From assembly GCA_903901915.1 (NCBI GenBank), contig CAIUSV010000012.1, forward strand, positions 62,001 through 126,000: 64,000 nucleotides of DNA, in the 5' to 3' direction. Origin of the DNA: an uncultured Rhodospirillaceae bacterium (GTDB lineage: Bacteria; Pseudomonadota; Alphaproteobacteria; Rhodospirillales; Magnetospirillaceae). The notes beneath the pieces are model-generated. The model had not been told where the DNA came from. It saw only the letters and a program-made list of their open reading frames with translations, and ran no database searches. Position numbers and translations under genes: made by a program. This document shows, piece after piece, positions 1 through 64,000 of this stretch (positions within the stretch are counted from its first letter, which is position 1; every line of letters starts with the position of its first letter).

Positions 1-1405
1 CCAGCTCGCGGTTGGACATGTCGAGGTCGGCCACCAGCTTCTTGAGGCGCTCGCGAGCCTCGACCTGATCGCTGACGTCGCGGCCGACCATCAGCAGGTG
101 GGGCTTGTCGTTCATCGGGAACGAGGAATACTCGACTTCGACCCAGAAGGTCCGGCCGAAGGTCGAGGTGCATTGGGTTGCCAGCGCCTGGGGCTTTCCC
201 GAGGCTAGTGCCGTTTCGGCGGCGGCCAGCATGCCCGACCGCTTCCATGAGTCCAGCCGGCGGAAATTCTGCCCCAGCATTCCCCCCACCGTGCCGCCGA
301 TCATTCGTGCCGCCGCCTCGTTGGCCAGGATGCAGTCGCCTTCGGTATCATAGGCCGCCACCGCCGAGGTGGAGGCGGAAACCACGGCGGAATTCAGCTT
401 CGACAGTTCCTCGACCTCGGACCGCGCCGCTTGCATGTCGCGGATGGACGCCTCGGTCCGCAGCCACGACCGCCGGGTCATCAGGAACAGCGCCAGGGTG
501 GTGGTGGCGAACACCCCCACCAGGCCCGCCAGCTTGAACACCCTTTGGCGCCATTGGGCGATGTAGTCTTCGGTGGCCAGGGCGACGATGATGTAAAGCG
601 GATGGGAGCCGACCTTGCGGAACGACACCGTCTTGACGTTGCTGTCGAATCCCGCCACCGACGTGAAGGTGCCGGCGCCGATCTGGGCCTTGACCATGGC
701 CCGCAGTTCGGGGGAAACCGCCGAGTGGCCGATGGCCCGGCCTTCCGACGGCATCGGGTGGCGGGCGATCAGTCCCAGGTCGCCGTCGCGTAGGGCTACC
801 GCGCCGTTGGGGCCGACGTCGAGGTGGGAAAACATCTCGGCCAGGCGATCCAGCCAGATCACCGCATAGGCGATGCCGGCAAAGGAACCGTCGGCGCGGT
901 TGACCCGCCGCGACAGCACGATTTGCCAGTTGCCGGTGATGCGGCCCAGTACCGGCTTGGAGATGATCAGCCCGGCGCCGGGGGTATCGCGCAGCAGGTG
1001 GAAGTAGTCCCGATCGCCGATGTTGGGTCGCCCCCCCCGCATCGGTCCGGTCCACACCATGATATCGCCGTTTTCGTCGGTCAACCCCATGCTGTCCACA
1101 TCGGACAGGCGCCGGAAGAAGCCGATCAGGCTTTCGCCGCTGTCGTTCGCCGTGCCGCCCGCCTGAACGAAGTTGTCGGCAATGGTGTTCAGCGCCAGAT
1201 CGACCCGGCCGAACGTCGCCGCCAGATTCTGTTCGAGCACCTGGGCGAGGTTACGGGACGTAACCTCGGCCCGCTCCTCGTCGCGGTCGCGGGCCTGATG
1301 CGCCGCCAGCGCCGCCAGTCCCACCACCAGCAGGTTCAAGAGCACAATTCCGACGGCCAGCCGCCGGATGACCGGTGCGGAAGAAGACTGTGACGGGTCG
1401 AACAT
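1..1405 (-). CDS. dCache/PAS membrane sensor protein (3' end outside window)
   Basis: This frame stays open from an ATG at 1405 to the window edge, giving 468 codons of a longer protein. A membrane segment lies at about residues 13-33. A periplasmic dCache-type sensor region follows at about 40-280, with a typical IGDRDYF motif and a later GRITGNWQIVLSRR stretch. A second membrane segment lies near 285-305 and a PAS domain near 335-450. The frame ends in a probable coiled linker (ERLKKLVADLDMSN), as seen before histidine kinase or GGDEF modules. The output domain is not visible, so kinase or diguanylate cyclase cannot be decided. It probably binds a small ligand such as an amino or organic acid outside the membrane. 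The ribosome site before the start is weak (AGG only), so the start is less certain than the frame. Confidence 0.8.
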   Translation of the reverse strand, partial: MFDPSQSSSAPVIRRLAVGIVLLNLLVVGLAALAAHQARDRDEERAEVTSRNLAQVLEQNLAATFGRVDLALNTIADNFVQAGGTANDSGESLIGFFRRLSDVDSMGLTDENGDIMVWTGPMRGGRPNIGDRDYFHLLRDTPGAGLIISKPVLGRITGNWQIVLSRRVNRADGSFAGIAYAVIWLDRLAEMFSHLDVGPNGAVALRDGDLGLIARHPMPSEGRAIGHSAVSPELRAMVKAQIGAGTFTSVAGFDSNVKTVSFRKVGSHPLYIIVALATEDYIAQWRQRVFKLAGLVGVFATTTLALFLMTRRSWLRTEASIRDMQAARSEVEELSKLNSAVVSASTSAVAAYDTEGDCILANEAAARMIGGTVGGMLGQNFRRLDSWKRSGMLAAAETALASGKPQALATQCTSTFGRTFWVEVEYSSFPMNDKPHLLMVGRDVSDQVEARERLKKLVADLDMSNREL

Positions 1406-1468
1406 GATGCCTATGGAGCGTTGAACATCGGTGAAGAATAACAACCCCGAGGGCCGACGAACAGCGGT

Positions 1469-2602
1469 TTACGATGCGCTCCGTTTCTCCGTCGTCACGC
1501 CGCCGAAGTGTCGGTGGCGGAAATTGTTCAACGGCCGGTCGATCAGCCGAACCAATATCGCCGACAGGATCAACGAGGCGATCACCGCCACGTAAGGTAG
1601 GCTTTCCCGCCCCACCGACCCCTTGATGACGCCGACGACGAACAAATGGCTGATGTAGACGGGATAGGAAAGTTCGCCGAGCATGTCGTCCAGCCTGGAC
1701 TTTCTGGTGGCATTGAAGATCCAGGGCAGGGACGTCGCCACGATCAGCACGACGGCGATATAGCTCCACGGGTACAGGGGCGCCACCGTATGCCCGAAGC
1801 CGAAGCACGATACGATGACGACGGCCACCAGCGCGTATCCCATGGTCGTCGCCGGTCCGACCGGGCTTTCGCCGGAGAACTTCGCCAGATAGAACCGGCA
1901 CGCGCAGGCGCCCAGGCAGAAGGTTCCGATCTCGACCGGGAAAAAGGCGTTGATCCAATCCGCCCCCTGCCGCCAGTCCCCGGCATGGCCCGCCGACATC
2001 AGCGCCACCCGCAGGGCGGTTGCCGCGATGATGGCGCCCACCAGCACCGCGATTTTTCGCCGCAACAGCCACGGCGCCAGCAGATAAAACCAGATCTCGA
2101 TCGCCAGCGACCAGGACTGGCCGAGATAGTTGAGTTCGGTGCCGTTGATGCCGTAGGTGGTCTGGTCCGGGTTCACGAACAGGTCGAGCTGGCCGATCAT
2201 GGGGCGGAGAACGCTGAGCCGGAGTATGTCCTGGCCGACAATGAACAGGTTCGAGACGGCATAAAGCGATTTAACGACGAGCCCGCCCTGATCGAAGACG
2301 AAGCGGTTGTACATCAGCGTATTGGTCGGGTAGAGCCGATGGGTGGCGAGCTCGTATATGACCGTCGCGGCAAGCGCCAGGTAATAAAGGGGAAACAGGC
2401 GGATCGCCCGGCTGATATAGAAATTCCTGACCCAATGCGCCGTTCCGCCGTATTTGGTCGTGATGATGTACTGCATATAGAAGCCGGATATTACGTAAAA
2501 GGCGCTGACGGGCAGCCTGCCACTGAGCGCGTGGCCGGTCAGGGGCACCGAGGTGTGGGTCAAGACCACGATTATCGCCAGGACAAGCCGAAAAACACCC
2601 AC
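1469..2602 (-). CDS. Acyltransferase 3 family membrane protein
   Basis: A 377-residue polytopic membrane protein of the acyltransferase-3 (OafA/NodX/YrhL) family, which transfers acetyl or other acyl groups from the cytoplasm to surface glycans. Family signs are the N-terminal catalytic-type histidine in LTHTSVP (about residue 16), the AFYVISGFYM segment, an arginine-rich loop (SRAIRLFPLYY) and QSWSLAIEIWFYLLAPW in the middle. About ten hydrophobic segments follow. The length suits a stand-alone transferase without an SGNH domain. It lies 63 bases upstream of the sensor gene on the same strand. The substrate cannot be told from sequence; O-antigen, capsule or another polysaccharide are all possible. 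Confidence 0.85.
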   Translation of the reverse strand: MGVFRLVLAIIVVLTHTSVPLTGHALSGRLPVSAFYVISGFYMQYIITTKYGGTAHWVRNFYISRAIRLFPLYYLALAATVIYELATHRLYPTNTLMYNRFVFDQGGLVVKSLYAVSNLFIVGQDILRLSVLRPMIGQLDLFVNPDQTTYGINGTELNYLGQSWSLAIEIWFYLLAPWLLRRKIAVLVGAIIAATALRVALMSAGHAGDWRQGADWINAFFPVEIGTFCLGACACRFYLAKFSGESPVGPATTMGYALVAVVIVSCFGFGHTVAPLYPWSYIAVVLIVATSLPWIFNATRKSRLDDMLGELSYPVYISHLFVVGVIKGSVGRESLPYVAVIASLILSAILVRLIDRPLNNFRHRHFGGVTTEKRSAS

Positions 2603-2746
2603 GCTTCCCTCCCTTCGGGATCATGTCGACGCCAAGGTCGCCATGCTAGCGCAGATGCCGCACGCCGATAAGGCCGATCGGCGGACGAGGCGCCGAGGAA
2701 AATCGCATAAAATTTTAGAAATTCCGTATGAATAAAAATTCAGATC

Positions 2747-2789
2747 TGTGGACATGATCACAGAATAGGCATGGCAAAGGCGGTAGATT
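2747..2789 (+). promoter_or_regulatory. CRP/FNR-like operator and -10 element of flp copy 1
   Basis: TGTGG-N6-TCACA at 2747-2762 differs from the CRP consensus TGTGA-N6-TCACA at one base. Its centre is 29.5 bases before a TAGATT hexamer (2784-2789). If that is the -10, the site sits near -41.5, the class II activator position. The same two elements recur at the same spacing before the second pilin gene. The start of transcription is predicted near 2796, giving a leader of about 100 bases. Confidence 0.55.
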
Positions 2790-2898
2790 GTGTCCAACGA
2801 GATGAGGGCGGGAAAGTAAATAGTTTGAATGCCTCATCACTCGGATGACAGAAACAATGCCTCTCGTGGACGAGGGGCGACTTCAAGGAGTTAAAGCC

Positions 2899-3075
2899 AT
2901 GTTGACCTACGCTCGCTGCATGATCCGCCAGTACGTTCACAACGAAAAGGGCGCCACCGCCATTGAGTATGGCCTGATCGCCGCGCTGGTTTCCATCGCC
3001 GCCCTCGCCGCCTTCCAGGCCATCGGCCCCAAGCTGCAGACCACCTTCCAGTCGGTCGCCGACGCTTTGAAGTAG
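2899..3075 (+). CDS. flp1: Flp-type prepilin, copy 1
   Basis: A 58-residue prepilin of the Flp/Fap family, the building block of Tad pili. The short basic leader ends at Gly18, with the processing motif G-ATAIEYG: cleavage after the glycine, Glu at +5 and Tyr at +6. This would leave a mature pilin of 40 residues with a hydrophobic core helix (LIAALVSIAALAAF). The start was chosen for the AAGGAG at 2885-2890, eight bases before the ATG; longer in-frame starts lack a ribosome site. The product is identical in all 58 residues to that of copy 2. It has its own promoter and terminator, so it is a single-gene unit upstream of the assembly genes. Confidence 0.95.
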   Translation: MLTYARCMIRQYVHNEKGATAIEYGLIAALVSIAALAAFQAIGPKLQTTFQSVADALK

Positions 3076-3113
3076 GGGCGGGCCAAAACCAAAACTCACG
3101 CCGACCTTGTCTG

Positions 3114-3148
3114 GGCGCCCCCGCGAAAACGGGGGCGCCATTGTTTTG
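3114..3148 (+). terminator. Rho-independent terminator of flp copy 1
   Basis: A 10-bp stem (GGCGCCCCCG with CGGGGGCGCC, 3114-3123 and 3130-3139) closes a six-base loop and is followed by ATTGTTTTG. It lies 38 bases after the flp stop codon. Confidence 0.85.
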
Positions 3149-3218
3149 CGCCGCGATCAAGGTGTTGGGAAAAAATATCTAAAATTTTTCGTATTTCCGA
3201 ACAATAAAAATTCATCTA

Positions 3219-3261
3219 TGTGGACGAGATCACAGAATACATGGCGGAAAGAAGGTAGGTT
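3219..3261 (+). promoter_or_regulatory. CRP/FNR-like operator and -10 element of flp copy 2
   Basis: TGTGG-N6-TCACA at 3219-3234, with different spacer bases from copy 1, is followed at the same distance by TAGGTT (3256-3261). The palindrome arms are unchanged while the flanking sequence differs at many places, which argues that the arms are under selection. Confidence 0.55.
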
Positions 3262-3370
3262 GTGTTTAACGAGATGCGGGGCGGGAAGAAAAAGTTTGAA
3301 TACCCCATCGCTCGGATGATCGAAACAAAGCCTCCTCATGGATGGAAGGCGACTTCAAGGAGTTAAAGCC

Positions 3371-3547
3371 ATGTTGACCTACGCTCGCTGCATGATCCGC
3401 CAGTATGTTCACAACGAGAAGGGCGCGACCGCCATCGAATACGGCCTGATCGCCGCGCTGGTTTCCATCGCCGCCCTAGCCGCCTTCCAGGCCATCGGCC
3501 CCAAGCTGCAGACCACCTTCCAGTCGGTCGCCGACGCCTTGAAGTAG
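3371..3547 (+). CDS. flp2: Flp-type prepilin, copy 2
   Basis: Second 58-residue Flp prepilin, identical in protein sequence to copy 1 and encoded 472 bases downstream. It has the same Gly18 cleavage point, the same E+5/Y+6 pair and the same AAGGAG ribosome site eight bases before the ATG. Nucleotide differences inside the gene are synonymous (for example GAG for GAA and GCG for GCC). Its own CRP-like promoter lies upstream and its own terminator downstream. The prepilin peptidase gene follows 170 bases later, then the rest of the Tad machine. Two equal copies may raise pilin dose or allow separate control. Confidence 0.95.
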   Translation: MLTYARCMIRQYVHNEKGATAIEYGLIAALVSIAALAAFQAIGPKLQTTFQSVADALK

Positions 3548-3586
3548 GGGCGGGCCAAAACCAAAACTCACATCGACCTTGCCTGG

Positions 3587-3618
3587 GCGCCTCCGTGAAA
3601 ACGGAGGCGCAATTGTTT
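3587..3618 (+). terminator. Rho-independent terminator of flp copy 2
   Basis: GCGCCTCCGT (3587-3596), a GAAA loop and ACGGAGGCGC (3601-3610), then AATTGTTTTG. Compared with the copy 1 hairpin, one stem pair has changed from C-G to T-A on both arms, a compensatory change that keeps the fold. Confidence 0.88.
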
Positions 3619-3717
3619 TGCGTGGACGCTAACATTGATGAAGTGTGGAGGCTGTCACATCCCCAAATTCCGCCAGCCGCTATTGTCGATAGAATGAGTT
3701 TCATGGAGGGAGGGAAC

Positions 3718-4227
3718 ATGCCGGACAATGCCATCGTCATCGCTGCCGGCCTGGTCTTCATCGCCGGCCTAGCCGACGCGGCGATTTCCGATCTGCGGGC
3801 TTTTCGCATCGCCAACCGGACGCCGCTACTGCTGCTGGCGGCCTTCGTCCCGGCGGGGCTGGCGGGCGGGCTGTCGTGGCCGGCGTGGCTGGGTCATGCC
3901 GGGGCGGGGCTGGTGCTGTTCGTGCTGGGCGCCTTCCTGTTCGCCCGCGGCGTCTGGGGCGGCGGCGACGCCAAGCTGCTGCCGGCGGTGGGGGTTTGGG
4001 TCGGCGTGCTGGGGATGCCGCGTTTCCTCTTGGTGATGGCGCTGGCCGGCGGGGTGCTGGCGGTGTTGGCCCTGGTGGCGCAACGGGTGAAACTGGCGCC
4101 GGGCGGGCCGGTGCGGGCGTGGGGCGAGCGGTTGGCCGCCGCTGGTCATGTGCCTTACGGCGTGGCCATCGCCGCCGGCGGTATCGACTGGTGGATGGCC
4201 GCCATGCCGCCGCTGGCGGGAGGCTGA
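3718..4227 (+). CDS. cpaA: Prepilin peptidase of the Tad system (CpaA/TadV)
   Basis: A 169-residue aspartic membrane protease of the short A24 family that cleaves Flp prepilins at the inner membrane. The two catalytic aspartates are in SDLRAFRIANR (near residue 25) and GGGDAKLLPA (near residue 85), at the positions used by CpaA/TadV proteins. About five to six hydrophobic segments are present. The start at 3718 was chosen for the GGAGGGAGGG run ending three bases before the ATG; the open frame extends upstream but has no better start. It follows the flp2 terminator, so it probably has its own promoter in the 99 bases before it. The next gene, cpaB, starts 81 bases on. Confidence 0.92.
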   Translation: MPDNAIVIAAGLVFIAGLADAAISDLRAFRIANRTPLLLLAAFVPAGLAGGLSWPAWLGHAGAGLVLFVLGAFLFARGVWGGGDAKLLPAVGVWVGVLGMPRFLLVMALAGGVLAVLALVAQRVKLAPGGPVRAWGERLAAAGHVPYGVAIAAGGIDWWMAAMPPLAGG

Positions 4228-4308
4228 CGCCGTGGTTGCGCCGAATGGGGATTTCGCCGATTGTCGTAAGGGGTATCGCGGCGACGGAAGGGGGAGCGGG
4301 GCTGTGTC

Positions 4309-5211
4309 ATGCGACTGGTAACCGTCGTTCTGGTGGTGGCCGCCCTGGCCGCCGGTCTGACCGCGCTGCTGGCCAAGGTCTGGCTCGACCGCCAGGCGGC
4401 CGGACGGGCGCGGCCGGAGGCCCCGGCCCTGGTCGAGGTGCTGGTGGCTGCGCGCGAGATACCGGCCGGCGTGGCGCTGGCGGCCGCCGACCTGCGGTAT
4501 GACGGCTGGCCCGCCGCCGCGGTGACGCCTCGGCTGCTGGTACGCCGGGCGGGCGACGACCCCAAGGCCCAGTTCATCGGCCAGACCGTCCGCCGTCCGT
4601 TGGCCGAGGGCGAGCCGTTCAGCGCCGCCGCCACCTTCCGGCCGGATGGGTCGGGGGTGCTGGCGGGGCTGTTGATGCCGGGGATGCGGGCGGTTTCCAT
4701 CGCCATCACTAATTCCAGCGCCGTGTCGGGGTTCATCACCCCGGGCGACCGGGTCGACATCGTCCTGGCCGCCGATCTTCAGCGGGCCACCGAGGGCGAC
4801 CGCCAGCAGGGCGGCGGCGGCTCGGCCTTCATGTTGCGCTATGTCGCCGAGACCGTGCTGACCGACATCAAGGTGCTGGCCATCGATCAGCAGATCGCCC
4901 GGGGCCGCGACGGCGGTGCTCAGCAGGGCAAGACCGCCACCGTCGAGGTCTCGCCCAAGCAGGCCGAGCTGCTGAGCGCCGCCGGCATGCTCGGCTCCCT
5001 GCAACTGGTGCTGCGCGGCCTGCAATCGGCCACGCCGGCGGCGGCGCCGACCGAGCCCGATCCAGGCTTCACCAGCGATGCCGAGGCCAGCAAGGCATTG
5101 CAGGTCATGCTGGGCGCCAGGTCCATGTCCAACAAGCGGGAACGGTCGGGCGGCACCTCGGTCCAGATCAACCGTGCCGGTCAGGTCACGTCCGAGGGAT
5201 TCGCCCGATGA
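4309..5211 (+). CDS. cpaB: Flp pilus assembly protein CpaB (RcpC)
   Basis: A 300-residue periplasmic protein with a single N-terminal membrane anchor (LVTVVLVVAALAAGLTALL). A SAF-type domain lies at about residues 45-105 (VLVAAREIPAGVAL) and an RcpC-like region follows, with SGFITPGDRVDIVLAADL. CpaB/RcpC proteins support the secretin channel of the Tad pilus and may contact the cell wall. Family membership is clear; the exact role is less well settled. The TGA stop overlaps the cpaC ATG by four bases, so the two are translationally coupled. Confidence 0.92.
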   Translation: MRLVTVVLVVAALAAGLTALLAKVWLDRQAAGRARPEAPALVEVLVAAREIPAGVALAAADLRYDGWPAAAVTPRLLVRRAGDDPKAQFIGQTVRRPLAEGEPFSAAATFRPDGSGVLAGLLMPGMRAVSIAITNSSAVSGFITPGDRVDIVLAADLQRATEGDRQQGGGGSAFMLRYVAETVLTDIKVLAIDQQIARGRDGGAQQGKTATVEVSPKQAELLSAAGMLGSLQLVLRGLQSATPAAAPTEPDPGFTSDAEASKALQVMLGARSMSNKRERSGGTSVQINRAGQVTSEGFAR

Positions 5212-6686
5212 TGCTTCGACTTCTCGCAATTCTGCTGCTGCTGGCGGGGCCGGCCCTGGCCGAGGATGCGCCCGAGCCACCGCCGCCGGCGGCGGCGCCC
5301 AGGGCCAAGGTGGTGGCGGTGGGGGCCGGAGCCGAGACCGCCGCGCCGCGTCAGGCGGTGACGCTGCCGCGCGGCCCGCTGCCGCCGGTGTTCGAGTCAA
5401 TGCGCATCGCCGTCGGCAAGTCGGTGGACATCGCCTTGCCGTCGGCGGTGAAGGACGTGGTGGTGGGCAATTCCGACATCGCCGACGTCATGGTACGCTC
5501 GCCGTCACAGGTCTATGTGGTCGGCCGCGCCGTCGGCCAGACCAACGTCTTCCTGCTCGACCGCGCCGGCCGGACCATCCGCCGGCTGGAAATCGCCGTC
5601 GCCATCGATGCCCAGGCGGTGCGCGAGGCCTTGCGTCAGGTGCTGCCCGACGAGAACGCCATCCAGGTCGAGGCGGTCAACGACAGCCTCTACCTGTCGG
5701 GCACGGTCAGGAACGACGCCGCCGTCAAGTCGGCCCGGACCCTGGCGCGCCGCTATGTCGGCGGCGACGACAATCTGGTCAACCTGCTGCGGATATCCAA
5801 CGACCAGCAGGTGCTGCTGCATGTCAAGGTCGCGGAAATCCAGCGCACGGTACTCAAGGAGCTGGGGGTCGGCCTTCAGACCACCCGCCCGCTCAGCCTG
5901 ACCAGCTCGAAACAGACGGTGACCGGCAGCACCACCGGCACCGTCGGGTTGTTCGACAGCGTCACCGCCCCGGTTTTCGGCAGCGCCACCGTGCTGGGCA
6001 TCGGCACCCTGATCACCAGCCTCAGTATTCTGGAGAACCAGGGACTGATCCGTACCCTGGTCGAGCCCAATTTGACCGCGGTTTCGGGTGAGACCGCCAC
6101 CATGCTGGCCGGTGGCGAGGTGCCGGTCCCCATCTCCCAGACCACTGGTCAGGTGACCATCGAGTACAAGCCCTACGGCGTGCTGCTGAACTTTACCCCC
6201 ACGGTGCTGGACCCCGGCCGGCTCAGCCTCAAGATGTCCACCGAGGTCAGCGCCATCGACAACAACAACAAGATCGCCATCAGTTCAACGATCTCGGTGC
6301 CGGCGTTCAAGGTTCGCCGCGCCGGCTCGACGGTGGAACTGCCGTCGGGCGGGTCGATCATGATCGCCGGGTTGTTGCAGAACGACATTACCAGCAATAT
6401 CGCCGGCCTGCCCGGCCTGATGGACCTGCCGGTGCTGGGGGCGCTGTTCCGCTCCAACTCGTTCCAGCGCAACGAGACCGAACTGGTGGTGATCCTGTCG
6501 GCCTATGTGGTGCAGCCGCTGGAGCGCCAGGGCGCGCTATCGACGCCGTCGGACGGTTTCGCGCCGTCGTCGGACATCAAGCGCTTCCTGTTCGGCCGCC
6601 TGCAGGACATCTATACCAAGCGGGGCCGGGAGGCGCCGGCGATTCCGGCGCCGCTCCAGGGACCCTACGGCTACATCGTCCAGTGA
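5208..6686 (+). CDS. cpaC: Tad pilus secretin CpaC (RcpA)
   Basis: A 492-residue outer-membrane secretin forming the channel for the Flp pilus. A signal peptide (LLAILLLLAGPALA) comes first. A proline-rich linker follows, then the pilus N-terminal domain at about 60-135 (VVVGNSDIADVMVRSPSQVY) and a BON-like domain near 140-200. The secretin core spans about 225-440, with the hallmark VEPNLTAVSGETATMLAGGE and VPAFKVRRAGSTVELPSGGS. The C-terminal tail is short. Coupled by overlap to cpaB and followed 14 bases later by cpaD. Confidence 0.95.
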   Translation: MMLRLLAILLLLAGPALAEDAPEPPPPAAAPRAKVVAVGAGAETAAPRQAVTLPRGPLPPVFESMRIAVGKSVDIALPSAVKDVVVGNSDIADVMVRSPSQVYVVGRAVGQTNVFLLDRAGRTIRRLEIAVAIDAQAVREALRQVLPDENAIQVEAVNDSLYLSGTVRNDAAVKSARTLARRYVGGDDNLVNLLRISNDQQVLLHVKVAEIQRTVLKELGVGLQTTRPLSLTSSKQTVTGSTTGTVGLFDSVTAPVFGSATVLGIGTLITSLSILENQGLIRTLVEPNLTAVSGETATMLAGGEVPVPISQTTGQVTIEYKPYGVLLNFTPTVLDPGRLSLKMSTEVSAIDNNNKIAISSTISVPAFKVRRAGSTVELPSGGSIMIAGLLQNDITSNIAGLPGLMDLPVLGALFRSNSFQRNETELVVILSAYVVQPLERQGALSTPSDGFAPSSDIKRFLFGRLQDIYTKRGREAPAIPAPLQGPYGYIVQ

Positions 6687-6700
6687 GGGGGAACCCCGCC

Positions 6701-7378
6701 ATGAACCCGCGCCACGCCGCCGCCCTGCTGGTCCTGCCGTTGCTGCTGTCGGCCTGCGTCGACGAGATGATCCTGCCCGCCGACCTGTCCGAGCACGACT
6801 ATCGCATTTCCCATCCGGTGACGGTGGAAGAGCGCGCCGAGGTGGCGATATTCGATCGTCCGGCCGAGGGTGTTGCGCTGTCGGCCTATGATCGCGGCCG
6901 CCTGACCCGGCTGGCCGCCGAATCGGTGCGGCGGGGCTCGGGGCCGGCCCAGGTGGTCGCCGTGGCCGGTAGCGAAGGCTTTGCCCGCTCGCTTGCCGCC
7001 ATCATCAAGGACGGCGGCGTCGCCGAGGTCGAGGTCAGGGTCGTTGCCGGGGAAGGCGCGCCGGAGGACGGCACGGCGGTGGTCCGGGTGCCGGTATGGA
7101 CCGCGGTCGCGCCGGAATGCGGCAGTTTCGATCGCGGTCTCAATCCCAACTCCAGCAACGCGCCCAACAGCAATTGGGGCTGCTCGTTGCAGCGCAACCG
7201 GGCGTTGATGGTGCAAAATCCCGCCGATCTGATCCGAGCCCGCGAGGCCAGTGGCCGCGATGGCAATCGCGCCAGCCAAGTGCTCGATAAATACGGCCGC
7301 GGCGAGGCCACCGGTTCGGCCGCCGAGGCGATCAAGCAGGGCAGCACCAGCCCGGTCGGCTCGGCCGGCGGCAAGTAG
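6701..7378 (+). CDS. cpaD: Tad pilus lipoprotein CpaD
   Basis: A 225-residue outer-membrane lipoprotein of the CpaD family, thought to help secretin assembly or stability. The lipobox LLSAC gives lipidation at about Cys20. Family signature segments are SEHDYRISHPVTVEE, YDRGRLTRLA and, near the C-terminus, CSLQRNRALMVQNPADLIRAR with the nearby NSNWGC. The start was placed at ATG 6701, which yields a compact signal peptide and has GAGGGGG upstream; a GTG at 6683 in frame is possible but would lengthen the leader. The next gene, cpaE, begins nine bases after the stop. Confidence 0.92.
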   Translation: MNPRHAAALLVLPLLLSACVDEMILPADLSEHDYRISHPVTVEERAEVAIFDRPAEGVALSAYDRGRLTRLAAESVRRGSGPAQVVAVAGSEGFARSLAAIIKDGGVAEVEVRVVAGEGAPEDGTAVVRVPVWTAVAPECGSFDRGLNPNSSNAPNSNWGCSLQRNRALMVQNPADLIRAREASGRDGNRASQVLDKYGRGEATGSAAEAIKQGSTSPVGSAGGK

Positions 7379-7387
7379 GGGCGGGGC

Positions 7388-8587
7388 ATGAGACAGGCTC
7401 TGATCATCGATGCCTTCGCGGCGACCCCGGACACCGCGGCGGTGCTGCGCCAGATCCAGCAGGATCGCCAGTTGGGCAAATCGCGGCTGACCCTGATGGA
7501 GGGCGGCGTGGCGGCGGCGGTGGCCCATTACGCCCACACCGGGACGCCCCAGGTGGTGATCGTCGAGGACGAGGGCCAGGATCAGAACAGCCTGCTGGAG
7601 CGGCTCGATCAACTGGCCGAGGTCTGCGAGTCCGGGACCAGGGTGATAGTGATCGGTTCCGTCAACGACATCGGCCTCTACCGCAGCCTGACCGGCCGGG
7701 GTATCAGCGAATATCTGCTGCGGCCGCTGACGTCGCGGCAGATGCTCGATTCGCTCAACGGACTGTTCGCCGATCCCCATGCCGCCCCCCGGGGCCGGAT
7801 CATCGCCTGCTGGGGTGCCCGTGGCGGCGTCGGCGCTTCGACCCTGGCGCAGAACCTGGCCTGGGGGCTGGGACAGCATCTGCGGGAAGCGGTGGTCTAC
7901 ATCGACCTGGACCTCGCCTTCGGCACTTCGGTGCTGGCGTTCAACATCGATGCCAAGCAGACGGTGGCGGATGCCCTGGCGCATCCCGAGCGCCTGGATG
8001 AGGTGCTGATGGAACGCTGCATGGTCGATTACGACGACCATCTCCAGGTGCTGGCGTCCCCCGGCGATTGCCGCGTACATGGCGGTGTCACCCTGGACGG
8101 CATCGACCGGATGATAGACTTGGCCGGTCGCATGGCCGGGCTGGTGGTGCTCGACATTCCCCATGTGTGGGCGGAATGGAGCGAACACCTGCTGGGCGTC
8201 GCCGACGAGGTCGTGGTGGTGGCGACGCCCGACTTCGCGGCGCTGCGCGATGCCAAGTCGATGCTGGAAACCATTGCGGTACGGCGTTCCGGCGCTCCGG
8301 CGCCCCGGCTGGTGCTGAACCGGATGGATGCCAAGCATCCCCTGCTGACCGCCAAGGATTTCGAGGAGGCGCTGAAGATCAAGCCGGCCCTGACCATCCC
8401 GGCCGATCCGGCGGTGTTCGGCCAGGCTGCCAGCAATGGCCAGATGCTGGGCGAGACGGCCCGGACCCACAAGGTGACTCAGCAGTTCCAGCAGTTGGCG
8501 GCCTTGCTGGCGGGCCGGACACCGCCCGCGCGCAAGAGCATGTCGACTCTGGGCAAGGGGCTGCTGCTCGACTGGCTGAAGAGGTAG
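7388..8587 (+). CDS. cpaE: Pilus assembly ATPase-like protein CpaE (TadZ)
   Basis: A 399-residue MinD/ParA-like protein that places the Tad machine at the right cell site in studied species. An atypical receiver-like domain spans about 1-125 (VIVEDEGQDQNSLLERLDQ). A P-loop domain starts with the deviant Walker A GARGGVGASTLAQNLAWGL near residue 140 and has the switch-like YIDLDLAFGTS. Usual deviant Walker boxes carry two lysines (KGGxGKS); here the first is arginine and the last is replaced by alanine, so ATP hydrolysis may be weak, as in many TadZ proteins. Ends six bases before cpaF. Confidence 0.93.
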   Translation: MRQALIIDAFAATPDTAAVLRQIQQDRQLGKSRLTLMEGGVAAAVAHYAHTGTPQVVIVEDEGQDQNSLLERLDQLAEVCESGTRVIVIGSVNDIGLYRSLTGRGISEYLLRPLTSRQMLDSLNGLFADPHAAPRGRIIACWGARGGVGASTLAQNLAWGLGQHLREAVVYIDLDLAFGTSVLAFNIDAKQTVADALAHPERLDEVLMERCMVDYDDHLQVLASPGDCRVHGGVTLDGIDRMIDLAGRMAGLVVLDIPHVWAEWSEHLLGVADEVVVVATPDFAALRDAKSMLETIAVRRSGAPAPRLVLNRMDAKHPLLTAKDFEEALKIKPALTIPADPAVFGQAASNGQMLGETARTHKVTQQFQQLAALLAGRTPPARKSMSTLGKGLLLDWLKR

Positions 8588-8593
8588 CGCGCC

Positions 8594-10012
8594 ATGTTCG
8601 GTCGCCGCGCCGCGCCGCCATCCCCCAAGGCCGAAGCGCCGCCGCGCGAGGCTCCGCGGCCGGATACGCCGGCCGTTGTCGCCGCCGCCCCTTCTCCTCA
8701 ATTGGTTCCGGTGATTCGGCCGACGGGACGGGCCGAACTGGATCAGCGGCTGTCCGATCTCAAGATCGCCATCTTCAACGACCTGATCGATTCGGTGAAT
8801 CCGGCCGAGTTGGGCATGCTGGACGCCGCCCAGGTGCGCGAGGAGATTTCGGACATCGTCTCCGAGATCATCAGCATGCGCAATCTGGTGTTGTCGGCCG
8901 CCGAGCAGCAGGTGGTGATCGCCGACATCTGTAACGACATCCTGGGGCTGGGGCCGCTGGAGCCGCTGATTGCCCGCGATGACATCGCCGACATCATGGT
9001 CAACGGCGCCGACAAGGTCTACATCGAGACCGCCGGCCGCATCGAGCTGACCGACATCAAGTTCCGCGACAATGCCCAGCTGATGAACATCTGTCAGCGC
9101 ATCGTCTCGGCGGTGGGCCGCCGCGTCGACGAATCCAGCCCGATCTGCGACGCCCGCCTGGCCGACGGTTCGCGCGTCAACGTCATCGTGCCGCCGTTGG
9201 CCATCGACGGGCCGACGCTCACCATCCGCAAGTTCAAGCGCGACAAGCTGACGCTGGACAGGCTGGTGGAGTACGGCTCGCTGACTTCGCCGGCGGCCAG
9301 GGTGTTGCAGATCGCCTCGGCGGTACGCTGCAACATCCTGGTTTCCGGCGGCACCGGCTCGGGCAAGACAACGCTGCTCAACTGCCTGACCCGCTATATC
9401 GACGAGAACGAACGCATCGTCACCTGCGAGGATGCCGCCGAGCTGCAATTGCAGCAGCCCCACGTCGTCCGCCTGGAGACGCGGCCGCCCAACCTGGAAG
9501 GCGTCGGTCAGGTCACCATGCGCGATCTGGTCAAGAACTGCCTGCGCATGCGGCCCGAGCGCATCATCGTCGGCGAGGTGCGCGGCCCCGAGGCGTTCGA
9601 CCTGTTGCAGGCCATGAATACCGGCCATGACGGCTCGATGGGCACCATCCACGCCAATACCCCGCGCGACGCCCTGTCCAGGGTGGAGAACATGGTGGCC
9701 ATGGGCGGCTACAACCTGCCGGCCAAGGCGGTGCGCGAGCAGATCGCCTCGGCCGTCAACGTCATCGTCCAGGCCTCGCGCCTCAGGGACGGCAGCCGCA
9801 AGATCACTCACATCACCGAGGTGATCGGCATGGAGGGCGAGATCATCACCCTTCAGGACCTGTTCGTGTTCGAGTTCGAGGGCGAGGACGCGCGTGGCCG
9901 GGTCATCGGCCGCCACCGTCCCACCGGCCTGCGCCCGGCCTTCTGGGATCGCGCCCGCTATTACGGCCTCGACCGCGATCTGGCCGAAGCCCTGAGCGAA
10001 AGCCATGCTTGA
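8594..10012 (+). CDS. cpaF: Tad secretion ATPase CpaF (TadA)
   Basis: A 472-residue VirB11-like hexameric ATPase that powers pilus extension. A disordered Pro/Ala-rich N-terminus (about 1-45) leads to an N-terminal domain and then the ATPase core. Walker A is [13 protein letters not shown] near residue 250, the Asp/His box includes [20 protein letters not shown], and [14 protein letters not shown] follows. All catalytic boxes are intact. The last eight bases overlap the start of tadB, so translation is coupled. Confidence 0.95.
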
Positions 10013-11000
10013 CGCCCTGTCCCGGCTGCCGCCCGAGATCGCCGTCGTCGTGGCGGTGCTGCTGGCGGCGCTGGTGGCGCTGGGATGGTCGATGTACATG
10101 CTGATGCATGGCAGGCGGGCGCGGATCAAACGCCGACTCGCCGTCATCACCGGGGCCGGCGGGCAGGTGACGGCGGGGCGGGATCGCCGCCAGCCCAAGC
10201 GCAAGTCGGTGCAGGCCCGCCTCAGGGAGGTCGAGGGCACCCGCACCCGCCAGCGCGGCTATCGGCTGCGCGAGGAACTGATGCAGGCCGGGGTGCATGT
10301 CGAGGTCCGGCATTACCTCGCCATCTGCGGCGGACTGACGGTGGCGGCATTCGCGGTGGCGCGGCTGATGTCCCTGGGCGGGATCGGATCGCTGCTGGTG
10401 GCGGCCATCTTCGGCATCGGCTTGCCCAAGCTGGTGGTGGGAGTGCTGGCCCGGCGGCGCATTTCCCGCTTCATCGGTCAGTTCGCCGATTCCATCGATG
10501 TGGTGGTGCGCGGCATCCGATCCGGCCTGCCGCTGGGCGAATGCATCAATATCATCGGCCACGAGATGCCCGATCCCATCGGCAACGAGTTCCGCCTCGT
10601 CACCGAGGCGCAGAAGATCGGTCTCAGCCTCCAGGAGGCGCTGGCCCGCGCGGTCGAGCGGATGCCGCTGACCGAATTGCGCTATTTCTGCATCGTCATC
10701 GCCATCCAGCAGCAGACCGGCGGCAACCTCGCCGAGACCCTGGCCAAGCTGTCCGAGGTGCTGCGGGCGCGAAAGCGCATGCGCGACAAGGTTCAGGCCT
10801 TCGCCGCCGAGGCCCGCACCTCGGCCTATATCATCGGCTCGCTGCCGGTGGTGGTGATTCTGGCGCTGGTGGCGTTGGCGCCGGATTACGTCGGCATCCT
10901 GTTCGCCAGCGAGGTCGGCCATGCGGTGCTGTTCGCCGGCGCCATGACCGAGGTGGTGGGCCTTTTGGTCATGCGCAAGATGATCAATTTCGACATGTGA
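10005..11000 (+). CDS. tadB: Tad inner-membrane platform protein TadB
   Basis: A 331-residue type II secretion F-domain protein forming half of the Tad inner-membrane platform. A membrane anchor lies at residues 10-32, a basic cytoplasmic region follows, then a hydrophobic pair near 105-150. The GspF/T2SSF domain lies near 160-290, with FADSIDVVVRGIRSGLPLGE and ETLAKLSEVLRARKRMRDK. Membrane segments close the protein. It overlaps cpaF by eight bases and is followed 15 bases later by its partner tadC. Confidence 0.93.
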   Translation: MLDALSRLPPEIAVVVAVLLAALVALGWSMYMLMHGRRARIKRRLAVITGAGGQVTAGRDRRQPKRKSVQARLREVEGTRTRQRGYRLREELMQAGVHVEVRHYLAICGGLTVAAFAVARLMSLGGIGSLLVAAIFGIGLPKLVVGVLARRRISRFIGQFADSIDVVVRGIRSGLPLGECINIIGHEMPDPIGNEFRLVTEAQKIGLSLQEALARAVERMPLTELRYFCIVIAIQQQTGGNLAETLAKLSEVLRARKRMRDKVQAFAAEARTSAYIIGSLPVVVILALVALAPDYVGILFASEVGHAVLFAGAMTEVVGLLVMRKMINFDM

Positions 11001-11015
11001 AAGGCGAGGGCGACG

Positions 11016-11960
11016 GTGCTTGATACCCTGATCATGGCGGTGGCGGCGATGGCGGCGTTCGCGTCGGTGCTGGCGCTGTCGCTGACCCTGCTGGCGCGCG
11101 ACCGCCGGGCCAGCCGGCTGCGGGCGGTGACGGCGCGGCGCCAGGAGCTGTCGGCGTTGCAGCGCGCCGGCCTGCAGGGCGGGCGCCGCCGCCCCGAGCG
11201 CCGCCGCCGTGTCGCCCTGATGCAGGCGGTGGTCGAACGCCTCAAGCTTCAGGACATGCTGACCGCCCGCGACCTTCGGATCAAGCTGGCCCAGGCTGGC
11301 TGGCGCGGCCAGTCGGCGCCGCTGACCTACATCTTTTCCCGTGTCGCCCTGCCGGTGGTGCTGCTGGCCTTCGGTCTGGTCTACGCCTCGACCGTGTTCG
11401 CCGAACTGCCGCTGTCCAGCCGCGCCTTGATCACCCTGGGTGCCATGGTGGCGGGGGCGTACCTGCCCGCCATCTTGTTGTCCAACGCCATCCAGAAGCG
11501 TCAGTTCGCCCTGGGGCGGGCGTTTCCCGACGCGCTGGATCTGATGGTGATCTGCGTCGATGCCGGCCTGTCGGTCGAGGGGGCGTTGGCCCGCGTCATC
11601 GACGAGGTCGGCGAATCCGCTCCGGAATTGGCCGAGGAATTGGGGTTGACCGCCGCCGAGCTGGCGTTTCTCGGCGATCGCCGCCACGCCTGGCAGAACC
11701 TGAGCGATCGTACCGGCCTGCCCCAGGTCAAGTCACTGGTGACGACCTTGCTGCAATCGGACAAGTACGGCACCCCGGTCGGTCAGGCGCTTAAGGTGCT
11801 GGCCAATGAAAGCCGCGAGACCCGCATGGCCGAGGCCGAAAAGAAGGCGGCGTCCCTGCCGGCCAAGCTGACGGTGCCGATGATCGTCTTCTTCCTGCCG
11901 GTGCTGTTCATGGTCATCGCCGGCCCCGCCGCCATCCAGGTATCGGGAATGATGAAGTAG
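11016..11960 (+). CDS. tadC: Tad inner-membrane platform protein TadC
   Basis: A 314-residue F-domain protein, partner of TadB in the platform that CpaF drives. N-terminal anchor (LIMAVAAMAAFASVLALSL), paired central membrane segments, the T2SSF domain near 165-290 (FPDALDLMVICVDAGLSVE and SDKYGTPVGQALKVLANESR), and a C-terminal membrane segment. The start is GTG at 11016 with GGCGAGGG upstream. It is the last plus-strand gene of the main assembly operon. Only three bases separate its stop from the stop of the convergent tadD gene, and no terminator is seen there. Confidence 0.93.
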   Translation: MLDTLIMAVAAMAAFASVLALSLTLLARDRRASRLRAVTARRQELSALQRAGLQGGRRRPERRRRVALMQAVVERLKLQDMLTARDLRIKLAQAGWRGQSAPLTYIFSRVALPVVLLAFGLVYASTVFAELPLSSRALITLGAMVAGAYLPAILLSNAIQKRQFALGRAFPDALDLMVICVDAGLSVEGALARVIDEVGESAPELAEELGLTAAELAFLGDRRHAWQNLSDRTGLPQVKSLVTTLLQSDKYGTPVGQALKVLANESRETRMAEAEKKAASLPAKLTVPMIVFFLPVLFMVIAGPAAIQVSGMMK

Positions 11961-11963
11961 GCG

Positions 11964-12725
11964 TCACTGTCCCTTGGCCGAGGCGGCCAGGGCGCGCAGG
12001 ATCTCGGCGTTGGCCCTGGCCTGATCGGGCGGCAGGTCGTGGCGGGCCAGCTTTTCCGCCTGGGCGACGTCGCCCTTGAACGCCAGCAGCAGCGCCAGAT
12101 TCTGCCGGACCTGGCTGTTGGCGCTGGGCAGGTCGGCGGCGCGGGTCAGGGTTGCCACCGCTTCGTCGAGCCGTCCTGCCAGCGCCAGCGACAGCCCCAT
12201 GTTGTTGAGTACCGCCGGATTGTCGGGCGACAGTTCCAGTGCCCGGCCAAAGGCGGCCAGCGCCTCGGCGCCGCGTCCCTGGGTGTCGAGCGCCACCCCC
12301 AGCGTCGCGTAGGCATCCCAGGCCTTGGGGGCGACGGCGACGGCCTGTTCCAGGGCGCGAAGCGCCAGCGTCATGCGGTCGGCGGCAAGGTAATCCTTGC
12401 CCAGTTCGGTCAGCAGGTCGGGGTCGCCGGGGAAGTGGACCAGCTGCGCCTGCATGACGTCGGCGGCGGTCTGGGCCTGGCCGTCGTAGCGCAGGTTGCG
12501 CGCCAGTGCCACCCCGATGCCGCGATCGCCGGCACGGCGCTGGTAGAGGGTGGACAGGTGCTGTACCGCCCCCTTGTAGTCGTGATTGGTTTCGGCGGCG
12601 GCGGCGGCGGCGCGCAGCGGTGGTTCGACCGCATCGGCGATGCTGCGGGCCTCGGCGTCGGGATTGGCGGCACAGCCGGCGACGGCCGGGCCAAGGGCCA
12701 GCAGGACGGCAAGACGCTTCAACAT
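11964..12725 (-). CDS. tadD: TPR lipoprotein TadD
   Basis: A 253-residue lipoprotein with tetratricopeptide repeats, matching TadD, which helps secretin assembly. The signal peptide ends in a lipobox-like VAGC (Cys18). Four or more TPR units are visible from about residue 65 to 215, for example AYATLGVALDTQGRGAEALA and LNNMGLSLALAGRLDEAVA. The start at 12725 was picked because it gives a normal lipoprotein signal; an upstream in-frame ATG at 12767 would add a hydrophobic stretch before it. It lies on the opposite strand to cpaA-tadC, so it needs its own promoter, shared divergently with the gene at 12878. Confidence 0.88.
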   Translation of the reverse strand: MLKRLAVLLALGPAVAGCAANPDAEARSIADAVEPPLRAAAAAAETNHDYKGAVQHLSTLYQRRAGDRGIGVALARNLRYDGQAQTAADVMQAQLVHFPGDPDLLTELGKDYLAADRMTLALRALEQAVAVAPKAWDAYATLGVALDTQGRGAEALAAFGRALELSPDNPAVLNNMGLSLALAGRLDEAVATLTRAADLPSANSQVRQNLALLLAFKGDVAQAEKLARHDLPPDQARANAEILRALAASAKGQ

Positions 12726-12845
12726 CGGCAAGGCTCCGCACAGCAGAAAAATTATACGTAATTCCATGGAAATTCGCTCTATTACTTCGGACGGTATAGA
12801 CGAAGCAGGCGTTGCCGCCAGCTTCGTTTGAAGCTATCATTGTAG

Positions 12846-12861
12846 CGTCAAAACCTTGACG
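12846..12861. promoter_or_regulatory. Inverted repeat before the stand-alone secretin-N-domain gene
   Basis: CGTCAA-AACC-TTGACG, a perfect 6-bp inverted repeat with a four-base spacer. It ends 16 bases before the ATG at 12878 in the 152-base divergent region with tadD. It could be a protein-binding site or a small RNA hairpin over the ribosome-binding region. The sequence alone does not decide. Confidence 0.3.
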
Positions 12862-12877
12862 ATGGAATGGGCCTGAG

Positions 12878-13345
12878 ATGACGCGGCTGGGACTGGCGAC
12901 CACACTGTTCATGGCGGTTTCGACGGTGACACTGGCCGCCGAGACCATCGAGGTGCCGCTGGGCGGCGCCGGGGTGGTGCGGCTGGGGCAGGCCGCCCGT
13001 CAGGTGGTGGTGGGCAATCCCGCCATCGCCGATGTCACCATGCAGTCGCCCCAGACCCTGGCGGTGTTCGGCAAGTATCCCGGCGGCACCACGCTGCTGG
13101 TGCTTGACGGTGGTGGCCGGGTGGTGCTCGACGCCACGGTGGTGGTGGTATCGGCCGGGGCCGACGGCGACGGCGTCACCGTGCGCTACGGCACCGGCAA
13201 GACCTGGGTTCCCGGCGGGACCACCGCCGTGGCGGACTGCTCGGCGGTGCGATGCTCTCCCGCCATGACGCTGCCTTCGGAGACCATCTACAAAGCGGGC
13301 GGCGGCGCCCCACCCCCGGTTGCGGCGCCCGCCCCGGCCAAATAG
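12878..13345 (+). CDS. Secreted protein with a pilus-secretin N-terminal domain
   Basis: A 155-residue exported protein: signal peptide (LATTLFMAVSTVTLAAE), then about 80 residues resembling the N-terminal domain of Tad secretins. The stretch VVVGNPAIADVTMQSPQTLA mirrors VVVGNSDIADVMVRSPSQVY in CpaC of this locus. No secretin core follows. The end carries a cysteine pair (ADCSAVRCSP) and a Pro/Ala-rich tail. A domain of this kind could bind the secretin or the CpaD/TadD lipoproteins in the periplasm; that is inference. It is a single plus-strand gene between tadD and the convergent tadG-like gene. Confidence 0.82.
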   Translation: MTRLGLATTLFMAVSTVTLAAETIEVPLGGAGVVRLGQAARQVVVGNPAIADVTMQSPQTLAVFGKYPGGTTLLVLDGGGRVVLDATVVVVSAGADGDGVTVRYGTGKTWVPGGTTAVADCSAVRCSPAMTLPSETIYKAGGGAPPPVAAPAPAK

Positions 13346-13358
13346 ATCGTCGGACGGC

Positions 13359-14612
13359 CTATTCGACCAGGATGGGCTTGGCGGCCGTTCCCGACGGAAC
13401 GCCGCTGCCGTCGCAAGTGTTGCCGATGGACGAGTTGCCGATGAATTTGACCGAGTCGGCAATAAGGCGGGTGCAGCCGGAATTGGCGGACGCGTTGCCG
13501 CCGGCAAAATCCAGTTCCTCGGACGGCATGTAGATGGCACCGGTGATGTTGGTCACCGAATTGCCATTGAACTTGTTGACCTGATTGGGCGCATGGCGAT
13601 CGCCATAGAAGGCGACGCCGGCCCAGGCGCCCGAGGTCGGCGCCGAGAGGTTGATGGTGCCGCCGCCATTGATATCGACCTTGGCATAGCCGGTCGAGGA
13701 ATTCCCGGTCAGGATGATGGTCACCCCCGTGCCCGACACGGTGGCCTGGGAATTGATCTTCAGGGTATCGCCCTTGATCACGTAGACGCCGGGGTTGAAC
13801 TTCACGTTGCCCTTGAGATCGAGACCGCCGCAATAGGTTCCTTCGCTGAGGGTGAAGTCGGTGCCTTTGGGCTGTGTCCGGCAGGTTCCCGGTGCCGGTG
13901 CCGACAGGCTGGCGAAGGGATCGTCGGTCGGTGCCGCATTGGTCGATATGGAATCGGTTTCGAGTTCGCCCGAACCGGAGACGTCGTAGCCCCCCGAGGA
14001 TCGGATAAAGGCGGTGTTGACCGTGGCGTTGCCCGACACCGCCACCGCCTGGGGGCTGGTGGAATTGGCGGTGATGCCGCATTTTTTCAGGGTGATGGTG
14101 GTGCTGCCGGTGAAATAGGCGGTATCCGACGACACGTTGTTGAGGGCGAGGACGCAGGGGTCGCCGGAGGTGGGGACCTTGGCTACCGCGCGGGCGCTGA
14201 TGGTCGTCGATTTGAGGAACAGCGAGGAGAACAACAGCGTCTGCGGTCTCGACACCACGACCTCGACCGACCGCGGGTCGCCAATGTATTTTCCGGTCAC
14301 CGGCGGGGCGTGGACGGTGAGGGTGGTGTTGGCGGCGGTCTGGAGGCCGTTGCGTTTGGCGTCCAGGGTTGCCGCCGCCGAGATGGCGGCGCTGTTGCTT
14401 CCGGCGCCAAGTTCAAAGGCGCCGCCAAGGGCGGCGGCATCGGCCATGGTCTGCAATGACCGCTTGCTCGCATACCACAGTCCCATCTCGGTCCCGAGCG
14501 AGAGAAAGCCGAGCATGGCGGTCATCCCGACAGCCGCCAGGATCGCGACGCTGCCACGGTGATCGCAAAGTAACCGTCTAAGTATAGTGTCGTGTGGGCG
14601 GCGTAGTCTCAT
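13359..14612 (-). CDS. tadG: TadG-like pilus-associated protein with a long polar C-terminal domain
   Basis: A 417-residue protein. The N-terminal part (about 12-70) fits the TadE/TadG-like segment: HRGSVAILAAVGMTAMLGFL and a following amphipathic region with DAAALGGA. From about 140 onward it is rich in Gly, Thr, Ser and Asn with short repeating beta-strand patterns (LKKCGITANST, VDINGGGTINLSAPT, FNGNSVTNITGAIYMPSE). This suggests a beta-helix-like outer domain, with four or more cysteines. TadG proteins are minor pseudopilin-like parts of Tad pili. Third gene of a minus-strand set after two TadE-like genes, with a 77-base gap. Confidence 0.8.
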   Translation of the reverse strand: MRLRRPHDTILRRLLCDHRGSVAILAAVGMTAMLGFLSLGTEMGLWYASKRSLQTMADAAALGGAFELGAGSNSAAISAAATLDAKRNGLQTAANTTLTVHAPPVTGKYIGDPRSVEVVVSRPQTLLFSSLFLKSTTISARAVAKVPTSGDPCVLALNNVSSDTAYFTGSTTITLKKCGITANSTSPQAVAVSGNATVNTAFIRSSGGYDVSGSGELETDSISTNAAPTDDPFASLSAPAPGTCRTQPKGTDFTLSEGTYCGGLDLKGNVKFNPGVYVIKGDTLKINSQATVSGTGVTIILTGNSSTGYAKVDINGGGTINLSAPTSGAWAGVAFYGDRHAPNQVNKFNGNSVTNITGAIYMPSEELDFAGGNASANSGCTRLIADSVKFIGNSSIGNTCDGSGVPSGTAAKPILVE

Positions 14613-14689
14613 GGACGTATTCCTGCGTCAATCTGCGCAGTATATCGTAGTTTCCAGAGTTGAACTATGAACCGCCTCACCTTTGTCGC

Positions 14690-15064
14690 CTACCTCGGCA
14701 GGTTGCTTTGTGCCGTCAGGGTGATCGGCCCGAACGGCAGCAGGTTCGGCACCAGGAAGGTGAAGTTATAGCTGGCGGCAACGGTGATCTGGGTCGGCGA
14801 GGAGGTCACCGTTATCACCGGGTTGAGCCCCTGCAAGCCGAGGAGAGCGGCGCTGACCGCGCCGGAGATGGCGCCGGCGCCGAGGGTGGCGTCGGCCAGC
14901 GCGGTGCGCGACGCCGATTCGACGGCGTATTGCAGGGTCTGCTTGATCCACATGGCGCGACCAAACTCGATGATGCCGAACATGAACCCCAGCATCACCG
15001 GCAGCAGAATCGCGAATTCCACCGTGGTCGAAGCCCTGCGGCAGGTGGTGAGGCGCCGAATCAT
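14690..15064 (-). CDS. tadE: TadE-like minor pilin
   Basis: A 124-residue TadE-family pseudopilin: basic leader RRLTTCRRASTTVEFAILLP with the conserved VEFA(I/L)LLP segment, one hydrophobic helix, and a polar periplasmic domain. TadE proteins are processed by the prepilin peptidase and act as minor pilins. One base separates it from the upstream gene of the same family, so the two are co-translated. Confidence 0.85.
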   Translation of the reverse strand: MIRRLTTCRRASTTVEFAILLPVMLGFMFGIIEFGRAMWIKQTLQYAVESASRTALADATLGAGAISGAVSAALLGLQGLNPVITVTSSPTQITVAASYNFTFLVPNLLPFGPITLTAQSNLPR

Positions 15065-15065
15065 C

Positions 15066-15548
15066 TCAGTCCACCCGCAATGTCGCCGAGGCGCTCAATG
15101 TAACGGGGCTGGCGAAGCCGGGATAGCTGAGCAATAAGGCATAGGATTCGGTTACGGTGACGGTCACGTAGGTTCGCGAGGACCCGCCGCCGGCGCAGGT
15201 GCCGCCGCAGGCGACCGTGCTGCCGTCGGCGCAGCCGCAACTGGTCGCGACCGCGACGTTGACGGCGCCACCGTTCAGGCCGGAGGCTCCGGTCACCGCC
15301 TGGGTGATGGCGGCGGTATTGGCCGAGTTGCCATAGCCGGACTGGGCGCCCGCGCGGGCGGCGCTGACAAGCCGCATCTTCTCGTTGGTGGCGAGGCCCA
15401 TATCCGCCATTCCCAACAGCATCAGCACCAACAGGGGGGCGGTCAACGCGAACTCGACCGCGCTCATTCCGGCGTCGCATTGGCGCAGGCGCCCAAGGAT
15501 TGCCTTCGGCAATCCGGCGCGCAACCAGGAAACGGCATGATTCAACAT
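15066..15548 (-). CDS. TadE-like minor pilin (second paralogue)
   Basis: A 160-residue TadE-family protein with QCDAGMSAVEFALTAPLLVL near residues 25-45 and a single membrane helix. Its polar domain contains a cysteine-rich loop (TSCGCADGSTVACGGTC, five cysteines), unusual for TadE. The start is uncertain: ATG 15548 gives a moderate leader, GTG 15602 in frame would add 18 residues, and neither has a good ribosome site. First gene of the tadE-tadE-tadG set. Confidence 0.8.
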   Translation of the reverse strand: MLNHAVSWLRAGLPKAILGRLRQCDAGMSAVEFALTAPLLVLMLLGMADMGLATNEKMRLVSAARAGAQSGYGNSANTAAITQAVTGASGLNGGAVNVAVATSCGCADGSTVACGGTCAGGGSSRTYVTVTVTESYALLLSYPGFASPVTLSASATLRVD

Positions 15549-15668
15549 CGGTGTTCGTCCATGGCCCCGGCGCCCCGGGCGGTCGGCGCGGGAAAGCTTC
15601 ACATGGTCTTTAGGTTAAGGCCAAGGCATTGTTCTGTCTGTGGATCGGATCACCTTGACGTCCCAGGC

Positions 15669-15703
15669 AAAATAATAACGGGCCGGTCGCGATGGACCGG
15701 CCC
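15669..15703 (-). terminator. Rho-independent terminator of the 90-residue exported protein gene
   Basis: Read on the minus strand, a 9-bp perfect stem (GGGCCGGTC with GACCGGCCC, six-base loop) at 15680-15703 is followed by GTTATTATTTT. It begins 20 bases after the stop of the gene at 15724-15996. Confidence 0.85.
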
Positions 15704-15723
15704 GAATATTCGGATCGACGGGG

Positions 15724-15996
15724 TCAGTTGAAGGGCACGAAGACGTTGATTCCCGACGGAGGCGGCGGAACGTAGACGTACCGGGGCTCCGGCTGGACAT
15801 AGACCACCTGCGGCGGCGGGACGTAGCGGCGTTCGTAGGCCCAGCGTTCGCGTTCCCAGCGGCCGCGATCGTGATGCTCGCGCCATTCACCGCGCCAACG
15901 GTCGCCATCGGCCATCGCCGGGCTGGCGGTCAGCAGGGGGGCGGCAAGGCAGAAGGCGATCAAAGCGGCGGCGAGTTTAGCGGTCCTGGGGACCAT
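15724..15996 (-). CDS. Small exported protein with Arg/Trp/Tyr/Pro-rich tail
   Basis: A 90-residue protein. A signal peptide runs to about residue 30 (LIAFCLAAPLLTASPAMADG). A charged RWRGEWREHHDRGRWERERW segment follows, then a Pro/Val/Tyr stretch with repeated PPPQVVYVQPEP- and YVYVPPPP-type units. I do not recognise a named family; similar low-complexity exported proteins are common in alphaproteobacteria and often annotated hypothetical. It has its own terminator downstream and stands alone. Location should be periplasm or outer surface. Confidence 0.72.
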   Translation of the reverse strand: MVPRTAKLAAALIAFCLAAPLLTASPAMADGDRWRGEWREHHDRGRWERERWAYERRYVPPPQVVYVQPEPRYVYVPPPPSGINVFVPFN

Positions 15997-16115
15997 TTGA
16001 TCCTCCTATTGGAAAAACCTGACGGCTCCGCCTGTTCCGGCGGGCCATGTCGCGATATTGTCCAAGGATTGCGGCAAGATTACGGTCATTCGTTTCGCCG
16101 CCGGAGAGTTGCCCC

Positions 16116-17930
16116 ATGTCCGACCATACCCCTATCCCCTATACCGACGACTATCTGCGCCAGATTCTTCAGGAGGTCCGTACCATCGCCGTGGTCGGGG
16201 CCTCGTCCAACTGGAACCGGCCCAGCTATTTCGTCATCAAATATCTCCAGGACAAGGGCTATCGGGTGATCCCGGTCAATCCTGGTCTGGCCGGACAGGA
16301 GTTGCTGGGCGAGCGGGTCTATGCCGATCTCCAAAGCATCCCCGAGCCGGTGGACATGGTCGATATCTTCCGCAACTCCCAGGCTGCCGGACCGATCGCC
16401 GACGAGGCCGTCGCCATCGGCGCCAAGGTGGTGTGGATGCAGTTGGGGGTGCGCAACGACGAGGCGGCGGTCCGCGCCTCGGCCGCCGGGCTTCGGGTGG
16501 TGATGGACCGTTGCCCCAAGATCGAGTTCGGCCGCCTCGGCGGCGAACTGTCGTGGAGCGGGGTCAATTCCGGCATCATCTCCAACCGCTCTTTCCAGGC
16601 GCCGCGCCCGAAGAAGCGCCGGGCGCCGCTGCCCGAGTCGGGCGAGGTGGCGGCATTCGGCTTTGCCACCCAGGCGGTGCATTCCGGCAATTCCCCCGAT
16701 CCCACCACCGGTGCCCGCACCACCCCGATCTACCAGACCACCTCCTATGTCTTCGACGACGTCGATCACGCCGCCAGCCTGTTCAACCTGCACACCTTCG
16801 GCTACATCTATTCGCGGCTGACCAACCCCACCGTCAGCGTCCTGGAAGAGCGGCTGGCGACGTTGGAGGGCGGGCGGGCCGCGGTCTGCGCCGCTTCGGG
16901 CCATGCCGCCCAGTTCCTTGCCTTCTTCACCCTGCTGGAACCGGGCGACCATTTCGTCGCCTCGCGCAATCTCTATGGCGGATCGCTGACCCAGTTCGGT
17001 CTGTCGTTCAAGAAGCTGGGCTGGGACTGCACCTTCGTCGATCCCCTCGACATGGACAATTTCCGCCGCGCCATCGGCCCCCGGACCAAGGCGCTGTTCA
17101 TCGAAAGCCTGGCCAATCCCGGCGGCATCGTCGTCGATATCGAGGCGGTGGCCAAGGTGGCGCACGAGGCGGGCATTCCGCTGATCGTCGATAATACCCT
17201 GGCGACGCCCTATCTGTGCCGTCCGTTCGAGTGGGGCGCCGACATCATCATCCACTCCACCACCAAGTTCCTGTCCGGCCATGGCAATTCGGTGGGCGGG
17301 GCGGTGATCGAATCGGGGCGCTTCAACTGGAATGCCAGCGACAAGTTCCCCTCGCTGACCAAGCCCGAGCCGGCCTATCACGGCCTGACCTTCTACGAGA
17401 CCTTCGGCGACTTCGCCTTCACCACCAAGGCGCGGGCCGTGGCGCTCCGCGATTTCGGCCCGGCCATGGCGCCGATGAACGCCTTCCTCACCATCACCGG
17501 CATCGAGACCCTGCACCTGCGCATCGAACGCCATTCCGCCAATGCCCTGGCGGTCGCCCGCTTCCTGGCGGCGCATCCGGCGGTGGCGTGGGTGAACTAT
17601 GCCGGGCTGCCCGACAACCCGTTTCACGCGTTGCAGCAGAAATATCTGCCCAAGGGCGCCGGGTCGGTGTTCACCTTCGGGGTCAAGGGCGGCTTCGCCG
17701 CCGGGGTCCGGCTGGTGGAGGCGGTGCGGCTGTTCTCCCACCTCGCCAATATCGGCGACACCCGTTCGCTGATCATTCATCCGGCCTCGACCACCCATGG
17801 CCAGCTTTCCGACGAGCAGAAGGCCGCCGCCGGTGCCGGCGACGACGTCATCCGCCTGTCGGTGGGCATCGAGGACGTGGCCGACCTGATCCGCGACCTC
17901 GACCGGGCCTTGACCGCCAGCCAGGGCTGA
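16116..17930 (+). CDS. CoA-binding domain fused to O-acetylhomoserine sulfhydrylase
   Basis: A 604-residue two-domain protein. Residues 15-140 form a Rossmann-type CoA-binding domain of the YccU class ([20 protein letters not shown]). A basic linker (160-178) follows. From 181 on it is a Cys/Met-metabolism PLP enzyme of the O-acetylhomoserine (thiol)-lyase type, with [11 protein letters not shown] and [16 protein letters not shown], where Lys384 should hold PLP. The lyase half makes homocysteine or methionine precursors from O-acetylhomoserine and sulfide. The start at 16116 follows GGAGAG and gives the usual YccU N-terminus. The gene stands alone; its stop touches the stop of the convergent kinase gene. 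The fusion, with no intervening stop, is the odd feature. Confidence 0.92.
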
Positions 17931-19946
<2,016 letters not shown>

Positions 19947-19988
19947 GGTGCTTCTCCAATGGGCGCCGGCTATCGCCTTGCCGGCTCG

Positions 19989-20513
19989 CTACTCGTCGTA
20001 GGACGCCAGGCAGGCGAACGGAACGTCCAGTTCCCTCAGCCGCTGGCGGCCGGGCAGGAACGCCAGCTCGATGATGCTGGCGGCGCCGGTGACCTCGGCG
20101 CCGATCTTGCGCAGCAGTTCGATGCCGGCGGCCATGGTGCCGCCGGTCGCCAGCAGATCGTCCAGGATCACCACCCGCTGTCCTTTCTGGATGGCATCCT
20201 CCTGGATCTCGATGGTGTCGGTGCCGTATTCGAGAGCGTAATCGTGGCGGATGGTCTTGCCCGGCAGCTTACCCTTCTTGCGCAGCATGACGAAGCCGCA
20301 GCCCAGCTTCAGCGCCAGCGGCGCCGCCACCAGGAAACCGCGCGATTCGACGCCCGCCAGGATGTCGGGATGAAAGGCCCTGATCTCGCGCGCCAGCCGC
20401 CCCATGGCCACCTGCCAGGCGTCGGAATGGGCCAGCAGGGTGGAGATGTCGTAGAACAGGATTCCCGGCTTGGGGAAGTCCGGAACGCCGCGGATGTGGT
20501 CCTTGATATTCAT
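19989..20513 (-). CDS. apt: Adenine phosphoribosyltransferase
   Basis: A 174-residue type I phosphoribosyltransferase that converts adenine and PRPP to AMP in purine salvage. The N-terminus [20 protein letters not shown] is typical of Apt. The PRPP loop is [17 protein letters not shown] near residues 115-131, and [18 protein letters not shown] lies near 62-80. ATG 20513 was preferred over 20525 because it matches the usual N-terminus. The kinase gene upstream on the map converges on metB-like DNA and is not linked in function. Confidence 0.95.
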
Positions 20514-20568
20514 GACGCTGCCCATTGTTGCGATTGCGGCGGTATGGTAGCGGCAGTGCCGGGCGCGG

Positions 20569-21537
20569 TCAAAGCAAAGACACCAGCGCCTTTCGCACTG
20601 CTTCGGGTGGAATCGCGCTCATGGCGTCGGCGCCGAAATCCTGGGCGCGCACCAGCCTCTGCCGGCTGGTGGCCGGGGCGAACTTGGCCGCCGGGGTGGG
20701 GCCGAACAGCGATACCAGCGGAATATCCGCCGCCGCCAGCATGTGGCCGGTGCCGCTGTCGTTGGCCACCGCCGCCCGCAGCCGCCGCGCCAGGGCGATG
20801 GTCAGCATCGGCGTCGCGGCGTCCACGTGCTGCAACGGCATCAGGGCGGCGGGCAGGGCGGCACGGATCTCCGCCGCCCAGTCGGCTTCGGCCGGGCCGA
20901 GCAGGAAGACCGGGACAAACTCACCCGTCGCGGCCATGGCGATGAAGCGGTCGAGAGGCCAGCATTTGTGCTTGCCGCCGGCGCCGGGGGCGAAGCCGAC
21001 ATAGGCCGGTCCGGGGGGCAGCAGGGCATCGGCCATGGCTTCGACCGTCGGGTCGCGGCGCAAGGCCGCCGCCGTCTCGATCGGGCGGCCGGCGGCCAGA
21101 TCCGCCAATTGTCGCAGCTGGGCGGCCATGGATGGCGGCCTGGCCCGTTCGGCGGGCCGGGCGTCGGACAGCCGGAAGCCGGCCGCCGGGGAGATGAAGC
21201 GGCGGTGGCGGATGCGCCGGACGATCAAGGTGGTCAGCAGCCGACGCTGGGTATCGATGATCAGGTCGAACGAACGGCCGGGCAGGGGCCGGCGCAGCAG
21301 TTCGGCCGGGCGGCTGCCCACCCGCGCGTCGTCGATCACCTCGTCCAGCAGCCCGGCGACCAGCGGCGCCAGCGCGCCGGCGAAGACGGTATGGCCCTTG
21401 CCCGCCAGCCAGGTGATGCGGGCGGCGGGAAAGGCGGCGCGCAGCGCGCGGATGAACGGCAGCTTGATCAGCCCGTCGCCGACGGCGTCGAGGCCGACAT
21501 AGACCAAGATGGTGTCAGGCATTGTCGGTTGGGGCAT
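20569..21537 (-). CDS. Glycosyltransferase family 9 (heptosyltransferase-like)
   Basis: A 322-residue GT9-type protein: N-terminal [25 protein letters not shown] with the DxxGD-like acceptor loop, and a C-terminal donor-binding part with [17 protein letters not shown] and [23 protein letters not shown]. Such enzymes add heptose or related sugars to the lipopolysaccharide core. It overlaps the 3' end of purN by 23 bases if ATG 21537 is used, or eight if ATG 21522 is used. Only part of the sugar specificity can be guessed; ADP-heptose is the usual donor. Confidence 0.88.
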
Positions 21538-22137
21538 CGTCGATCAGGGCGCGGTTGCCCTCGACCCTGACCCGTCCCTCGGCCAGCAGCCGCAACGCCT
21601 GGGGATAGGCGAGATGCTCCTGCTCGAGCACCCGGGCGGCCAGGGTGTCCTCGTCGTCGGCGGCCAGCACCGGCACCGCCTTCTGCACCAGGATGGGACC
21701 GTCATCCAGGTCGGGCGTCACCAGATGGACGGTGCAGCCATGCAGCTTGACCCCGGCCTCGATGGCGCGGCGATGGGTGTGCAACCCCTTGAATGACGGC
21801 AGCAGCGCCGGGTGGATGTTGATCATGCGCTCCCGCCACGCCTCGGCGAAGCCGGCCGACAGCAGCCGCATGAAGCCGGCGAGGCAGACGATCTCGACCC
21901 CGGCGGCGCGCAGGGCCTTGTCCATCTCGGCGTCGAACGCCTCGCGCGAGGCGAAGCCCTTGTGGGGAATTACCGTGGTGGCGACCCCGGCCCGCTTCGC
22001 CCGCTCCAGGGCATGGACGCCCGGCACGTTGGAAATCACCAGCACGATTTCCGCCGGAAAGACGGGATCGGCGCAGGCGTCGAGCAGGGCCTGAAGATTG
22101 CTGCCGCGTCCCGAAACCAGGACTCCGACCTTCTTTT

Positions 22138-22141
<4 letters not shown>
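21515..22141 (-). CDS. purN: Phosphoribosylglycinamide formyltransferase
   Basis: A 208-residue GAR transformylase using 10-formyl-THF in purine synthesis. Signature regions are [20 protein letters not shown] at the start, [13 protein letters not shown] (active-site His near residue 108) and [15 protein letters not shown] with the catalytic Asp. No ATG is available. The best start is TTG at 22141, overlapping the purM stop by two bases in a TTGA arrangement; another TTG lies two codons earlier. Coupled to purM. Confidence 0.93.
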
Positions 22142-23262
<1,121 letters not shown>

Positions 23263-23296
23263 GCGGCCGAATTTACTTCATCCCGGACGGTTTGCA

Positions 23297-24361
23297 ATGG
23301 GTTCTGTCAGAGCGTTCGCTGTCGTGCTGGTCTTGCTGGCGCTGCCCGGACTCGCCCTGGCCGCCGATGCCTTCGCGGTGCGCGGTATCGATGTGGACGT
23401 CACCGCCGCCAGCGTGGCGGCGGCCAAGGAGCAGGCATTGGCCGAGGCCGAACGTGTCGGCTTCCGCCGGCTGCTGGAGCGGCTGACCATGCCGGCCGAC
23501 CATGCCCGGCTGCCCGCCGCCGATGCCCTGCAATACGTGCGCGACGTCGCCATCGAGCAGGAGCGCTCGTCGGCGGTGCGCTATATCGCCGTTCTGACGG
23601 TGCGTTACAATCCGACGGCGGTAAAGAAGCTGCTGCGCGACGCCGGGCTGAAATACGCCGAGCCGCGCCCGCGCGCGGTGGTGGTGGTCCCGGTGTTCAA
23701 GGCCCACCCCGGCGACCGCGCCATGCTGTGGGACGATCCCAACCCCTGGCGTGCCGCCTGGGCGGCGGTGGGCAGCGGCGCCCTGGTGCCGTTGCAGGTG
23801 CCGACCGGCGACGTCACCGATCTGGCGGCGCTGGACGCCGACAAGGCGCTGGCCAATGACGCCGGAGGGCTTGGCGCCCTGGGGGCGCGCTTTCGCACCG
23901 CCGATGTGCTGGTGGCGGCGGCGGCGGTCAACGCCGCCGGTAACAGCCTTGACGTCTCGCTTGGCGGGGTGGCGGGGGTGCTGCGGCCGTTCGAGACCAA
24001 AAGCTATCCCATGGGCGAGGGCGGGTTGGACGCCACCTTGCGTTTCGCCGCCCTGGACATCGCCCAGGGGCTGGATGCCACCTACAAACAAGGCAACCTG
24101 CTGTCGTTCGATCATGCCTCCACCCTGTCGGCCATGGTCGCGCTGCGGGGGCTGGACGACTGGCTGGCGGTGCGCGAGCGTCTGGGGCGGGTGCCGCTGG
24201 TCCGCGGCTGGGAGATCGTGTCGCTGTCCAGGGAGGAGGCGGCGCTGATCCTGCACACCGTCGGGGAACCCGACCAGGTTCGCGCCACCCTGGCCGCCGC
24301 CGGTCTGGCGCTGGACTGGGGCGACGGCTATTGGACCATGCGGCCCAGCGGTGGGAAATGA
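23297..24361 (+). CDS. DUF2066 exported protein
   Basis: A 354-residue protein with signal peptide (VLVLLALPGLALAAD), matching DUF2066 proteins of proteobacteria. EQALAEAERVGFRRLLERL near residues 45-63 and PRAVVVVPVF near 120-130 are typical. The function is unknown; it is predicted periplasmic. The start at 23297 gives the signal peptide directly; the longer frame would add a second hydrophobic stretch. It sits in the order purN-purM / DUF2066-AI-2E-hdaA, which I recall as common in Rhodospirillales, and ends 11 bases before the AI-2E gene. Confidence 0.85.
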   Translation: MGSVRAFAVVLVLLALPGLALAADAFAVRGIDVDVTAASVAAAKEQALAEAERVGFRRLLERLTMPADHARLPAADALQYVRDVAIEQERSSAVRYIAVLTVRYNPTAVKKLLRDAGLKYAEPRPRAVVVVPVFKAHPGDRAMLWDDPNPWRAAWAAVGSGALVPLQVPTGDVTDLAALDADKALANDAGGLGALGARFRTADVLVAAAAVNAAGNSLDVSLGGVAGVLRPFETKSYPMGEGGLDATLRFAALDIAQGLDATYKQGNLLSFDHASTLSAMVALRGLDDWLAVRERLGRVPLVRGWEIVSLSREEAALILHTVGEPDQVRATLAAAGLALDWGDGYWTMRPSGGK

Positions 24362-24372
24362 GAGGAAGCCAT

Positions 24373-25437
24373 ATGACCTCCGGGCAGCGGATGCGGTTCT
24401 GGGCGGTTGGGGCGCTGGTGTTCCTGGTGCTGGTCTGGCTGCTGCGCGGCGTGCTGCTGCCGTTCGTCGCCGGCATGGCGGTGGCGTATTTCGTCGATCC
24501 CATGGCCGGGCGGCTGGAGCGGTTGGGACTGTCCCGGACCGCGGCGACCTCGGTGATCACGCTGAGCTTCTTCGCGCTGCTGGTGGTGGCGTTGCTGCTG
24601 CTGGTGCCGGTGATCGAACAGCAGGTTGTCACCTTCATCCAGCGGGTACCGGCCTATGCCGCCGCCCTGGCCGAACGGGCCAGGCCGCTGATCGAGGAAC
24701 TGCATCGTCGGCTGTCGTCCGACGACATCGAGAAGTTGCAGAGTTCGGCTGGGGCCTATGCCGGCACCGCGGTAAGCTGGGCGGTCGGGCTGGTCAAGGA
24801 CGTGCTGACCGGCGGCATCGCCTTCATGAGCATCCTGTCGTTGCTGATCATCACTCCGGTGGTGACCTTCTATCTGCTGCGCGATTGGGATCGGGTGGTG
24901 GAGACGGTGGATCGCTGGCTGCCGCGCCACCATGCCGAAATCATCCGGCTGGAACTGCGCGAGATCGATCGCACCCTGGCCGGCTTCGTGCGCGGGCAGG
25001 CCACCGTCTGTCTGGTCCTCGCCGGTTTTTATGGTATCGGCTTGACCCTGACCGGGCTAGATCTTGGCCTGATGATTGGCCTGCTGACCGGGCTGGGCGC
25101 CTTCGTGCCCTATGTCGGCATGCTGATCGGCCTGATCGCCAGCGTCTGCCTTGCCGTCGCCCAGGGCGGGGCGTGGTCGCTGTGGATCGGTATCGGCGTG
25201 GTGTTCGCCATCGGCAACGTGCTGGAAGGCTATATCCTGACCCCCAAGCTGGTGGGAGGGCGGGTCGGGCTGCACCCGGTGTGGATCATCTTTTCGCTGC
25301 TGGCCGGTGGCGCCCTGTTCGGCTTCGTCGGCATCCTGCTGGCGGTGCCGGCGGCGTCGGTGATCGGGGTGCTGACCCGATTCGGCCTCGAACGTTACAT
25401 GGGAAGCACGCTCTATCACGGCGACGGAGAGTCGTGA
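24373..25437 (+). CDS. AI-2E/PerM family permease
   Basis: A 354-residue membrane protein of the AI-2E transporter (PerM) family, with about eight membrane segments. Family marks include LPFVAGMAVAYFVDPMAGRL near the N-terminus and the central TGLGAFVPYVGMLIGLI. Near the end, GNVLEGYILTPKLVGGRVGL and FGFVGILLAVPAASVIGVL are also typical. Members export autoinducer-2, ions or unknown solutes; the substrate here is not known. Start ATG 24373 follows GAGGAAG. The stop overlaps the hdaA start (GTGA), so the two are coupled. Confidence 0.9.
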   Translation: MTSGQRMRFWAVGALVFLVLVWLLRGVLLPFVAGMAVAYFVDPMAGRLERLGLSRTAATSVITLSFFALLVVALLLLVPVIEQQVVTFIQRVPAYAAALAERARPLIEELHRRLSSDDIEKLQSSAGAYAGTAVSWAVGLVKDVLTGGIAFMSILSLLIITPVVTFYLLRDWDRVVETVDRWLPRHHAEIIRLELREIDRTLAGFVRGQATVCLVLAGFYGIGLTLTGLDLGLMIGLLTGLGAFVPYVGMLIGLIASVCLAVAQGGAWSLWIGIGVVFAIGNVLEGYILTPKLVGGRVGLHPVWIIFSLLAGGALFGFVGILLAVPAASVIGVLTRFGLERYMGSTLYHGDGES

Positions 25438-26090
25438 GCCAGCTTCCCCTCGATCTCGGCCATCGGACGGCGCTGTCGGTGGGTGATTTCCTGGTGGCGC
25501 CCTGCAATGCCGAGGCGCATGCCTGGTTGGGGCGCTGGCCGGACTGGCCCGGCCCGGGGTCGGTGATCTTCGGGCCCGCCGGCTGCGGCAAGACCCATCT
25601 CGCCCATCTGTTCGCCGCCGCCGCCGGTGCCGTGGCCATCGCCGCCGCCGATTTGGCCATCGACGATCCGCCCCGTCTGCTGGATGCCGCCGCCGCCGTG
25701 GTGGTGGAGGATTGTGACGGTGGCGGCCTGGACGAGACCGCCCTGTTCCACCTGATCAATCTGGCGCGGGAGACCGGACGGTTCCTGCTGCTGACCGCAC
25801 GCCAGGCGCCGTCGCGATGGACCGTCGCGCTGCCCGATCTGCGTTCCCGGTTGCTGGCCATGCCGGCGCTGGCCATCGGCGCGCCCGACGATCAGGTGCT
25901 GGCGGCGGTGCTGGTCAAGCTGTTCGCCGACCGCCAGATCAGGGTCGGCGAGGAGGTGCTGGCCTACCTGCTGGGACGCATGGAACGCAGCTTCGCCGCC
26001 GCCGCCGCCTTGGTCGAGCGGCTGGACAAGGCGGCGCTGGCCGGGCGCCGCGCCGTTACCGTGCCGCTGGCCCGCGAGGTGATGGGCTGA
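25434..26090 (+). CDS. hdaA: DnaA-related regulatory inactivator HdaA
   Basis: A 218-residue AAA+ protein of the Hda class, which with the beta clamp stimulates DnaA-ATP hydrolysis and prevents over-initiation. The N-terminus carries the clamp-binding motif QLPLDL at residues 3-8. Walker A is FGPAGCGKTHLAHLF near 43-57, and the Walker B-like VVVEDCDGG lies near 85. A C-terminal lid helix region (YLLGRMERSFAAAAALVERL) follows. It lacks the DNA-binding domain IV of DnaA. GTG start at 25434, inside the perM stop, preceded by GGAGAG. Confidence 0.93.
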   Translation: MSQLPLDLGHRTALSVGDFLVAPCNAEAHAWLGRWPDWPGPGSVIFGPAGCGKTHLAHLFAAAAGAVAIAAADLAIDDPPRLLDAAAAVVVEDCDGGGLDETALFHLINLARETGRFLLLTARQAPSRWTVALPDLRSRLLAMPALAIGAPDDQVLAAVLVKLFADRQIRVGEEVLAYLLGRMERSFAAAAALVERLDKAALAGRRAVTVPLAREVMG

Positions 26091-26099
26091 CGCCGGAAG

Positions 26100-26402
26100 C
26101 TATCGCCGGTAATAGTCGCCGAAGCTGTCGCCGCGACCGCAACGGAAGGCGGCGACCTCGGGAGTCAGCAGGCCGCAGCGCAACGGCGTCCAACTCTGGC
26201 CCAGCAGGGCCTTGACCTCCAGGCCGGAGGTTCTGCACTGCTTGTCCGCTATCGCGCGGATTTCCGCCGGTTCGGAAACCCAACTGCTGTAACAGACATA
26301 GCTGGCCGGTCCCTCGGGCGTGTCGGGGACCAGCGGCCGCGGCAGCGACGAGCAACCCGCCACCGTCAACGCCATCGTTACCGCCAGCATTGTCGTGCGC
26401 AT
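26100..26402 (-). CDS. Small lipoprotein, function unknown
   Basis: A 100-residue lipoprotein: LAVTMALTVAGC gives a lipobox with Cys at about residue 17. The mature part has several cysteines (YVCYSSW, KQCRTSG, RCGLL, FRCGRG) and a Tyr/Arg end (DYYRR). I do not recognise the family. ATG 26402 gives the standard lipoprotein leader; an ATG at 26426 in frame is also possible. It converges on hdaA with a nine-base gap. Confidence 0.72.
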   Translation of the reverse strand: MRTTMLAVTMALTVAGCSSLPRPLVPDTPEGPASYVCYSSWVSEPAEIRAIADKQCRTSGLEVKALLGQSWTPLRCGLLTPEVAAFRCGRGDSFGDYYRR

Positions 26403-26475
26403 GATCCGGCCCCCCTGGTAAGACATTCCCCCGACAGGTACCGTCGCGATGGTGGAATGGCAAGGGCTTTCCGAC

Positions 26476-27195
26476 TTATTGCCGGTATCCGGTCTCGGCC
26501 ATGCGGCGAAAAGCCTGGGTGATGCCGACGATGTAGGCCCGTACCAGATGGCCGACCACCGTGTTCAGGCCATCCGACGTCTGGGTGTGATAGACCCAGC
26601 GGCGCAGCCCGACATAGCCGACGGCACCGTGCAGCCCCGCCACCAGCTCGATCTCGGCCGGGGTGACGGCGGCATCGGATGGGGCGCCGATGGCGGCGCG
26701 AAGCTCGTGACAGAGGGGGACGAGAAGGTTCTCGCGAACATGGACCATATAGCGCTTGGCGATGGAATCATCCTTCAGGCCGGCGAACATGAACAGACGG
26801 ATGCGCTCGTAGCTGAAGTTGGCCTTGATGTAGTTTTGATAGAATTCCACCACCCGCTCTTCCAGCGACTTGCTCCGGTCGACCAGCGCCCGGTTCCAGT
26901 CGCTGTTCCAGCCGCTCAGGAAGACCTCGCGGTAGACCCGCTCGATCAGGGCCTCCTTGTCGGGAAAGTAGCGATAGAGCAGGGGTTGGGTCACGCCCAG
27001 CCGGTCAGCCAGGGCACGGGTCTGGCCGTCGAAGCCGACCTCAGCGAAAAAGCGGATGGCCTCGGCCACGATCAATTTCTCGCGTTCATAGCGCGGCAGG
27101 CGTTTGCGCACCTTTTCACGAGTGATATTTGGCGTTGATTTATCTGCGAGTGCAGATCTCGTCTGCTCCAGGCAGACGATTGGGTTCATATTCAT
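26476..27195 (-). CDS. TetR family transcriptional regulator
   Basis: A 239-residue TetR regulator. The DNA-binding helix-turn-helix lies at about 40-85 (IVAEAIRFFAEVGFDGQTRALADRLGV is the segment, continuing with the TetR mark LLYRYFPDKEALIERVY). The C-terminal ligand domain is long and helical. The N-terminus extends about 30 residues beyond the HTH with a basic stretch (REKVRKRLPRYEREK). Start 27195 follows GGGGAG. The nearest gene it could control is the CoxG-like gene upstream on the same strand, or itself; its ligand is unknown. Confidence 0.9.
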   Translation of the reverse strand: MNMNPIVCLEQTRSALADKSTPNITREKVRKRLPRYEREKLIVAEAIRFFAEVGFDGQTRALADRLGVTQPLLYRYFPDKEALIERVYREVFLSGWNSDWNRALVDRSKSLEERVVEFYQNYIKANFSYERIRLFMFAGLKDDSIAKRYMVHVRENLLVPLCHELRAAIGAPSDAAVTPAEIELVAGLHGAVGYVGLRRWVYHTQTSDGLNTVVGHLVRAYIVGITQAFRRMAETGYRQ

Positions 27196-27255
27196 TCTGG
27201 CTCCCCACAAACAGCCACTGTACCACTTTTCTATGCCTCTTATAGGAGCACACCG

Positions 27256-27717
27256 CTAATTCCGTGTGCAATCGGGTTGAGACCCCACTTCTTCATTGAG
27301 TCGGCGAAAAAATTCTGCGGCGGCCTTGCTGGCGAATCCATGCAGCAGACGGCCGCCCACCGCGGCCAGCCGTCCGCCGATCTGGGCCGAGGCGGTCCAG
27401 CGCAGCACGGTGGCGCCGCCATCGTCGATCAGGACCACCCGCGCCGACCCGCCGACGAAGCCGGCGATGCCGCCACGGCCTTGTCCCTTGAGGGTGTAGG
27501 CTTCGGCTTCGATCACGTCCTCCAGCGTCAAGGTGCCGGCAAAGCGCGCCGCCAGTGATCCCACCCGGATGGCCACGGTTCCGGTATAGGCAAGCGGTGC
27601 CGCCCGTTCCAGGCTTTCGCACCCCGGAACGCAGGCGGCCAGCACGGTGGGATCGTTCAGTGCCTGCCAAACCCGGGCGGGGGGCGCCGCGATCTTGTGT
27701 TCTCCGTCGAAATCCAT
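27256..27717 (-). CDS. CoxG/SRPBCC family protein
   Basis: A 153-residue START-like fold protein of the CO dehydrogenase subunit G (CoxG) family: DFDGEHKIAAPPARVWQALN at the start, VPGCESLERA near residue 35, and the glycine-rich GRLAAVGGRLLHGFASKAAAEFF region near the end. CoxG anchors or matures CO dehydrogenase in some bacteria, but no cox genes are near, so its role here may differ. ATG 27717 has GGAG six bases upstream; ATG 27735 is the longer option. It lies 60 bases upstream of the TetR gene and may share its transcript. Confidence 0.85.
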   Translation of the reverse strand: MDFDGEHKIAAPPARVWQALNDPTVLAACVPGCESLERAAPLAYTGTVAIRVGSLAARFAGTLTLEDVIEAEAYTLKGQGRGGIAGFVGGSARVVLIDDGGATVLRWTASAQIGGRLAAVGGRLLHGFASKAAAEFFRRLNEEVGSQPDCTRN

Positions 27718-27801
27718 GGCAGGCTCCGCATTCATGGCGCTGGATCATGCCATGACGGCGTGGCACAGTCGCCGGCCGCGTGATGAAAAGGATGACAGAC
27801 G

Positions 27802-28689
27802 GTGAACCCGAGGGCCGTGGCGTTGCTTGCCCTGCTGGTCATGGCCTGGGGGGTCAACTGGCCGATCATGAAGATGGGGCTCTCCCATCTCCAGCCGCTG
27901 TGGTTCGCCTCGTTCCGTCTGGGGCTGGGGGTGGCGAGCATGGTGGTGGTGCTGGCGCCGCTGGGCCGTCTGCGGTTGCCGCCGCGTGCCGACTGGCCGG
28001 TGGTGGCGTCGCTTGGTCTGCTCAACATGGCCGCCTTCATGGTGCTGGTGAACGTGGCGCTGTTGTCGGTTCCGGCGGGGCGCTCGGCGATCCTGGCCTA
28101 TACCACGCCGCTATGGGTGGCGCCGGGGGCGGCGCTGTTCCTGGGCGAGCGTCTCAGTCGGGGCCGTCTGCTCGGGCTGATCCTGGGGCTGGGTGGCGTG
28201 GTGGTGCTGTTCAATCCCCTTGGCTTCGACTGGAGCGACGGCCGCGCGGTGCAGGGCAACGCCCTGCTGCTGCTGGCGGCGCTGATCTGGGCTGCCACCA
28301 TCTTGCACGTTCGCCGCCATACCTGGCACGCCTCGCCGCTGGATCTGGCGCCCTGGCAGATGCTGGTCGGCGTGGTGCCGGTGACGGCGATGGCGGCGCT
28401 GCTGGAAGGCGCCCCCCAGCCCGACGGCAGTTTCGAGCTGATCTGGGCGCTGGTCTATAACGGCACCTTCGCCACCGCCTTCGCCTTCTGGGCGGCGGTG
28501 ACGGTCAACCGGCTGCTGCCGGCACTGACGGTGTCGCTCAGTTTCCTGTGCGTACCGGCGGGGGGGCTGGTGTTTTCGGCGCTGATCCTGGGCGAGCGGC
28601 TGTCGCTGACCAATCTGGCGGGGCTGGCGCTGATCGTCGCCGGCGTCGCTACCGTGGCGATGGTCGGGGCGCGGGAACGCAAGGCCTAG
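27802..28689 (+). CDS. EamA/DMT family transporter
   Basis: A 295-residue drug/metabolite transporter with ten membrane segments in two EamA repeats: about 5-135 (ALLALLVMAWGVNWPIMKMG) and 150-290 (LLLLAALIWAATILHV). Members export amino acids, sugars or drugs; no substrate is evident. The start is GTG 27802 with AAGGA upstream. Its stop shares a CTAG with the stop of the convergent dehydrogenase gene, a four-base overlap. Confidence 0.9.
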   Translation: MNPRAVALLALLVMAWGVNWPIMKMGLSHLQPLWFASFRLGLGVASMVVVLAPLGRLRLPPRADWPVVASLGLLNMAAFMVLVNVALLSVPAGRSAILAYTTPLWVAPGAALFLGERLSRGRLLGLILGLGGVVVLFNPLGFDWSDGRAVQGNALLLLAALIWAATILHVRRHTWHASPLDLAPWQMLVGVVPVTAMAALLEGAPQPDGSFELIWALVYNGTFATAFAFWAAVTVNRLLPALTVSLSFLCVPAGGLVFSALILGERLSLTNLAGLALIVAGVATVAMVGARERKA

Positions 28690-29657
28690 ACCACCCGCCA
28701 CCGGGGTTCATGGCCGGCGAAGAAGGCACTGAGGTTGCCCAGGGCGTCGAAGCCCATGCGGTCGCGGGTCTCCACCGTCGAGGTGCCGACATGGGGCAGC
28801 AGGTAGGCGTTGGGCAGCTCGAGGTAGCGGCGGTCGAAATCGGGTTCGCCGGCGAACACGTCGAGGCCCGCCGCCGCCAGTCGGCCGGATGACAGCGCGG
28901 CGATAAGGTCGTCGTCCACCACCTGATCGCCGCGGGCGGTGTTGACGAAGATCGCGCCCTCGGGCAGCCAAGACAGGCTGTGGCGATTGATCCGGCCGAT
29001 GGTTTCCGGCGTGCTGGGGGTGTGCAGCGACACGATCCGGCTGCTGCGGAACAGGCTTTCCAGGTCGGAATGATAGGTGGCGCCATCCTCCAGATCCGGA
29101 CTCAACCGGTTGCGCTGGTGATAGGCGATGGTCATGCCGAAGCCGCGCGCCCGCCGGGCCACGGCGCGGCCGATGCGCCCCATGCCCACCAGTCCCAGCA
29201 CCTTGCCCTCCGGATCGGTGCCCAGATTGTCCCAGGCGTTCCAAGCCCCCCAGCGCCCCTGCCGCAGAATCGCCTGATGCTCGTGGGCGCGGCGGCAGGC
29301 GGCCAGCAGCAACAGAAGCGTCAGGTCGGCGGTGGCCTCGGCGGTGGCGTCGGGAGTGTAGCCGACGACGATGCCGCGCGCCTTGGCTGCGGTCAGATCG
29401 ATGTGGTTGGTGCCGACCGAAACGGTGGAGATCATCCGCACGCTGCCGGGCAGGGCGGCGACCGCCTCGGCGTCGAGGCGGTCGGTGATGCAGATCAGCA
29501 GCGCGTCGGCACGGTGGCGGGCCGCCCGTTCGATCAGCTCGGCGGCGGGCAACACGGTGTCGGCCGGATTGAATTCGGCATCGAACAGGCAAGCGGCGCG
29601 GGCCTCGACATTGGGCGGCAACCGACGGGTGACGAGAAGGCGGGGCCTGACGGTCAT
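28686..29657 (-). CDS. D-2-hydroxyacid dehydrogenase (glyoxylate/hydroxypyruvate reductase-like)
   Basis: A 323-residue NAD(P)-dependent oxidoreductase. The catalytic domain flanks a Rossmann domain with GLVGMGRIGRAVARRARGFG near 152-171. Catalytic Arg lies in NTARGDQVVDD (about 240), Glu in the VFAGEP region (about 270) and His in LPHVGTST (about 290). It most resembles glyoxylate/hydroxypyruvate reductases. Start ATG 29657 matches the family N-terminus (RPRLLVTRRLPPNVEA); the frame upstream is open but not family-like. Confidence 0.92.
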   Translation of the reverse strand: MTVRPRLLVTRRLPPNVEARAACLFDAEFNPADTVLPAAELIERAARHRADALLICITDRLDAEAVAALPGSVRMISTVSVGTNHIDLTAAKARGIVVGYTPDATAEATADLTLLLLLAACRRAHEHQAILRQGRWGAWNAWDNLGTDPEGKVLGLVGMGRIGRAVARRARGFGMTIAYHQRNRLSPDLEDGATYHSDLESLFRSSRIVSLHTPSTPETIGRINRHSLSWLPEGAIFVNTARGDQVVDDDLIAALSSGRLAAAGLDVFAGEPDFDRRYLELPNAYLLPHVGTSTVETRDRMGFDALGNLSAFFAGHEPRWRVV

Positions 29658-29736
29658 GGTCTTTATGCTCTGGGTGGGGGCGCGTGGGGGCATGATAGCG
29701 TGGAAGCGGCCCCGGCGCATGCCGCTAAAACACCAA

Positions 29737-29766
29737 CCCCGCCCCGGTTGGCGATCCGGGGCGGGG
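29737..29766 (-). terminator. GC-rich hairpin resembling a minus-strand terminator
   Basis: An 11-bp perfect stem (CCCCGCCCCGG with CCGGGGCGGGG) and an eight-base loop. Read on the minus strand it is followed by TTGGTGTTTT. No minus-strand gene lies upstream of it within the region, so it may end a short RNA or act as an attenuator in the leader of the dehydrogenase gene that starts at 29657. Confidence 0.55.
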
Positions 29767-29924
29767 TCTGACGTCTCCGGCCATACATACTGGAGGCCGG
29801 AGAAACGCTTCATGTTCGTTCGACATGGAGCCTGAAGTGGATACAATCATGCGCCGAATCCGCCGGAATGGAGTCGCAGGCTTGGCATGGCAGGCATGCA
29901 TGGGGCGCGACTTGCGCGCTGCCC

Positions 29925-29953
29925 TTGATTTCGGGGGGGCTGGTCGTCATAAT
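29925..29953 (+). promoter_or_regulatory. Predicted rpoH promoter
   Basis: TTGATT (29925-29930), 17 bases, then CATAAT (29948-29953), close to the sigma70 consensus. Transcription would begin near 29960 and give a leader of about 210 bases before the rpoH ATG. The preceding C makes CTTGAT, which could also be read as a heat-shock type -35. Confidence 0.6.
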
Positions 29954-30019
29954 GTTACTAGGTATCACTGGTTGGCGCCCGAATGGGGTCGGCCGGTGCC
30001 GAGTTCGGAACGCTGTCGC

Positions 30020-30062
30020 CATGACGGGTTCCGGGTCATGTTGCTCAGACGGAGGATATGAC
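30020..30062 (+). promoter_or_regulatory. Two-state hairpin in the rpoH leader, with a ROSE-like Shine-Dalgarno stem
   Basis: GTCAT at 30035-30039 can pair with CATGAC just upstream (30020-30025) or with ATGAC just downstream (30058-30062). In the second fold the stem continues as TTGCTC (30041-30046) against GAGGA (30052-30056) with one bulged G and a five-base loop. That hides the Shine-Dalgarno GGAGG of the small reading frame at 30064. TTGCT paired against AGGA with an unpaired G is the core pattern of ROSE RNA thermometers, known upstream of alphaproteobacterial heat-shock genes. Confidence 0.5.
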
Positions 30063-30063
30063 G

Positions 30064-30093
30064 ATGCGTACGAAGATTTCGAGCTGCGACTAG
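30064..30093 (+). CDS. Nine-residue leader reading frame before rpoH
   Basis: ATG to TAG encoding MRTKISSCD. A GGAGG at 30051-30055 lies eight bases before the ATG, better placed than most starts in this window. It sits inside the rpoH leader, 78 bases before the rpoH start. It is too short to claim as a functional protein; it may be a translated leader whose ribosome traffic affects downstream folding. An ATG at 30058 in frame would add two residues. Confidence 0.35.
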   Translation: MRTKISSCD

Positions 30094-30171
30094 CTGTCTT
30101 CTCTGCTTTCGACGTCGCCCGCCCGTTCCCATGGCGCGCGGGTTTCCGAGTTTGATATGAGGAGGACGGTC

Positions 30172-31047
30172 ATGTCGGTTACGGCTCTTCCTGTCGTCGA
30201 TGGCGACGGGCTTTCAAAATACCTGAGGGATATCAAGGCGTTCCCCCTTCTCGATGCCGGGGAGGAGTTCATGCTGGCCAAACGGTGGGTCGATTACGGC
30301 GACACCGAGGCCGCCCATCGGCTGGTCACCAGCCATCTGCGCCTGGTGGCCAAGATCGCCCTGGGCTACCGCCATTACGGCTTGCCGGTCGCCGATCTGA
30401 TCGGCGAGGGCAATATCGGCCTCATGCGCGCGGTCAAGAAATTCGATCCCGATCGCGGGTTCCGCCTCGCCACCTACGCCATGTGGTGGATCAAGGCATC
30501 GATCAACGAGTTCGTGCTGAATTCGTGGTCGATGGTGCGGATCGGCACGTTGGCGGCCCAGAAGAAGCTGTTTTTCAACCTGCGCCGCATCAAGGCGCGG
30601 CTGCGGCTGCTGGAAAGTGGCGATCTCGCCCCCGAACACGTTGCCGCCATCGCCCGCGAGCTTGATGTCGGCGAGGGCGACGTGGTCGCGATGAACCGTC
30701 GCATGGCCGGGCGCGATACCTCGCTGAACGTGCCGGTGGGCGAGGGCGGCGTCGAAATCCAGGACCTGATGCCCGACGACGCCGAGAACCAGGAGGCGGC
30801 CTATGGCCGGCGCGAGGAACTCAGCAAGGGGTCGCGGCTGATCGCCCGGGCACTCGATTCGCTGACCGAGCGCGAGCGCGAGATCTTCATCGAGCGCCGC
30901 CTGCGCGAGGAGCCGGTGACGCTGGAGGAGCTGGGGGCGCGCTATGGGGTTTCCCGCGAACGTATCCGCCAGATCGAGGTCAAGGCGTTCGGCAAGGTTC
31001 GCGATCTGGTCCAGGCCGGTTTCATACCGGCGGTGGCGGGAGCCTGA
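30172..31047 (+). CDS. rpoH: RNA polymerase sigma factor RpoH (sigma-32)
   Basis: A 291-residue heat-shock sigma factor. Region 2 spans about 45-115 (DLIGEGNIGLMRAVKKFDPD and TYAMWWIKASINEFVLNSWS). The RpoH box QKKLFFNLR is at residues 130-138 and separates it from housekeeping and FliA factors. Region 4 spans about 225-285 (TLEELGARYGVSRERIRQIE). Start ATG 30172 follows AGGAGG; ATG 30157 would include the ribosome site in the gene and is rejected. A long structured leader with promoter-like elements precedes it. A 7-bp hairpin covers its stop codon. Confidence 0.95.
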   Translation: MSVTALPVVDGDGLSKYLRDIKAFPLLDAGEEFMLAKRWVDYGDTEAAHRLVTSHLRLVAKIALGYRHYGLPVADLIGEGNIGLMRAVKKFDPDRGFRLATYAMWWIKASINEFVLNSWSMVRIGTLAAQKKLFFNLRRIKARLRLLESGDLAPEHVAAIARELDVGEGDVVAMNRRMAGRDTSLNVPVGEGGVEIQDLMPDDAENQEAAYGRREELSKGSRLIARALDSLTEREREIFIERRLREEPVTLEELGARYGVSRERIRQIEVKAFGKVRDLVQAGFIPAVAGA

Positions 31048-31061
31048 GGCTTTGGCCTCAG
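31044..31061. terminator. Hairpin holding the stop codons of two converging frames
   Basis: CTGAGGC-TTTG-GCCTCAG, 7 bp with a four-base loop. The rpoH TGA (31045-31047) is in one arm and the TGA of the minus-strand small frame (31058-31060) in the other. There is no T-run on either side, so as a terminator it would be weak or need Rho. Confidence 0.45.
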
Positions 31062-31186
31062 CGCGATAGCGTCGTCAGCGCGATCACGGCCAGAACAGCC
31101 AGGGCGGAAACGGCCAAGGCGGTCATGATCGCGGCCGGCCGTCGCCAGCCATCGGGATGAACATTATCATTCGCGGGTAAAGGCAC
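31058..31186 (-). CDS. Possible small single-span membrane protein
   Basis: From a GTG at 31186 the frame gives 42 residues: a polar start with PLPANDNVHPDGWRRP and then one strong membrane helix (MTALAVSALAVLAVIALTTL). Small alphaproteobacterial membrane proteins with an ANDN motif before the helix look similar. No good ribosome site is present and the frame is open further upstream to 31291, across the gltA terminator. It begins six bases beyond that terminator in its own direction. A real gene is possible, not shown. Confidence 0.35.
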   Translation of the reverse strand: MPLPANDNVHPDGWRRPAAIMTALAVSALAVLAVIALTTLSR

Positions 31187-31191
31187 CCTTC

Positions 31192-31217
31192 GGGGCGGCG
31201 CGGGAAGGCGCCGCCCC
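31192..31217 (-). terminator. Hairpin terminator after gltA
   Basis: A 10-bp perfect stem (GGGGCGGCGC with GCGCCGCCCC, six-base loop), 24 bases past the gltA stop on the minus strand. Only a short T-run (CCTTTA) follows, at some distance, so it may be Rho-assisted. Confidence 0.65.
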
Positions 31218-31241
31218 TCGGATGGTCTGCGTCGTCCTCGA

Positions 31242-32555
31242 TCAGGCACGCTTGCCCATGGGGACGAACTTGCGCGGCGCCGAACCGACATACAACTGGC
31301 GCGGACGGCCGATCTTCTGTTCGGAATCGGCCAGCATCTCGTTCCACTGGGCGATCCAGCCGACGGTGCGGGCCAGGGCGAACAGGCAGGTGAACACCTG
31401 GGTCGGAATACCCATGGCGCGGAAGATGATGCCCGAATAGAAATCGACGTTCGGGAACAGCTTGCGGCTGACGAAGTATTCGTCTTCCAGGGCGATCCGC
31501 TCCAACTCCACCGCCAGCTTCAGCAGCGGCTCGTCCTTGATGCCCAGTTCGTTGAGCACTTCGTGACAGGTCTGCTGCATGATCTTGGCGCGCGGGTCGT
31601 AGTTCTTGTAGACCCGGTGGCCAAAGCCCATCAGCCGGAACGAGTCGTTGGGGTCCTTGGCCTTCTTGATGAACTCCGGAATGCGGTCCACCGAGCCGAT
31701 CTGGCCCAGCATCTGCAACACCGCCTCGTTGGCGCCGCCATGGGCGGGTCCCCACAGCGAGGCGATGCCGGCGGCGATGCAGGCGAACGGATTGGCGCCC
31801 GAGGAACCGGCCAGGCGGACGGTCGAGGTCGAGGCGTTCTGCTCGTGGTCGGCATGCAGGATCAGGATGCGGTCCATGGCCTTTTCCAGGACCGGACTGA
31901 CCTTGTAGTCCTCGCACGGGGTGGCGAACATCATGCGCAGGAAGTTGCCGGCATAGGACAGGTCGTTCTGCGGATACAGGAACGGCTGGCCCAGCGAGTA
32001 CTTGTAGGCCCACGCCACCACCGTCGGCATCTTGGCGATCAACCGATAGCTGGCGACCATACGCTGGTGCGGATCGTTGATGTCGGTGGAGTCATGATAG
32101 AACGCCGCCATGGCGCCGACCACGCCGCAGATCACCGCCATCGGGTGCGAGTCGCGGCGGAAGCCGCGATAGAAGAACGAGATCTGCTCGTTCAGCATCG
32201 AGTGATAGGTGATGTCCTTGATGAACTTGGTCTTCTGCTCGGCGTTCGGCAGCTCGCCCTTGAGGATCAGGTAGGCGACCTCGGGGAAGTCCGAATGCTC
32301 GGCCAGCTCATCGATGGCGTAGCCGCGATGGAGCAGGACACCCTCGTCACCATCGATATAGGTGATGGCCGAGCGGCACGAACCGGTCGAGGTATAGCCG
32401 GGATCATAGGTGAAATGGCCGGTCTGCGAATAGAGCGAACGGCAGTCCATCACCCGCGGCCCGATGGTGCCGGCCAGCAACGGCAGTTCGATCGACTTGC
32501 CGCTGCTGTTATCGGTCAGGGTGACGGATTCCTTGGGCGTCTTGTTCTCGGTCAT
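31242..32555 (-). CDS. gltA: Citrate synthase (type II)
   Basis: A 437-residue citrate synthase joining oxaloacetate and acetyl-CoA, the entry step of the TCA cycle. It has the N-terminal beta domain of hexameric type II enzymes ([20 protein letters not shown]). Active-site histidines lie in [18 protein letters not shown] and [17 protein letters not shown], and the active-site Asp in [15 protein letters not shown]. Length and all residues fit. The ATG is 29 bases after the stop of gltX on the same strand, so the two may share a transcript. A hairpin follows downstream. Confidence 0.97.
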
Positions 32556-32583
32556 GTGTGCAATCCCCGTAGTCTGTGGTTTG

Positions 32584-34017
<1,434 letters not shown>

Positions 34018-34120
34018 TATGGTGCATCGCAAAGAGGGACAGGGCGCCTCTGTGTAGCATATTCTTCGGGCGGTGACAGCCCGGTGTTGGAGGGGGAGGG
34101 CGAAAAACCCGCCCGAATGG

Positions 34121-36313
34121 ATGGGAAACTTCCCGGCCATAAGTGTTAGCGAGGACGAGCGGAGCGGACTCCTTTACGCCTTTGGTATTCGCCTGCTGGC
34201 GGAGCGCGAGCGCTGGCCGCTGTGGCTGCCGGTTTTCCTCGGGACGGGTGTCGGTCTGTATTTCGCGTTGCCGTCCGAACCACCGTCGTGGCTGGGGCCC
34301 GTGGCGATGGTTCTGGCCGGTTTGGCGGGGCTGGCGTCGCGTCGCGCCCTGGGGCCGCTGGCGTTGGCGCTGGCCGTTTTCGCGGTGGCGACCGGCTTTA
34401 CCGCCGCCCGGCTTCGCACCGCCTGGATGGCGGCGCCGGTGGTCGAACGCCCCACCGGCGCCCTGACGCTGGAAGGCACCGTCGTCGAGGTCGAGATGCT
34501 GCCCACCGGCGGCATGCGCGTCACCGTGGGCAAGCCGGCGCTGGACAGGGAGGACGTGGCGGTGCCGGACAAGGTGCGCGTCACCGTCAAGCCCGGTGGG
34601 CCGGACCTGAGTCCGGGGGATCGCGTTCGGATGCGGGCGATGTTGATGCCGCCGCCGCAGCCGGCGATGCCCGGCGCCTTCGACTTCGCCCGCTTTTCCT
34701 GGTTCCGCCGGTTCGGCGCGGTCGGCTCGGCGCTGGGGCGGCCCGAACTGCTGTCATCGCCCGAGGCCAGGGGCTGGGGCGCCGGCTTCACCGTCGCCGT
34801 CAATGATCTGCGCCATCGCATCACCGCGCGTATCCTGGCGGTGCTGCCGGGTGATGCCGGCGCGGTGACGGCGGCGCTGACCACCGGCGACCAGATGCCG
34901 ATCTCGGCCCCGCTGATGCAGGCCTACCGCGATTCCGGTCTGGCCCACATCCTGTCGATTTCCGGGCTGCACATCACCATGGCGGCGGGTCTGGTGTTCG
35001 TCGGCCTGCGCACCCTGATGGCGCTGGTGCCGCCGCTGGCGTTGCGCTACCCGATAAAGAAATGGGCGGCGGCGCTGGCCATCGCCTTCGCCTGGTTCTA
35101 CACCCTGTTGGCCGGTTCACCGGTGCCGGCGCTACGCTCGTTCTTCATGACCGGTCTGATCCTGGTGGCGGTGCTGCTGGACCGGGTGGCGCTGTCCATG
35201 CGGCTGATCGTCTGGGCCGGGGTGGCCATCCTGCTGTGGTCGCCGGAAGAGATGATCGGTCCCAGTTTCCAGATGTCGTTTGCCGCCGTGGCGGCGCTGA
35301 TCGCCGCCTACGAGGAGTTGACGCCGCGCCAGGGGGCGTGGAAGGCGGCGCACCCCGGCTGGTTGCCCACCGCCGGCCTTTATCTGTTCGGCGTGGTGAT
35401 GAGCACCCTGATCGCCGGTACCGCCACCGCCGTCTACGGCATCTATCACTTCAATCGTTTCGCCGTGTGGTCGGTGGTGGCCAACATGATCGCGGTGCCG
35501 CTGACCGGCTTTTGGGTGATGCCGTGGGCGCTGCTGATGTTCCTGCTGCTGCCGCTGGGGCTGGAGGCCATCGCCCTGGTGCCGATGGGCTGGGGGGTCG
35601 AAGGAGTCAATCTGGTGGCGGCATGGGTGGCGTCATGGCCCAGTTCCGCCATTACCCTGCCGATTCTGCCGCTGTGGGGCATGGTGGTGTTCACCCTGGG
35701 CTTTGCCTGGTTGTGCATCTGGCGGCGACGGTGGCGGTTGTGGGGGCTGGCGCCGATGGCGCTGGGGCTGGCGTCCATGGTCTGGGCGGCGCCGCCCGAT
35801 CTGCTGGTGGACGGGCGCGGTGACGCCTTGGCGGTGCGGACCCGGGAGGGCCGGCTGCTGCTCAACGGCAAGGGTGGGCGCATCCTCAAGGACACCTGGA
35901 GCCGCCGCGCCGGACCCGAGGCGCCGGAACGCTGGCCCCGGCGCAGTTCGTCGCGGGATGGCGCCCTGCGCTGCGACGACCTGGGGTGCGTCTGGCGCAT
36001 CGATGGGCGGGTGGTGGCGCTGGTCCGCGACGAGGACCACCCCGAGGCCGCGTGCGCCGGTGCCGACGTGGTGATCAGCAGCGTCCCGCTTCGCGGCGCC
36101 TGCCGGGGAGTGACGGTGGTGATCGACCGCTTCGACCTGTGGCGGCGGGGGCCGCACGCCCTGTGGTTACGGGGGGGCGCTATCCGGATCGAGACGGTGG
36201 CCGATTGGCAGGGCGACCGGCCCTGGGCCTGGCATCCCCATCCGCGCAAGAAGAGCACCGCCCCGGTCCGGGCGCCCGAGACCAGGACGGCCGACGACGA
36301 CGAGGACGATTAG
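34121..36313 (+). CDS. comEC: ComEC/Rec2-family membrane protein
   Basis: A 730-residue polytopic protein. N-terminal membrane segments and a DUF4131/OB-like region (about 85-200, with [20 protein letters not shown]) precede the Competence domain at about 225-500: [37 protein letters not shown] and [14 protein letters not shown]. The C-terminal 170 residues are soluble but show no HxHxDH metallo-beta-lactamase motif, so the nuclease-like domain of full-length ComEC is missing or decayed. The role would be DNA passage through the inner membrane; competence in this organism is not known. ATG 34121 lacks a clear ribosome site; GTG 34073 is the longer option. Confidence 0.87.
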
Positions 36314-36375
36314 GGCGTACTTAACCCCGGCTGCGCTAGGCTCCGGCTCGGACGTAACAGGCCGGGGTACGGTGG

Positions 36376-37407
36376 GTGGACAGGCTCTCCAGGGGATTGG
36401 GGAAGGCGCGGAAGCAATGGCTGCCGCTGCTGCTGGCGCCGCCGGCCCTGCTGGCGGTGATGCTCAACGCCTGGGATTTCGTCACCCTGTGGCTGGACCA
36501 CGACCGCACCGTCGAGGAATCGGGCGAACAGTGCCTGGGATTGGCGCGGGAGGTGGCGCGCTATCTCGCCGGGTCGGTGCAGGCGGTGGAGGTCCATATC
36601 ACCGACCATGTCGAACCCGCCGCCGCGCGTTACCTCACCGGCAAGCCGGACCGAGCCGTCCTGCAAGGGGCGTTCCGGCTGACCGCCCAGCGTCTGCCCC
36701 AGATCACCGCCATCCTGGTGTTCGACCGCGACGGCCGCCTGCGGGAAACCTCGCGCAAGGCGCGGCCGCCGGGGCTGGAAATCGGCGACGAGGCGTTCTT
36801 CCGGCGCCACCGTGACGATGGCGCCGATCGATCGGTGTTCGTCGCCGCCCTCGATCCCTCCTTGCCCGAAAGCAACTCGTCACGGTGGCAGTTGCAGGTG
36901 GCCAGCCGCATTGTGGATGATCAGGGAGATTTCGCCGGTCTGGTGGTGGCCTCGCTGGACACCGAAGCGCTGTTCGCCGTCATCGGCGAGATGAAAATGG
37001 TGACCGGCGCGGCGGTGCGCATCTTCGACGGCGACATGCGGATGCTGGTCAACCATCCGCGGGACTTCACCCTGATCGGGCGGGTGTTCGATCACACGCG
37101 CACGGTCGCCGACTGGCGCCGGACCCGGGGTGAATTGGTCGGCCGCATCGCCGACCCCACCGACGGCTCACCCGAGATCGGCGCCTTTCGCCAGATCGAA
37201 CCCTATACGCTGACGGTGTCCGTCGGTCTCGCCGAGGATCTCGCCCTGGCCGAGTGGTGGCGTGAACTGGCGATCCTGCTGGGGACCGCGGTGATCTTCC
37301 TGCTGGTCTCGGTGTGGGGTATGCGTCACCGTCTGGCGCATTGGGTGCTGCACACCGAACACGAGGTCGAGGAACGGCACGGTTTCATGGACGGTGACGG
37401 GGTTTGA
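36376..37407 (+). CDS. Orphan dCache sensor without output domain
   Basis: A 343-residue protein with one membrane helix at about 15-38, a periplasmic dCache-like region at 40-290 (AILVFDRDGRLRETSRK and EIGDEAFFRRHRDDGAD), and a second helix near 293-315. Only about 28 cytoplasmic residues follow, ending in VEERHGFMDGDGV. The usual kinase, GGDEF or chemotaxis module is absent. It begins at GTG 36376. It could signal through a partner protein or be the remains of a longer sensor; I see no decayed output domain in the 66 bases before the next gene. Confidence 0.75.
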   Translation: MDRLSRGLGKARKQWLPLLLAPPALLAVMLNAWDFVTLWLDHDRTVEESGEQCLGLAREVARYLAGSVQAVEVHITDHVEPAAARYLTGKPDRAVLQGAFRLTAQRLPQITAILVFDRDGRLRETSRKARPPGLEIGDEAFFRRHRDDGADRSVFVAALDPSLPESNSSRWQLQVASRIVDDQGDFAGLVVASLDTEALFAVIGEMKMVTGAAVRIFDGDMRMLVNHPRDFTLIGRVFDHTRTVADWRRTRGELVGRIADPTDGSPEIGAFRQIEPYTLTVSVGLAEDLALAEWWRELAILLGTAVIFLLVSVWGMRHRLAHWVLHTEHEVEERHGFMDGDGV

Positions 37408-37473
37408 GCGGATGGAATGTTCGTCCGCTGGGGGTATGATCATCCTCTCGCGGCCCAACGGCAGGATGCGCCC

Positions 37474-39907
<2,434 letters not shown>

Positions 39908-39932
39908 CCGTTACGTCCGGCACGCCTGACGC

Positions 39933-39965
39933 GAAGCCCCGCCGGTGACGGCGGGGCTTCTTTTT
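39933..39965 (+). terminator. Strong Rho-independent terminator after the TRAP binding-protein gene
   Basis: A 12-bp perfect stem (GAAGCCCCGCCG with CGGCGGGGCTTC), a GTGA loop, then TTTTT. It lies 25 bases past the stop on the plus strand and three bases before the stop of the convergent dctM gene. The minus-strand side has no T-run, so it acts mainly on the plus strand. Confidence 0.93.
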
Positions 39966-39968
39966 CGG

Positions 39969-41426
39969 CTACTTGTTGTCGTACATGCCGCCGCCACCGC
40001 CGTAATCTTCCTGCTGCACCTCGATCTTGATCTTCGAGGTGTCGACCACCGCGCTGTGGTCCAGCGCCCCGGTCACCAGGGTCGGGAAGGCGATCACCAG
40101 GCAGACCATGATGACCTGGATGAACACGAACGGGACCGCGCCCCAATAGATCTGGCCGGTGGTGACCCTGGGGGTCAGCTTGCCGGTAAGCTTGTCCAGA
40201 TAGTCGCTCGCCGGTGCCACGCTGCGCAGATAGAACAGGGCGAAACCGAACGGCGGGTGCATGAACGAGGTCTGCATGTTGACGCCCAGCAGGACGCCGA
40301 ACCAGATCAGGTCGATACCCAGCTTTTCCGCCACCGGTCCCAGCAGCGGCACCAGGATGAAGGCCAACTCGAAGAAGTCGAGGAAGAAGGCCAGGACGAA
40401 CATCAGGGCGTTGACGAAGATCAGGAAGCCCAACTGGCCGCCGGGCAGGGCGGTCAGCAGGTGTTCGACCCACAGATCGCCGTTGACGCCGCGGAAAACC
40501 AGACCGAACACCGTCGATCCCACCAGGATGAACACCACGAAGGACGACAGCTTGGCGGTGGTATCCATGGCCTGCTTCAGCAGGGTCCAGTCCAGCTTGC
40601 GCCGGGCCAGCGCCAGGATCAGCGCCCCGGTGGCGCCCATGGCGCCGCCCTCGGTCGGGGTGGCGACGCCGATGAAGATGGTGCCCAGCACCAGGAAGAT
40701 CAGCACCAGCGGCGGCACCAACGAGAACACCACCCGTGCCAGCAGCCCCATGCCGCGCAGGGTGCGGGCCTCGGGCGGCAGGGCGGGGGCGAGGTTGGGC
40801 TTGACCAGGGTGACGATGAAGATGTAGCCGGCGTAAAGCCCGGTCAGCACGAAACCGGGAATGAAGGCGCCCTGATACATGTCGCCGACCGAGCGGCCCA
40901 ACTGGTCGGCCATGATGATGAGCACCAGCGACGGCGGGATGATCTGGGCCAAGGTGCCCGATGCGGCGATAACACCGGCGGCCACCCGGCGGTCATAGCC
41001 ATAGCGCAGCATGATCGGCAGCGAAATCAGGCCCATGGAGATCACCGACGCCGCCACCACGCCGGTGGTGGCCGCCAGCAGGGCGCCGACGAAGATCACG
41101 GCATAGGCCAGACCGCCGCGAATGGGGCCGAACAGCTGGCCGATGGTGTCGAGCAGATCCTCGGCCATGCCGCTGCGTTCCAGGATCAACCCCATGAAGG
41201 TGAAGAACGGAATCGCCAGCAAGGTATCGTTGCGCATGATGCCGAACACCCGTTCGGGCAGCGCCTGGAACAGTTGCAGGTTCAGCAGGCCCAGTTCGAT
41301 GCCGACCAGGCCGAAGACGATGCCGTTGGCCGCCAGGGCGAACGCCACCGGGTAGCCGATCAGCAGGAAGCCGATCAGCGCCGCGAACATCAGCGGCGCC
41401 ATGTTGGCGATGATGAAGGCGCTCAT
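39969..41426 (-). CDS. dctM: TRAP transporter large permease (DctM)
   Basis: A 485-residue membrane protein of the DctM family, the proton- or sodium-driven channel half of a TRAP transporter. It has twelve or more membrane segments, with the family marks PFFTFMGLILERSGMAEDLL, AATTGVVAASVISMGLISLP and GVIAASGTLAQIIPPSLVLI. Its ATG overlaps the dctQ stop (ATGA), so the small and large subunits are coupled. The C-terminus is Tyr/Gly-rich (YGGGGGMYDNK). The binding protein gene is on the other strand. Confidence 0.93.
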   Translation of the reverse strand: MSAFIIANMAPLMFAALIGFLLIGYPVAFALAANGIVFGLVGIELGLLNLQLFQALPERVFGIMRNDTLLAIPFFTFMGLILERSGMAEDLLDTIGQLFGPIRGGLAYAVIFVGALLAATTGVVAASVISMGLISLPIMLRYGYDRRVAAGVIAASGTLAQIIPPSLVLIIMADQLGRSVGDMYQGAFIPGFVLTGLYAGYIFIVTLVKPNLAPALPPEARTLRGMGLLARVVFSLVPPLVLIFLVLGTIFIGVATPTEGGAMGATGALILALARRKLDWTLLKQAMDTTAKLSSFVVFILVGSTVFGLVFRGVNGDLWVEHLLTALPGGQLGFLIFVNALMFVLAFFLDFFELAFILVPLLGPVAEKLGIDLIWFGVLLGVNMQTSFMHPPFGFALFYLRSVAPASDYLDKLTGKLTPRVTTGQIYWGAVPFVFIQVIMVCLVIAFPTLVTGALDHSAVVDTSKIKIEVQQEDYGGGGGMYDNK

Positions 41427-41986
41427 GCGGCTTCTCCATCGGCGGCGGTGTGGTGGTGGTGGCCCTGGTCACCGGGATCGGGCAGCCGGCCGATCAGGAT
41501 GGCGATCTTCTTGATCAGTTCCGAGGCGCCCTGGAGCAGCAGCAGGAAGAAGCCGGCGGGAATCAGCAGCTTGACCGGCCAGCGCAGCAGACCGCCGGCA
41601 TCGCTCGACATCTCGGTGTGGATGAAGGACTTCATGAACATCGGCCACGACAGCGTCATGATCAGCAGCGCCATGGGAAACAGGAAGGCGACGGTGCCGA
41701 CGATGTCGATCCACAGCTGGGTCTTGCGCGACAGCCTACCGGCGATGACGTCGATGCGGATGTGCTCGTTGCGCTGGAGGGTGTAGCCGGCGCACAGCAG
41801 GAACACCGCCGCGAACAGGTACCACTGCACCTCAAGCCAGGCGTTGGAGCTGTTGTTGAAGATGTAGCGCACCATGGCGTTGCCGGAACTGATCAGCACC
41901 ATGAACAGGATCAGCCATTGGACCGTGCGTCCGACACGCTGGTTCAGCCCGTCGATCAGCCCGCTCAGGGACAGCAGAAAATTCAC
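41423..41986 (-). CDS. dctQ: TRAP transporter small permease (DctQ)
   Basis: A 187-residue four-helix membrane protein of the DctQ family: NAMVRYIFNNSSNAWLEVQW near residues 36-55 and the RNEHIRIDVIAGRLS segment near 75-90. The tail ends with DQGHHHHTAADGEAA, a four-histidine run not usual in the family. GTG 41986 was chosen for the GGGAGG/GGAG just upstream; a TTG at 42025 in frame would give 200 residues but has no ribosome site. Confidence 0.88.
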   Translation of the reverse strand: MNFLLSLSGLIDGLNQRVGRTVQWLILFMVLISSGNAMVRYIFNNSSNAWLEVQWYLFAAVFLLCAGYTLQRNEHIRIDVIAGRLSRKTQLWIDIVGTVAFLFPMALLIMTLSWPMFMKSFIHTEMSSDAGGLLRWPVKLLIPAGFFLLLLQGASELIKKIAILIGRLPDPGDQGHHHHTAADGEAA

Positions 41987-42028
41987 GACTCCAATCCTCC
42001 CACGCCCGATGTCGCTTTTTTCCAAGCG

Positions 42029-42057
42029 ATAGCTTTACGCAAATATGGCATAGCTTT
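42029..42057. promoter_or_regulatory. Direct repeat in the dctQM/ygiQ divergent region
   Basis: ATAGCTTT occurs at 42029-42036 and again at 42050-42057, a period of 21 bases, which is two turns of the DNA helix. It lies 43 bases before the dctQ start and 76 before the YgiQ start. Such spacing suits two regulator molecules on the same DNA face. No regulator gene is adjacent. Confidence 0.35.
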
Positions 42058-42132
42058 TCACCGACAGTCATGTGTGGAAATCCGATCCAGCACCCCATTT
42101 GGTAATATTCCGTCCGCCACCAAGCGAGAGCC

Positions 42133-43974
42133 ATGGCCCAGCCCAGCAACATCTTTCCCGACCATGCCATCGCCGATCCGGCGCCTTTCCTGCCCATGTC
42201 CCGGGCGGAGATGGAGCGGCTGGGCTGGGACGAGTGCGACGTGGTGCTGGTCACCGGCGACGCCTATGTCGATCATCCCAGCTTCGGCATGGCGGTGATC
42301 GGGCGGCTGCTGGAGGCGCGGGGCTTTCGCGTCGGCATCATCGCCCAGCCCGACTGGAACGGTCCCGAGCCGTTCCGGGCGCTGGGACGGCCGCGGCTGT
42401 TCTTCGGGGTGACGGCGGGCAACATGGATTCCATGGTCAACCGCTATACCTCGGACCGGCGACTGCGCCACGACGACAATTACACTCCGGGCGGCGAGGG
42501 CGGCCGGCGGCCCGACCGCGCCGTCATCGTCTATGCCCAGCGCTGCCGCGAGGCGTTCAAGGATGTTCCGGTGGTGCTGGGCGGTATCGAGGCATCGCTG
42601 CGCCGCGTCGCCCATTTCGACATCTGGTCGGAGAAGGTGCGGCGCTCGGTGCTGCTGGACGCCAAGGCGGACCTGCTGGTATTCGGCAATGCCGAAGGGG
42701 CCATCGTCGAGATCGCCCGGCGGGCGGCGGCGGGGGAATCCCCCGGTGAAATGACCGGCATTCGCGGCACCGCCCGGGTGGGTAAAGCCGTGTCCGAGGG
42801 CGAGACGGCGGTGCGGCTGCCATCCTACGAGCAGGTTCGCGACGATCCCGAGCAGTATGCCCTGGCCTCGGGCCTGCTGCACCGCGAAAGCAACCCGCTC
42901 AACGCCAGGCCGCTGGTCCAGCGCCATGGCGACCGCGACCTGTGGCTGGAGCCGCCGCCGCTGCCGCTGGCCACCGATGATCTGGACCGGGTCTACGAGT
43001 TGCCCTATGCCCGCGCGCCGCATCCCTCCTATGGCGGTGCCCGCATTCCGGCGTGGGAGATGATCCGCTTTTCCGTCGCCATCATGCGCGGCTGCTTCGG
43101 CGGCTGTTCGTTCTGTTCCATCACCGAGCACGAGGGCCGCATCGTCCAAAGCCGGTCGCAGGACTCGATCCTGCGCGAGATCGAAGCGGTGCGCGACAGG
43201 ACCGCCGGCTTCACCGGCACCATTTCCGACCTGGGCGGTCCCACCGCCAACATGTGGCGGCTGGGCTGCACCGATGCCCGGGCGCAGCGATTGTGCCGCC
43301 GTCCGTCCTGTGTCCATCCCGCCATCTGCAAATGGCTGGGTACTGATCATACGCCGTTGATCGGGCTGTACCGCGCCGCCCGCAAGGTGCCGGGGGTCAA
43401 GACCGTGGCCATCGGCTCGGGGGTGCGCTACGACCTGGCGGTACTGAGCCCGGCCTATGTGGACGAACTGGTCGGCCACCATGTCGGCGGCTATCTCAAG
43501 ATCGCGCCCGAACATACCGAGGATGGCCCGTTGGCGCGGATGATGAAGCCGGGCATCGGGGCGTTCGAGCGGTTTCGCAAGATGTTCGACGACGCGGCGC
43601 GGCGCGCCGGCAAAAAGCTTTACCTCATCCCCTATTTCATCGCCGCCCATCCCGGTACCACCGACCAGGATATGCTGAATCTGGCGTTGTGGCTGAAGCG
43701 CAACGGCTTTAAGCCCGATCAGGTTCAGACCTTTCTACCGTCGCCCATGTCGCTGGCTACCGCCATGTATCACAGCGGCCGCGATCCGCTGCGGCCGGGG
43801 TCCGGGCCGGTATTCACCGCCAAGGGGCTGAAGCAGCGCCGGTTGCACAAGGCGTTCCTGCGCTATCACGATCCCGAGAACTGGCCGATGCTGCGCGAGG
43901 CGCTGGCCGGCATGGGCCGCGCCGACCTGATCGGGCCGGGGCGCCAGCATCTGGTGCCGCGCGGGCGACGCTGA
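42133..43974 (+). CDS. YgiQ family radical SAM protein
   Basis: A 613-residue UPF0313/YgiQ protein. The N-terminal part (about 25-300) resembles a B12-binding-like fold ([20 protein letters not shown]). The radical SAM core has [18 protein letters not shown] with cysteines 321, 325 and 328 for the 4Fe-4S cluster. A C-terminal region includes [19 protein letters not shown] and [16 protein letters not shown]. The reaction of YgiQ proteins is unknown to me. It is divergent from dctQM. Confidence 0.92.
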
Positions 43975-44051
43975 GATACGCTCCCGAAAGCTGGTGTCCT
44001 CTTTTTCTTCCCGTTAGAATGGCGTCGGCGGGACGGGAAAAGGGGGCGGCA

Positions 44052-44486
44052 ATGGTGTTGATGTGGCGGGACGAGATGAATGTCGGTCAGGCCGACATCG
44101 ACGGCGATCATCAGCGGTTGGTCGCCATCATCAACGATTTCGAGAACATGACCGAGCGGTTATCGGGTGAACGTGCGCTGCACGAGACCTTGATCGAACT
44201 GCACGATTACGCCGCCTGGCATTTCAGCCGCGAGGAAATGATTCAGCAGGCGTGCAAATATCCCTATTGCGAAACCCACCGGCAGGAACATCAGCAGTTG
44301 CTGTTCCAGATCAAGGACATGGCCCGGCGGCACTTCGTCGATCGCACCGCGCCGGTGACGCGCGACACCTTGCAGCAGGCGGCGGGATTCCTGCGGCACT
44401 GGCTGGTGGACCACATCATCAAGAGCGACCTGCGCCTGCGCGAGCATCTGGGCAAGTTGCCGCCGTCGTTCAAGCTGCCCGACTGA
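44052..44486 (+). CDS. Bacteriohemerythrin
   Basis: A 144-residue oxygen-binding di-iron protein. The ligand set is visible in order: His in ADIDGDHQRL, His and Glu in HDYAAWHFSREEM, His-x3-His in HRQEHQQLL, and His/Asp in HWLVDHIIKSD. This matches the classic seven-residue site. Single-domain hemerythrins store or deliver oxygen in microaerobic bacteria and are common in magnetospirilla. Start ATG 44052 follows AGGGGG; an in-frame ATG at 44019 is longer. Its stop abuts the stop of the convergent EAL gene. Confidence 0.93.
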   Translation: MVLMWRDEMNVGQADIDGDHQRLVAIINDFENMTERLSGERALHETLIELHDYAAWHFSREEMIQQACKYPYCETHRQEHQQLLFQIKDMARRHFVDRTAPVTRDTLQQAAGFLRHWLVDHIIKSDLRLREHLGKLPPSFKLPD

Positions 44487-45641
44487 TCATTCCCGGCCCC
44501 ACGCCGCGATCACCTGTTCGGCCGGGGCGGGCAGGGCGAAATGCGCGCCCTGGCCCATGGTGAATCCCAGGTCCAGCAGGGTCCGGACGGTGCCGGCATC
44601 CTCGACGCCCTCGGCGATCAACTCGATATCGAGGCGGTCGCACAGCTCGACCAGCCCTTGAAGCATCGCGCGCTGACGCGCCGAGGTCTGGGCGCCCCCC
44701 ACCAGGATCCCGTCCACCTTGATCAGGTCGAACGGCAGGCGATGCAGGAAGGTGAGCGACGAAAACCCGGTGCCGAAATCGTCGAGCGCCACGCGAAAGC
44801 CGGCGTCGTGCAAGTCGTCCATGGTTCGCTCGGCCAGGGCGATGTCGTCGATCAGCACGGACTCGGTGATCTCGACGCACACCCGCGACGGCACCACCCC
44901 GTGCAGTTCGGCCATTCGCGTCAGGCTGTCCGGCAGCTGGTCGGTCTGGAAATGCCAGGCCGAGACGTTGATGCTGACGAAAGGGCCGTCGGCCTCGCCG
45001 CTGATCCGGCGGCAACAGGCCAGCGCCCGCTCGGCCATGCCGAGATCGACACGGCGGATCAGACCGGTACGCCGCGCCAGCGGCAGGAAGTCGAAAGGCT
45101 GCATCAAGCCGGCCTGTTCCGAGCGGCAGCGGGCCAGCGTCTCGAATCCCAGCGTCCTGCCGTCGTGCAAATCAACGATCGGCTGCAGGAACGGTTCGAC
45201 CGACCCCTCGATGATCGCCTGGGCGATGTCGCGTTCCCGCAGCAGCTCGGAATAGCCGGGGCCGATGTCCGAGGTCCGCACGCCGATGATGTCGTTGCCC
45301 TGCAACAGCGCCGTCTGGGTCTGGCGCAGCCGCCCCACCAGCTTGCGCATCAGTTCGGCGAAAAACGGATCGGAGCGGGCGATGGCCTGGCGGATCTGGT
45401 CGGAGGTGACCACCACCAGCCGGCAGTCGCTGACGGCGGCGGCGGCGGCCGAGCGTGGCGTCCCGTCGATCAGCCCCATTTCGCCGAAAACTTCGCCGGG
45501 GCCGAGCTGCGCCAGCACCTTGCGGTCATCGCCACGCCCTACCGCAATCTCCACCGCGCCGCGCTCGATCAGATAGGCGGTGTCGGCGGTATCCCCCTCG
45601 GCGAAGATCGCTTCGCCGGCGCTGACGTCCCTGTTATGCAT
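44487..45641 (-). CDS. Cyclic-nucleotide-binding domain fused to EAL phosphodiesterase
   Basis: A 384-residue soluble protein. An N-terminal cNMP-binding domain (about 5-115) includes GEVFGEMGLIDGTPRSAAAA, the phosphate-binding cassette with its Glu and Arg. The C-terminal EAL domain (about 140-375) keeps ETLARC (variant of EALLR), SINVSAW, VEITES, ALDDFGTGFSSL, LIKVDG, EGVED and GQGAHF, so all metal ligands and the catalytic Glu are present and c-di-GMP hydrolysis is likely. It may link cAMP or a similar nucleotide to c-di-GMP turnover. ATG 45641 was preferred; ATG 45650 and GTG 45659 are upstream options. Confidence 0.9.
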   Translation of the reverse strand: MHNRDVSAGEAIFAEGDTADTAYLIERGAVEIAVGRGDDRKVLAQLGPGEVFGEMGLIDGTPRSAAAAAVSDCRLVVVTSDQIRQAIARSDPFFAELMRKLVGRLRQTQTALLQGNDIIGVRTSDIGPGYSELLRERDIAQAIIEGSVEPFLQPIVDLHDGRTLGFETLARCRSEQAGLMQPFDFLPLARRTGLIRRVDLGMAERALACCRRISGEADGPFVSINVSAWHFQTDQLPDSLTRMAELHGVVPSRVCVEITESVLIDDIALAERTMDDLHDAGFRVALDDFGTGFSSLTFLHRLPFDLIKVDGILVGGAQTSARQRAMLQGLVELCDRLDIELIAEGVEDAGTVRTLLDLGFTMGQGAHFALPAPAEQVIAAWGRE

Positions 45642-45686
45642 TGGCCCCATCCCCCACACTGGGCCGATCCGGCCCCGGCCACCGAC

Positions 45687-46058
45687 TTATACCGGCGGTG
45701 GCGGCAGATCAATGGTCACGTCGGCCCCGTCAGGCAGCGCGGCGCGGGCGAGCAGGGTGTTGACCGTTGTCATGGCCGCGTCCACCGCCCAGCGCACCTG
45801 GCGTTCGCCGGCGGTATTGCCATGGGCCAACGCCTCGGGAAGGATGCTTCGCTGAAGGAAACCGGCCACCCCGGCAAAGGCCCGCGCCGTCAGTTCCAAC
45901 TCGCCCATCGCCACCGTATGGCGGGCACCGGTATCGAAATCGTCGGCGGCACGCCGCAACGCCGCCATCATGGCTTTGGTACGGGGGTCGGCTTCCGGTG
46001 TCGCGAGTCTGGCGGCGACGAAACGCAGCATGGAGCTGTAGAACGCATGGTCGGGCAC
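45687..46058 (-). CDS. Hypothetical helical protein
   Basis: A 123-residue soluble protein rich in Ala and Leu, predicted mostly helical from its pattern (FYSSMLRFVAARLATPEAD and RRAADDFDTGARHTVAMGEL). No family is recognised, and there is no signal peptide or membrane helix. It ends 45 bases before the cNMP-EAL gene and could share its transcript. The codon pattern agrees with neighbouring genes, which supports it as real. Confidence 0.65.
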   Translation of the reverse strand: MPDHAFYSSMLRFVAARLATPEADPRTKAMMAALRRAADDFDTGARHTVAMGELELTARAFAGVAGFLQRSILPEALAHGNTAGERQVRWAVDAAMTTVNTLLARAALPDGADVTIDLPPPPV

Positions 46059-46100
46059 GAGATTGTCTCCAAATGGGGCGGTGCGGGCCTAACCACATCC

Positions 46101-46126
46101 CGCCCCTTGAACGCCGTCAAGGGGCG
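46101..46126. promoter_or_regulatory. Perfect inverted repeat upstream of the PCuAC gene
   Basis: CGCCCCTTGA (46101-46110), six bases, TCAAGGGGCG (46117-46126), a 10-bp perfect inverted repeat. It lies 74 bases before the copper chaperone start and 42 bases beyond the start of the minus-strand hypothetical gene. No T-run follows on either strand, so a regulator site or leader hairpin is more likely than a terminator. Confidence 0.4.
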
Positions 46127-46200
46127 ATGCAAGATCAGCGCGGCTATTTCAATCACCTTGCAAGACGCTCGGATCGGGTCCGGGCCGGAGTTCCATCATC

Positions 46201-46698
46201 ATGAAAAGAGCGTTGTTCGCCGTCGCCGTTCTGCTGCTGTCGGCCGTGCCGGTCCGTGCCGCCGATATCGAGGTGGGCAATCCGTTCATTCGGGCCGTGC
46301 CGGTGGCCGGCGGCAACGGCGCCGCCTTTCTCACCATCATCAACCACGGTGACGGCGACCAGTTGATCGGAGCCGAGGCGCCGGTGGCCCGGACGCTGGA
46401 ACTGCACACCCACGTCAAGGACGGCGACGTTTTCCGGATGCGCAAGGTCGAGGCCATCGACGTGCCCGCCCATGGCACCGCCGAACTCAAGCCCGGCGGC
46501 GATCATGTCATGCTCATCGGCGTGGCCGACGTGCTGAAGGCCGGGGCCACGGTGCCGCTGACCCTGGTGTTCAAGAAGGCCGGCAAGGTGACGGTCGAGG
46601 TGCCGGTGATGGGACCCGGCGCCATGGGGCACGAGTCCATGCATGATGCCATGCACGGCGCCGGTCATGGCGCCGGGCATGGGGACATGCATCACTGA
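46201..46698 (+). CDS. PCu(A)C periplasmic copper chaperone
   Basis: A 165-residue exported protein: signal peptide (LFAVAVLLLSAVPVRAAD), then the PCuAC fold with the copper ligands in LELHTHVKDGDVFRM and PGGDHVMLIG, following the H-x10-M-x21-H-x-M type spacing. These chaperones carry Cu(I) to the CuA site of cytochrome oxidase. The tail has repeated His/Met (HESMHDAMHGAGHGAGHGDM), adding more possible copper sites. It stands alone; its stop is ten bases from that of the convergent reductase gene. Confidence 0.93.
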   Translation: MKRALFAVAVLLLSAVPVRAADIEVGNPFIRAVPVAGGNGAAFLTIINHGDGDQLIGAEAPVARTLELHTHVKDGDVFRMRKVEAIDVPAHGTAELKPGGDHVMLIGVADVLKAGATVPLTLVFKKAGKVTVEVPVMGPGAMGHESMHDAMHGAGHGAGHGDMHH

Positions 46699-46708
46699 TC
46701 CGTGCTGG

Positions 46709-47704
46709 TCAGGCGTTGGGGTCGATCACCACCCGGCCGCGGACCTCGCCTTTCAGGATCTTGGCGCCCAGTTCCGGCAGGTCGGCCAGCCGGGCGTCCG
46801 AGGTCAATGAATCCAGCAGGTCCATGGGCAGCAGGGCGGTAAGGCGCGTCCACGCCTCCAGCCGGCGCGGCTTGGGGCACAGGGCCGAATCGATGCCCAG
46901 GATCGAGGCGCCGCGCAGCAGGAACGGCAGCACGGTGACGTTCATCTCGATGCCGCCGGCATTGCCGCACGACGCCACCGCCCCCCGCATCCGGAGCGAT
47001 GCCACGGTGTTGGCCAGGGTGGCGCCGCCGACGCTGTCGATGGCACCGGCCCAGCGTTCGGTCAGCAGCGGCTTGGCCGGCGGCGCTCCGACCTCGGCGC
47101 GATCGACGATGGTGGTGGCGCCCAGCGAGCGCAGATAGTCGTGCTGGCTGGCGCGTCCGGTGGAGGCGGCGACGCGATAGCCCAGCTTCGACAACAGCAC
47201 CACGGCGATGCTGCCCAGTCCGCCGGCGGCGCCGGTGACCAGCACCTCGCCCTCGGCATCGGGGGTCAGTCCCTGGTGTTCCAGCGCCATCACCGCCAAC
47301 ATGGCGGTAAAGCCGGCGGTGCCCACCGCCATGGCGCGGCGCGTGGTCAGTCCGGCGGGCAGCGGCACCAGCCAGTCGGATTTGACCCGGGCCTTGCCGG
47401 AAAAGCCACCCCAATGGGTTTCGCCCACCCGCCAGCCGGTCAGGATCACCTTGTCGCCGGGCGTGTAGTCGGGCGAGTCCGAGCGCTCCACCGTACCGGC
47501 GAAGTCGATGCCGGGAATGTGGGGGTACTTGCGCACCAGCCGGCCCAGGCCGTTGAGAATCAGGCCGTCCTTGTAGTTCAAGGTGGTATGCTCGACGCGG
47601 ACGGTGACATCGCCTTCGGGCAGGTCGCCATCGTTCAGGCGACGGATCGAGGCGCGGACCTTGCCGCCCTCCTCGTCCAGCATCAGGGCGGGGAAATCGC
47701 TCAA
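46709..47704 (-). CDS. YhdH-type NADPH-dependent quinone/acryloyl-CoA reductase
   Basis: A 331-residue MDR-superfamily oxidoreductase of the YhdH/AcuI type. Family marks are LNYKDGLILNGLGRLVRKYP, the HIPGIDFAGTVERSD segment, VTGAAGGLGSIAVVLLSKLG (nucleotide fold near 150-170) and SVGGATLANTVASL. AcuI reduces acryloyl-CoA; YhdH is annotated as a quinone oxidoreductase. The start is TTG at 47704, set by a strong AGGAGG five bases upstream; no ATG is suitably placed. Divergent from msrP with a 100-base gap. Confidence 0.92.
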   Translation of the reverse strand: MSDFPALMLDEEGGKVRASIRRLNDGDLPEGDVTVRVEHTTLNYKDGLILNGLGRLVRKYPHIPGIDFAGTVERSDSPDYTPGDKVILTGWRVGETHWGGFSGKARVKSDWLVPLPAGLTTRRAMAVGTAGFTAMLAVMALEHQGLTPDAEGEVLVTGAAGGLGSIAVVLLSKLGYRVAASTGRASQHDYLRSLGATTIVDRAEVGAPPAKPLLTERWAGAIDSVGGATLANTVASLRMRGAVASCGNAGGIEMNVTVLPFLLRGASILGIDSALCPKPRRLEAWTRLTALLPMDLLDSLTSDARLADLPELGAKILKGEVRGRVVIDPNA

Positions 47705-47739
47705 CGGGGCCTCCTGGATGGAATATGGATGACACGACC

Positions 47740-47769
47740 TTAGCACGGCGGCGGTCGTCCCCATATAAT
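47740..47769 (+). promoter_or_regulatory. Predicted msrPQ promoter
   Basis: TTAGCA (47740-47745), 18 bases, then a perfect TATAAT (47764-47769). The msrP ATG follows 35 bases later, so the leader is short. Confidence 0.55.
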
Positions 47770-47804
47770 CTAACGATGGCGATCCGAATGACGAGGGCCG
47801 ACCC

Positions 47805-48734
47805 ATGCTGCTGAAATCGAAGCCCGACATCGGCGAGTCGGAGGTGACCGACAAGCGGCTGTGGCTTGACCGCCGCCGTTTCCTGGCGGTGGGAGCCGCT
47901 TTTATCGGCTCGGGTGCTCCGGCACTGGCGGGGCCGTTGGCCAATGTCGGCAAAAGCGGCTGGCGGGTGGACGATCCGTCGACGCCGCTGAACGACGTGA
48001 CCCATTACAACAACTTCTATGAATTCGGCACCGACAAATCCGATCCGGCCCAGATGGCCCCCAGCTTCTTCGGCAAGGCGCCCAAGCCCTGGACGGTGAC
48101 GGTTTCCGGCGAATGCGCCAAACCCGCCGCCGTCGCCTACGAGGACCTGATCCGGCCGCACCGGCTGGAAGAGCGTATCTACCGCATGCGCTGCGTCGAG
48201 GCATGGTCCATGGTGATTCCCTGGGTGGGCGTGCCGCTGGGCGAGGTGCTGAAGCGGTTCGAGCCCAATTCCAAGGCGAAATACGTCGAATTCACCACCC
48301 TGGTCGATCCCGAACGCTTTCCCGGTCAGCGCGGGGGCACGCTGGACTGGCCCTATATCGAGGGCTTGCGCCTCGACGAGGCGATGCATCCGCTGACGCT
48401 GCTGGCGGTGGGGCTGTACGGCGAGGAACTGCTGCCCCAGAACGGCGCGCCCATCCGGCTGGTGGTGCCGTGGAAGTACGGCTTCAAAAGCATCAAGTCC
48501 ATCGTCGGCATCCGCTTTACCCAGACGCCGGCGCGCACCACCTGGATGAAGGCGGCGCCGCGCGAATACGGCTTCTTCGCCAACGTCAATCCCAAGGTGG
48601 ATCATCCGCGCTGGAGCCAGGCCAAGGAGCGGCGCATCGGCGAATTCCTCAAGCGCGAGACCCTGGCGTTCAACGGCTATGCCGATCAGGTGGCCGCTCT
48701 TTATTCCGGCATGGATCTGGCGGTCAATTTCTGA
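47805..48734 (+). CDS. msrP: Periplasmic methionine sulfoxide reductase catalytic subunit
   Basis: A 309-residue molybdopterin protein that repairs oxidised methionine in periplasmic proteins. A twin-arginine signal ([16 protein letters not shown]) comes first. The molybdenum ligand Cys130 lies in [11 protein letters not shown], and [16 protein letters not shown] is typical of YedY/MsrP. The length fits. Its stop overlaps the ATG of msrQ by one base, so the electron donor is made together with it. Export needs the Tat pathway. Confidence 0.95.
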
Positions 48735-49393
48735 TGAATCGGCTGCTGCGCCACCGTTGGGCCAAGCCGCTGGTGTTCGTCCTGTGCCTGGCGCCGCTGG
48801 TCTGGCTGATCTGGCGCGGTGCCGCGGGAATGCTGGGGGCCAATCCCATCGAGGCGCTCGTCCGCGGACTCGGCGATTGGGCGCTTCGCTTCCTGTTGAT
48901 CGCCCTGGCGGTGACGCCGCTGCGCCAAGCCACCGGCTGGTCGGCGCTGAGCGCCTATCGCCGCATGCTGGGGCTGTTCGCCTTCGCCTATGTGGTCATT
49001 CATCTGCTGTCCTGGGTCGGCATCGACCAGTTTTTCGATTGGCCGACCATCACCGGCGAGATCGCCAAGCGGCTGTACATCACCCTGGGCATGGCGGCGG
49101 TAGTGCTGCTGATGCCGCTGGCGGCGACCTCGACCGACGCCATGATTCGCCGTCTGGGCGGGCGGCGGTGGCGGGTGCTGCACCGGTTGGTCTACCTGAT
49201 TGGGCCGTTGGCGGTGATCCATCACTGGATGATGGTGAAGAAGGACCTGACCCAGCCGATGATTCATGCCGGCATGCTGGCGGCGCTGCTGGGATGGCGG
49301 GTGGTGGCCGCGCTGCGGATACGGCATAATCGCGCCGTCCCTTCGCCGGAGCCGCCATGCGCCTCGTCCTGTTCGCCGCCCTCGCCGTCCTGA
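48734..49393 (+). CDS. msrQ: Heme-binding membrane subunit of MsrPQ
   Basis: A 219-residue membrane protein with six helices that passes electrons from the respiratory chain to MsrP through b-type heme. Family signs include FLLIALAVTPLRQATGWSAL, the YRRMLGLFAFAYVVIHLLSW segment with a heme His, and LHRLVYLIGPLAVIHHWMMV with further His ligands. Its last 37 bases overlap the next gene in another frame. Confidence 0.93.
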   Translation: MNRLLRHRWAKPLVFVLCLAPLVWLIWRGAAGMLGANPIEALVRGLGDWALRFLLIALAVTPLRQATGWSALSAYRRMLGLFAFAYVVIHLLSWVGIDQFFDWPTITGEIAKRLYITLGMAAVVLLMPLAATSTDAMIRRLGGRRWRVLHRLVYLIGPLAVIHHWMMVKKDLTQPMIHAGMLAALLGWRVVAALRIRHNRAVPSPEPPCASSCSPPSPS

Positions 49394-49821
49394 TCTCGTC
49401 CCCGGCGGCGGCGGCCAAGCCGAAGAAGTGCTTCAGTCTGCCCGAGATCCGCGCCGAGCAGGAAATCCGCCACGGCATCTATCTGCGCGAGGCGGCCAAG
49501 CGTTGCGACGGACGCTACCTCAGGGGGTCGAACGACATGTGGCAGAAGTTCGAGGCCGCCAACGCCACCAAGTTCAAGGCCGCCATGGACAAGCGCAAGC
49601 GGGCCTGGGAACGGGAATTTCCCGATGACTGGCAATACAAGATCAACTACGCCGACGGCCGTCTCGTCACCTACGACCGCAACGTCCCGCTGACCACCGG
49701 ATTTTGCGAGAACATCGACGAACTGCTGAAGGAGGTGGACAAGCGCGGCTATGGCGGCTTTTCCGGCCAGGCCAAGCTGATCCACAACGAGGTGATCGAC
49801 GATTACAAGGTCTGCCAGTAG
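49357..49821 (+). CDS. Exported protein with four cysteines, function unknown
   Basis: A 154-residue protein: signal peptide (LVLFAALAVLISSPAAAAK), then a soluble domain with cysteines in KKCFSLPE, AKRCDGRY, TGFCENID and YKVCQ at the very end, likely two disulfides. The central part is charged and helical (ATKFKAAMDKRKRAWEREF). No family is recognised. The start lies inside the 3' end of msrQ, so it is probably co-expressed and might be a periplasmic partner or substrate of the MsrPQ unit. That link is inference. Confidence 0.8.
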   Translation: MRLVLFAALAVLISSPAAAAKPKKCFSLPEIRAEQEIRHGIYLREAAKRCDGRYLRGSNDMWQKFEAANATKFKAAMDKRKRAWEREFPDDWQYKINYADGRLVTYDRNVPLTTGFCENIDELLKEVDKRGYGGFSGQAKLIHNEVIDDYKVCQ

Positions 49822-49834
49822 CCCCGAAACGAAA

Positions 49835-49858
49835 ACGCCCCGGACCAGGCCGGGGCGT
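49835..49858 (-). terminator. Terminator between the four-Cys gene and the small membrane gene
   Basis: A 9-bp stem (ACGCCCCGG with CCGGGGCGT, six-base loop). On the minus strand it is followed by TTTTCGTTTC, which fits Rho-independent termination of the gene at 49884-50111. On the plus strand no T-run follows. Confidence 0.75.
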
Positions 49859-49883
49859 CTCGAAAACCATCCGTCGCCGGGGT

Positions 49884-50111
49884 TCAGCCTTCCTGCGAAC
49901 CGCCGGTCGAGGCCAGGTACATCACCACGCTGCCGAACACCGCGGTCAGCAGCAGCCCCAGGTAAAGGGCGATGCCGAGCGGGCTGGTGGCCGGGCTGGG
50001 AGCGGCGCCACCGCTGCCGAACAGGGCACCCAGCGTCGGCACGGCCAGATACAGGGCGATGACCACCACGCCCGCCACGGTAAGACCCAGAACCTTCGGA
50101 AGGACGCCCAT
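49884..50111 (-). CDS. Small two-helix membrane protein
   Basis: A 75-residue protein with two membrane helices: VLGLTVAGVVVIALYLAVPT near 6-25 and LGIALYLGLLLTAVFGSVVM near 43-62, ending in TGGSQEG. No family is recognised. ATG 50111 has GGAG six bases upstream and was preferred; an ATG four codons earlier is possible. It diverges from glgB, with 207 bases between, and has its own terminator. Confidence 0.6.
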   Translation of the reverse strand: MGVLPKVLGLTVAGVVVIALYLAVPTLGALFGSGGAAPSPATSPLGIALYLGLLLTAVFGSVVMYLASTGGSQEG

Positions 50112-50318
50112 GATACGCTCCATCGATTGAATTGCCGGCCCGTCGGGCCGATCCCCTGGGAGTACCACTACCAGATTTAGGGACTTGGCGGAAGTCCAAT
50201 CAGTCCAATTCCAGGCTACCTTGGCGCCCCATGGAGACGCCGCGATAAAATTCCCGCCTTGCCTTTCGCCGCGAAGGCGGGACAATCAGCGGCGGGGGCT
50301 TGGCAACAAGGGGAAAGC

Positions 50319-52517
50319 ATGCCCAATACCGTCATCTTGGTGGCTCCTGGCGATGCCGATGCCATCGCCGCCGGAAGGCACGGCGATCCGTTCGCCGTGC
50401 TGGGACCGCATCGCGCCAAGGGCGGTACGATCGTGCGCAGCTTTCAGCCGCGGGCGGCGCGGGTCTCGGTGCTGACCGCCGCCGGCGAGGTGCCGATGCG
50501 GCGGGTGCATGGCGACGGCCTGTTCGCCGTCCATCTCTCTCCCGCCCCGGCCGAGGGCTATCGCCTGTTGGTCGAGCGGCCCGACGGCGCGCTGGACATG
50601 CTCGAAGACCCCTATCGCTTTCCACCGCTGCTGGGCGATCTCGACATCCATCTGCTGGCCGAGGGCACCCATCTGCGCACCTTCGAGAAGCTGGGGGCGC
50701 ATGTGCGGACCGTCGATGGCGTCGATGGCGTTCACTTCGCGGTGTGGGCGCCCAATGCCGACCGGGTGTCGGTGGTGGGCGATTTCAACGGCTGGGACGG
50801 CCGCTGCCATCCCATGCGGCTGCGCCACGACGCCGGGGTGTGGGAGATCTTCGTTCCCGGACTGGGCCACGGCGCCGTCTACAAGTTCGAGATCGTGGCA
50901 CGCGGCGGCATGATGTTGCCGCTGAAGGCCGATCCTTACGGCCACTGGGCCGAATTACCGCCCAAGACCGCCTCGGTGGTGTGGGAGCTGGGGCCGCGCG
51001 ACTGGCGTGACGGCGACTGGATGGCCGGGCGGAAGGGCCGTAACGACCGCCATGCCCCGGTCAGCATCTACGAGATTCACCTGGGGTCGTGGCGCCGTGT
51101 GCCCGAGGACGGCAACCGGTCGCTCAGCTACCTGGAGATGGCCGACCAGTTGGCCGGCTACGTCGCCGACATGGGTTTCACTCATGTCGAGTTCCTGCCG
51201 GTGCACGAACATCCCTTCGGCGGCTCGTGGGGTTATCAGCCGGTGGGGCTGTTCGCCCCCACCAGCCGCTACGGCACTCCCGAGGAGTTCCGCACCCTGG
51301 TCGAGCGCCTGCACCAGCGCGGCATCGGCGTGATCATCGATTGGGTGGCGGGGCATTTCCCCAACGACCCCCACGGACTCAGCTGGTTCGACGGCAGCCA
51401 CCTCTACGAGCACGAGGACCCGCGCCTGGGGGTGCATCGGGACTGGAACACCCTGATCTACAATTACGGTCGCAACGAGGTGCTGAACTACCTTTACGCC
51501 AACGCGCTGTACTGGCTGGAGCAATACCATGTCGACGGCCTCAGGGTGGATGCGGTGGCGTCCATGCTGTACCTGGACTATTCGCGCGAGCCGGGCGACT
51601 GGTATCCCAACCGTTATGGCGGCAACGAGAACCTGGAGGCCATCGAGTTCCTGCGCCGGATGAATCAGGTGGTCTACGGCGAACATCCCGGCGCCATGAC
51701 CATCGCCGAGGAATCCACCGCCTGGCCCATGGTGTCGCGGCCGGTCCATCTCGGCGGGCTGGGCTTTGGGTTCAAGTGGAACATGGGCTGGATGCACGAC
51801 ACCCTGAGCTACTTCTCGAAAGAGCCGATCCACCGCCGCTATCATCATGACGATCTGACCTTCGCCCAGCTCTACGCCTACCACGAGAATTTCGTGTTGC
51901 CGCTGTCCCATGACGAGGTGGTGCATGGCAAGGGGTCGATCTTCGGGCGGATGCCGGGCGATCCCTGGCAGCGTTTCGCCAATCTGCGCGCCTATTACGG
52001 CTTCATGTGGACCCAGCCGGGCAAGAAGCTGCTGTTCATGGGCCAGGACTTCGCCCAGGAGCGCGAGTGGAACGAGGATTCCAGCCTGGACTGGCACCTG
52101 CTCGACGACCGCCGGCATGACGGCGTGCGCCGTCTGGTGCGCGACCTCAACCACCTCTACCGTACCGAGCCGGCGCTGCACCAGTTGGACAACGACCCCG
52201 CCGGTTTCGCCTGGATCGACTGCAACGACCGCGACAACTCGGTGCTGTCCTGGCTGCGCCGCGCCCAGGACGGTCGCGACTTCGTGGTGGTGGTGGGCAA
52301 CTATACGCCGGTGGTGCGGGAGTCCTATCGTATCGGCGTGCCCGAGCCGGGGTTCTATCGCGAGATGCTCAACACCGATTCGGAATGGTACGGCGGCTCC
52401 AATGTCCACAACCAGGGCGGCGTCGAGGCCGAGGAAGTCTCGTGCCACGGCCACCGCTGGTCGGTCCGCCTCCGCCTGCCGCCGCTGGCGACCTGCGTGT
52501 TCAAGCGCGAGTGGTGA
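50319..52517 (+). CDS. glgB: 1,4-alpha-glucan branching enzyme
   Basis: A 732-residue GH13 branching enzyme making alpha-1,6 links in glycogen. The N-terminal CBM48 regions (about 20-220, with [20 protein letters not shown]) precede the catalytic barrel. Catalytic residues match the E. coli enzyme pattern: nucleophile Asp411 in [10 protein letters not shown], acid/base Glu464 in AEESTAWP and Asp532 in [14 protein letters not shown] 50319 follows AAGGGG. First gene of glgB-glgX-malQ-glgP; a 144-base gap separates it from glgX. Confidence 0.97.
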
Positions 52518-52661
52518 GCGGGAAAGAGGCCTTTACGGCGATCGCATCTCTATCGGATCATCCATGATATCGACGAACGGAATCGGGTCGTAAATGTTTT
52601 GCATATTCGCCATGGCGCCCGGGACGCCCTCGTCCGCGACGACCTGCGTTTCGAGGACTGA

Positions 52662-54815
52662 ATGACCTCCCGCCACCGTATCCTGCCGGGCTTGCCGTAT
52701 CCGCTGGGCGCCAGCTGGGATGGCAACGGCGTCAATTTCGCCCTGTTCTCGGCCAATGCCGAGCGGGTGGAGCTGTGCCTGTTCGACCATAGCGGCCTGC
52801 GCGAGATCGAGCGGGTGGCGCTGCCGGAATACACCGACGAGGTCTGGCACGGCTATCTGCCCGATATCCGGCCGGGGCAGTTGTACGGCTATCGGGTCTG
52901 GGGGCCTTACGATCCCGGTGCCGGCCATCGCTTCAACCCGCACAAGCTGCTGATCGATCCTTACGCCAAGGCGTTGGCCGGAACGTTCGAGTGGTCCGAG
53001 ACCCATTTCGGCTTTCGGCTGGGATCGTTGAAGCAGGATCTGGTCATGGACCGGCGCGACAACGCCCGCTTCATGCCGAAATGCCGGGTGGTGGATACCG
53101 CCTTCACCTGGGGTGGCGATCGCCGGCCGGCGGTGCCTTGGTCGGAGACCATCGTCTACGAAGCCCATGTGCGCGGCTTCACCTTGAAGCATCCCGGCGT
53201 GCCGCCGGCGCATCGCGGCACCTTTCTCGGCCTTGCCCAACCCGGGGTCATCGACCATCTGCGGCGGCTGGGGGTAACCAGTATCGAATTGCTGCCGGTG
53301 CAGGCCTTCATCGACGAGCGTCATCTGGTGGACAAGGGGTTGCGCAATTTCTGGGGCTACAACCCCATCGCCTTTTTCGCCGCCGAGCCGCGCTATTACG
53401 CCTCCAGCGCCCACGGCGACTTCAAGACCATGGTGCAGCGGCTGCACGACGCCGGCATCGAGGTCATTCTGGACGTGGTCTACAACCACACCGCCGAAGG
53501 CAACCACCTGGGGCCGACGCTCAGTTTCCGCGGTATCGACAACGTCAGTTACTACATGCTGGGGCCGGGTAACCGTCGCTGGTACGAAAACTATTCCGGC
53601 TGCGGCAACACGCTGAATATGGGCCATCCCCGGGTGCTTCAGATGGTGTTGGACTCGTTGCGCTATTGGGCCGACGAGATGCATGTCGATGGCTTTCGTT
53701 TCGATCTGGCGTCGTCGCTGGCGCGCGGCAAGACCGGATTCGAGGGCGGCTCCAGCTTCCTCGACACCATCCGCCAGGACCCGGCGTTGTCGCGGGTCAA
53801 GCTGATCGCCGAGCCGTGGGATCTGGGCGGCGACGGCTATCGTCTGGGGGCGTTTCCCCCCGGCTGGTCGGAATGGAACGGCCGTTATCGTGACACCACG
53901 CGGCGGTTCTGGGCCGGCGAGGCCGGGCTGATCGGCGATCTTGCCAGCCGGCTGACCGGATCGAGCGACATGTTCGGCTGGGGCGGGCGGCGGCCGTGGG
54001 CCAGTCTTAATTTCGTCACCTGTCACGACGGCTTCACCCTGAAGGACCTGGTGACCTTTGAACGCAAGCACAACGAAGCCAACCGCGAGGATAACAAGGA
54101 CGGTACCGACGCCAACTATGCCTGGAACTGCGGCCACGAGGGACCGTCGCCCTATCCCGAGATCCGCGACCTGCGGCGACGCCAGGCGCGCAATATGATG
54201 GCGACGCTGCTGTTGTCCCAGGGGGTACCGATGCTGCTGGGCGGCGACGAACTGGGCCGCAGCCAGAAGGGCAACAACAACGCCTATTGCCAGGACAGCG
54301 ACATCAGCTATGTCGATTGGGACGACGTCGACGAGGAGATGCTGGCCTTCACCCGCGCCCTGATCGAGTTGCGCCGCGCCCATCCGGTGTTCCGCCGGCC
54401 GCGCTTCTTCGAGGGCAAGCGCGTTCCCGGCTCGACGCTGAAGGATATCGTCTGGATCACCCCCGAGGGCCGCGAAATGGGCCATGGCGACTGGACCATG
54501 CCGTTTGCCCGCTCGCTCGGCTTCGTCCTGGGCGGCGAGTCCTGCGCCATCGACAACCTGACCGGCCGCGAGGAAATGGACGACACCTTCCTGGTGCTGC
54601 TTAATGCCTATCACGAGGCGGTGCCCTACACGCTGCCGCCGGTGGCGCTGGGGCGCAGTTGGGAGGTCGTACTCGACACCGCCGAAGCTGCGGCCGTCAA
54701 TACCGGAGCCCAGTGGGCCGCCGGCATCACCTATCCGTTGAAGCCGCGCTCGCTGGCGGTGTTGCGCCGCTCGGGACGGGGGCGCGGCGGTCATGACGAG
54801 GGGATAAGGACATGA
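52662..54815 (+). CDS. glgX: Glycogen debranching enzyme (isoamylase type)
   Basis: A 717-residue GH13 enzyme cutting alpha-1,6 branches of phosphorylase-limit glycogen. A CBM48 domain (about 10-110) leads to the barrel, with nucleophile Asp348 in VDGFRFDLASSLAR, Glu384 in LIAEPWDLG and Asp456 in TCHDGFTLKDLV. The C-terminal beta domain includes KDIVWITPEGREM. The stop overlaps the malQ ATG (ATGA), so the two are coupled. In the preceding gap there is no terminator, so glgB read-through is likely. Confidence 0.96.
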   Translation: MTSRHRILPGLPYPLGASWDGNGVNFALFSANAERVELCLFDHSGLREIERVALPEYTDEVWHGYLPDIRPGQLYGYRVWGPYDPGAGHRFNPHKLLIDPYAKALAGTFEWSETHFGFRLGSLKQDLVMDRRDNARFMPKCRVVDTAFTWGGDRRPAVPWSETIVYEAHVRGFTLKHPGVPPAHRGTFLGLAQPGVIDHLRRLGVTSIELLPVQAFIDERHLVDKGLRNFWGYNPIAFFAAEPRYYASSAHGDFKTMVQRLHDAGIEVILDVVYNHTAEGNHLGPTLSFRGIDNVSYYMLGPGNRRWYENYSGCGNTLNMGHPRVLQMVLDSLRYWADEMHVDGFRFDLASSLARGKTGFEGGSSFLDTIRQDPALSRVKLIAEPWDLGGDGYRLGAFPPGWSEWNGRYRDTTRRFWAGEAGLIGDLASRLTGSSDMFGWGGRRPWASLNFVTCHDGFTLKDLVTFERKHNEANREDNKDGTDANYAWNCGHEGPSPYPEIRDLRRRQARNMMATLLLSQGVPMLLGGDELGRSQKGNNNAYCQDSDISYVDWDDVDEEMLAFTRALIELRRAHPVFRRPRFFEGKRVPGSTLKDIVWITPEGREMGHGDWTMPFARSLGFVLGGESCAIDNLTGREEMDDTFLVLLNAYHEAVPYTLPPVALGRSWEVVLDTAEAAAVNTGAQWAAGITYPLKPRSLAVLRRSGRGRGGHDEGIRT

Positions 54816-57013
54816 GTGCTACGCCGGCGCTGGATCATCTGGCGCGATTGGCCGGCATCGAGGATGGCTGGTGGGATTTCTTCGGTGAATGGCGGGTGGT
54901 GCCGGCCGAGACCAAGCGGGTGTTTCTTGCCGCCATGGGGCTGCCGGCCGAGGATGACGAGCAGATCCGCGCCAGCCTTCAGGATCTGGAGGCGCGGCCG
55001 TGGCGGCGCTGGCTGGTGCCGGTGCGCGTCATCGAGGAGCACAGCGCCGAACCCGCCATCGCCGTCACCTTGCCGGCCGAGGCCGACGAGGCCGAATTCG
55101 AGTGGATGCTGGAAGAGGAGCTGGGCATCGTCCACGCCGGCCGGTTCCGTCCCTGTGATTTGCGCTGGGGCGAGGAACGCGAGGTGGACGGCCTGCTGGT
55201 CAACCGCCGCTGGCTCGACCTGCCGGCGCTGCCGCCGCCCGGCTATCATCGCCTGACCCTGACCGGCCCCGATAGGGTGTGCGCCACCATGATGGTGATC
55301 GTCACCCCCGAGCGGGCCTTCGTGCCGGACGCGGTGGCCGAAGGGGGGCGGGCCTGGGGCATCGCCACCCAGATCTATGCCCTGCGCTCGTCCGGCGACT
55401 GGGGAATCGGTAGCTATGGCAACCTCGCCGAACTGGCAGAAGGGGCGGCGAAGCTGGGAGCCGCGTGCGTCGGGATCAATCCGCTGCACGCGCTGTTTCC
55501 CAGTCATCCCGACCGCTTCAGCCCCTATTCGCCGTCCAGCCGGCGGTTTCTCAACATCGCCTATATCGACGTCGAGGCCATTCCCGAATTCGCCGAGTGT
55601 CGGGAGGCCCGCCGCCTGGTCGCCTCGCCCGGCTTTCAGGCCGAACTGGCGCGGGTTCGCGGCGAGGCGCTGATCGATTATCCCGGCGTGGCCCGGATGG
55701 CGCGGCCGGTGCTGGAGGCGCTGTACCGCTGGTTCCGCACGACCCATCTGCGGGTGAACGACGAGCGCGGCCTCGATTTCCGCGAGTTCCAGCGCGAGGG
55801 CGGCGACAAGGCGCGGCTGTTCGCCACCTTCGAGGCGCTCCACGAACGCTTCAGCCGCGACGGCACCGGCTATTGGCGCCAGTGGCCGAAGGAATATCGC
55901 CGCCCCGATTCACCGGCGGTGGCCGCCTTCGCCGAGCACAATGGCGAACGGGTCGAGTTTTTCCAGTGGCTGCAATTCACCGCCGACCGGCAATTGGCCG
56001 CCGCCGCGCGGGCCGGCCGAGAGGCCGGTGCCGGTATCGGCCTTTATCGCGATCTGGCGGTGGGCATCGCCGGCGACGGCGGCGAGGCGTGGGCGGAACA
56101 AGATGCCCTGGCGCTGGGCGTCTCGGTGGGGGCGCCGCCAGATCCGCTGGCGCTGAAGGGCCAGGATTGGGGGTTGGTGCCGTTCAATCCGTTGACGTTG
56201 CGCGATCACGCCTATGCCCCGTTCATCGAGGTGATGGCGGCCAACATGCGTCATGCCGGAGCCCTGCGCCTCGACCATGCCATGGCGTTGCAGCGGCTTT
56301 ACTGGGTGCCGCCGGGCCGACCGGCCGATCAGGGCGCCTATGTCCGCTATCCGGTCGAGGATCTGTTCCGGCTGGTGGCGCTGGAAAGTCGCCGCAACCG
56401 CTGCCTGGTGATCGGCGAGGATCTGGGGACCGTGCCCGACGGGTTCCGCGAGCGCATGGACCGCATGGGTATCTTCGCCTATCGGGTGATGGTGTTCGAG
56501 AAGACCGGGGAGGGCCGTATCCGCCGGCCGGTGGATTTCGATCCCCAGGCGCTGGCCATCTTCGCCACCCATGATCTGCCGTCGGCGCGGGGCTGGTGGC
56601 TGGGACGCGACATCGACAGCCGCGAGGCGCTCGATCTTTATCCCCGCCCCGGTCAGGCGGCGGAAGAGCGTGCCAACCGCCAGAACGATCGTGACGCCAT
56701 GGTCGCCGCCCTGGCCGGCGAAGGATTGCTGGCGGCGGACTTTCCCTCCGCCGGTACCCTGACCGACGCCCAGGCGGTGGATCTGGCCGCCGCCGCCCAC
56801 GCCTATCTCGGGCGATCGGCGGCGCGGCTGGTCATGGTCCAGATCGAGGACGCCCAAGGCCAGGATACCCAGATGAACCTGCCGGGGACCACGGTGGAGC
56901 ATCCCAACTGGCGGCGGCGGTTCGGCGACGATACCGCCCACATTCTTGCCGACCGGCGCGTGATCGAGCTGGGGCGGAGCCTGTCGGACCGCGCTTCGGC
57001 GCATAATTCATAG
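54812..57013 (+). CDS. malQ: 4-alpha-glucanotransferase
   Basis: A 733-residue GH77 amylomaltase that moves glucan chains between acceptors. An N-terminal domain (about 1-180) precedes the barrel: WGIGSYGNLAELAEGAAKLG, nucleophile Asp488 in LRLDHAMAL, Glu536 in VIGEDLGTVP and Asp588 in THDLPSARGWW. All catalytic positions are intact. It would remove short maltodextrins left by debranching. Coupled to glgX; glgP starts 19 bases after its stop. Confidence 0.95.
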   Translation: MSATPALDHLARLAGIEDGWWDFFGEWRVVPAETKRVFLAAMGLPAEDDEQIRASLQDLEARPWRRWLVPVRVIEEHSAEPAIAVTLPAEADEAEFEWMLEEELGIVHAGRFRPCDLRWGEEREVDGLLVNRRWLDLPALPPPGYHRLTLTGPDRVCATMMVIVTPERAFVPDAVAEGGRAWGIATQIYALRSSGDWGIGSYGNLAELAEGAAKLGAACVGINPLHALFPSHPDRFSPYSPSSRRFLNIAYIDVEAIPEFAECREARRLVASPGFQAELARVRGEALIDYPGVARMARPVLEALYRWFRTTHLRVNDERGLDFREFQREGGDKARLFATFEALHERFSRDGTGYWRQWPKEYRRPDSPAVAAFAEHNGERVEFFQWLQFTADRQLAAAARAGREAGAGIGLYRDLAVGIAGDGGEAWAEQDALALGVSVGAPPDPLALKGQDWGLVPFNPLTLRDHAYAPFIEVMAANMRHAGALRLDHAMALQRLYWVPPGRPADQGAYVRYPVEDLFRLVALESRRNRCLVIGEDLGTVPDGFRERMDRMGIFAYRVMVFEKTGEGRIRRPVDFDPQALAIFATHDLPSARGWWLGRDIDSREALDLYPRPGQAAEERANRQNDRDAMVAALAGEGLLAADFPSAGTLTDAQAVDLAAAAHAYLGRSAARLVMVQIEDAQGQDTQMNLPGTTVEHPNWRRRFGDDTAHILADRRVIELGRSLSDRASAHNS

Positions 57014-57032
57014 GAGAAAGCCCCCGGTCGGA

Positions 57033-59570
57033 ATGACCACCCTTGCCGAATCGCGCCATTTCATGGAGGAATGGAGCGGGGTGGATTGTGCAGCCGGGGG
57101 CGGGGATCAAGACATGAAGCGGGTTGGACCTCCGGTGGCGAGGCTGTTGGGCGACGATGTCGAAAGCGTCAAGTCCGCTCTCAGCAGCCATCTGCTCTAT
57201 ACCGTCGGCAAGGAGCCGATCAACGCCACGGCGCGCGACTGGTTCATGGCCGCCGCCCATACGGTCAGGGATCGCGTCACCGAGCATTGGATGCCGACGC
57301 TGAACCGCTATTACCAGCAGGATTCCAAGCGGGTCTATTATCTGTCCATGGAGTTCCTGATCGGCCGGACCCTGGTCAACAGCCTGATCAATCTGGGCAT
57401 CTACGAAAACGTTCGCCAAGCCATTTCCGAATTGGGACAGGACTTCGACGAGGTCGCCGCCTGGGAGGTCGAGGCGGCGTTGGGCAATGGCGGCCTGGGT
57501 CGGCTTGCCGCCTGCCTGCTCGATTCCATGGCGACCATCGGCGTGGCCGGCTTCGGCTATGGCATCCGCTACGATTACGGCATGTTCACCCAGCACGTCG
57601 ATCACGGCTGGCAGGTGGAAAGCCCAGAGAACTGGCTGCGCTATGGCAATCCGTGGGAGTTTCCCCGCCCCGGCGTGATTTATCCCGTGCGGTTCGGCGG
57701 CCGCGTCATCCACTTCCGCGACGTGCTGGGACAGTCGCGGTCGCAATGGGTGGATGCCGAGGAGGTCATGGCCATGGCCTTCGACGTGCCGGTTCCGGGT
57801 TATGGCGGCAAGACGGTCAATAACCTGCGGCTGTGGTCGGCCAAGTCCACCCGCGAATTCGACCTGAAATATTTCAATGCCGGCAATTACATCGAGGCGG
57901 TGCGCGACAAGAACGAGTCCGAGACCCTGTCCAAGGTGCTGTATCCCTCGGATATGACCGAACGCGGCAAGGAGCTGCGCTTCAAGCAGGAATACTTCTT
58001 CGTCGCCGCCTCCATCCAGGACATCCTGGCCCGTTTCCGCAAGAGCCACTCGGATTGGGACAAGCTGCCCGGCAAGGTGGCGATCCAGCTCAACGACACT
58101 CATCCGGCGCTGGTGGTGGCCGAACTGATGCGGGTGCTGGTGGACGAACACCAGATCGAGTGGGACCGCGCGTGGTCCATCACCCAGAACTGCTGCGCCT
58201 ACACCAACCACACCCTGCTGCCCGAGGCGCTGGAGACCTGGCCGGTCGATCTGTTCGAGCGGGTGCTGCCGCGCCACATGGAAATCATTTTCCGGCTCAA
58301 TCACGAATTCCTGCAAGGCGTCCGGTATCGCCATCCCGGCGATGTCGAATTGCTGAGTCGGGTGTCGTTGATCGGCGAGGGCGGCGAACGCCGGGTGCGG
58401 ATGGCCCATCTGGCGGTGATCGGCAGCCACAAGGTCAACGGCGTCGCCGCCATTCATACCGGCCTGATGAAAAGCACGATCTTTTCCGATTTCGAGCATC
58501 TCAGCCCGGGCAAGATCACCAACAAGACCAATGGCGTCACCCCCCGGCGCTGGCTGCTGGCGGCCAATCCGCGGCTGGCCCATCTGATCACCAGTCGTAT
58601 CGGCGACGGCTGGATTTCCGATCTCGATCAGTTGCACAAGCTGGAGGGGTTGGCCGACGATCCCGGATTCCGCGGCGAGTTCGCCGCCGTCAAGCGCGCC
58701 AACAAGGACGCCCTGGCCGCCATGATGGCGCAGCGGCTGGGCATCGACGTCGATGTCGATTCCCTGTTCGACGTTCAGGTCAAGCGCATCCACGAATACA
58801 AGCGCCAGCTTCTCAACGTGCTGCATGTGGTGACGCGCTACGCCCGCATCCGGGCCAATCCGCTGCTCGATCCGGTGCCGCGCACCGTGATCATCGGCGG
58901 CAAGGCAGCGCCGGGCTATCATGTCGCCAAGCTGATCATCAAGCTGGTCAATGATATTTCCGAGGTGGTCAACAACGACCCGCTGATCGGCTCGAAGCTC
59001 AAGCTGGTGTTCGTTCCCAACTACAACGTCTCGACCGCCGAGCTGGTGATGCCGGCGGCCGACCTGTCGGAGCAGATCTCCACCGCCGGCACCGAGGCGT
59101 CGGGCACCGGCAACATGAAGATGTCCATGAACGGGGCGCTGACCATCGGCACCTGGGACGGCGCCAACGTCGAAATCTGCGAGGAGGTCGGCGAGGAAAA
59201 CATGTTCCTGTTCGGCCTGACGGCGCAGGAGGTGGCGCGGCGGCGCATCGACGGCTTCAACGCCGTGGCGGCGGCCAGGGCCGACAAGGAACTGAGCCAA
59301 GCGCTGGATATGATCGGTTCGGGCTTTTTCTCGCCCGACCAGCCCGACCGCTACAAGCCGCTGGTCGACATTCTGACGGTCAACGGCGACCACTATCTGC
59401 TGACCGCCGACTATCCGCTCTACATGGCGGCGCAGGAGCGGGTGGACCAGACCTATCGCGATTCCCAGGACTGGACCCGCAAGGCCATCCTCAACGTCGC
59501 GCGCATGGGCAAGTTCTCGTCCGACCGTACCGTCACGGAATACGCCCGCGAAATCTGGGGTGCGCTGTGA
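57033..59570 (+). CDS. glgP: Glycogen phosphorylase
   Basis: An 845-residue GT35 enzyme releasing glucose 1-phosphate from glycogen chain ends. Family segments are RVYYLSMEFLIGRTLVNSL near residue 105, AALGNGGLGRLAACLLDSMA near 150 and, at the end, the PLP site EASGTGNMKMSMNGALTIG with Lys696. The start at 57033 is the longest ATG option; an ATG at 57114 (27 codons later) better matches many homologues, and neither has an ideal ribosome site. Last gene of the glycogen set; a promoter for the efflux genes follows. Confidence 0.96.
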   Translation: MTTLAESRHFMEEWSGVDCAAGGGDQDMKRVGPPVARLLGDDVESVKSALSSHLLYTVGKEPINATARDWFMAAAHTVRDRVTEHWMPTLNRYYQQDSKRVYYLSMEFLIGRTLVNSLINLGIYENVRQAISELGQDFDEVAAWEVEAALGNGGLGRLAACLLDSMATIGVAGFGYGIRYDYGMFTQHVDHGWQVESPENWLRYGNPWEFPRPGVIYPVRFGGRVIHFRDVLGQSRSQWVDAEEVMAMAFDVPVPGYGGKTVNNLRLWSAKSTREFDLKYFNAGNYIEAVRDKNESETLSKVLYPSDMTERGKELRFKQEYFFVAASIQDILARFRKSHSDWDKLPGKVAIQLNDTHPALVVAELMRVLVDEHQIEWDRAWSITQNCCAYTNHTLLPEALETWPVDLFERVLPRHMEIIFRLNHEFLQGVRYRHPGDVELLSRVSLIGEGGERRVRMAHLAVIGSHKVNGVAAIHTGLMKSTIFSDFEHLSPGKITNKTNGVTPRRWLLAANPRLAHLITSRIGDGWISDLDQLHKLEGLADDPGFRGEFAAVKRANKDALAAMMAQRLGIDVDVDSLFDVQVKRIHEYKRQLLNVLHVVTRYARIRANPLLDPVPRTVIIGGKAAPGYHVAKLIIKLVNDISEVVNNDPLIGSKLKLVFVPNYNVSTAELVMPAADLSEQISTAGTEASGTGNMKMSMNGALTIGTWDGANVEICEEVGEENMFLFGLTAQEVARRRIDGFNAVAAARADKELSQALDMIGSGFFSPDQPDRYKPLVDILTVNGDHYLLTADYPLYMAAQERVDQTYRDSQDWTRKAILNVARMGKFSSDRTVTEYAREIWGAL

Positions 59571-59598
59571 GGTTCCGGGTGCCAGTTACCCTCTGTTA

Positions 59599-59627
59599 CT
59601 GACACGCATCGCGGCTATGGTCATAAT
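59599..59627 (+). promoter_or_regulatory. Predicted promoter of the RND efflux operon
   Basis: CTGACA (59599-59604), 17 bases, CATAAT (59622-59627): one mismatch to consensus in each hexamer and ideal spacing. Transcription would begin near 59634, 30 bases before the adaptor GTG. The -35 overlaps an imperfect inverted repeat (CAGTTAC, five bases, GTTACTG at 59583-59601) that could be an operator. Confidence 0.65.
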
Positions 59628-59663
59628 CGGCACTGCATCCGATGGAAGCAGGGGGTAGGCGGC

Positions 59664-60905
59664 GTGCGATTTCCCGATTTGAAACAATACCGGCACCGCA
59701 AGTGGGCGGTCGCGGTCGCCGGGGTGGGGGCGGTGGCGGTGGTGGCGGCTTTCGCGCTATGGCCGTCGGGGCAAGGCGCCAAGCCGTCCGGGCGGGCGGG
59801 TGGCGCCGAAGGTCGTCCGGTGCCGGTGGTTACCGCCCAGGTCGAACGCAAGGACGTTCCCGTCTATCTCGATGCCCTGGGTACGGTGCAGGCCTTCAAC
59901 ACGGTGACGGTGCGCTCGCGGGTCGATGGCGAACTGGTCGAGGTGCTGTTCAAGGAAGGCCAGGACGTCAAGGCCGGTGACGTGCTGGCTCAGATCGACC
60001 CCCGCACCTATCGCGCCCAGTACGAGCAGGCGCTGGCCGCCAGGGACAAGGATTCCGCTCAACTGGCCGCCGCCAAGCGTGACCTCGACCGCTATATCGG
60101 CCTAGGTGACCGCGTCACCGGCCAGAGCGTCGATACCCAGCGCTCCCTGGTGCATCAGTTGGAAGCCACCGTCCGGGCCGACGAGGCCTCCATCAGCAAC
60201 GCCCGAACCATGCTGGGCTATACCGTCATCGCCTCGCCCATCGACGGACGCACCGGAATGCGCCTCGTCGATCGCGGCAACATCGTTCACGCCTCGGATT
60301 CAACCGGTCTGGTGACCTTGACCCAGATCCAGCCCATAGCGGTGATCTTCACCCTGCCGCAGCAGAACCTGCCGGCCATCGCCGACCGGTTGCGCGAGGG
60401 CGGTGCCCTGGCGGTGCTGGCGACTCAGCCGGAAAGCCGAACCCAGATCGACAGTGGCGAACTGGAACTGGTGGACAACCAGATCGACCAGACCACCGGC
60501 ACCATCAAGCTCAAGGCGGTGATGCCCAATGCCGAACGGCGGCTGTGGCCGGGCGGTTTCGTCAACGTCCGGATGCTGCTGACGGTCCGTCAGGGCGGTC
60601 TGGTGATTCCGTCGCCGGCGGTGCAGCGCGGCCCCAAGGGAAGCTATGCCTTCGTGGTCAAAGCCGACCATACGGTGGAGATGCGTCCCATCAAGATCGC
60701 CACGGTCGAGGCCGACCGCGCCTTGATCGACCAGGGGCTGGAGGAGGGGGAGACCGTGGTCACCGACGGTGTCGCCAAGCTTCAGAACGGCAGTCGCGTC
60801 GCCGGCGCCGATGACCGGAAGGGTGACGACAGGAAGGCCGAAGGTCGCAAGGGCGAGGGTGGCGGCGACGGGCAGCGGCAGCGCCGCCGCGACAAGACCC
60901 AATGA
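59664..60905 (+). CDS. RND efflux periplasmic adaptor (membrane fusion protein)
   Basis: A 413-residue adaptor with one N-terminal membrane anchor (WAVAVAGVGAVAVVAAFALW). A biotinyl-lipoyl-like part follows (TVTVRSRVDGELVEVLFKEG), then an alpha-hairpin (about 110-165), a beta-barrel domain with ASPIDGRTGMRLVDRGNIVH, and a charged, disordered tail (DDRKGDDRKAEGRKGEGG). It joins the inner-membrane pump to an outer-membrane channel. The start is GTG 59664, after GGGGGTAGGC. It overlaps the permease gene by four bases. It resembles MdtA-type adaptors. Confidence 0.93.
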   Translation: MRFPDLKQYRHRKWAVAVAGVGAVAVVAAFALWPSGQGAKPSGRAGGAEGRPVPVVTAQVERKDVPVYLDALGTVQAFNTVTVRSRVDGELVEVLFKEGQDVKAGDVLAQIDPRTYRAQYEQALAARDKDSAQLAAAKRDLDRYIGLGDRVTGQSVDTQRSLVHQLEATVRADEASISNARTMLGYTVIASPIDGRTGMRLVDRGNIVHASDSTGLVTLTQIQPIAVIFTLPQQNLPAIADRLREGGALAVLATQPESRTQIDSGELELVDNQIDQTTGTIKLKAVMPNAERRLWPGGFVNVRMLLTVRQGGLVIPSPAVQRGPKGSYAFVVKADHTVEMRPIKIATVEADRALIDQGLEEGETVVTDGVAKLQNGSRVAGADDRKGDDRKAEGRKGEGGGDGQRQRRRDKTQ

Positions 60906-63900
60906 GCGAGTTCAGCGTCTCCGGTCCGTTCATCCGCCGCCCGGTGGCCACTTGGCTGCTGGCCTTCGCGGTGGTGCTGACCGGGATGCTGGGCTACCGC
61001 TTGTTGCCGGTGTCGGCGTTGCCCCAGGTGGATTTTCCCACCATCCAGGTCACCACCCAACTGCCCGGTGCCAGCGCCGATACCATGGCGTCGCTGATCA
61101 CCACGCCGCTGGAGCGGCAGTTCGGCCTGATTCCCGGACTGGCGGTGATGACCTCGACCTCGTCCCAGGGCACCAGCGCCATCACGCTGCAATTCGACCT
61201 GGGCAAGAACATCGACGTCGCCTCCGAGGACGTCCAGGCGGCGATCGACGCGGCACGCGGCGTGCTGCCGGTCAACCTGCCTTATCCGCCGGTCTATTCC
61301 AAGGTCAACCCGGCCGACCCGCCGATCATGACCCTGGCGCTGACTTCGGACAGCTTGCCCATCACCAGGGTCAACGACGTCGCCGATACCCTGCTGGCGC
61401 AGAAGCTCAGCCAGATATCCGGCGTCGGCCGCGTGCTGGTCGAGGGCGGCCAGCGTCCGGCGGTGCGGGTGCAGATCGATCCGTCGCGGCTGGCATCCTA
61501 CGGCCTGTCGCTGGAAGACGTGCGGTCGGCGCTGGCCAAGGCCAATGTCGATATGCCCAAGGGCAGCTTCGACGGCGTCAGCCAGTCGCTGAGTCTGGGC
61601 GCCAACGACCAGATATCCAACCCGCAAAGCTATCCGTCCCAGGTCATCGCCTGGAGGAATGGCGCGCCGGTGCGCGTCGCCGATGTCGGGCAGGTGGTGG
61701 AGGGGGTGGAGAACTCCCGCGTCGCCGGCTGGTATGACGGCAAGCCGGCGGTGATCATCAATGTCCAGCGCCAGCCCGGTGCCAACATCGTCGCCACGGT
61801 GGACCGCATCCGGGCGAAGATGCCCGATCTCCGGCGGGCGGTTCCGGTGGGGGTGACGGTCTCGGTTCTGGCCGACCGCACCGAGACCATCCGCGCTTCG
61901 GTGGCGGACGTCGAGTTTACCCTGGCGCTGACGGTGGTGTTGGTGATCGGCGTCATCTGGGTGTTCCTACGCAGCCTGCGTGCCACCCTGATTCCCGCCG
62001 TGGCCCTGCCGCTGTCGCTGGTCGGTACCTTCGGCGTGATGGCGCTGGCGGGCTTCTCGCTTGATAACCTTTCGCTGATGGCGCTGACCATCTCGGCAGG
62101 CTTTGTCGTCGACGACGCCATCGTCATGATCGAGAACATCGTCCGCTATATCGAAAAGGGCATGCGCCCGTTCGAGGCGGCGCTGGTGGGCGCCAAGGAA
62201 ATCGGCTTCACCATCGTGTCGCTGACGGTGTCGCTGGTGGCGGTGTTCATTCCGCTGCTGTTCATGACCGGCATCGTCGGCCGTTTGTTTCGCGAATTCG
62301 CCCTGACGCTGACGGTGGCGGTGGTGGTGTCGGCGGTGGTGTCGTTGACGCTGACGCCGATGATGTGCGGCCATCTGCTCAAGGGCGGCGAGAAAGAGGC
62401 CAAATCCGGCCGTCTGTTCGATGCGCTGCGCGAACGCTATGGCCGCTCGCTGCAATGGGTGCTGCGGCACCAGACGGCAACGCTTTGGCTGGCGGTGGTG
62501 ACACTGGTGGCGACCGTCGCGTTGTACGCTCTGATGCCCAAGGGCTTCCTGCCGGCCCAGGATACCGGCCTGATCGTCGCCACCACCGACGCTCCGGCGG
62601 AAATATCGTTCCGCGCCATGGTGGATCTGCAACGCCGTGTCGCCGATGTGGCGCGCCAGGACCCCGACGTGACGGCGGTGGCGTCGTTCCTGGGGGCGGG
62701 CACGGTCAATGCCACCACCAATACCGGGCACATGACCATCGTGCTGAAGCCGCGCAAGCAGCGTTCGGCCTCGGCCGAGGAGATCATTGCCCGGCTGGCG
62801 GAACGGATGTTGCCGGTGGCCGGGGTGGATGTGCACATGAAGGCGGCGCAGGACATCCAGATCAGCCCCCGCACCAGTCGCACCCAGTACCAATACACCC
62901 TGACCGACATCGATGCCGCCGAGTTGGGCCAGTGGGCGCCCCGGGTGCTGGAGCGGCTGCGGGGTCTTGCCCTGCTGACCGACGTGGCGTCGGACTCGCA
63001 GGAGGGTGGGCTTCAGGCCGATATCACCATCGACCGCGACAAGGCGGCGCGGATGGGCATCCTGCCTCAGGCCATCGACGACACCCTGTACGATGCCTTC
63101 GGCCAGCGCCAGATTTCCACCATCTATTCCCAGGTCAACCAGTATCACGTCATCTTGGAAGTGACGCCGGAGTACCAGTTGGGGCCGGAGACGCTGTCGG
63201 CGATCTACGTGCGCTCGTCGGGCAATGCCCTGGTGCCGCTGGCGGCCTTTGCCCGGGTGTCGCGCTCGGTGACGCCGCTGGTGGTCACTCACCAGGGCCA
63301 GTTCCCCTCGGTGACGCTCAGCTTCAATCTGGCGCCGGGGGGATCGCTGGGCCGCGCCACCGAGGCCATCGAGCAAGTCCAGCGCGAGATGGACATGCCC
63401 GACACCATCACCGGCGACTTTTCCGGCGATGCCGCCGAGTTCCGGGCATCGCTTGAAAACGAGCCGTGGCTGATCCTGGCCGCCATGGTGGTGATCTACA
63501 TCGTGCTGGGCGTGCTGTACGAAAGCACCATCCACCCGATCACCATTCTTTCGACCCTGCCGTCGGCCGGGGTCGGCGCGCTGCTGGCGCTGATGGTCAC
63601 CGGCCAGGACCTGTCGCTGGTGGCGCTGATCGGCATCGTGCTGCTGATGGGCATCGTCAAGAAGAACGCCATCATGATGATCGACTTCGCGCTGGAGGCC
63701 GAGCGGGTCGAGGGCAAGCCGCCGTTCGAGGCCATCTTTCAGGCCAGCCTGCTGCGCTTCCGTCCCATCATGATGACCACCATGGCGGCGTTGCTCGGCG
63801 CCCTGCCCCTGGCCTTCGACAACGGTACCGGCGCCGAACTGCGTCGACCGCTGGGCATCGCCATCGTCGGTGGTCTGCTGCTCAGCCAGTTGCTGACGCT

Positions 63901-63991
63901 TTACACCACGCCGGTGATCTATCTGGCGCTGGAGCGGCTCAAGCGCCGTCTTGTCGGCACGCCGGCCGTCGTTCCAGACCCTGCGGAATAG
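60902..63991 (+). CDS. RND multidrug efflux permease (MdtB/MdtC-like)
   Basis: A 1029-residue inner-membrane pump with the RND duplicated layout: helix 1 near 14-32, large periplasmic loops at about 33-330 and 555-855, and twelve helices in all. The proton-relay pair Asp404-Asp405 lies in SAGFVVDDAIVMIENIVRYI, and the TM10 lysine region is MGIVKKNAIMMIDFALEAER. The N-terminus (PFIRRPVATWLLAFAVVLTG) fits the MdtB/MuxB branch. Drug range cannot be read from sequence. No outer-membrane channel gene follows before the window ends nine bases later. Confidence 0.95.
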   Translation: MSEFSVSGPFIRRPVATWLLAFAVVLTGMLGYRLLPVSALPQVDFPTIQVTTQLPGASADTMASLITTPLERQFGLIPGLAVMTSTSSQGTSAITLQFDLGKNIDVASEDVQAAIDAARGVLPVNLPYPPVYSKVNPADPPIMTLALTSDSLPITRVNDVADTLLAQKLSQISGVGRVLVEGGQRPAVRVQIDPSRLASYGLSLEDVRSALAKANVDMPKGSFDGVSQSLSLGANDQISNPQSYPSQVIAWRNGAPVRVADVGQVVEGVENSRVAGWYDGKPAVIINVQRQPGANIVATVDRIRAKMPDLRRAVPVGVTVSVLADRTETIRASVADVEFTLALTVVLVIGVIWVFLRSLRATLIPAVALPLSLVGTFGVMALAGFSLDNLSLMALTISAGFVVDDAIVMIENIVRYIEKGMRPFEAALVGAKEIGFTIVSLTVSLVAVFIPLLFMTGIVGRLFREFALTLTVAVVVSAVVSLTLTPMMCGHLLKGGEKEAKSGRLFDALRERYGRSLQWVLRHQTATLWLAVVTLVATVALYALMPKGFLPAQDTGLIVATTDAPAEISFRAMVDLQRRVADVARQDPDVTAVASFLGAGTVNATTNTGHMTIVLKPRKQRSASAEEIIARLAERMLPVAGVDVHMKAAQDIQISPRTSRTQYQYTLTDIDAAELGQWAPRVLERLRGLALLTDVASDSQEGGLQADITIDRDKAARMGILPQAIDDTLYDAFGQRQISTIYSQVNQYHVILEVTPEYQLGPETLSAIYVRSSGNALVPLAAFARVSRSVTPLVVTHQGQFPSVTLSFNLAPGGSLGRATEAIEQVQREMDMPDTITGDFSGDAAEFRASLENEPWLILAAMVVIYIVLGVLYESTIHPITILSTLPSAGVGALLALMVTGQDLSLVALIGIVLLMGIVKKNAIMMIDFALEAERVEGKPPFEAIFQASLLRFRPIMMTTMAALLGALPLAFDNGTGAELRRPLGIAIVGGLLLSQLLTLYTTPVIYLALERLKRRLVGTPAVVPDPAE

Positions 63992-64000
63992 GGGAGGGCG

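Follow-up and report, generated by a model that had tools for sequence, protein, structure and literature searches.

The rpoH gene in the window, that is, the whole 64,000-nucleotide stretch of DNA analysed here, is preceded by a leader that probably works as an RNA thermometer with two locks, with a small reading frame as a translational-coupling relay between them. The model, which is built from computed folds and from comparisons among relatives, runs as follows. The third hairpin of a ROSE-type element would mask the Shine-Dalgarno (SD) sequence of a nine-codon frame (lock 1), and heat would loosen this mask, as suggested by the known mode of the ROSE family and by the computed opening energy. 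A ribosome would then translate nine codons of nearly arbitrary sequence. The end of this frame and the bases past its stop are predicted to pair with the SD and the first codons of rpoH (lock 2), and according to our computations a ribosome at the frame's stop would cover the 5' arm of this helix, expose the rpoH SD and let rpoH be translated. The small frame would accordingly serve as a relay by translational coupling and not as a source of a sensed peptide. The features of the locus are listed below.

29925..29953, + strand: promoter-like site TTGATT-N17-CATAAT, directly upstream of the leader (1 found against a mean of 0.1 in shuffles)
29966..29998, + strand: ROSE hairpin 1 of the minimum-energy fold, with both-side changes at 10/10 pairs in 37 leaders
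30005..30034, + strand: ROSE hairpin 2 of the minimum-energy fold, with both-side changes at 7/8 pairs in 37 leaders
30035..30062, + strand: ROSE hairpin 3 of the minimum-energy fold, predicted to mask the SD of the nine-codon frame (GGAGG, 30051-30055), with an unpaired G at 30043
30064..30093, + strand: nine-codon leader frame MRTKISSCD with stop TAG, an open reading frame of a length common in the family
30081..30104, + strand: 5' arm of the putative second lock, made of the frame's last codons and the anti-SD past the stop (pair probabilities 0.70-0.96 at 30 C)
30118..30142, + strand: spacer hairpin inside the second lock, in the minimum-energy fold
30160..30187, + strand: 3' arm of the putative second lock from the folding of the window, comprising the rpoH SD (AGGAGG, 30160-30165), the start region and the first codons
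30172..31047, + strand: rpoH (sigma-32 type), the gene proposed to be controlled, matching TIGR02392 with 333.5 bits, above the cut-off

The rpoH start is the ATG at 30172. The host genome of the window (4.1 Mb in 93 contigs) carries a second rpoH (L001) on a different contig, 56% identical to that of the window. The ROSE-type model built here found no such leader at this paralog, and its single match in the host genome is the leader of the window. A promoter-like site comparable to the one listed above occurs in 46 of 50 family leaders under a lenient pattern applied without a shuffle control. The first-pass annotation, made from the window's letters, had reasoned that a transcription start downstream of 30062 would speak against control by this leader; in the window, as with the lenient pattern in those 46 leaders, the predicted site instead lies upstream.

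Most ROSE thermometers described so far belong to small heat-shock genes. The leader of the window (29966-30062) folds at minimum energy into three hairpins and thereby has the ROSE layout of two to four leader hairpins with the 3' one on the SD, and the unpaired G opposite the SD that goes with it. The bases on which the first-pass annotation had drawn are all in place, namely GTCAT (30035-30039), ATGAC (30058-30062) and TTGCTC opposite GAGGA with its unpaired G, as are GGAGG at 30051-30055, the ATG at 30064, the nine codons and the TAG at 30091-30093. The SD-masking hairpin that it described belongs to the minimum-energy leader fold; its five outer pairs are kept in 17/17 leaders of the genus, the window included, and its bulged G is unpaired in the folds of 50/50 family leaders.

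Covariation was examined in an alignment of 37 family leaders, including that of the window, taken from fetched rpoH upstream regions. The three-hairpin fold pairs in 94.1% of 1020 cells, and both-side changes are found at 18 of its 28 pairs, so that the ROSE fold came through the search for compensatory changes that had been suggested as a check. Both-side changes were observed in 125 cells compared with 39.2 in shuffles, on none of the five measures does any of 500 shuffles come up to the real alignment, nor does any version with slid arms, in which the signal is lost; these shuffles do not preserve relatedness, and the fold was derived in part from the same sequences. Of the 18 changing pairs, hairpins 1 and 2 account for 17. 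There is next to no variation in hairpin 3 (97.5% of cells paired, both-side change at 1/10 pairs), as would be expected of an SD together with its mask. The leader of the window by itself has a modest excess of free energy (z -1.75; 8/200 shuffles equally low), and the computed energy for opening the SD of the nine-codon frame declines from 7.5 kcal/mol at 25 C to 5.3 kcal/mol at 45 C. Fold and covariation thus argue for the earlier suggestion of a ROSE-type thermometer in the rpoH leader, which we regard as probable.

A second part of that suggestion fared differently. The first-pass annotation had envisaged two mutually exclusive hairpins, in which 30035-30039 pairs either within the SD-masking hairpin or with ATGAC at 30021-30025. 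The SD-masking hairpin holds, and we abandoned the alternative as a conserved switch. All five pairs of 30021-30025 with 30035-30039 are possible in only 3/17 genus leaders (the window, L009 and L040, the latter two with a G-U), and none shows a both-side change. In the conserved fold, 30021-30025 lie within hairpin 2, in its loop and its 3' arm; the 79.3% of paired cells in the alternative hairpin reflects the three bases that it shares with hairpin 2.

Comparison with the Rfam ROSE models, also proposed at the outset, gave scores below the gathering score for the window's leader (22.6 bits against 45 for RF00435 and 20.0 bits against 43 for RF02523). No match at the gathering score was found anywhere in the window, nor any at E 0.5 in 19 relatives, and a search of the host genome with RF00435 was uninformative, giving no match there or in the controls. 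The threshold is likewise missed by ROSE elements upstream of HSP20 genes in the same order (36.8, 32.8 and 27.6 bits; L193 is not listed), and one rpoH leader of the order, L172, reaches 30.6 bits. We therefore call the element ROSE-type, since a score under the gathering threshold does not make it a filed member of RF00435. The gene that follows is rpoH and not a small heat-shock protein gene; the latter is usual for ROSE and not strictly required, rhlA being an exception that is also listed in a 2026 review (PMC13104619).

The ROSE-type model matches 53 of 55 family genomes (37 of these leaders built the model) and finds nothing in G005 and G053. At E 0.01 it matches 214/297 genomes of the order, which corresponds to 161/242 outside the family, and at a stricter cut 55/289 genomes of the class. 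Fifty-one family leaders were read, a count that leaves out G011 and G015 with their model matches, and the element lies upstream of rpoH in all 51. In 21 of them it sits directly on the rpoH start, and in the other 30 on a small frame, with a spacer between this frame and rpoH; rpoH is hence the common target of direct and relayed leaders in the family. Outside the family, 39-40 loci of the order were examined, chosen for spread from among the matches listed. The element precedes rpoH in 34/39, directly in 2 and separated from it by a small frame or a frame-like stretch in 32, while 4/39 precede HSP20 genes (PF00011) and 1/39 is ambiguous.

The second lock, a long helix absent from the first-pass annotation, comes from folds that run from the ATG of the small frame to rpoH, where the rpoH SD is often paired with the end of the frame or with bases past its stop. 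In the window, 21 pairs connect 30081-30104 with 30160-30187. The helix is present in the minimum-energy fold of 26/28 family leaders and absent in L045 and L050, so that the computed pairing of a downstream SD with the end of the upstream frame, as translational coupling would have it, extends from the window to most of the family. The RNAalifold consensus of 16 genus leaders retains part of the lock (CGAC with GUCG and UUUC with GGAG) at a weak energy of -2.12 kcal/mol, with both-side changes at 2 of 8 pairs; CGAC and GUCG show no covariation because both hardly vary. In eight leaders of the genera g5 and g17, the consensus forms lock 2 from other bases, UCCCGG with CCGGGA. Pairing of this kind would explain why the peptides appear to end in -D* and -PG*.

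The two arms of lock 2 also seem to be matched to each other. Within the genus, own arms pair at -20.24 kcal/mol and swapped arms at -18.04 kcal/mol (p = 0.0014, 13 sequences). With one row per genus (n = 32, from 59 rows) the values are -14.21 and -12.53 (p = 0.0005; wider stretch p = 0.021), the main stretch having been picked after the folds had been viewed. The 59 rows are without ten of the 40 order loci, that is, the four with HSP20, the direct L183 and L188, the ambiguous L174, L190, which the pattern missed, and L169 and L198, which have no ATG start. Two control stretches show no effect in the swapped-arm test (p = 0.75 and 0.21). The test is not significant with one sequence per family (n = 17, p = 0.20), nor in the g5/g17 group alone (n = 8, two of them with misplaced rpoH starts, p = 0.17).

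To model the release of the rpoH SD, we kept a stretch of ribosome size unpaired, as a footprint, in each of 28 family leaders and compared the outcome with shuffles; close relatives are included, and the leaders are not independent. L016 (a near copy of L012) and L027 (with a 31-codon frame) were left out here and in the count of lock 2 folds. With the whole leader and the footprint at the frame's stop, release lies above the shuffle mean in 25/28 (mean z 2.36); in 16/28 it is equalled by no more than 5% of shuffles. The mean release is 3.21 kcal/mol at the stop compared with 0.55 at the start, and the stop exceeds the start in 26/28. Without the ROSE hairpins, release is above the shuffle mean in 26/28 (mean z 1.80; at most 5% of shuffles in 13/28). 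The failures are L017 in both runs, L045 without the ROSE hairpins, and L052 and L069 with the whole leader. When the footprint is moved along the frame, the gain averages about 0 at the start, climbs to 3.6 at the stop and is still high past it, where a ribosome is not normally expected, and the maximum falls exactly at the stop in 3/28. The window is among the better cases without its ROSE hairpins (5.4 against 0.9±1.8; 2% of shuffles equally high) and unremarkable with the whole leader (1.2 against -0.1±1.3; 13%, or 23% in a partial run). At 30 C and within 29960-30230, the cost of opening its rpoH SD is 5.0 when the leader is free; a ribosome at the start raises it to 7.1 and one at the stop lowers it to 2.6, these three values using another SD window than the shuffle tests. 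Shuffled spacers hide the rpoH SD almost as well as the real ones (mean z 0.74 and 0.62 for the real leaders). Among 17 of the order rows outside the family, release is above the shuffle mean in 9 (mean z 0.75), and because of this weakness we claim lock 2 for the family and not for the order. The idea that the tiny frame relays to rpoH, voiced in the first-pass annotation, is thus retained in part: the frame may act so according to these computations, and the route would be the second anti-SD helix instead of a sensed peptide. We see an even chance that sigma-32 synthesis in Magnetospirillum relatives, perhaps in much of the order, depends on two successive RNA locks: a ROSE-type thermometer that opens a nine-codon frame of almost any sequence, and then an anti-SD helix that a ribosome arriving at the stop of this frame removes from rpoH.

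The small frame has nine codons in 23/28 family frames and 7, 10, 10, 11 and 12 in the others, a count without L016 and the 31-codon L027. Codons 2-7 vary equally at all three positions, with 18 synonymous against 335 non-synonymous differences over all pairs of 12 genus frames, in which CGAC and the stop are retained. These are 12 of 16 genus frames, without L007 (a near copy) and without L011, L012 and L016, which have ten codons from the first ATG and nine from the second; these last three, the M. fulvum group, have the stop TGA instead of TAG after the same CGAC. What is conserved is, as far as these comparisons tell, translation over about nine codons and stopping there, and not the peptide. 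A conserved peptide function was rejected on the same counts. They make it highly doubtful that a nascent peptide, with its apparent ends -D*, -PG* or -SP, stalls the ribosome on a signal so that the stalled ribosome opens rpoH; such end motifs do recur within clades, but in the family they coincide with the bases that pair to rpoH. Recurrent ends of tiny leader peptides can reflect RNA pairing and not peptide function, which calls for caution elsewhere. Transcription attenuation, in which polymerase would be stopped by the spacer hairpin acting as a terminator, or by Rho at the untranslated spacer, unless the frame is translated, also seems improbable, if less so. A hairpin with a T-rich tract is found in 4/27 family leaders (L041, L043, L046 and L047, all from genera g5 and g17), whereas no terminator-like site is present in the window, where an intrinsic terminator was discarded as a candidate with 0 sites, or in the 15 leaders of its genus among the 27. 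We also dropped read-through of the stop. The frame after the TAG is open into rpoH in the window (30094-30171), where read-through would extend RpoH, and it is open in 5/28 family frames (L004, L042, L046, L047 and L052; the window and 4/27 others), roughly the chance expectation.

A more serious rival, still rather unlikely in our judgement, takes the nine-codon frame as a stand-by or mRNA-protecting ribosome site, where loading of ribosomes close to the 5' end in the heat stabilises the rpoH mRNA; translation of rpoH would then not depend on the frame, and the second helix would have no role. The slight hiding of the rpoH SD, the unremarkable whole-leader release of the window and the weakness of lock 2 outside the family would all suit it. 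However, it does not account for a release that increases towards the end of the frame, for lock 2 arms that are matched within the genus and over genera, or for the recurrence of nine codons in most family frames despite a free peptide. We consider it very unlikely that the leader is a functionless remnant, in which a decayed ROSE element and the beginning of a small heat-shock protein gene, otherwise lost, were left before rpoH. The same ROSE-type model does find HSP20 genes at four of the 39-40 order loci, and the small frames of L175 and L181 (second ATG) resemble HSP20 N-termini by eye, but decay is at odds with the strong covariation of the ROSE fold, the recurring frame length and the direct ROSE-rpoH fusions in 21/51 family leaders. 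The two-lock relay remains the reading that we prefer.

If the relay is real, it would be a natural cascade from a thermometer to a leader frame, and the cell would check both heat and translation capacity before its heat-shock response. Two locks would presumably sharpen the response and couple rpoH to the ribosome supply. The ROSE type is here placed on the gene of the heat-shock sigma factor itself, often gating it at one remove. Judged by title and start of abstract, none of the PMC matches listed describes ROSE on rpoH or a leader frame gated by a thermometer, within a scope that excludes most subscription journals and bioRxiv.

Among the closest known systems is ROSE itself (RF00435; Bradyrhizobium hspA and other small heat-shock genes), with which the window shares a multi-hairpin 5' leader whose last hairpin masks the SD, UUGCU opposite AGGA, and an unpaired G. 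The window's element differs in that it sits on rpoH, would mask a nine-codon frame and not the regulated gene, and scores under the gathering threshold. In ermC-type translational attenuators, the downstream SD becomes accessible when a ribosome sits on a short frame before it, as is proposed for the window; in contrast to these, the window has no conserved leader peptide, and its gate would be upstream thermosensing instead of stalling by a drug. Temperature-dependent translation of sigma-32 would be shared with the Escherichia coli rpoH thermometer, where the 5' leader together with as much as 229 nt of the coding sequence forms the sensor (PMC4166951), while the window has a separate ROSE-type domain and a putative relay frame. 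In Pseudomonas aeruginosa, the rhlA ROSE acts on rhlR in the rhlAB-R transcript, so that an element before the first gene alters the level of a downstream regulator (PMC13104619); there the gated intervening genes are full-length, unlike the nine-codon frame of the window, the end of which is predicted to pair with the regulator's SD. Synthetic translational coupling elements have been joined to toehold switches for signalling cascades (PMC11602170). Those are man-made, whereas the arrangement in the window is natural, with a thermometer as its probable gate.

L013, from the genus member G049, has ROSE directly on the rpoH start, without small frame and spacer, and the 16 other genus members read have both. 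On an RpoH tree of 83 rows, the direct and relayed states need 10 changes, at least 4 of them forced by well-supported branches, indicating that the two states replaced each other several times; the tree comes from a short search, has some long branches, omits L174 and L176 because of their shortness and does not tell which state is ancestral. If the relay is real, natural one-lock relatives, one of them in the same genus, would make the value of the relay step directly testable.

Resemblance seen by eye raises the possibility that a ROSE-HSP20 gene was captured and that its front part gave rise to the relay. The small frames of L175, L181 (second ATG) and L195 contain FSP stretches that look like the HSP20 N-termini DFSPL of L177 and L193. 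The Ser-Pro codons in these three frames can double as an anti-SD. A few leaders have another appearance: in L166, L176, L169 and L027, frames of 31 to 57 codons reach or overlap the rpoH start and look like classical close coupling.
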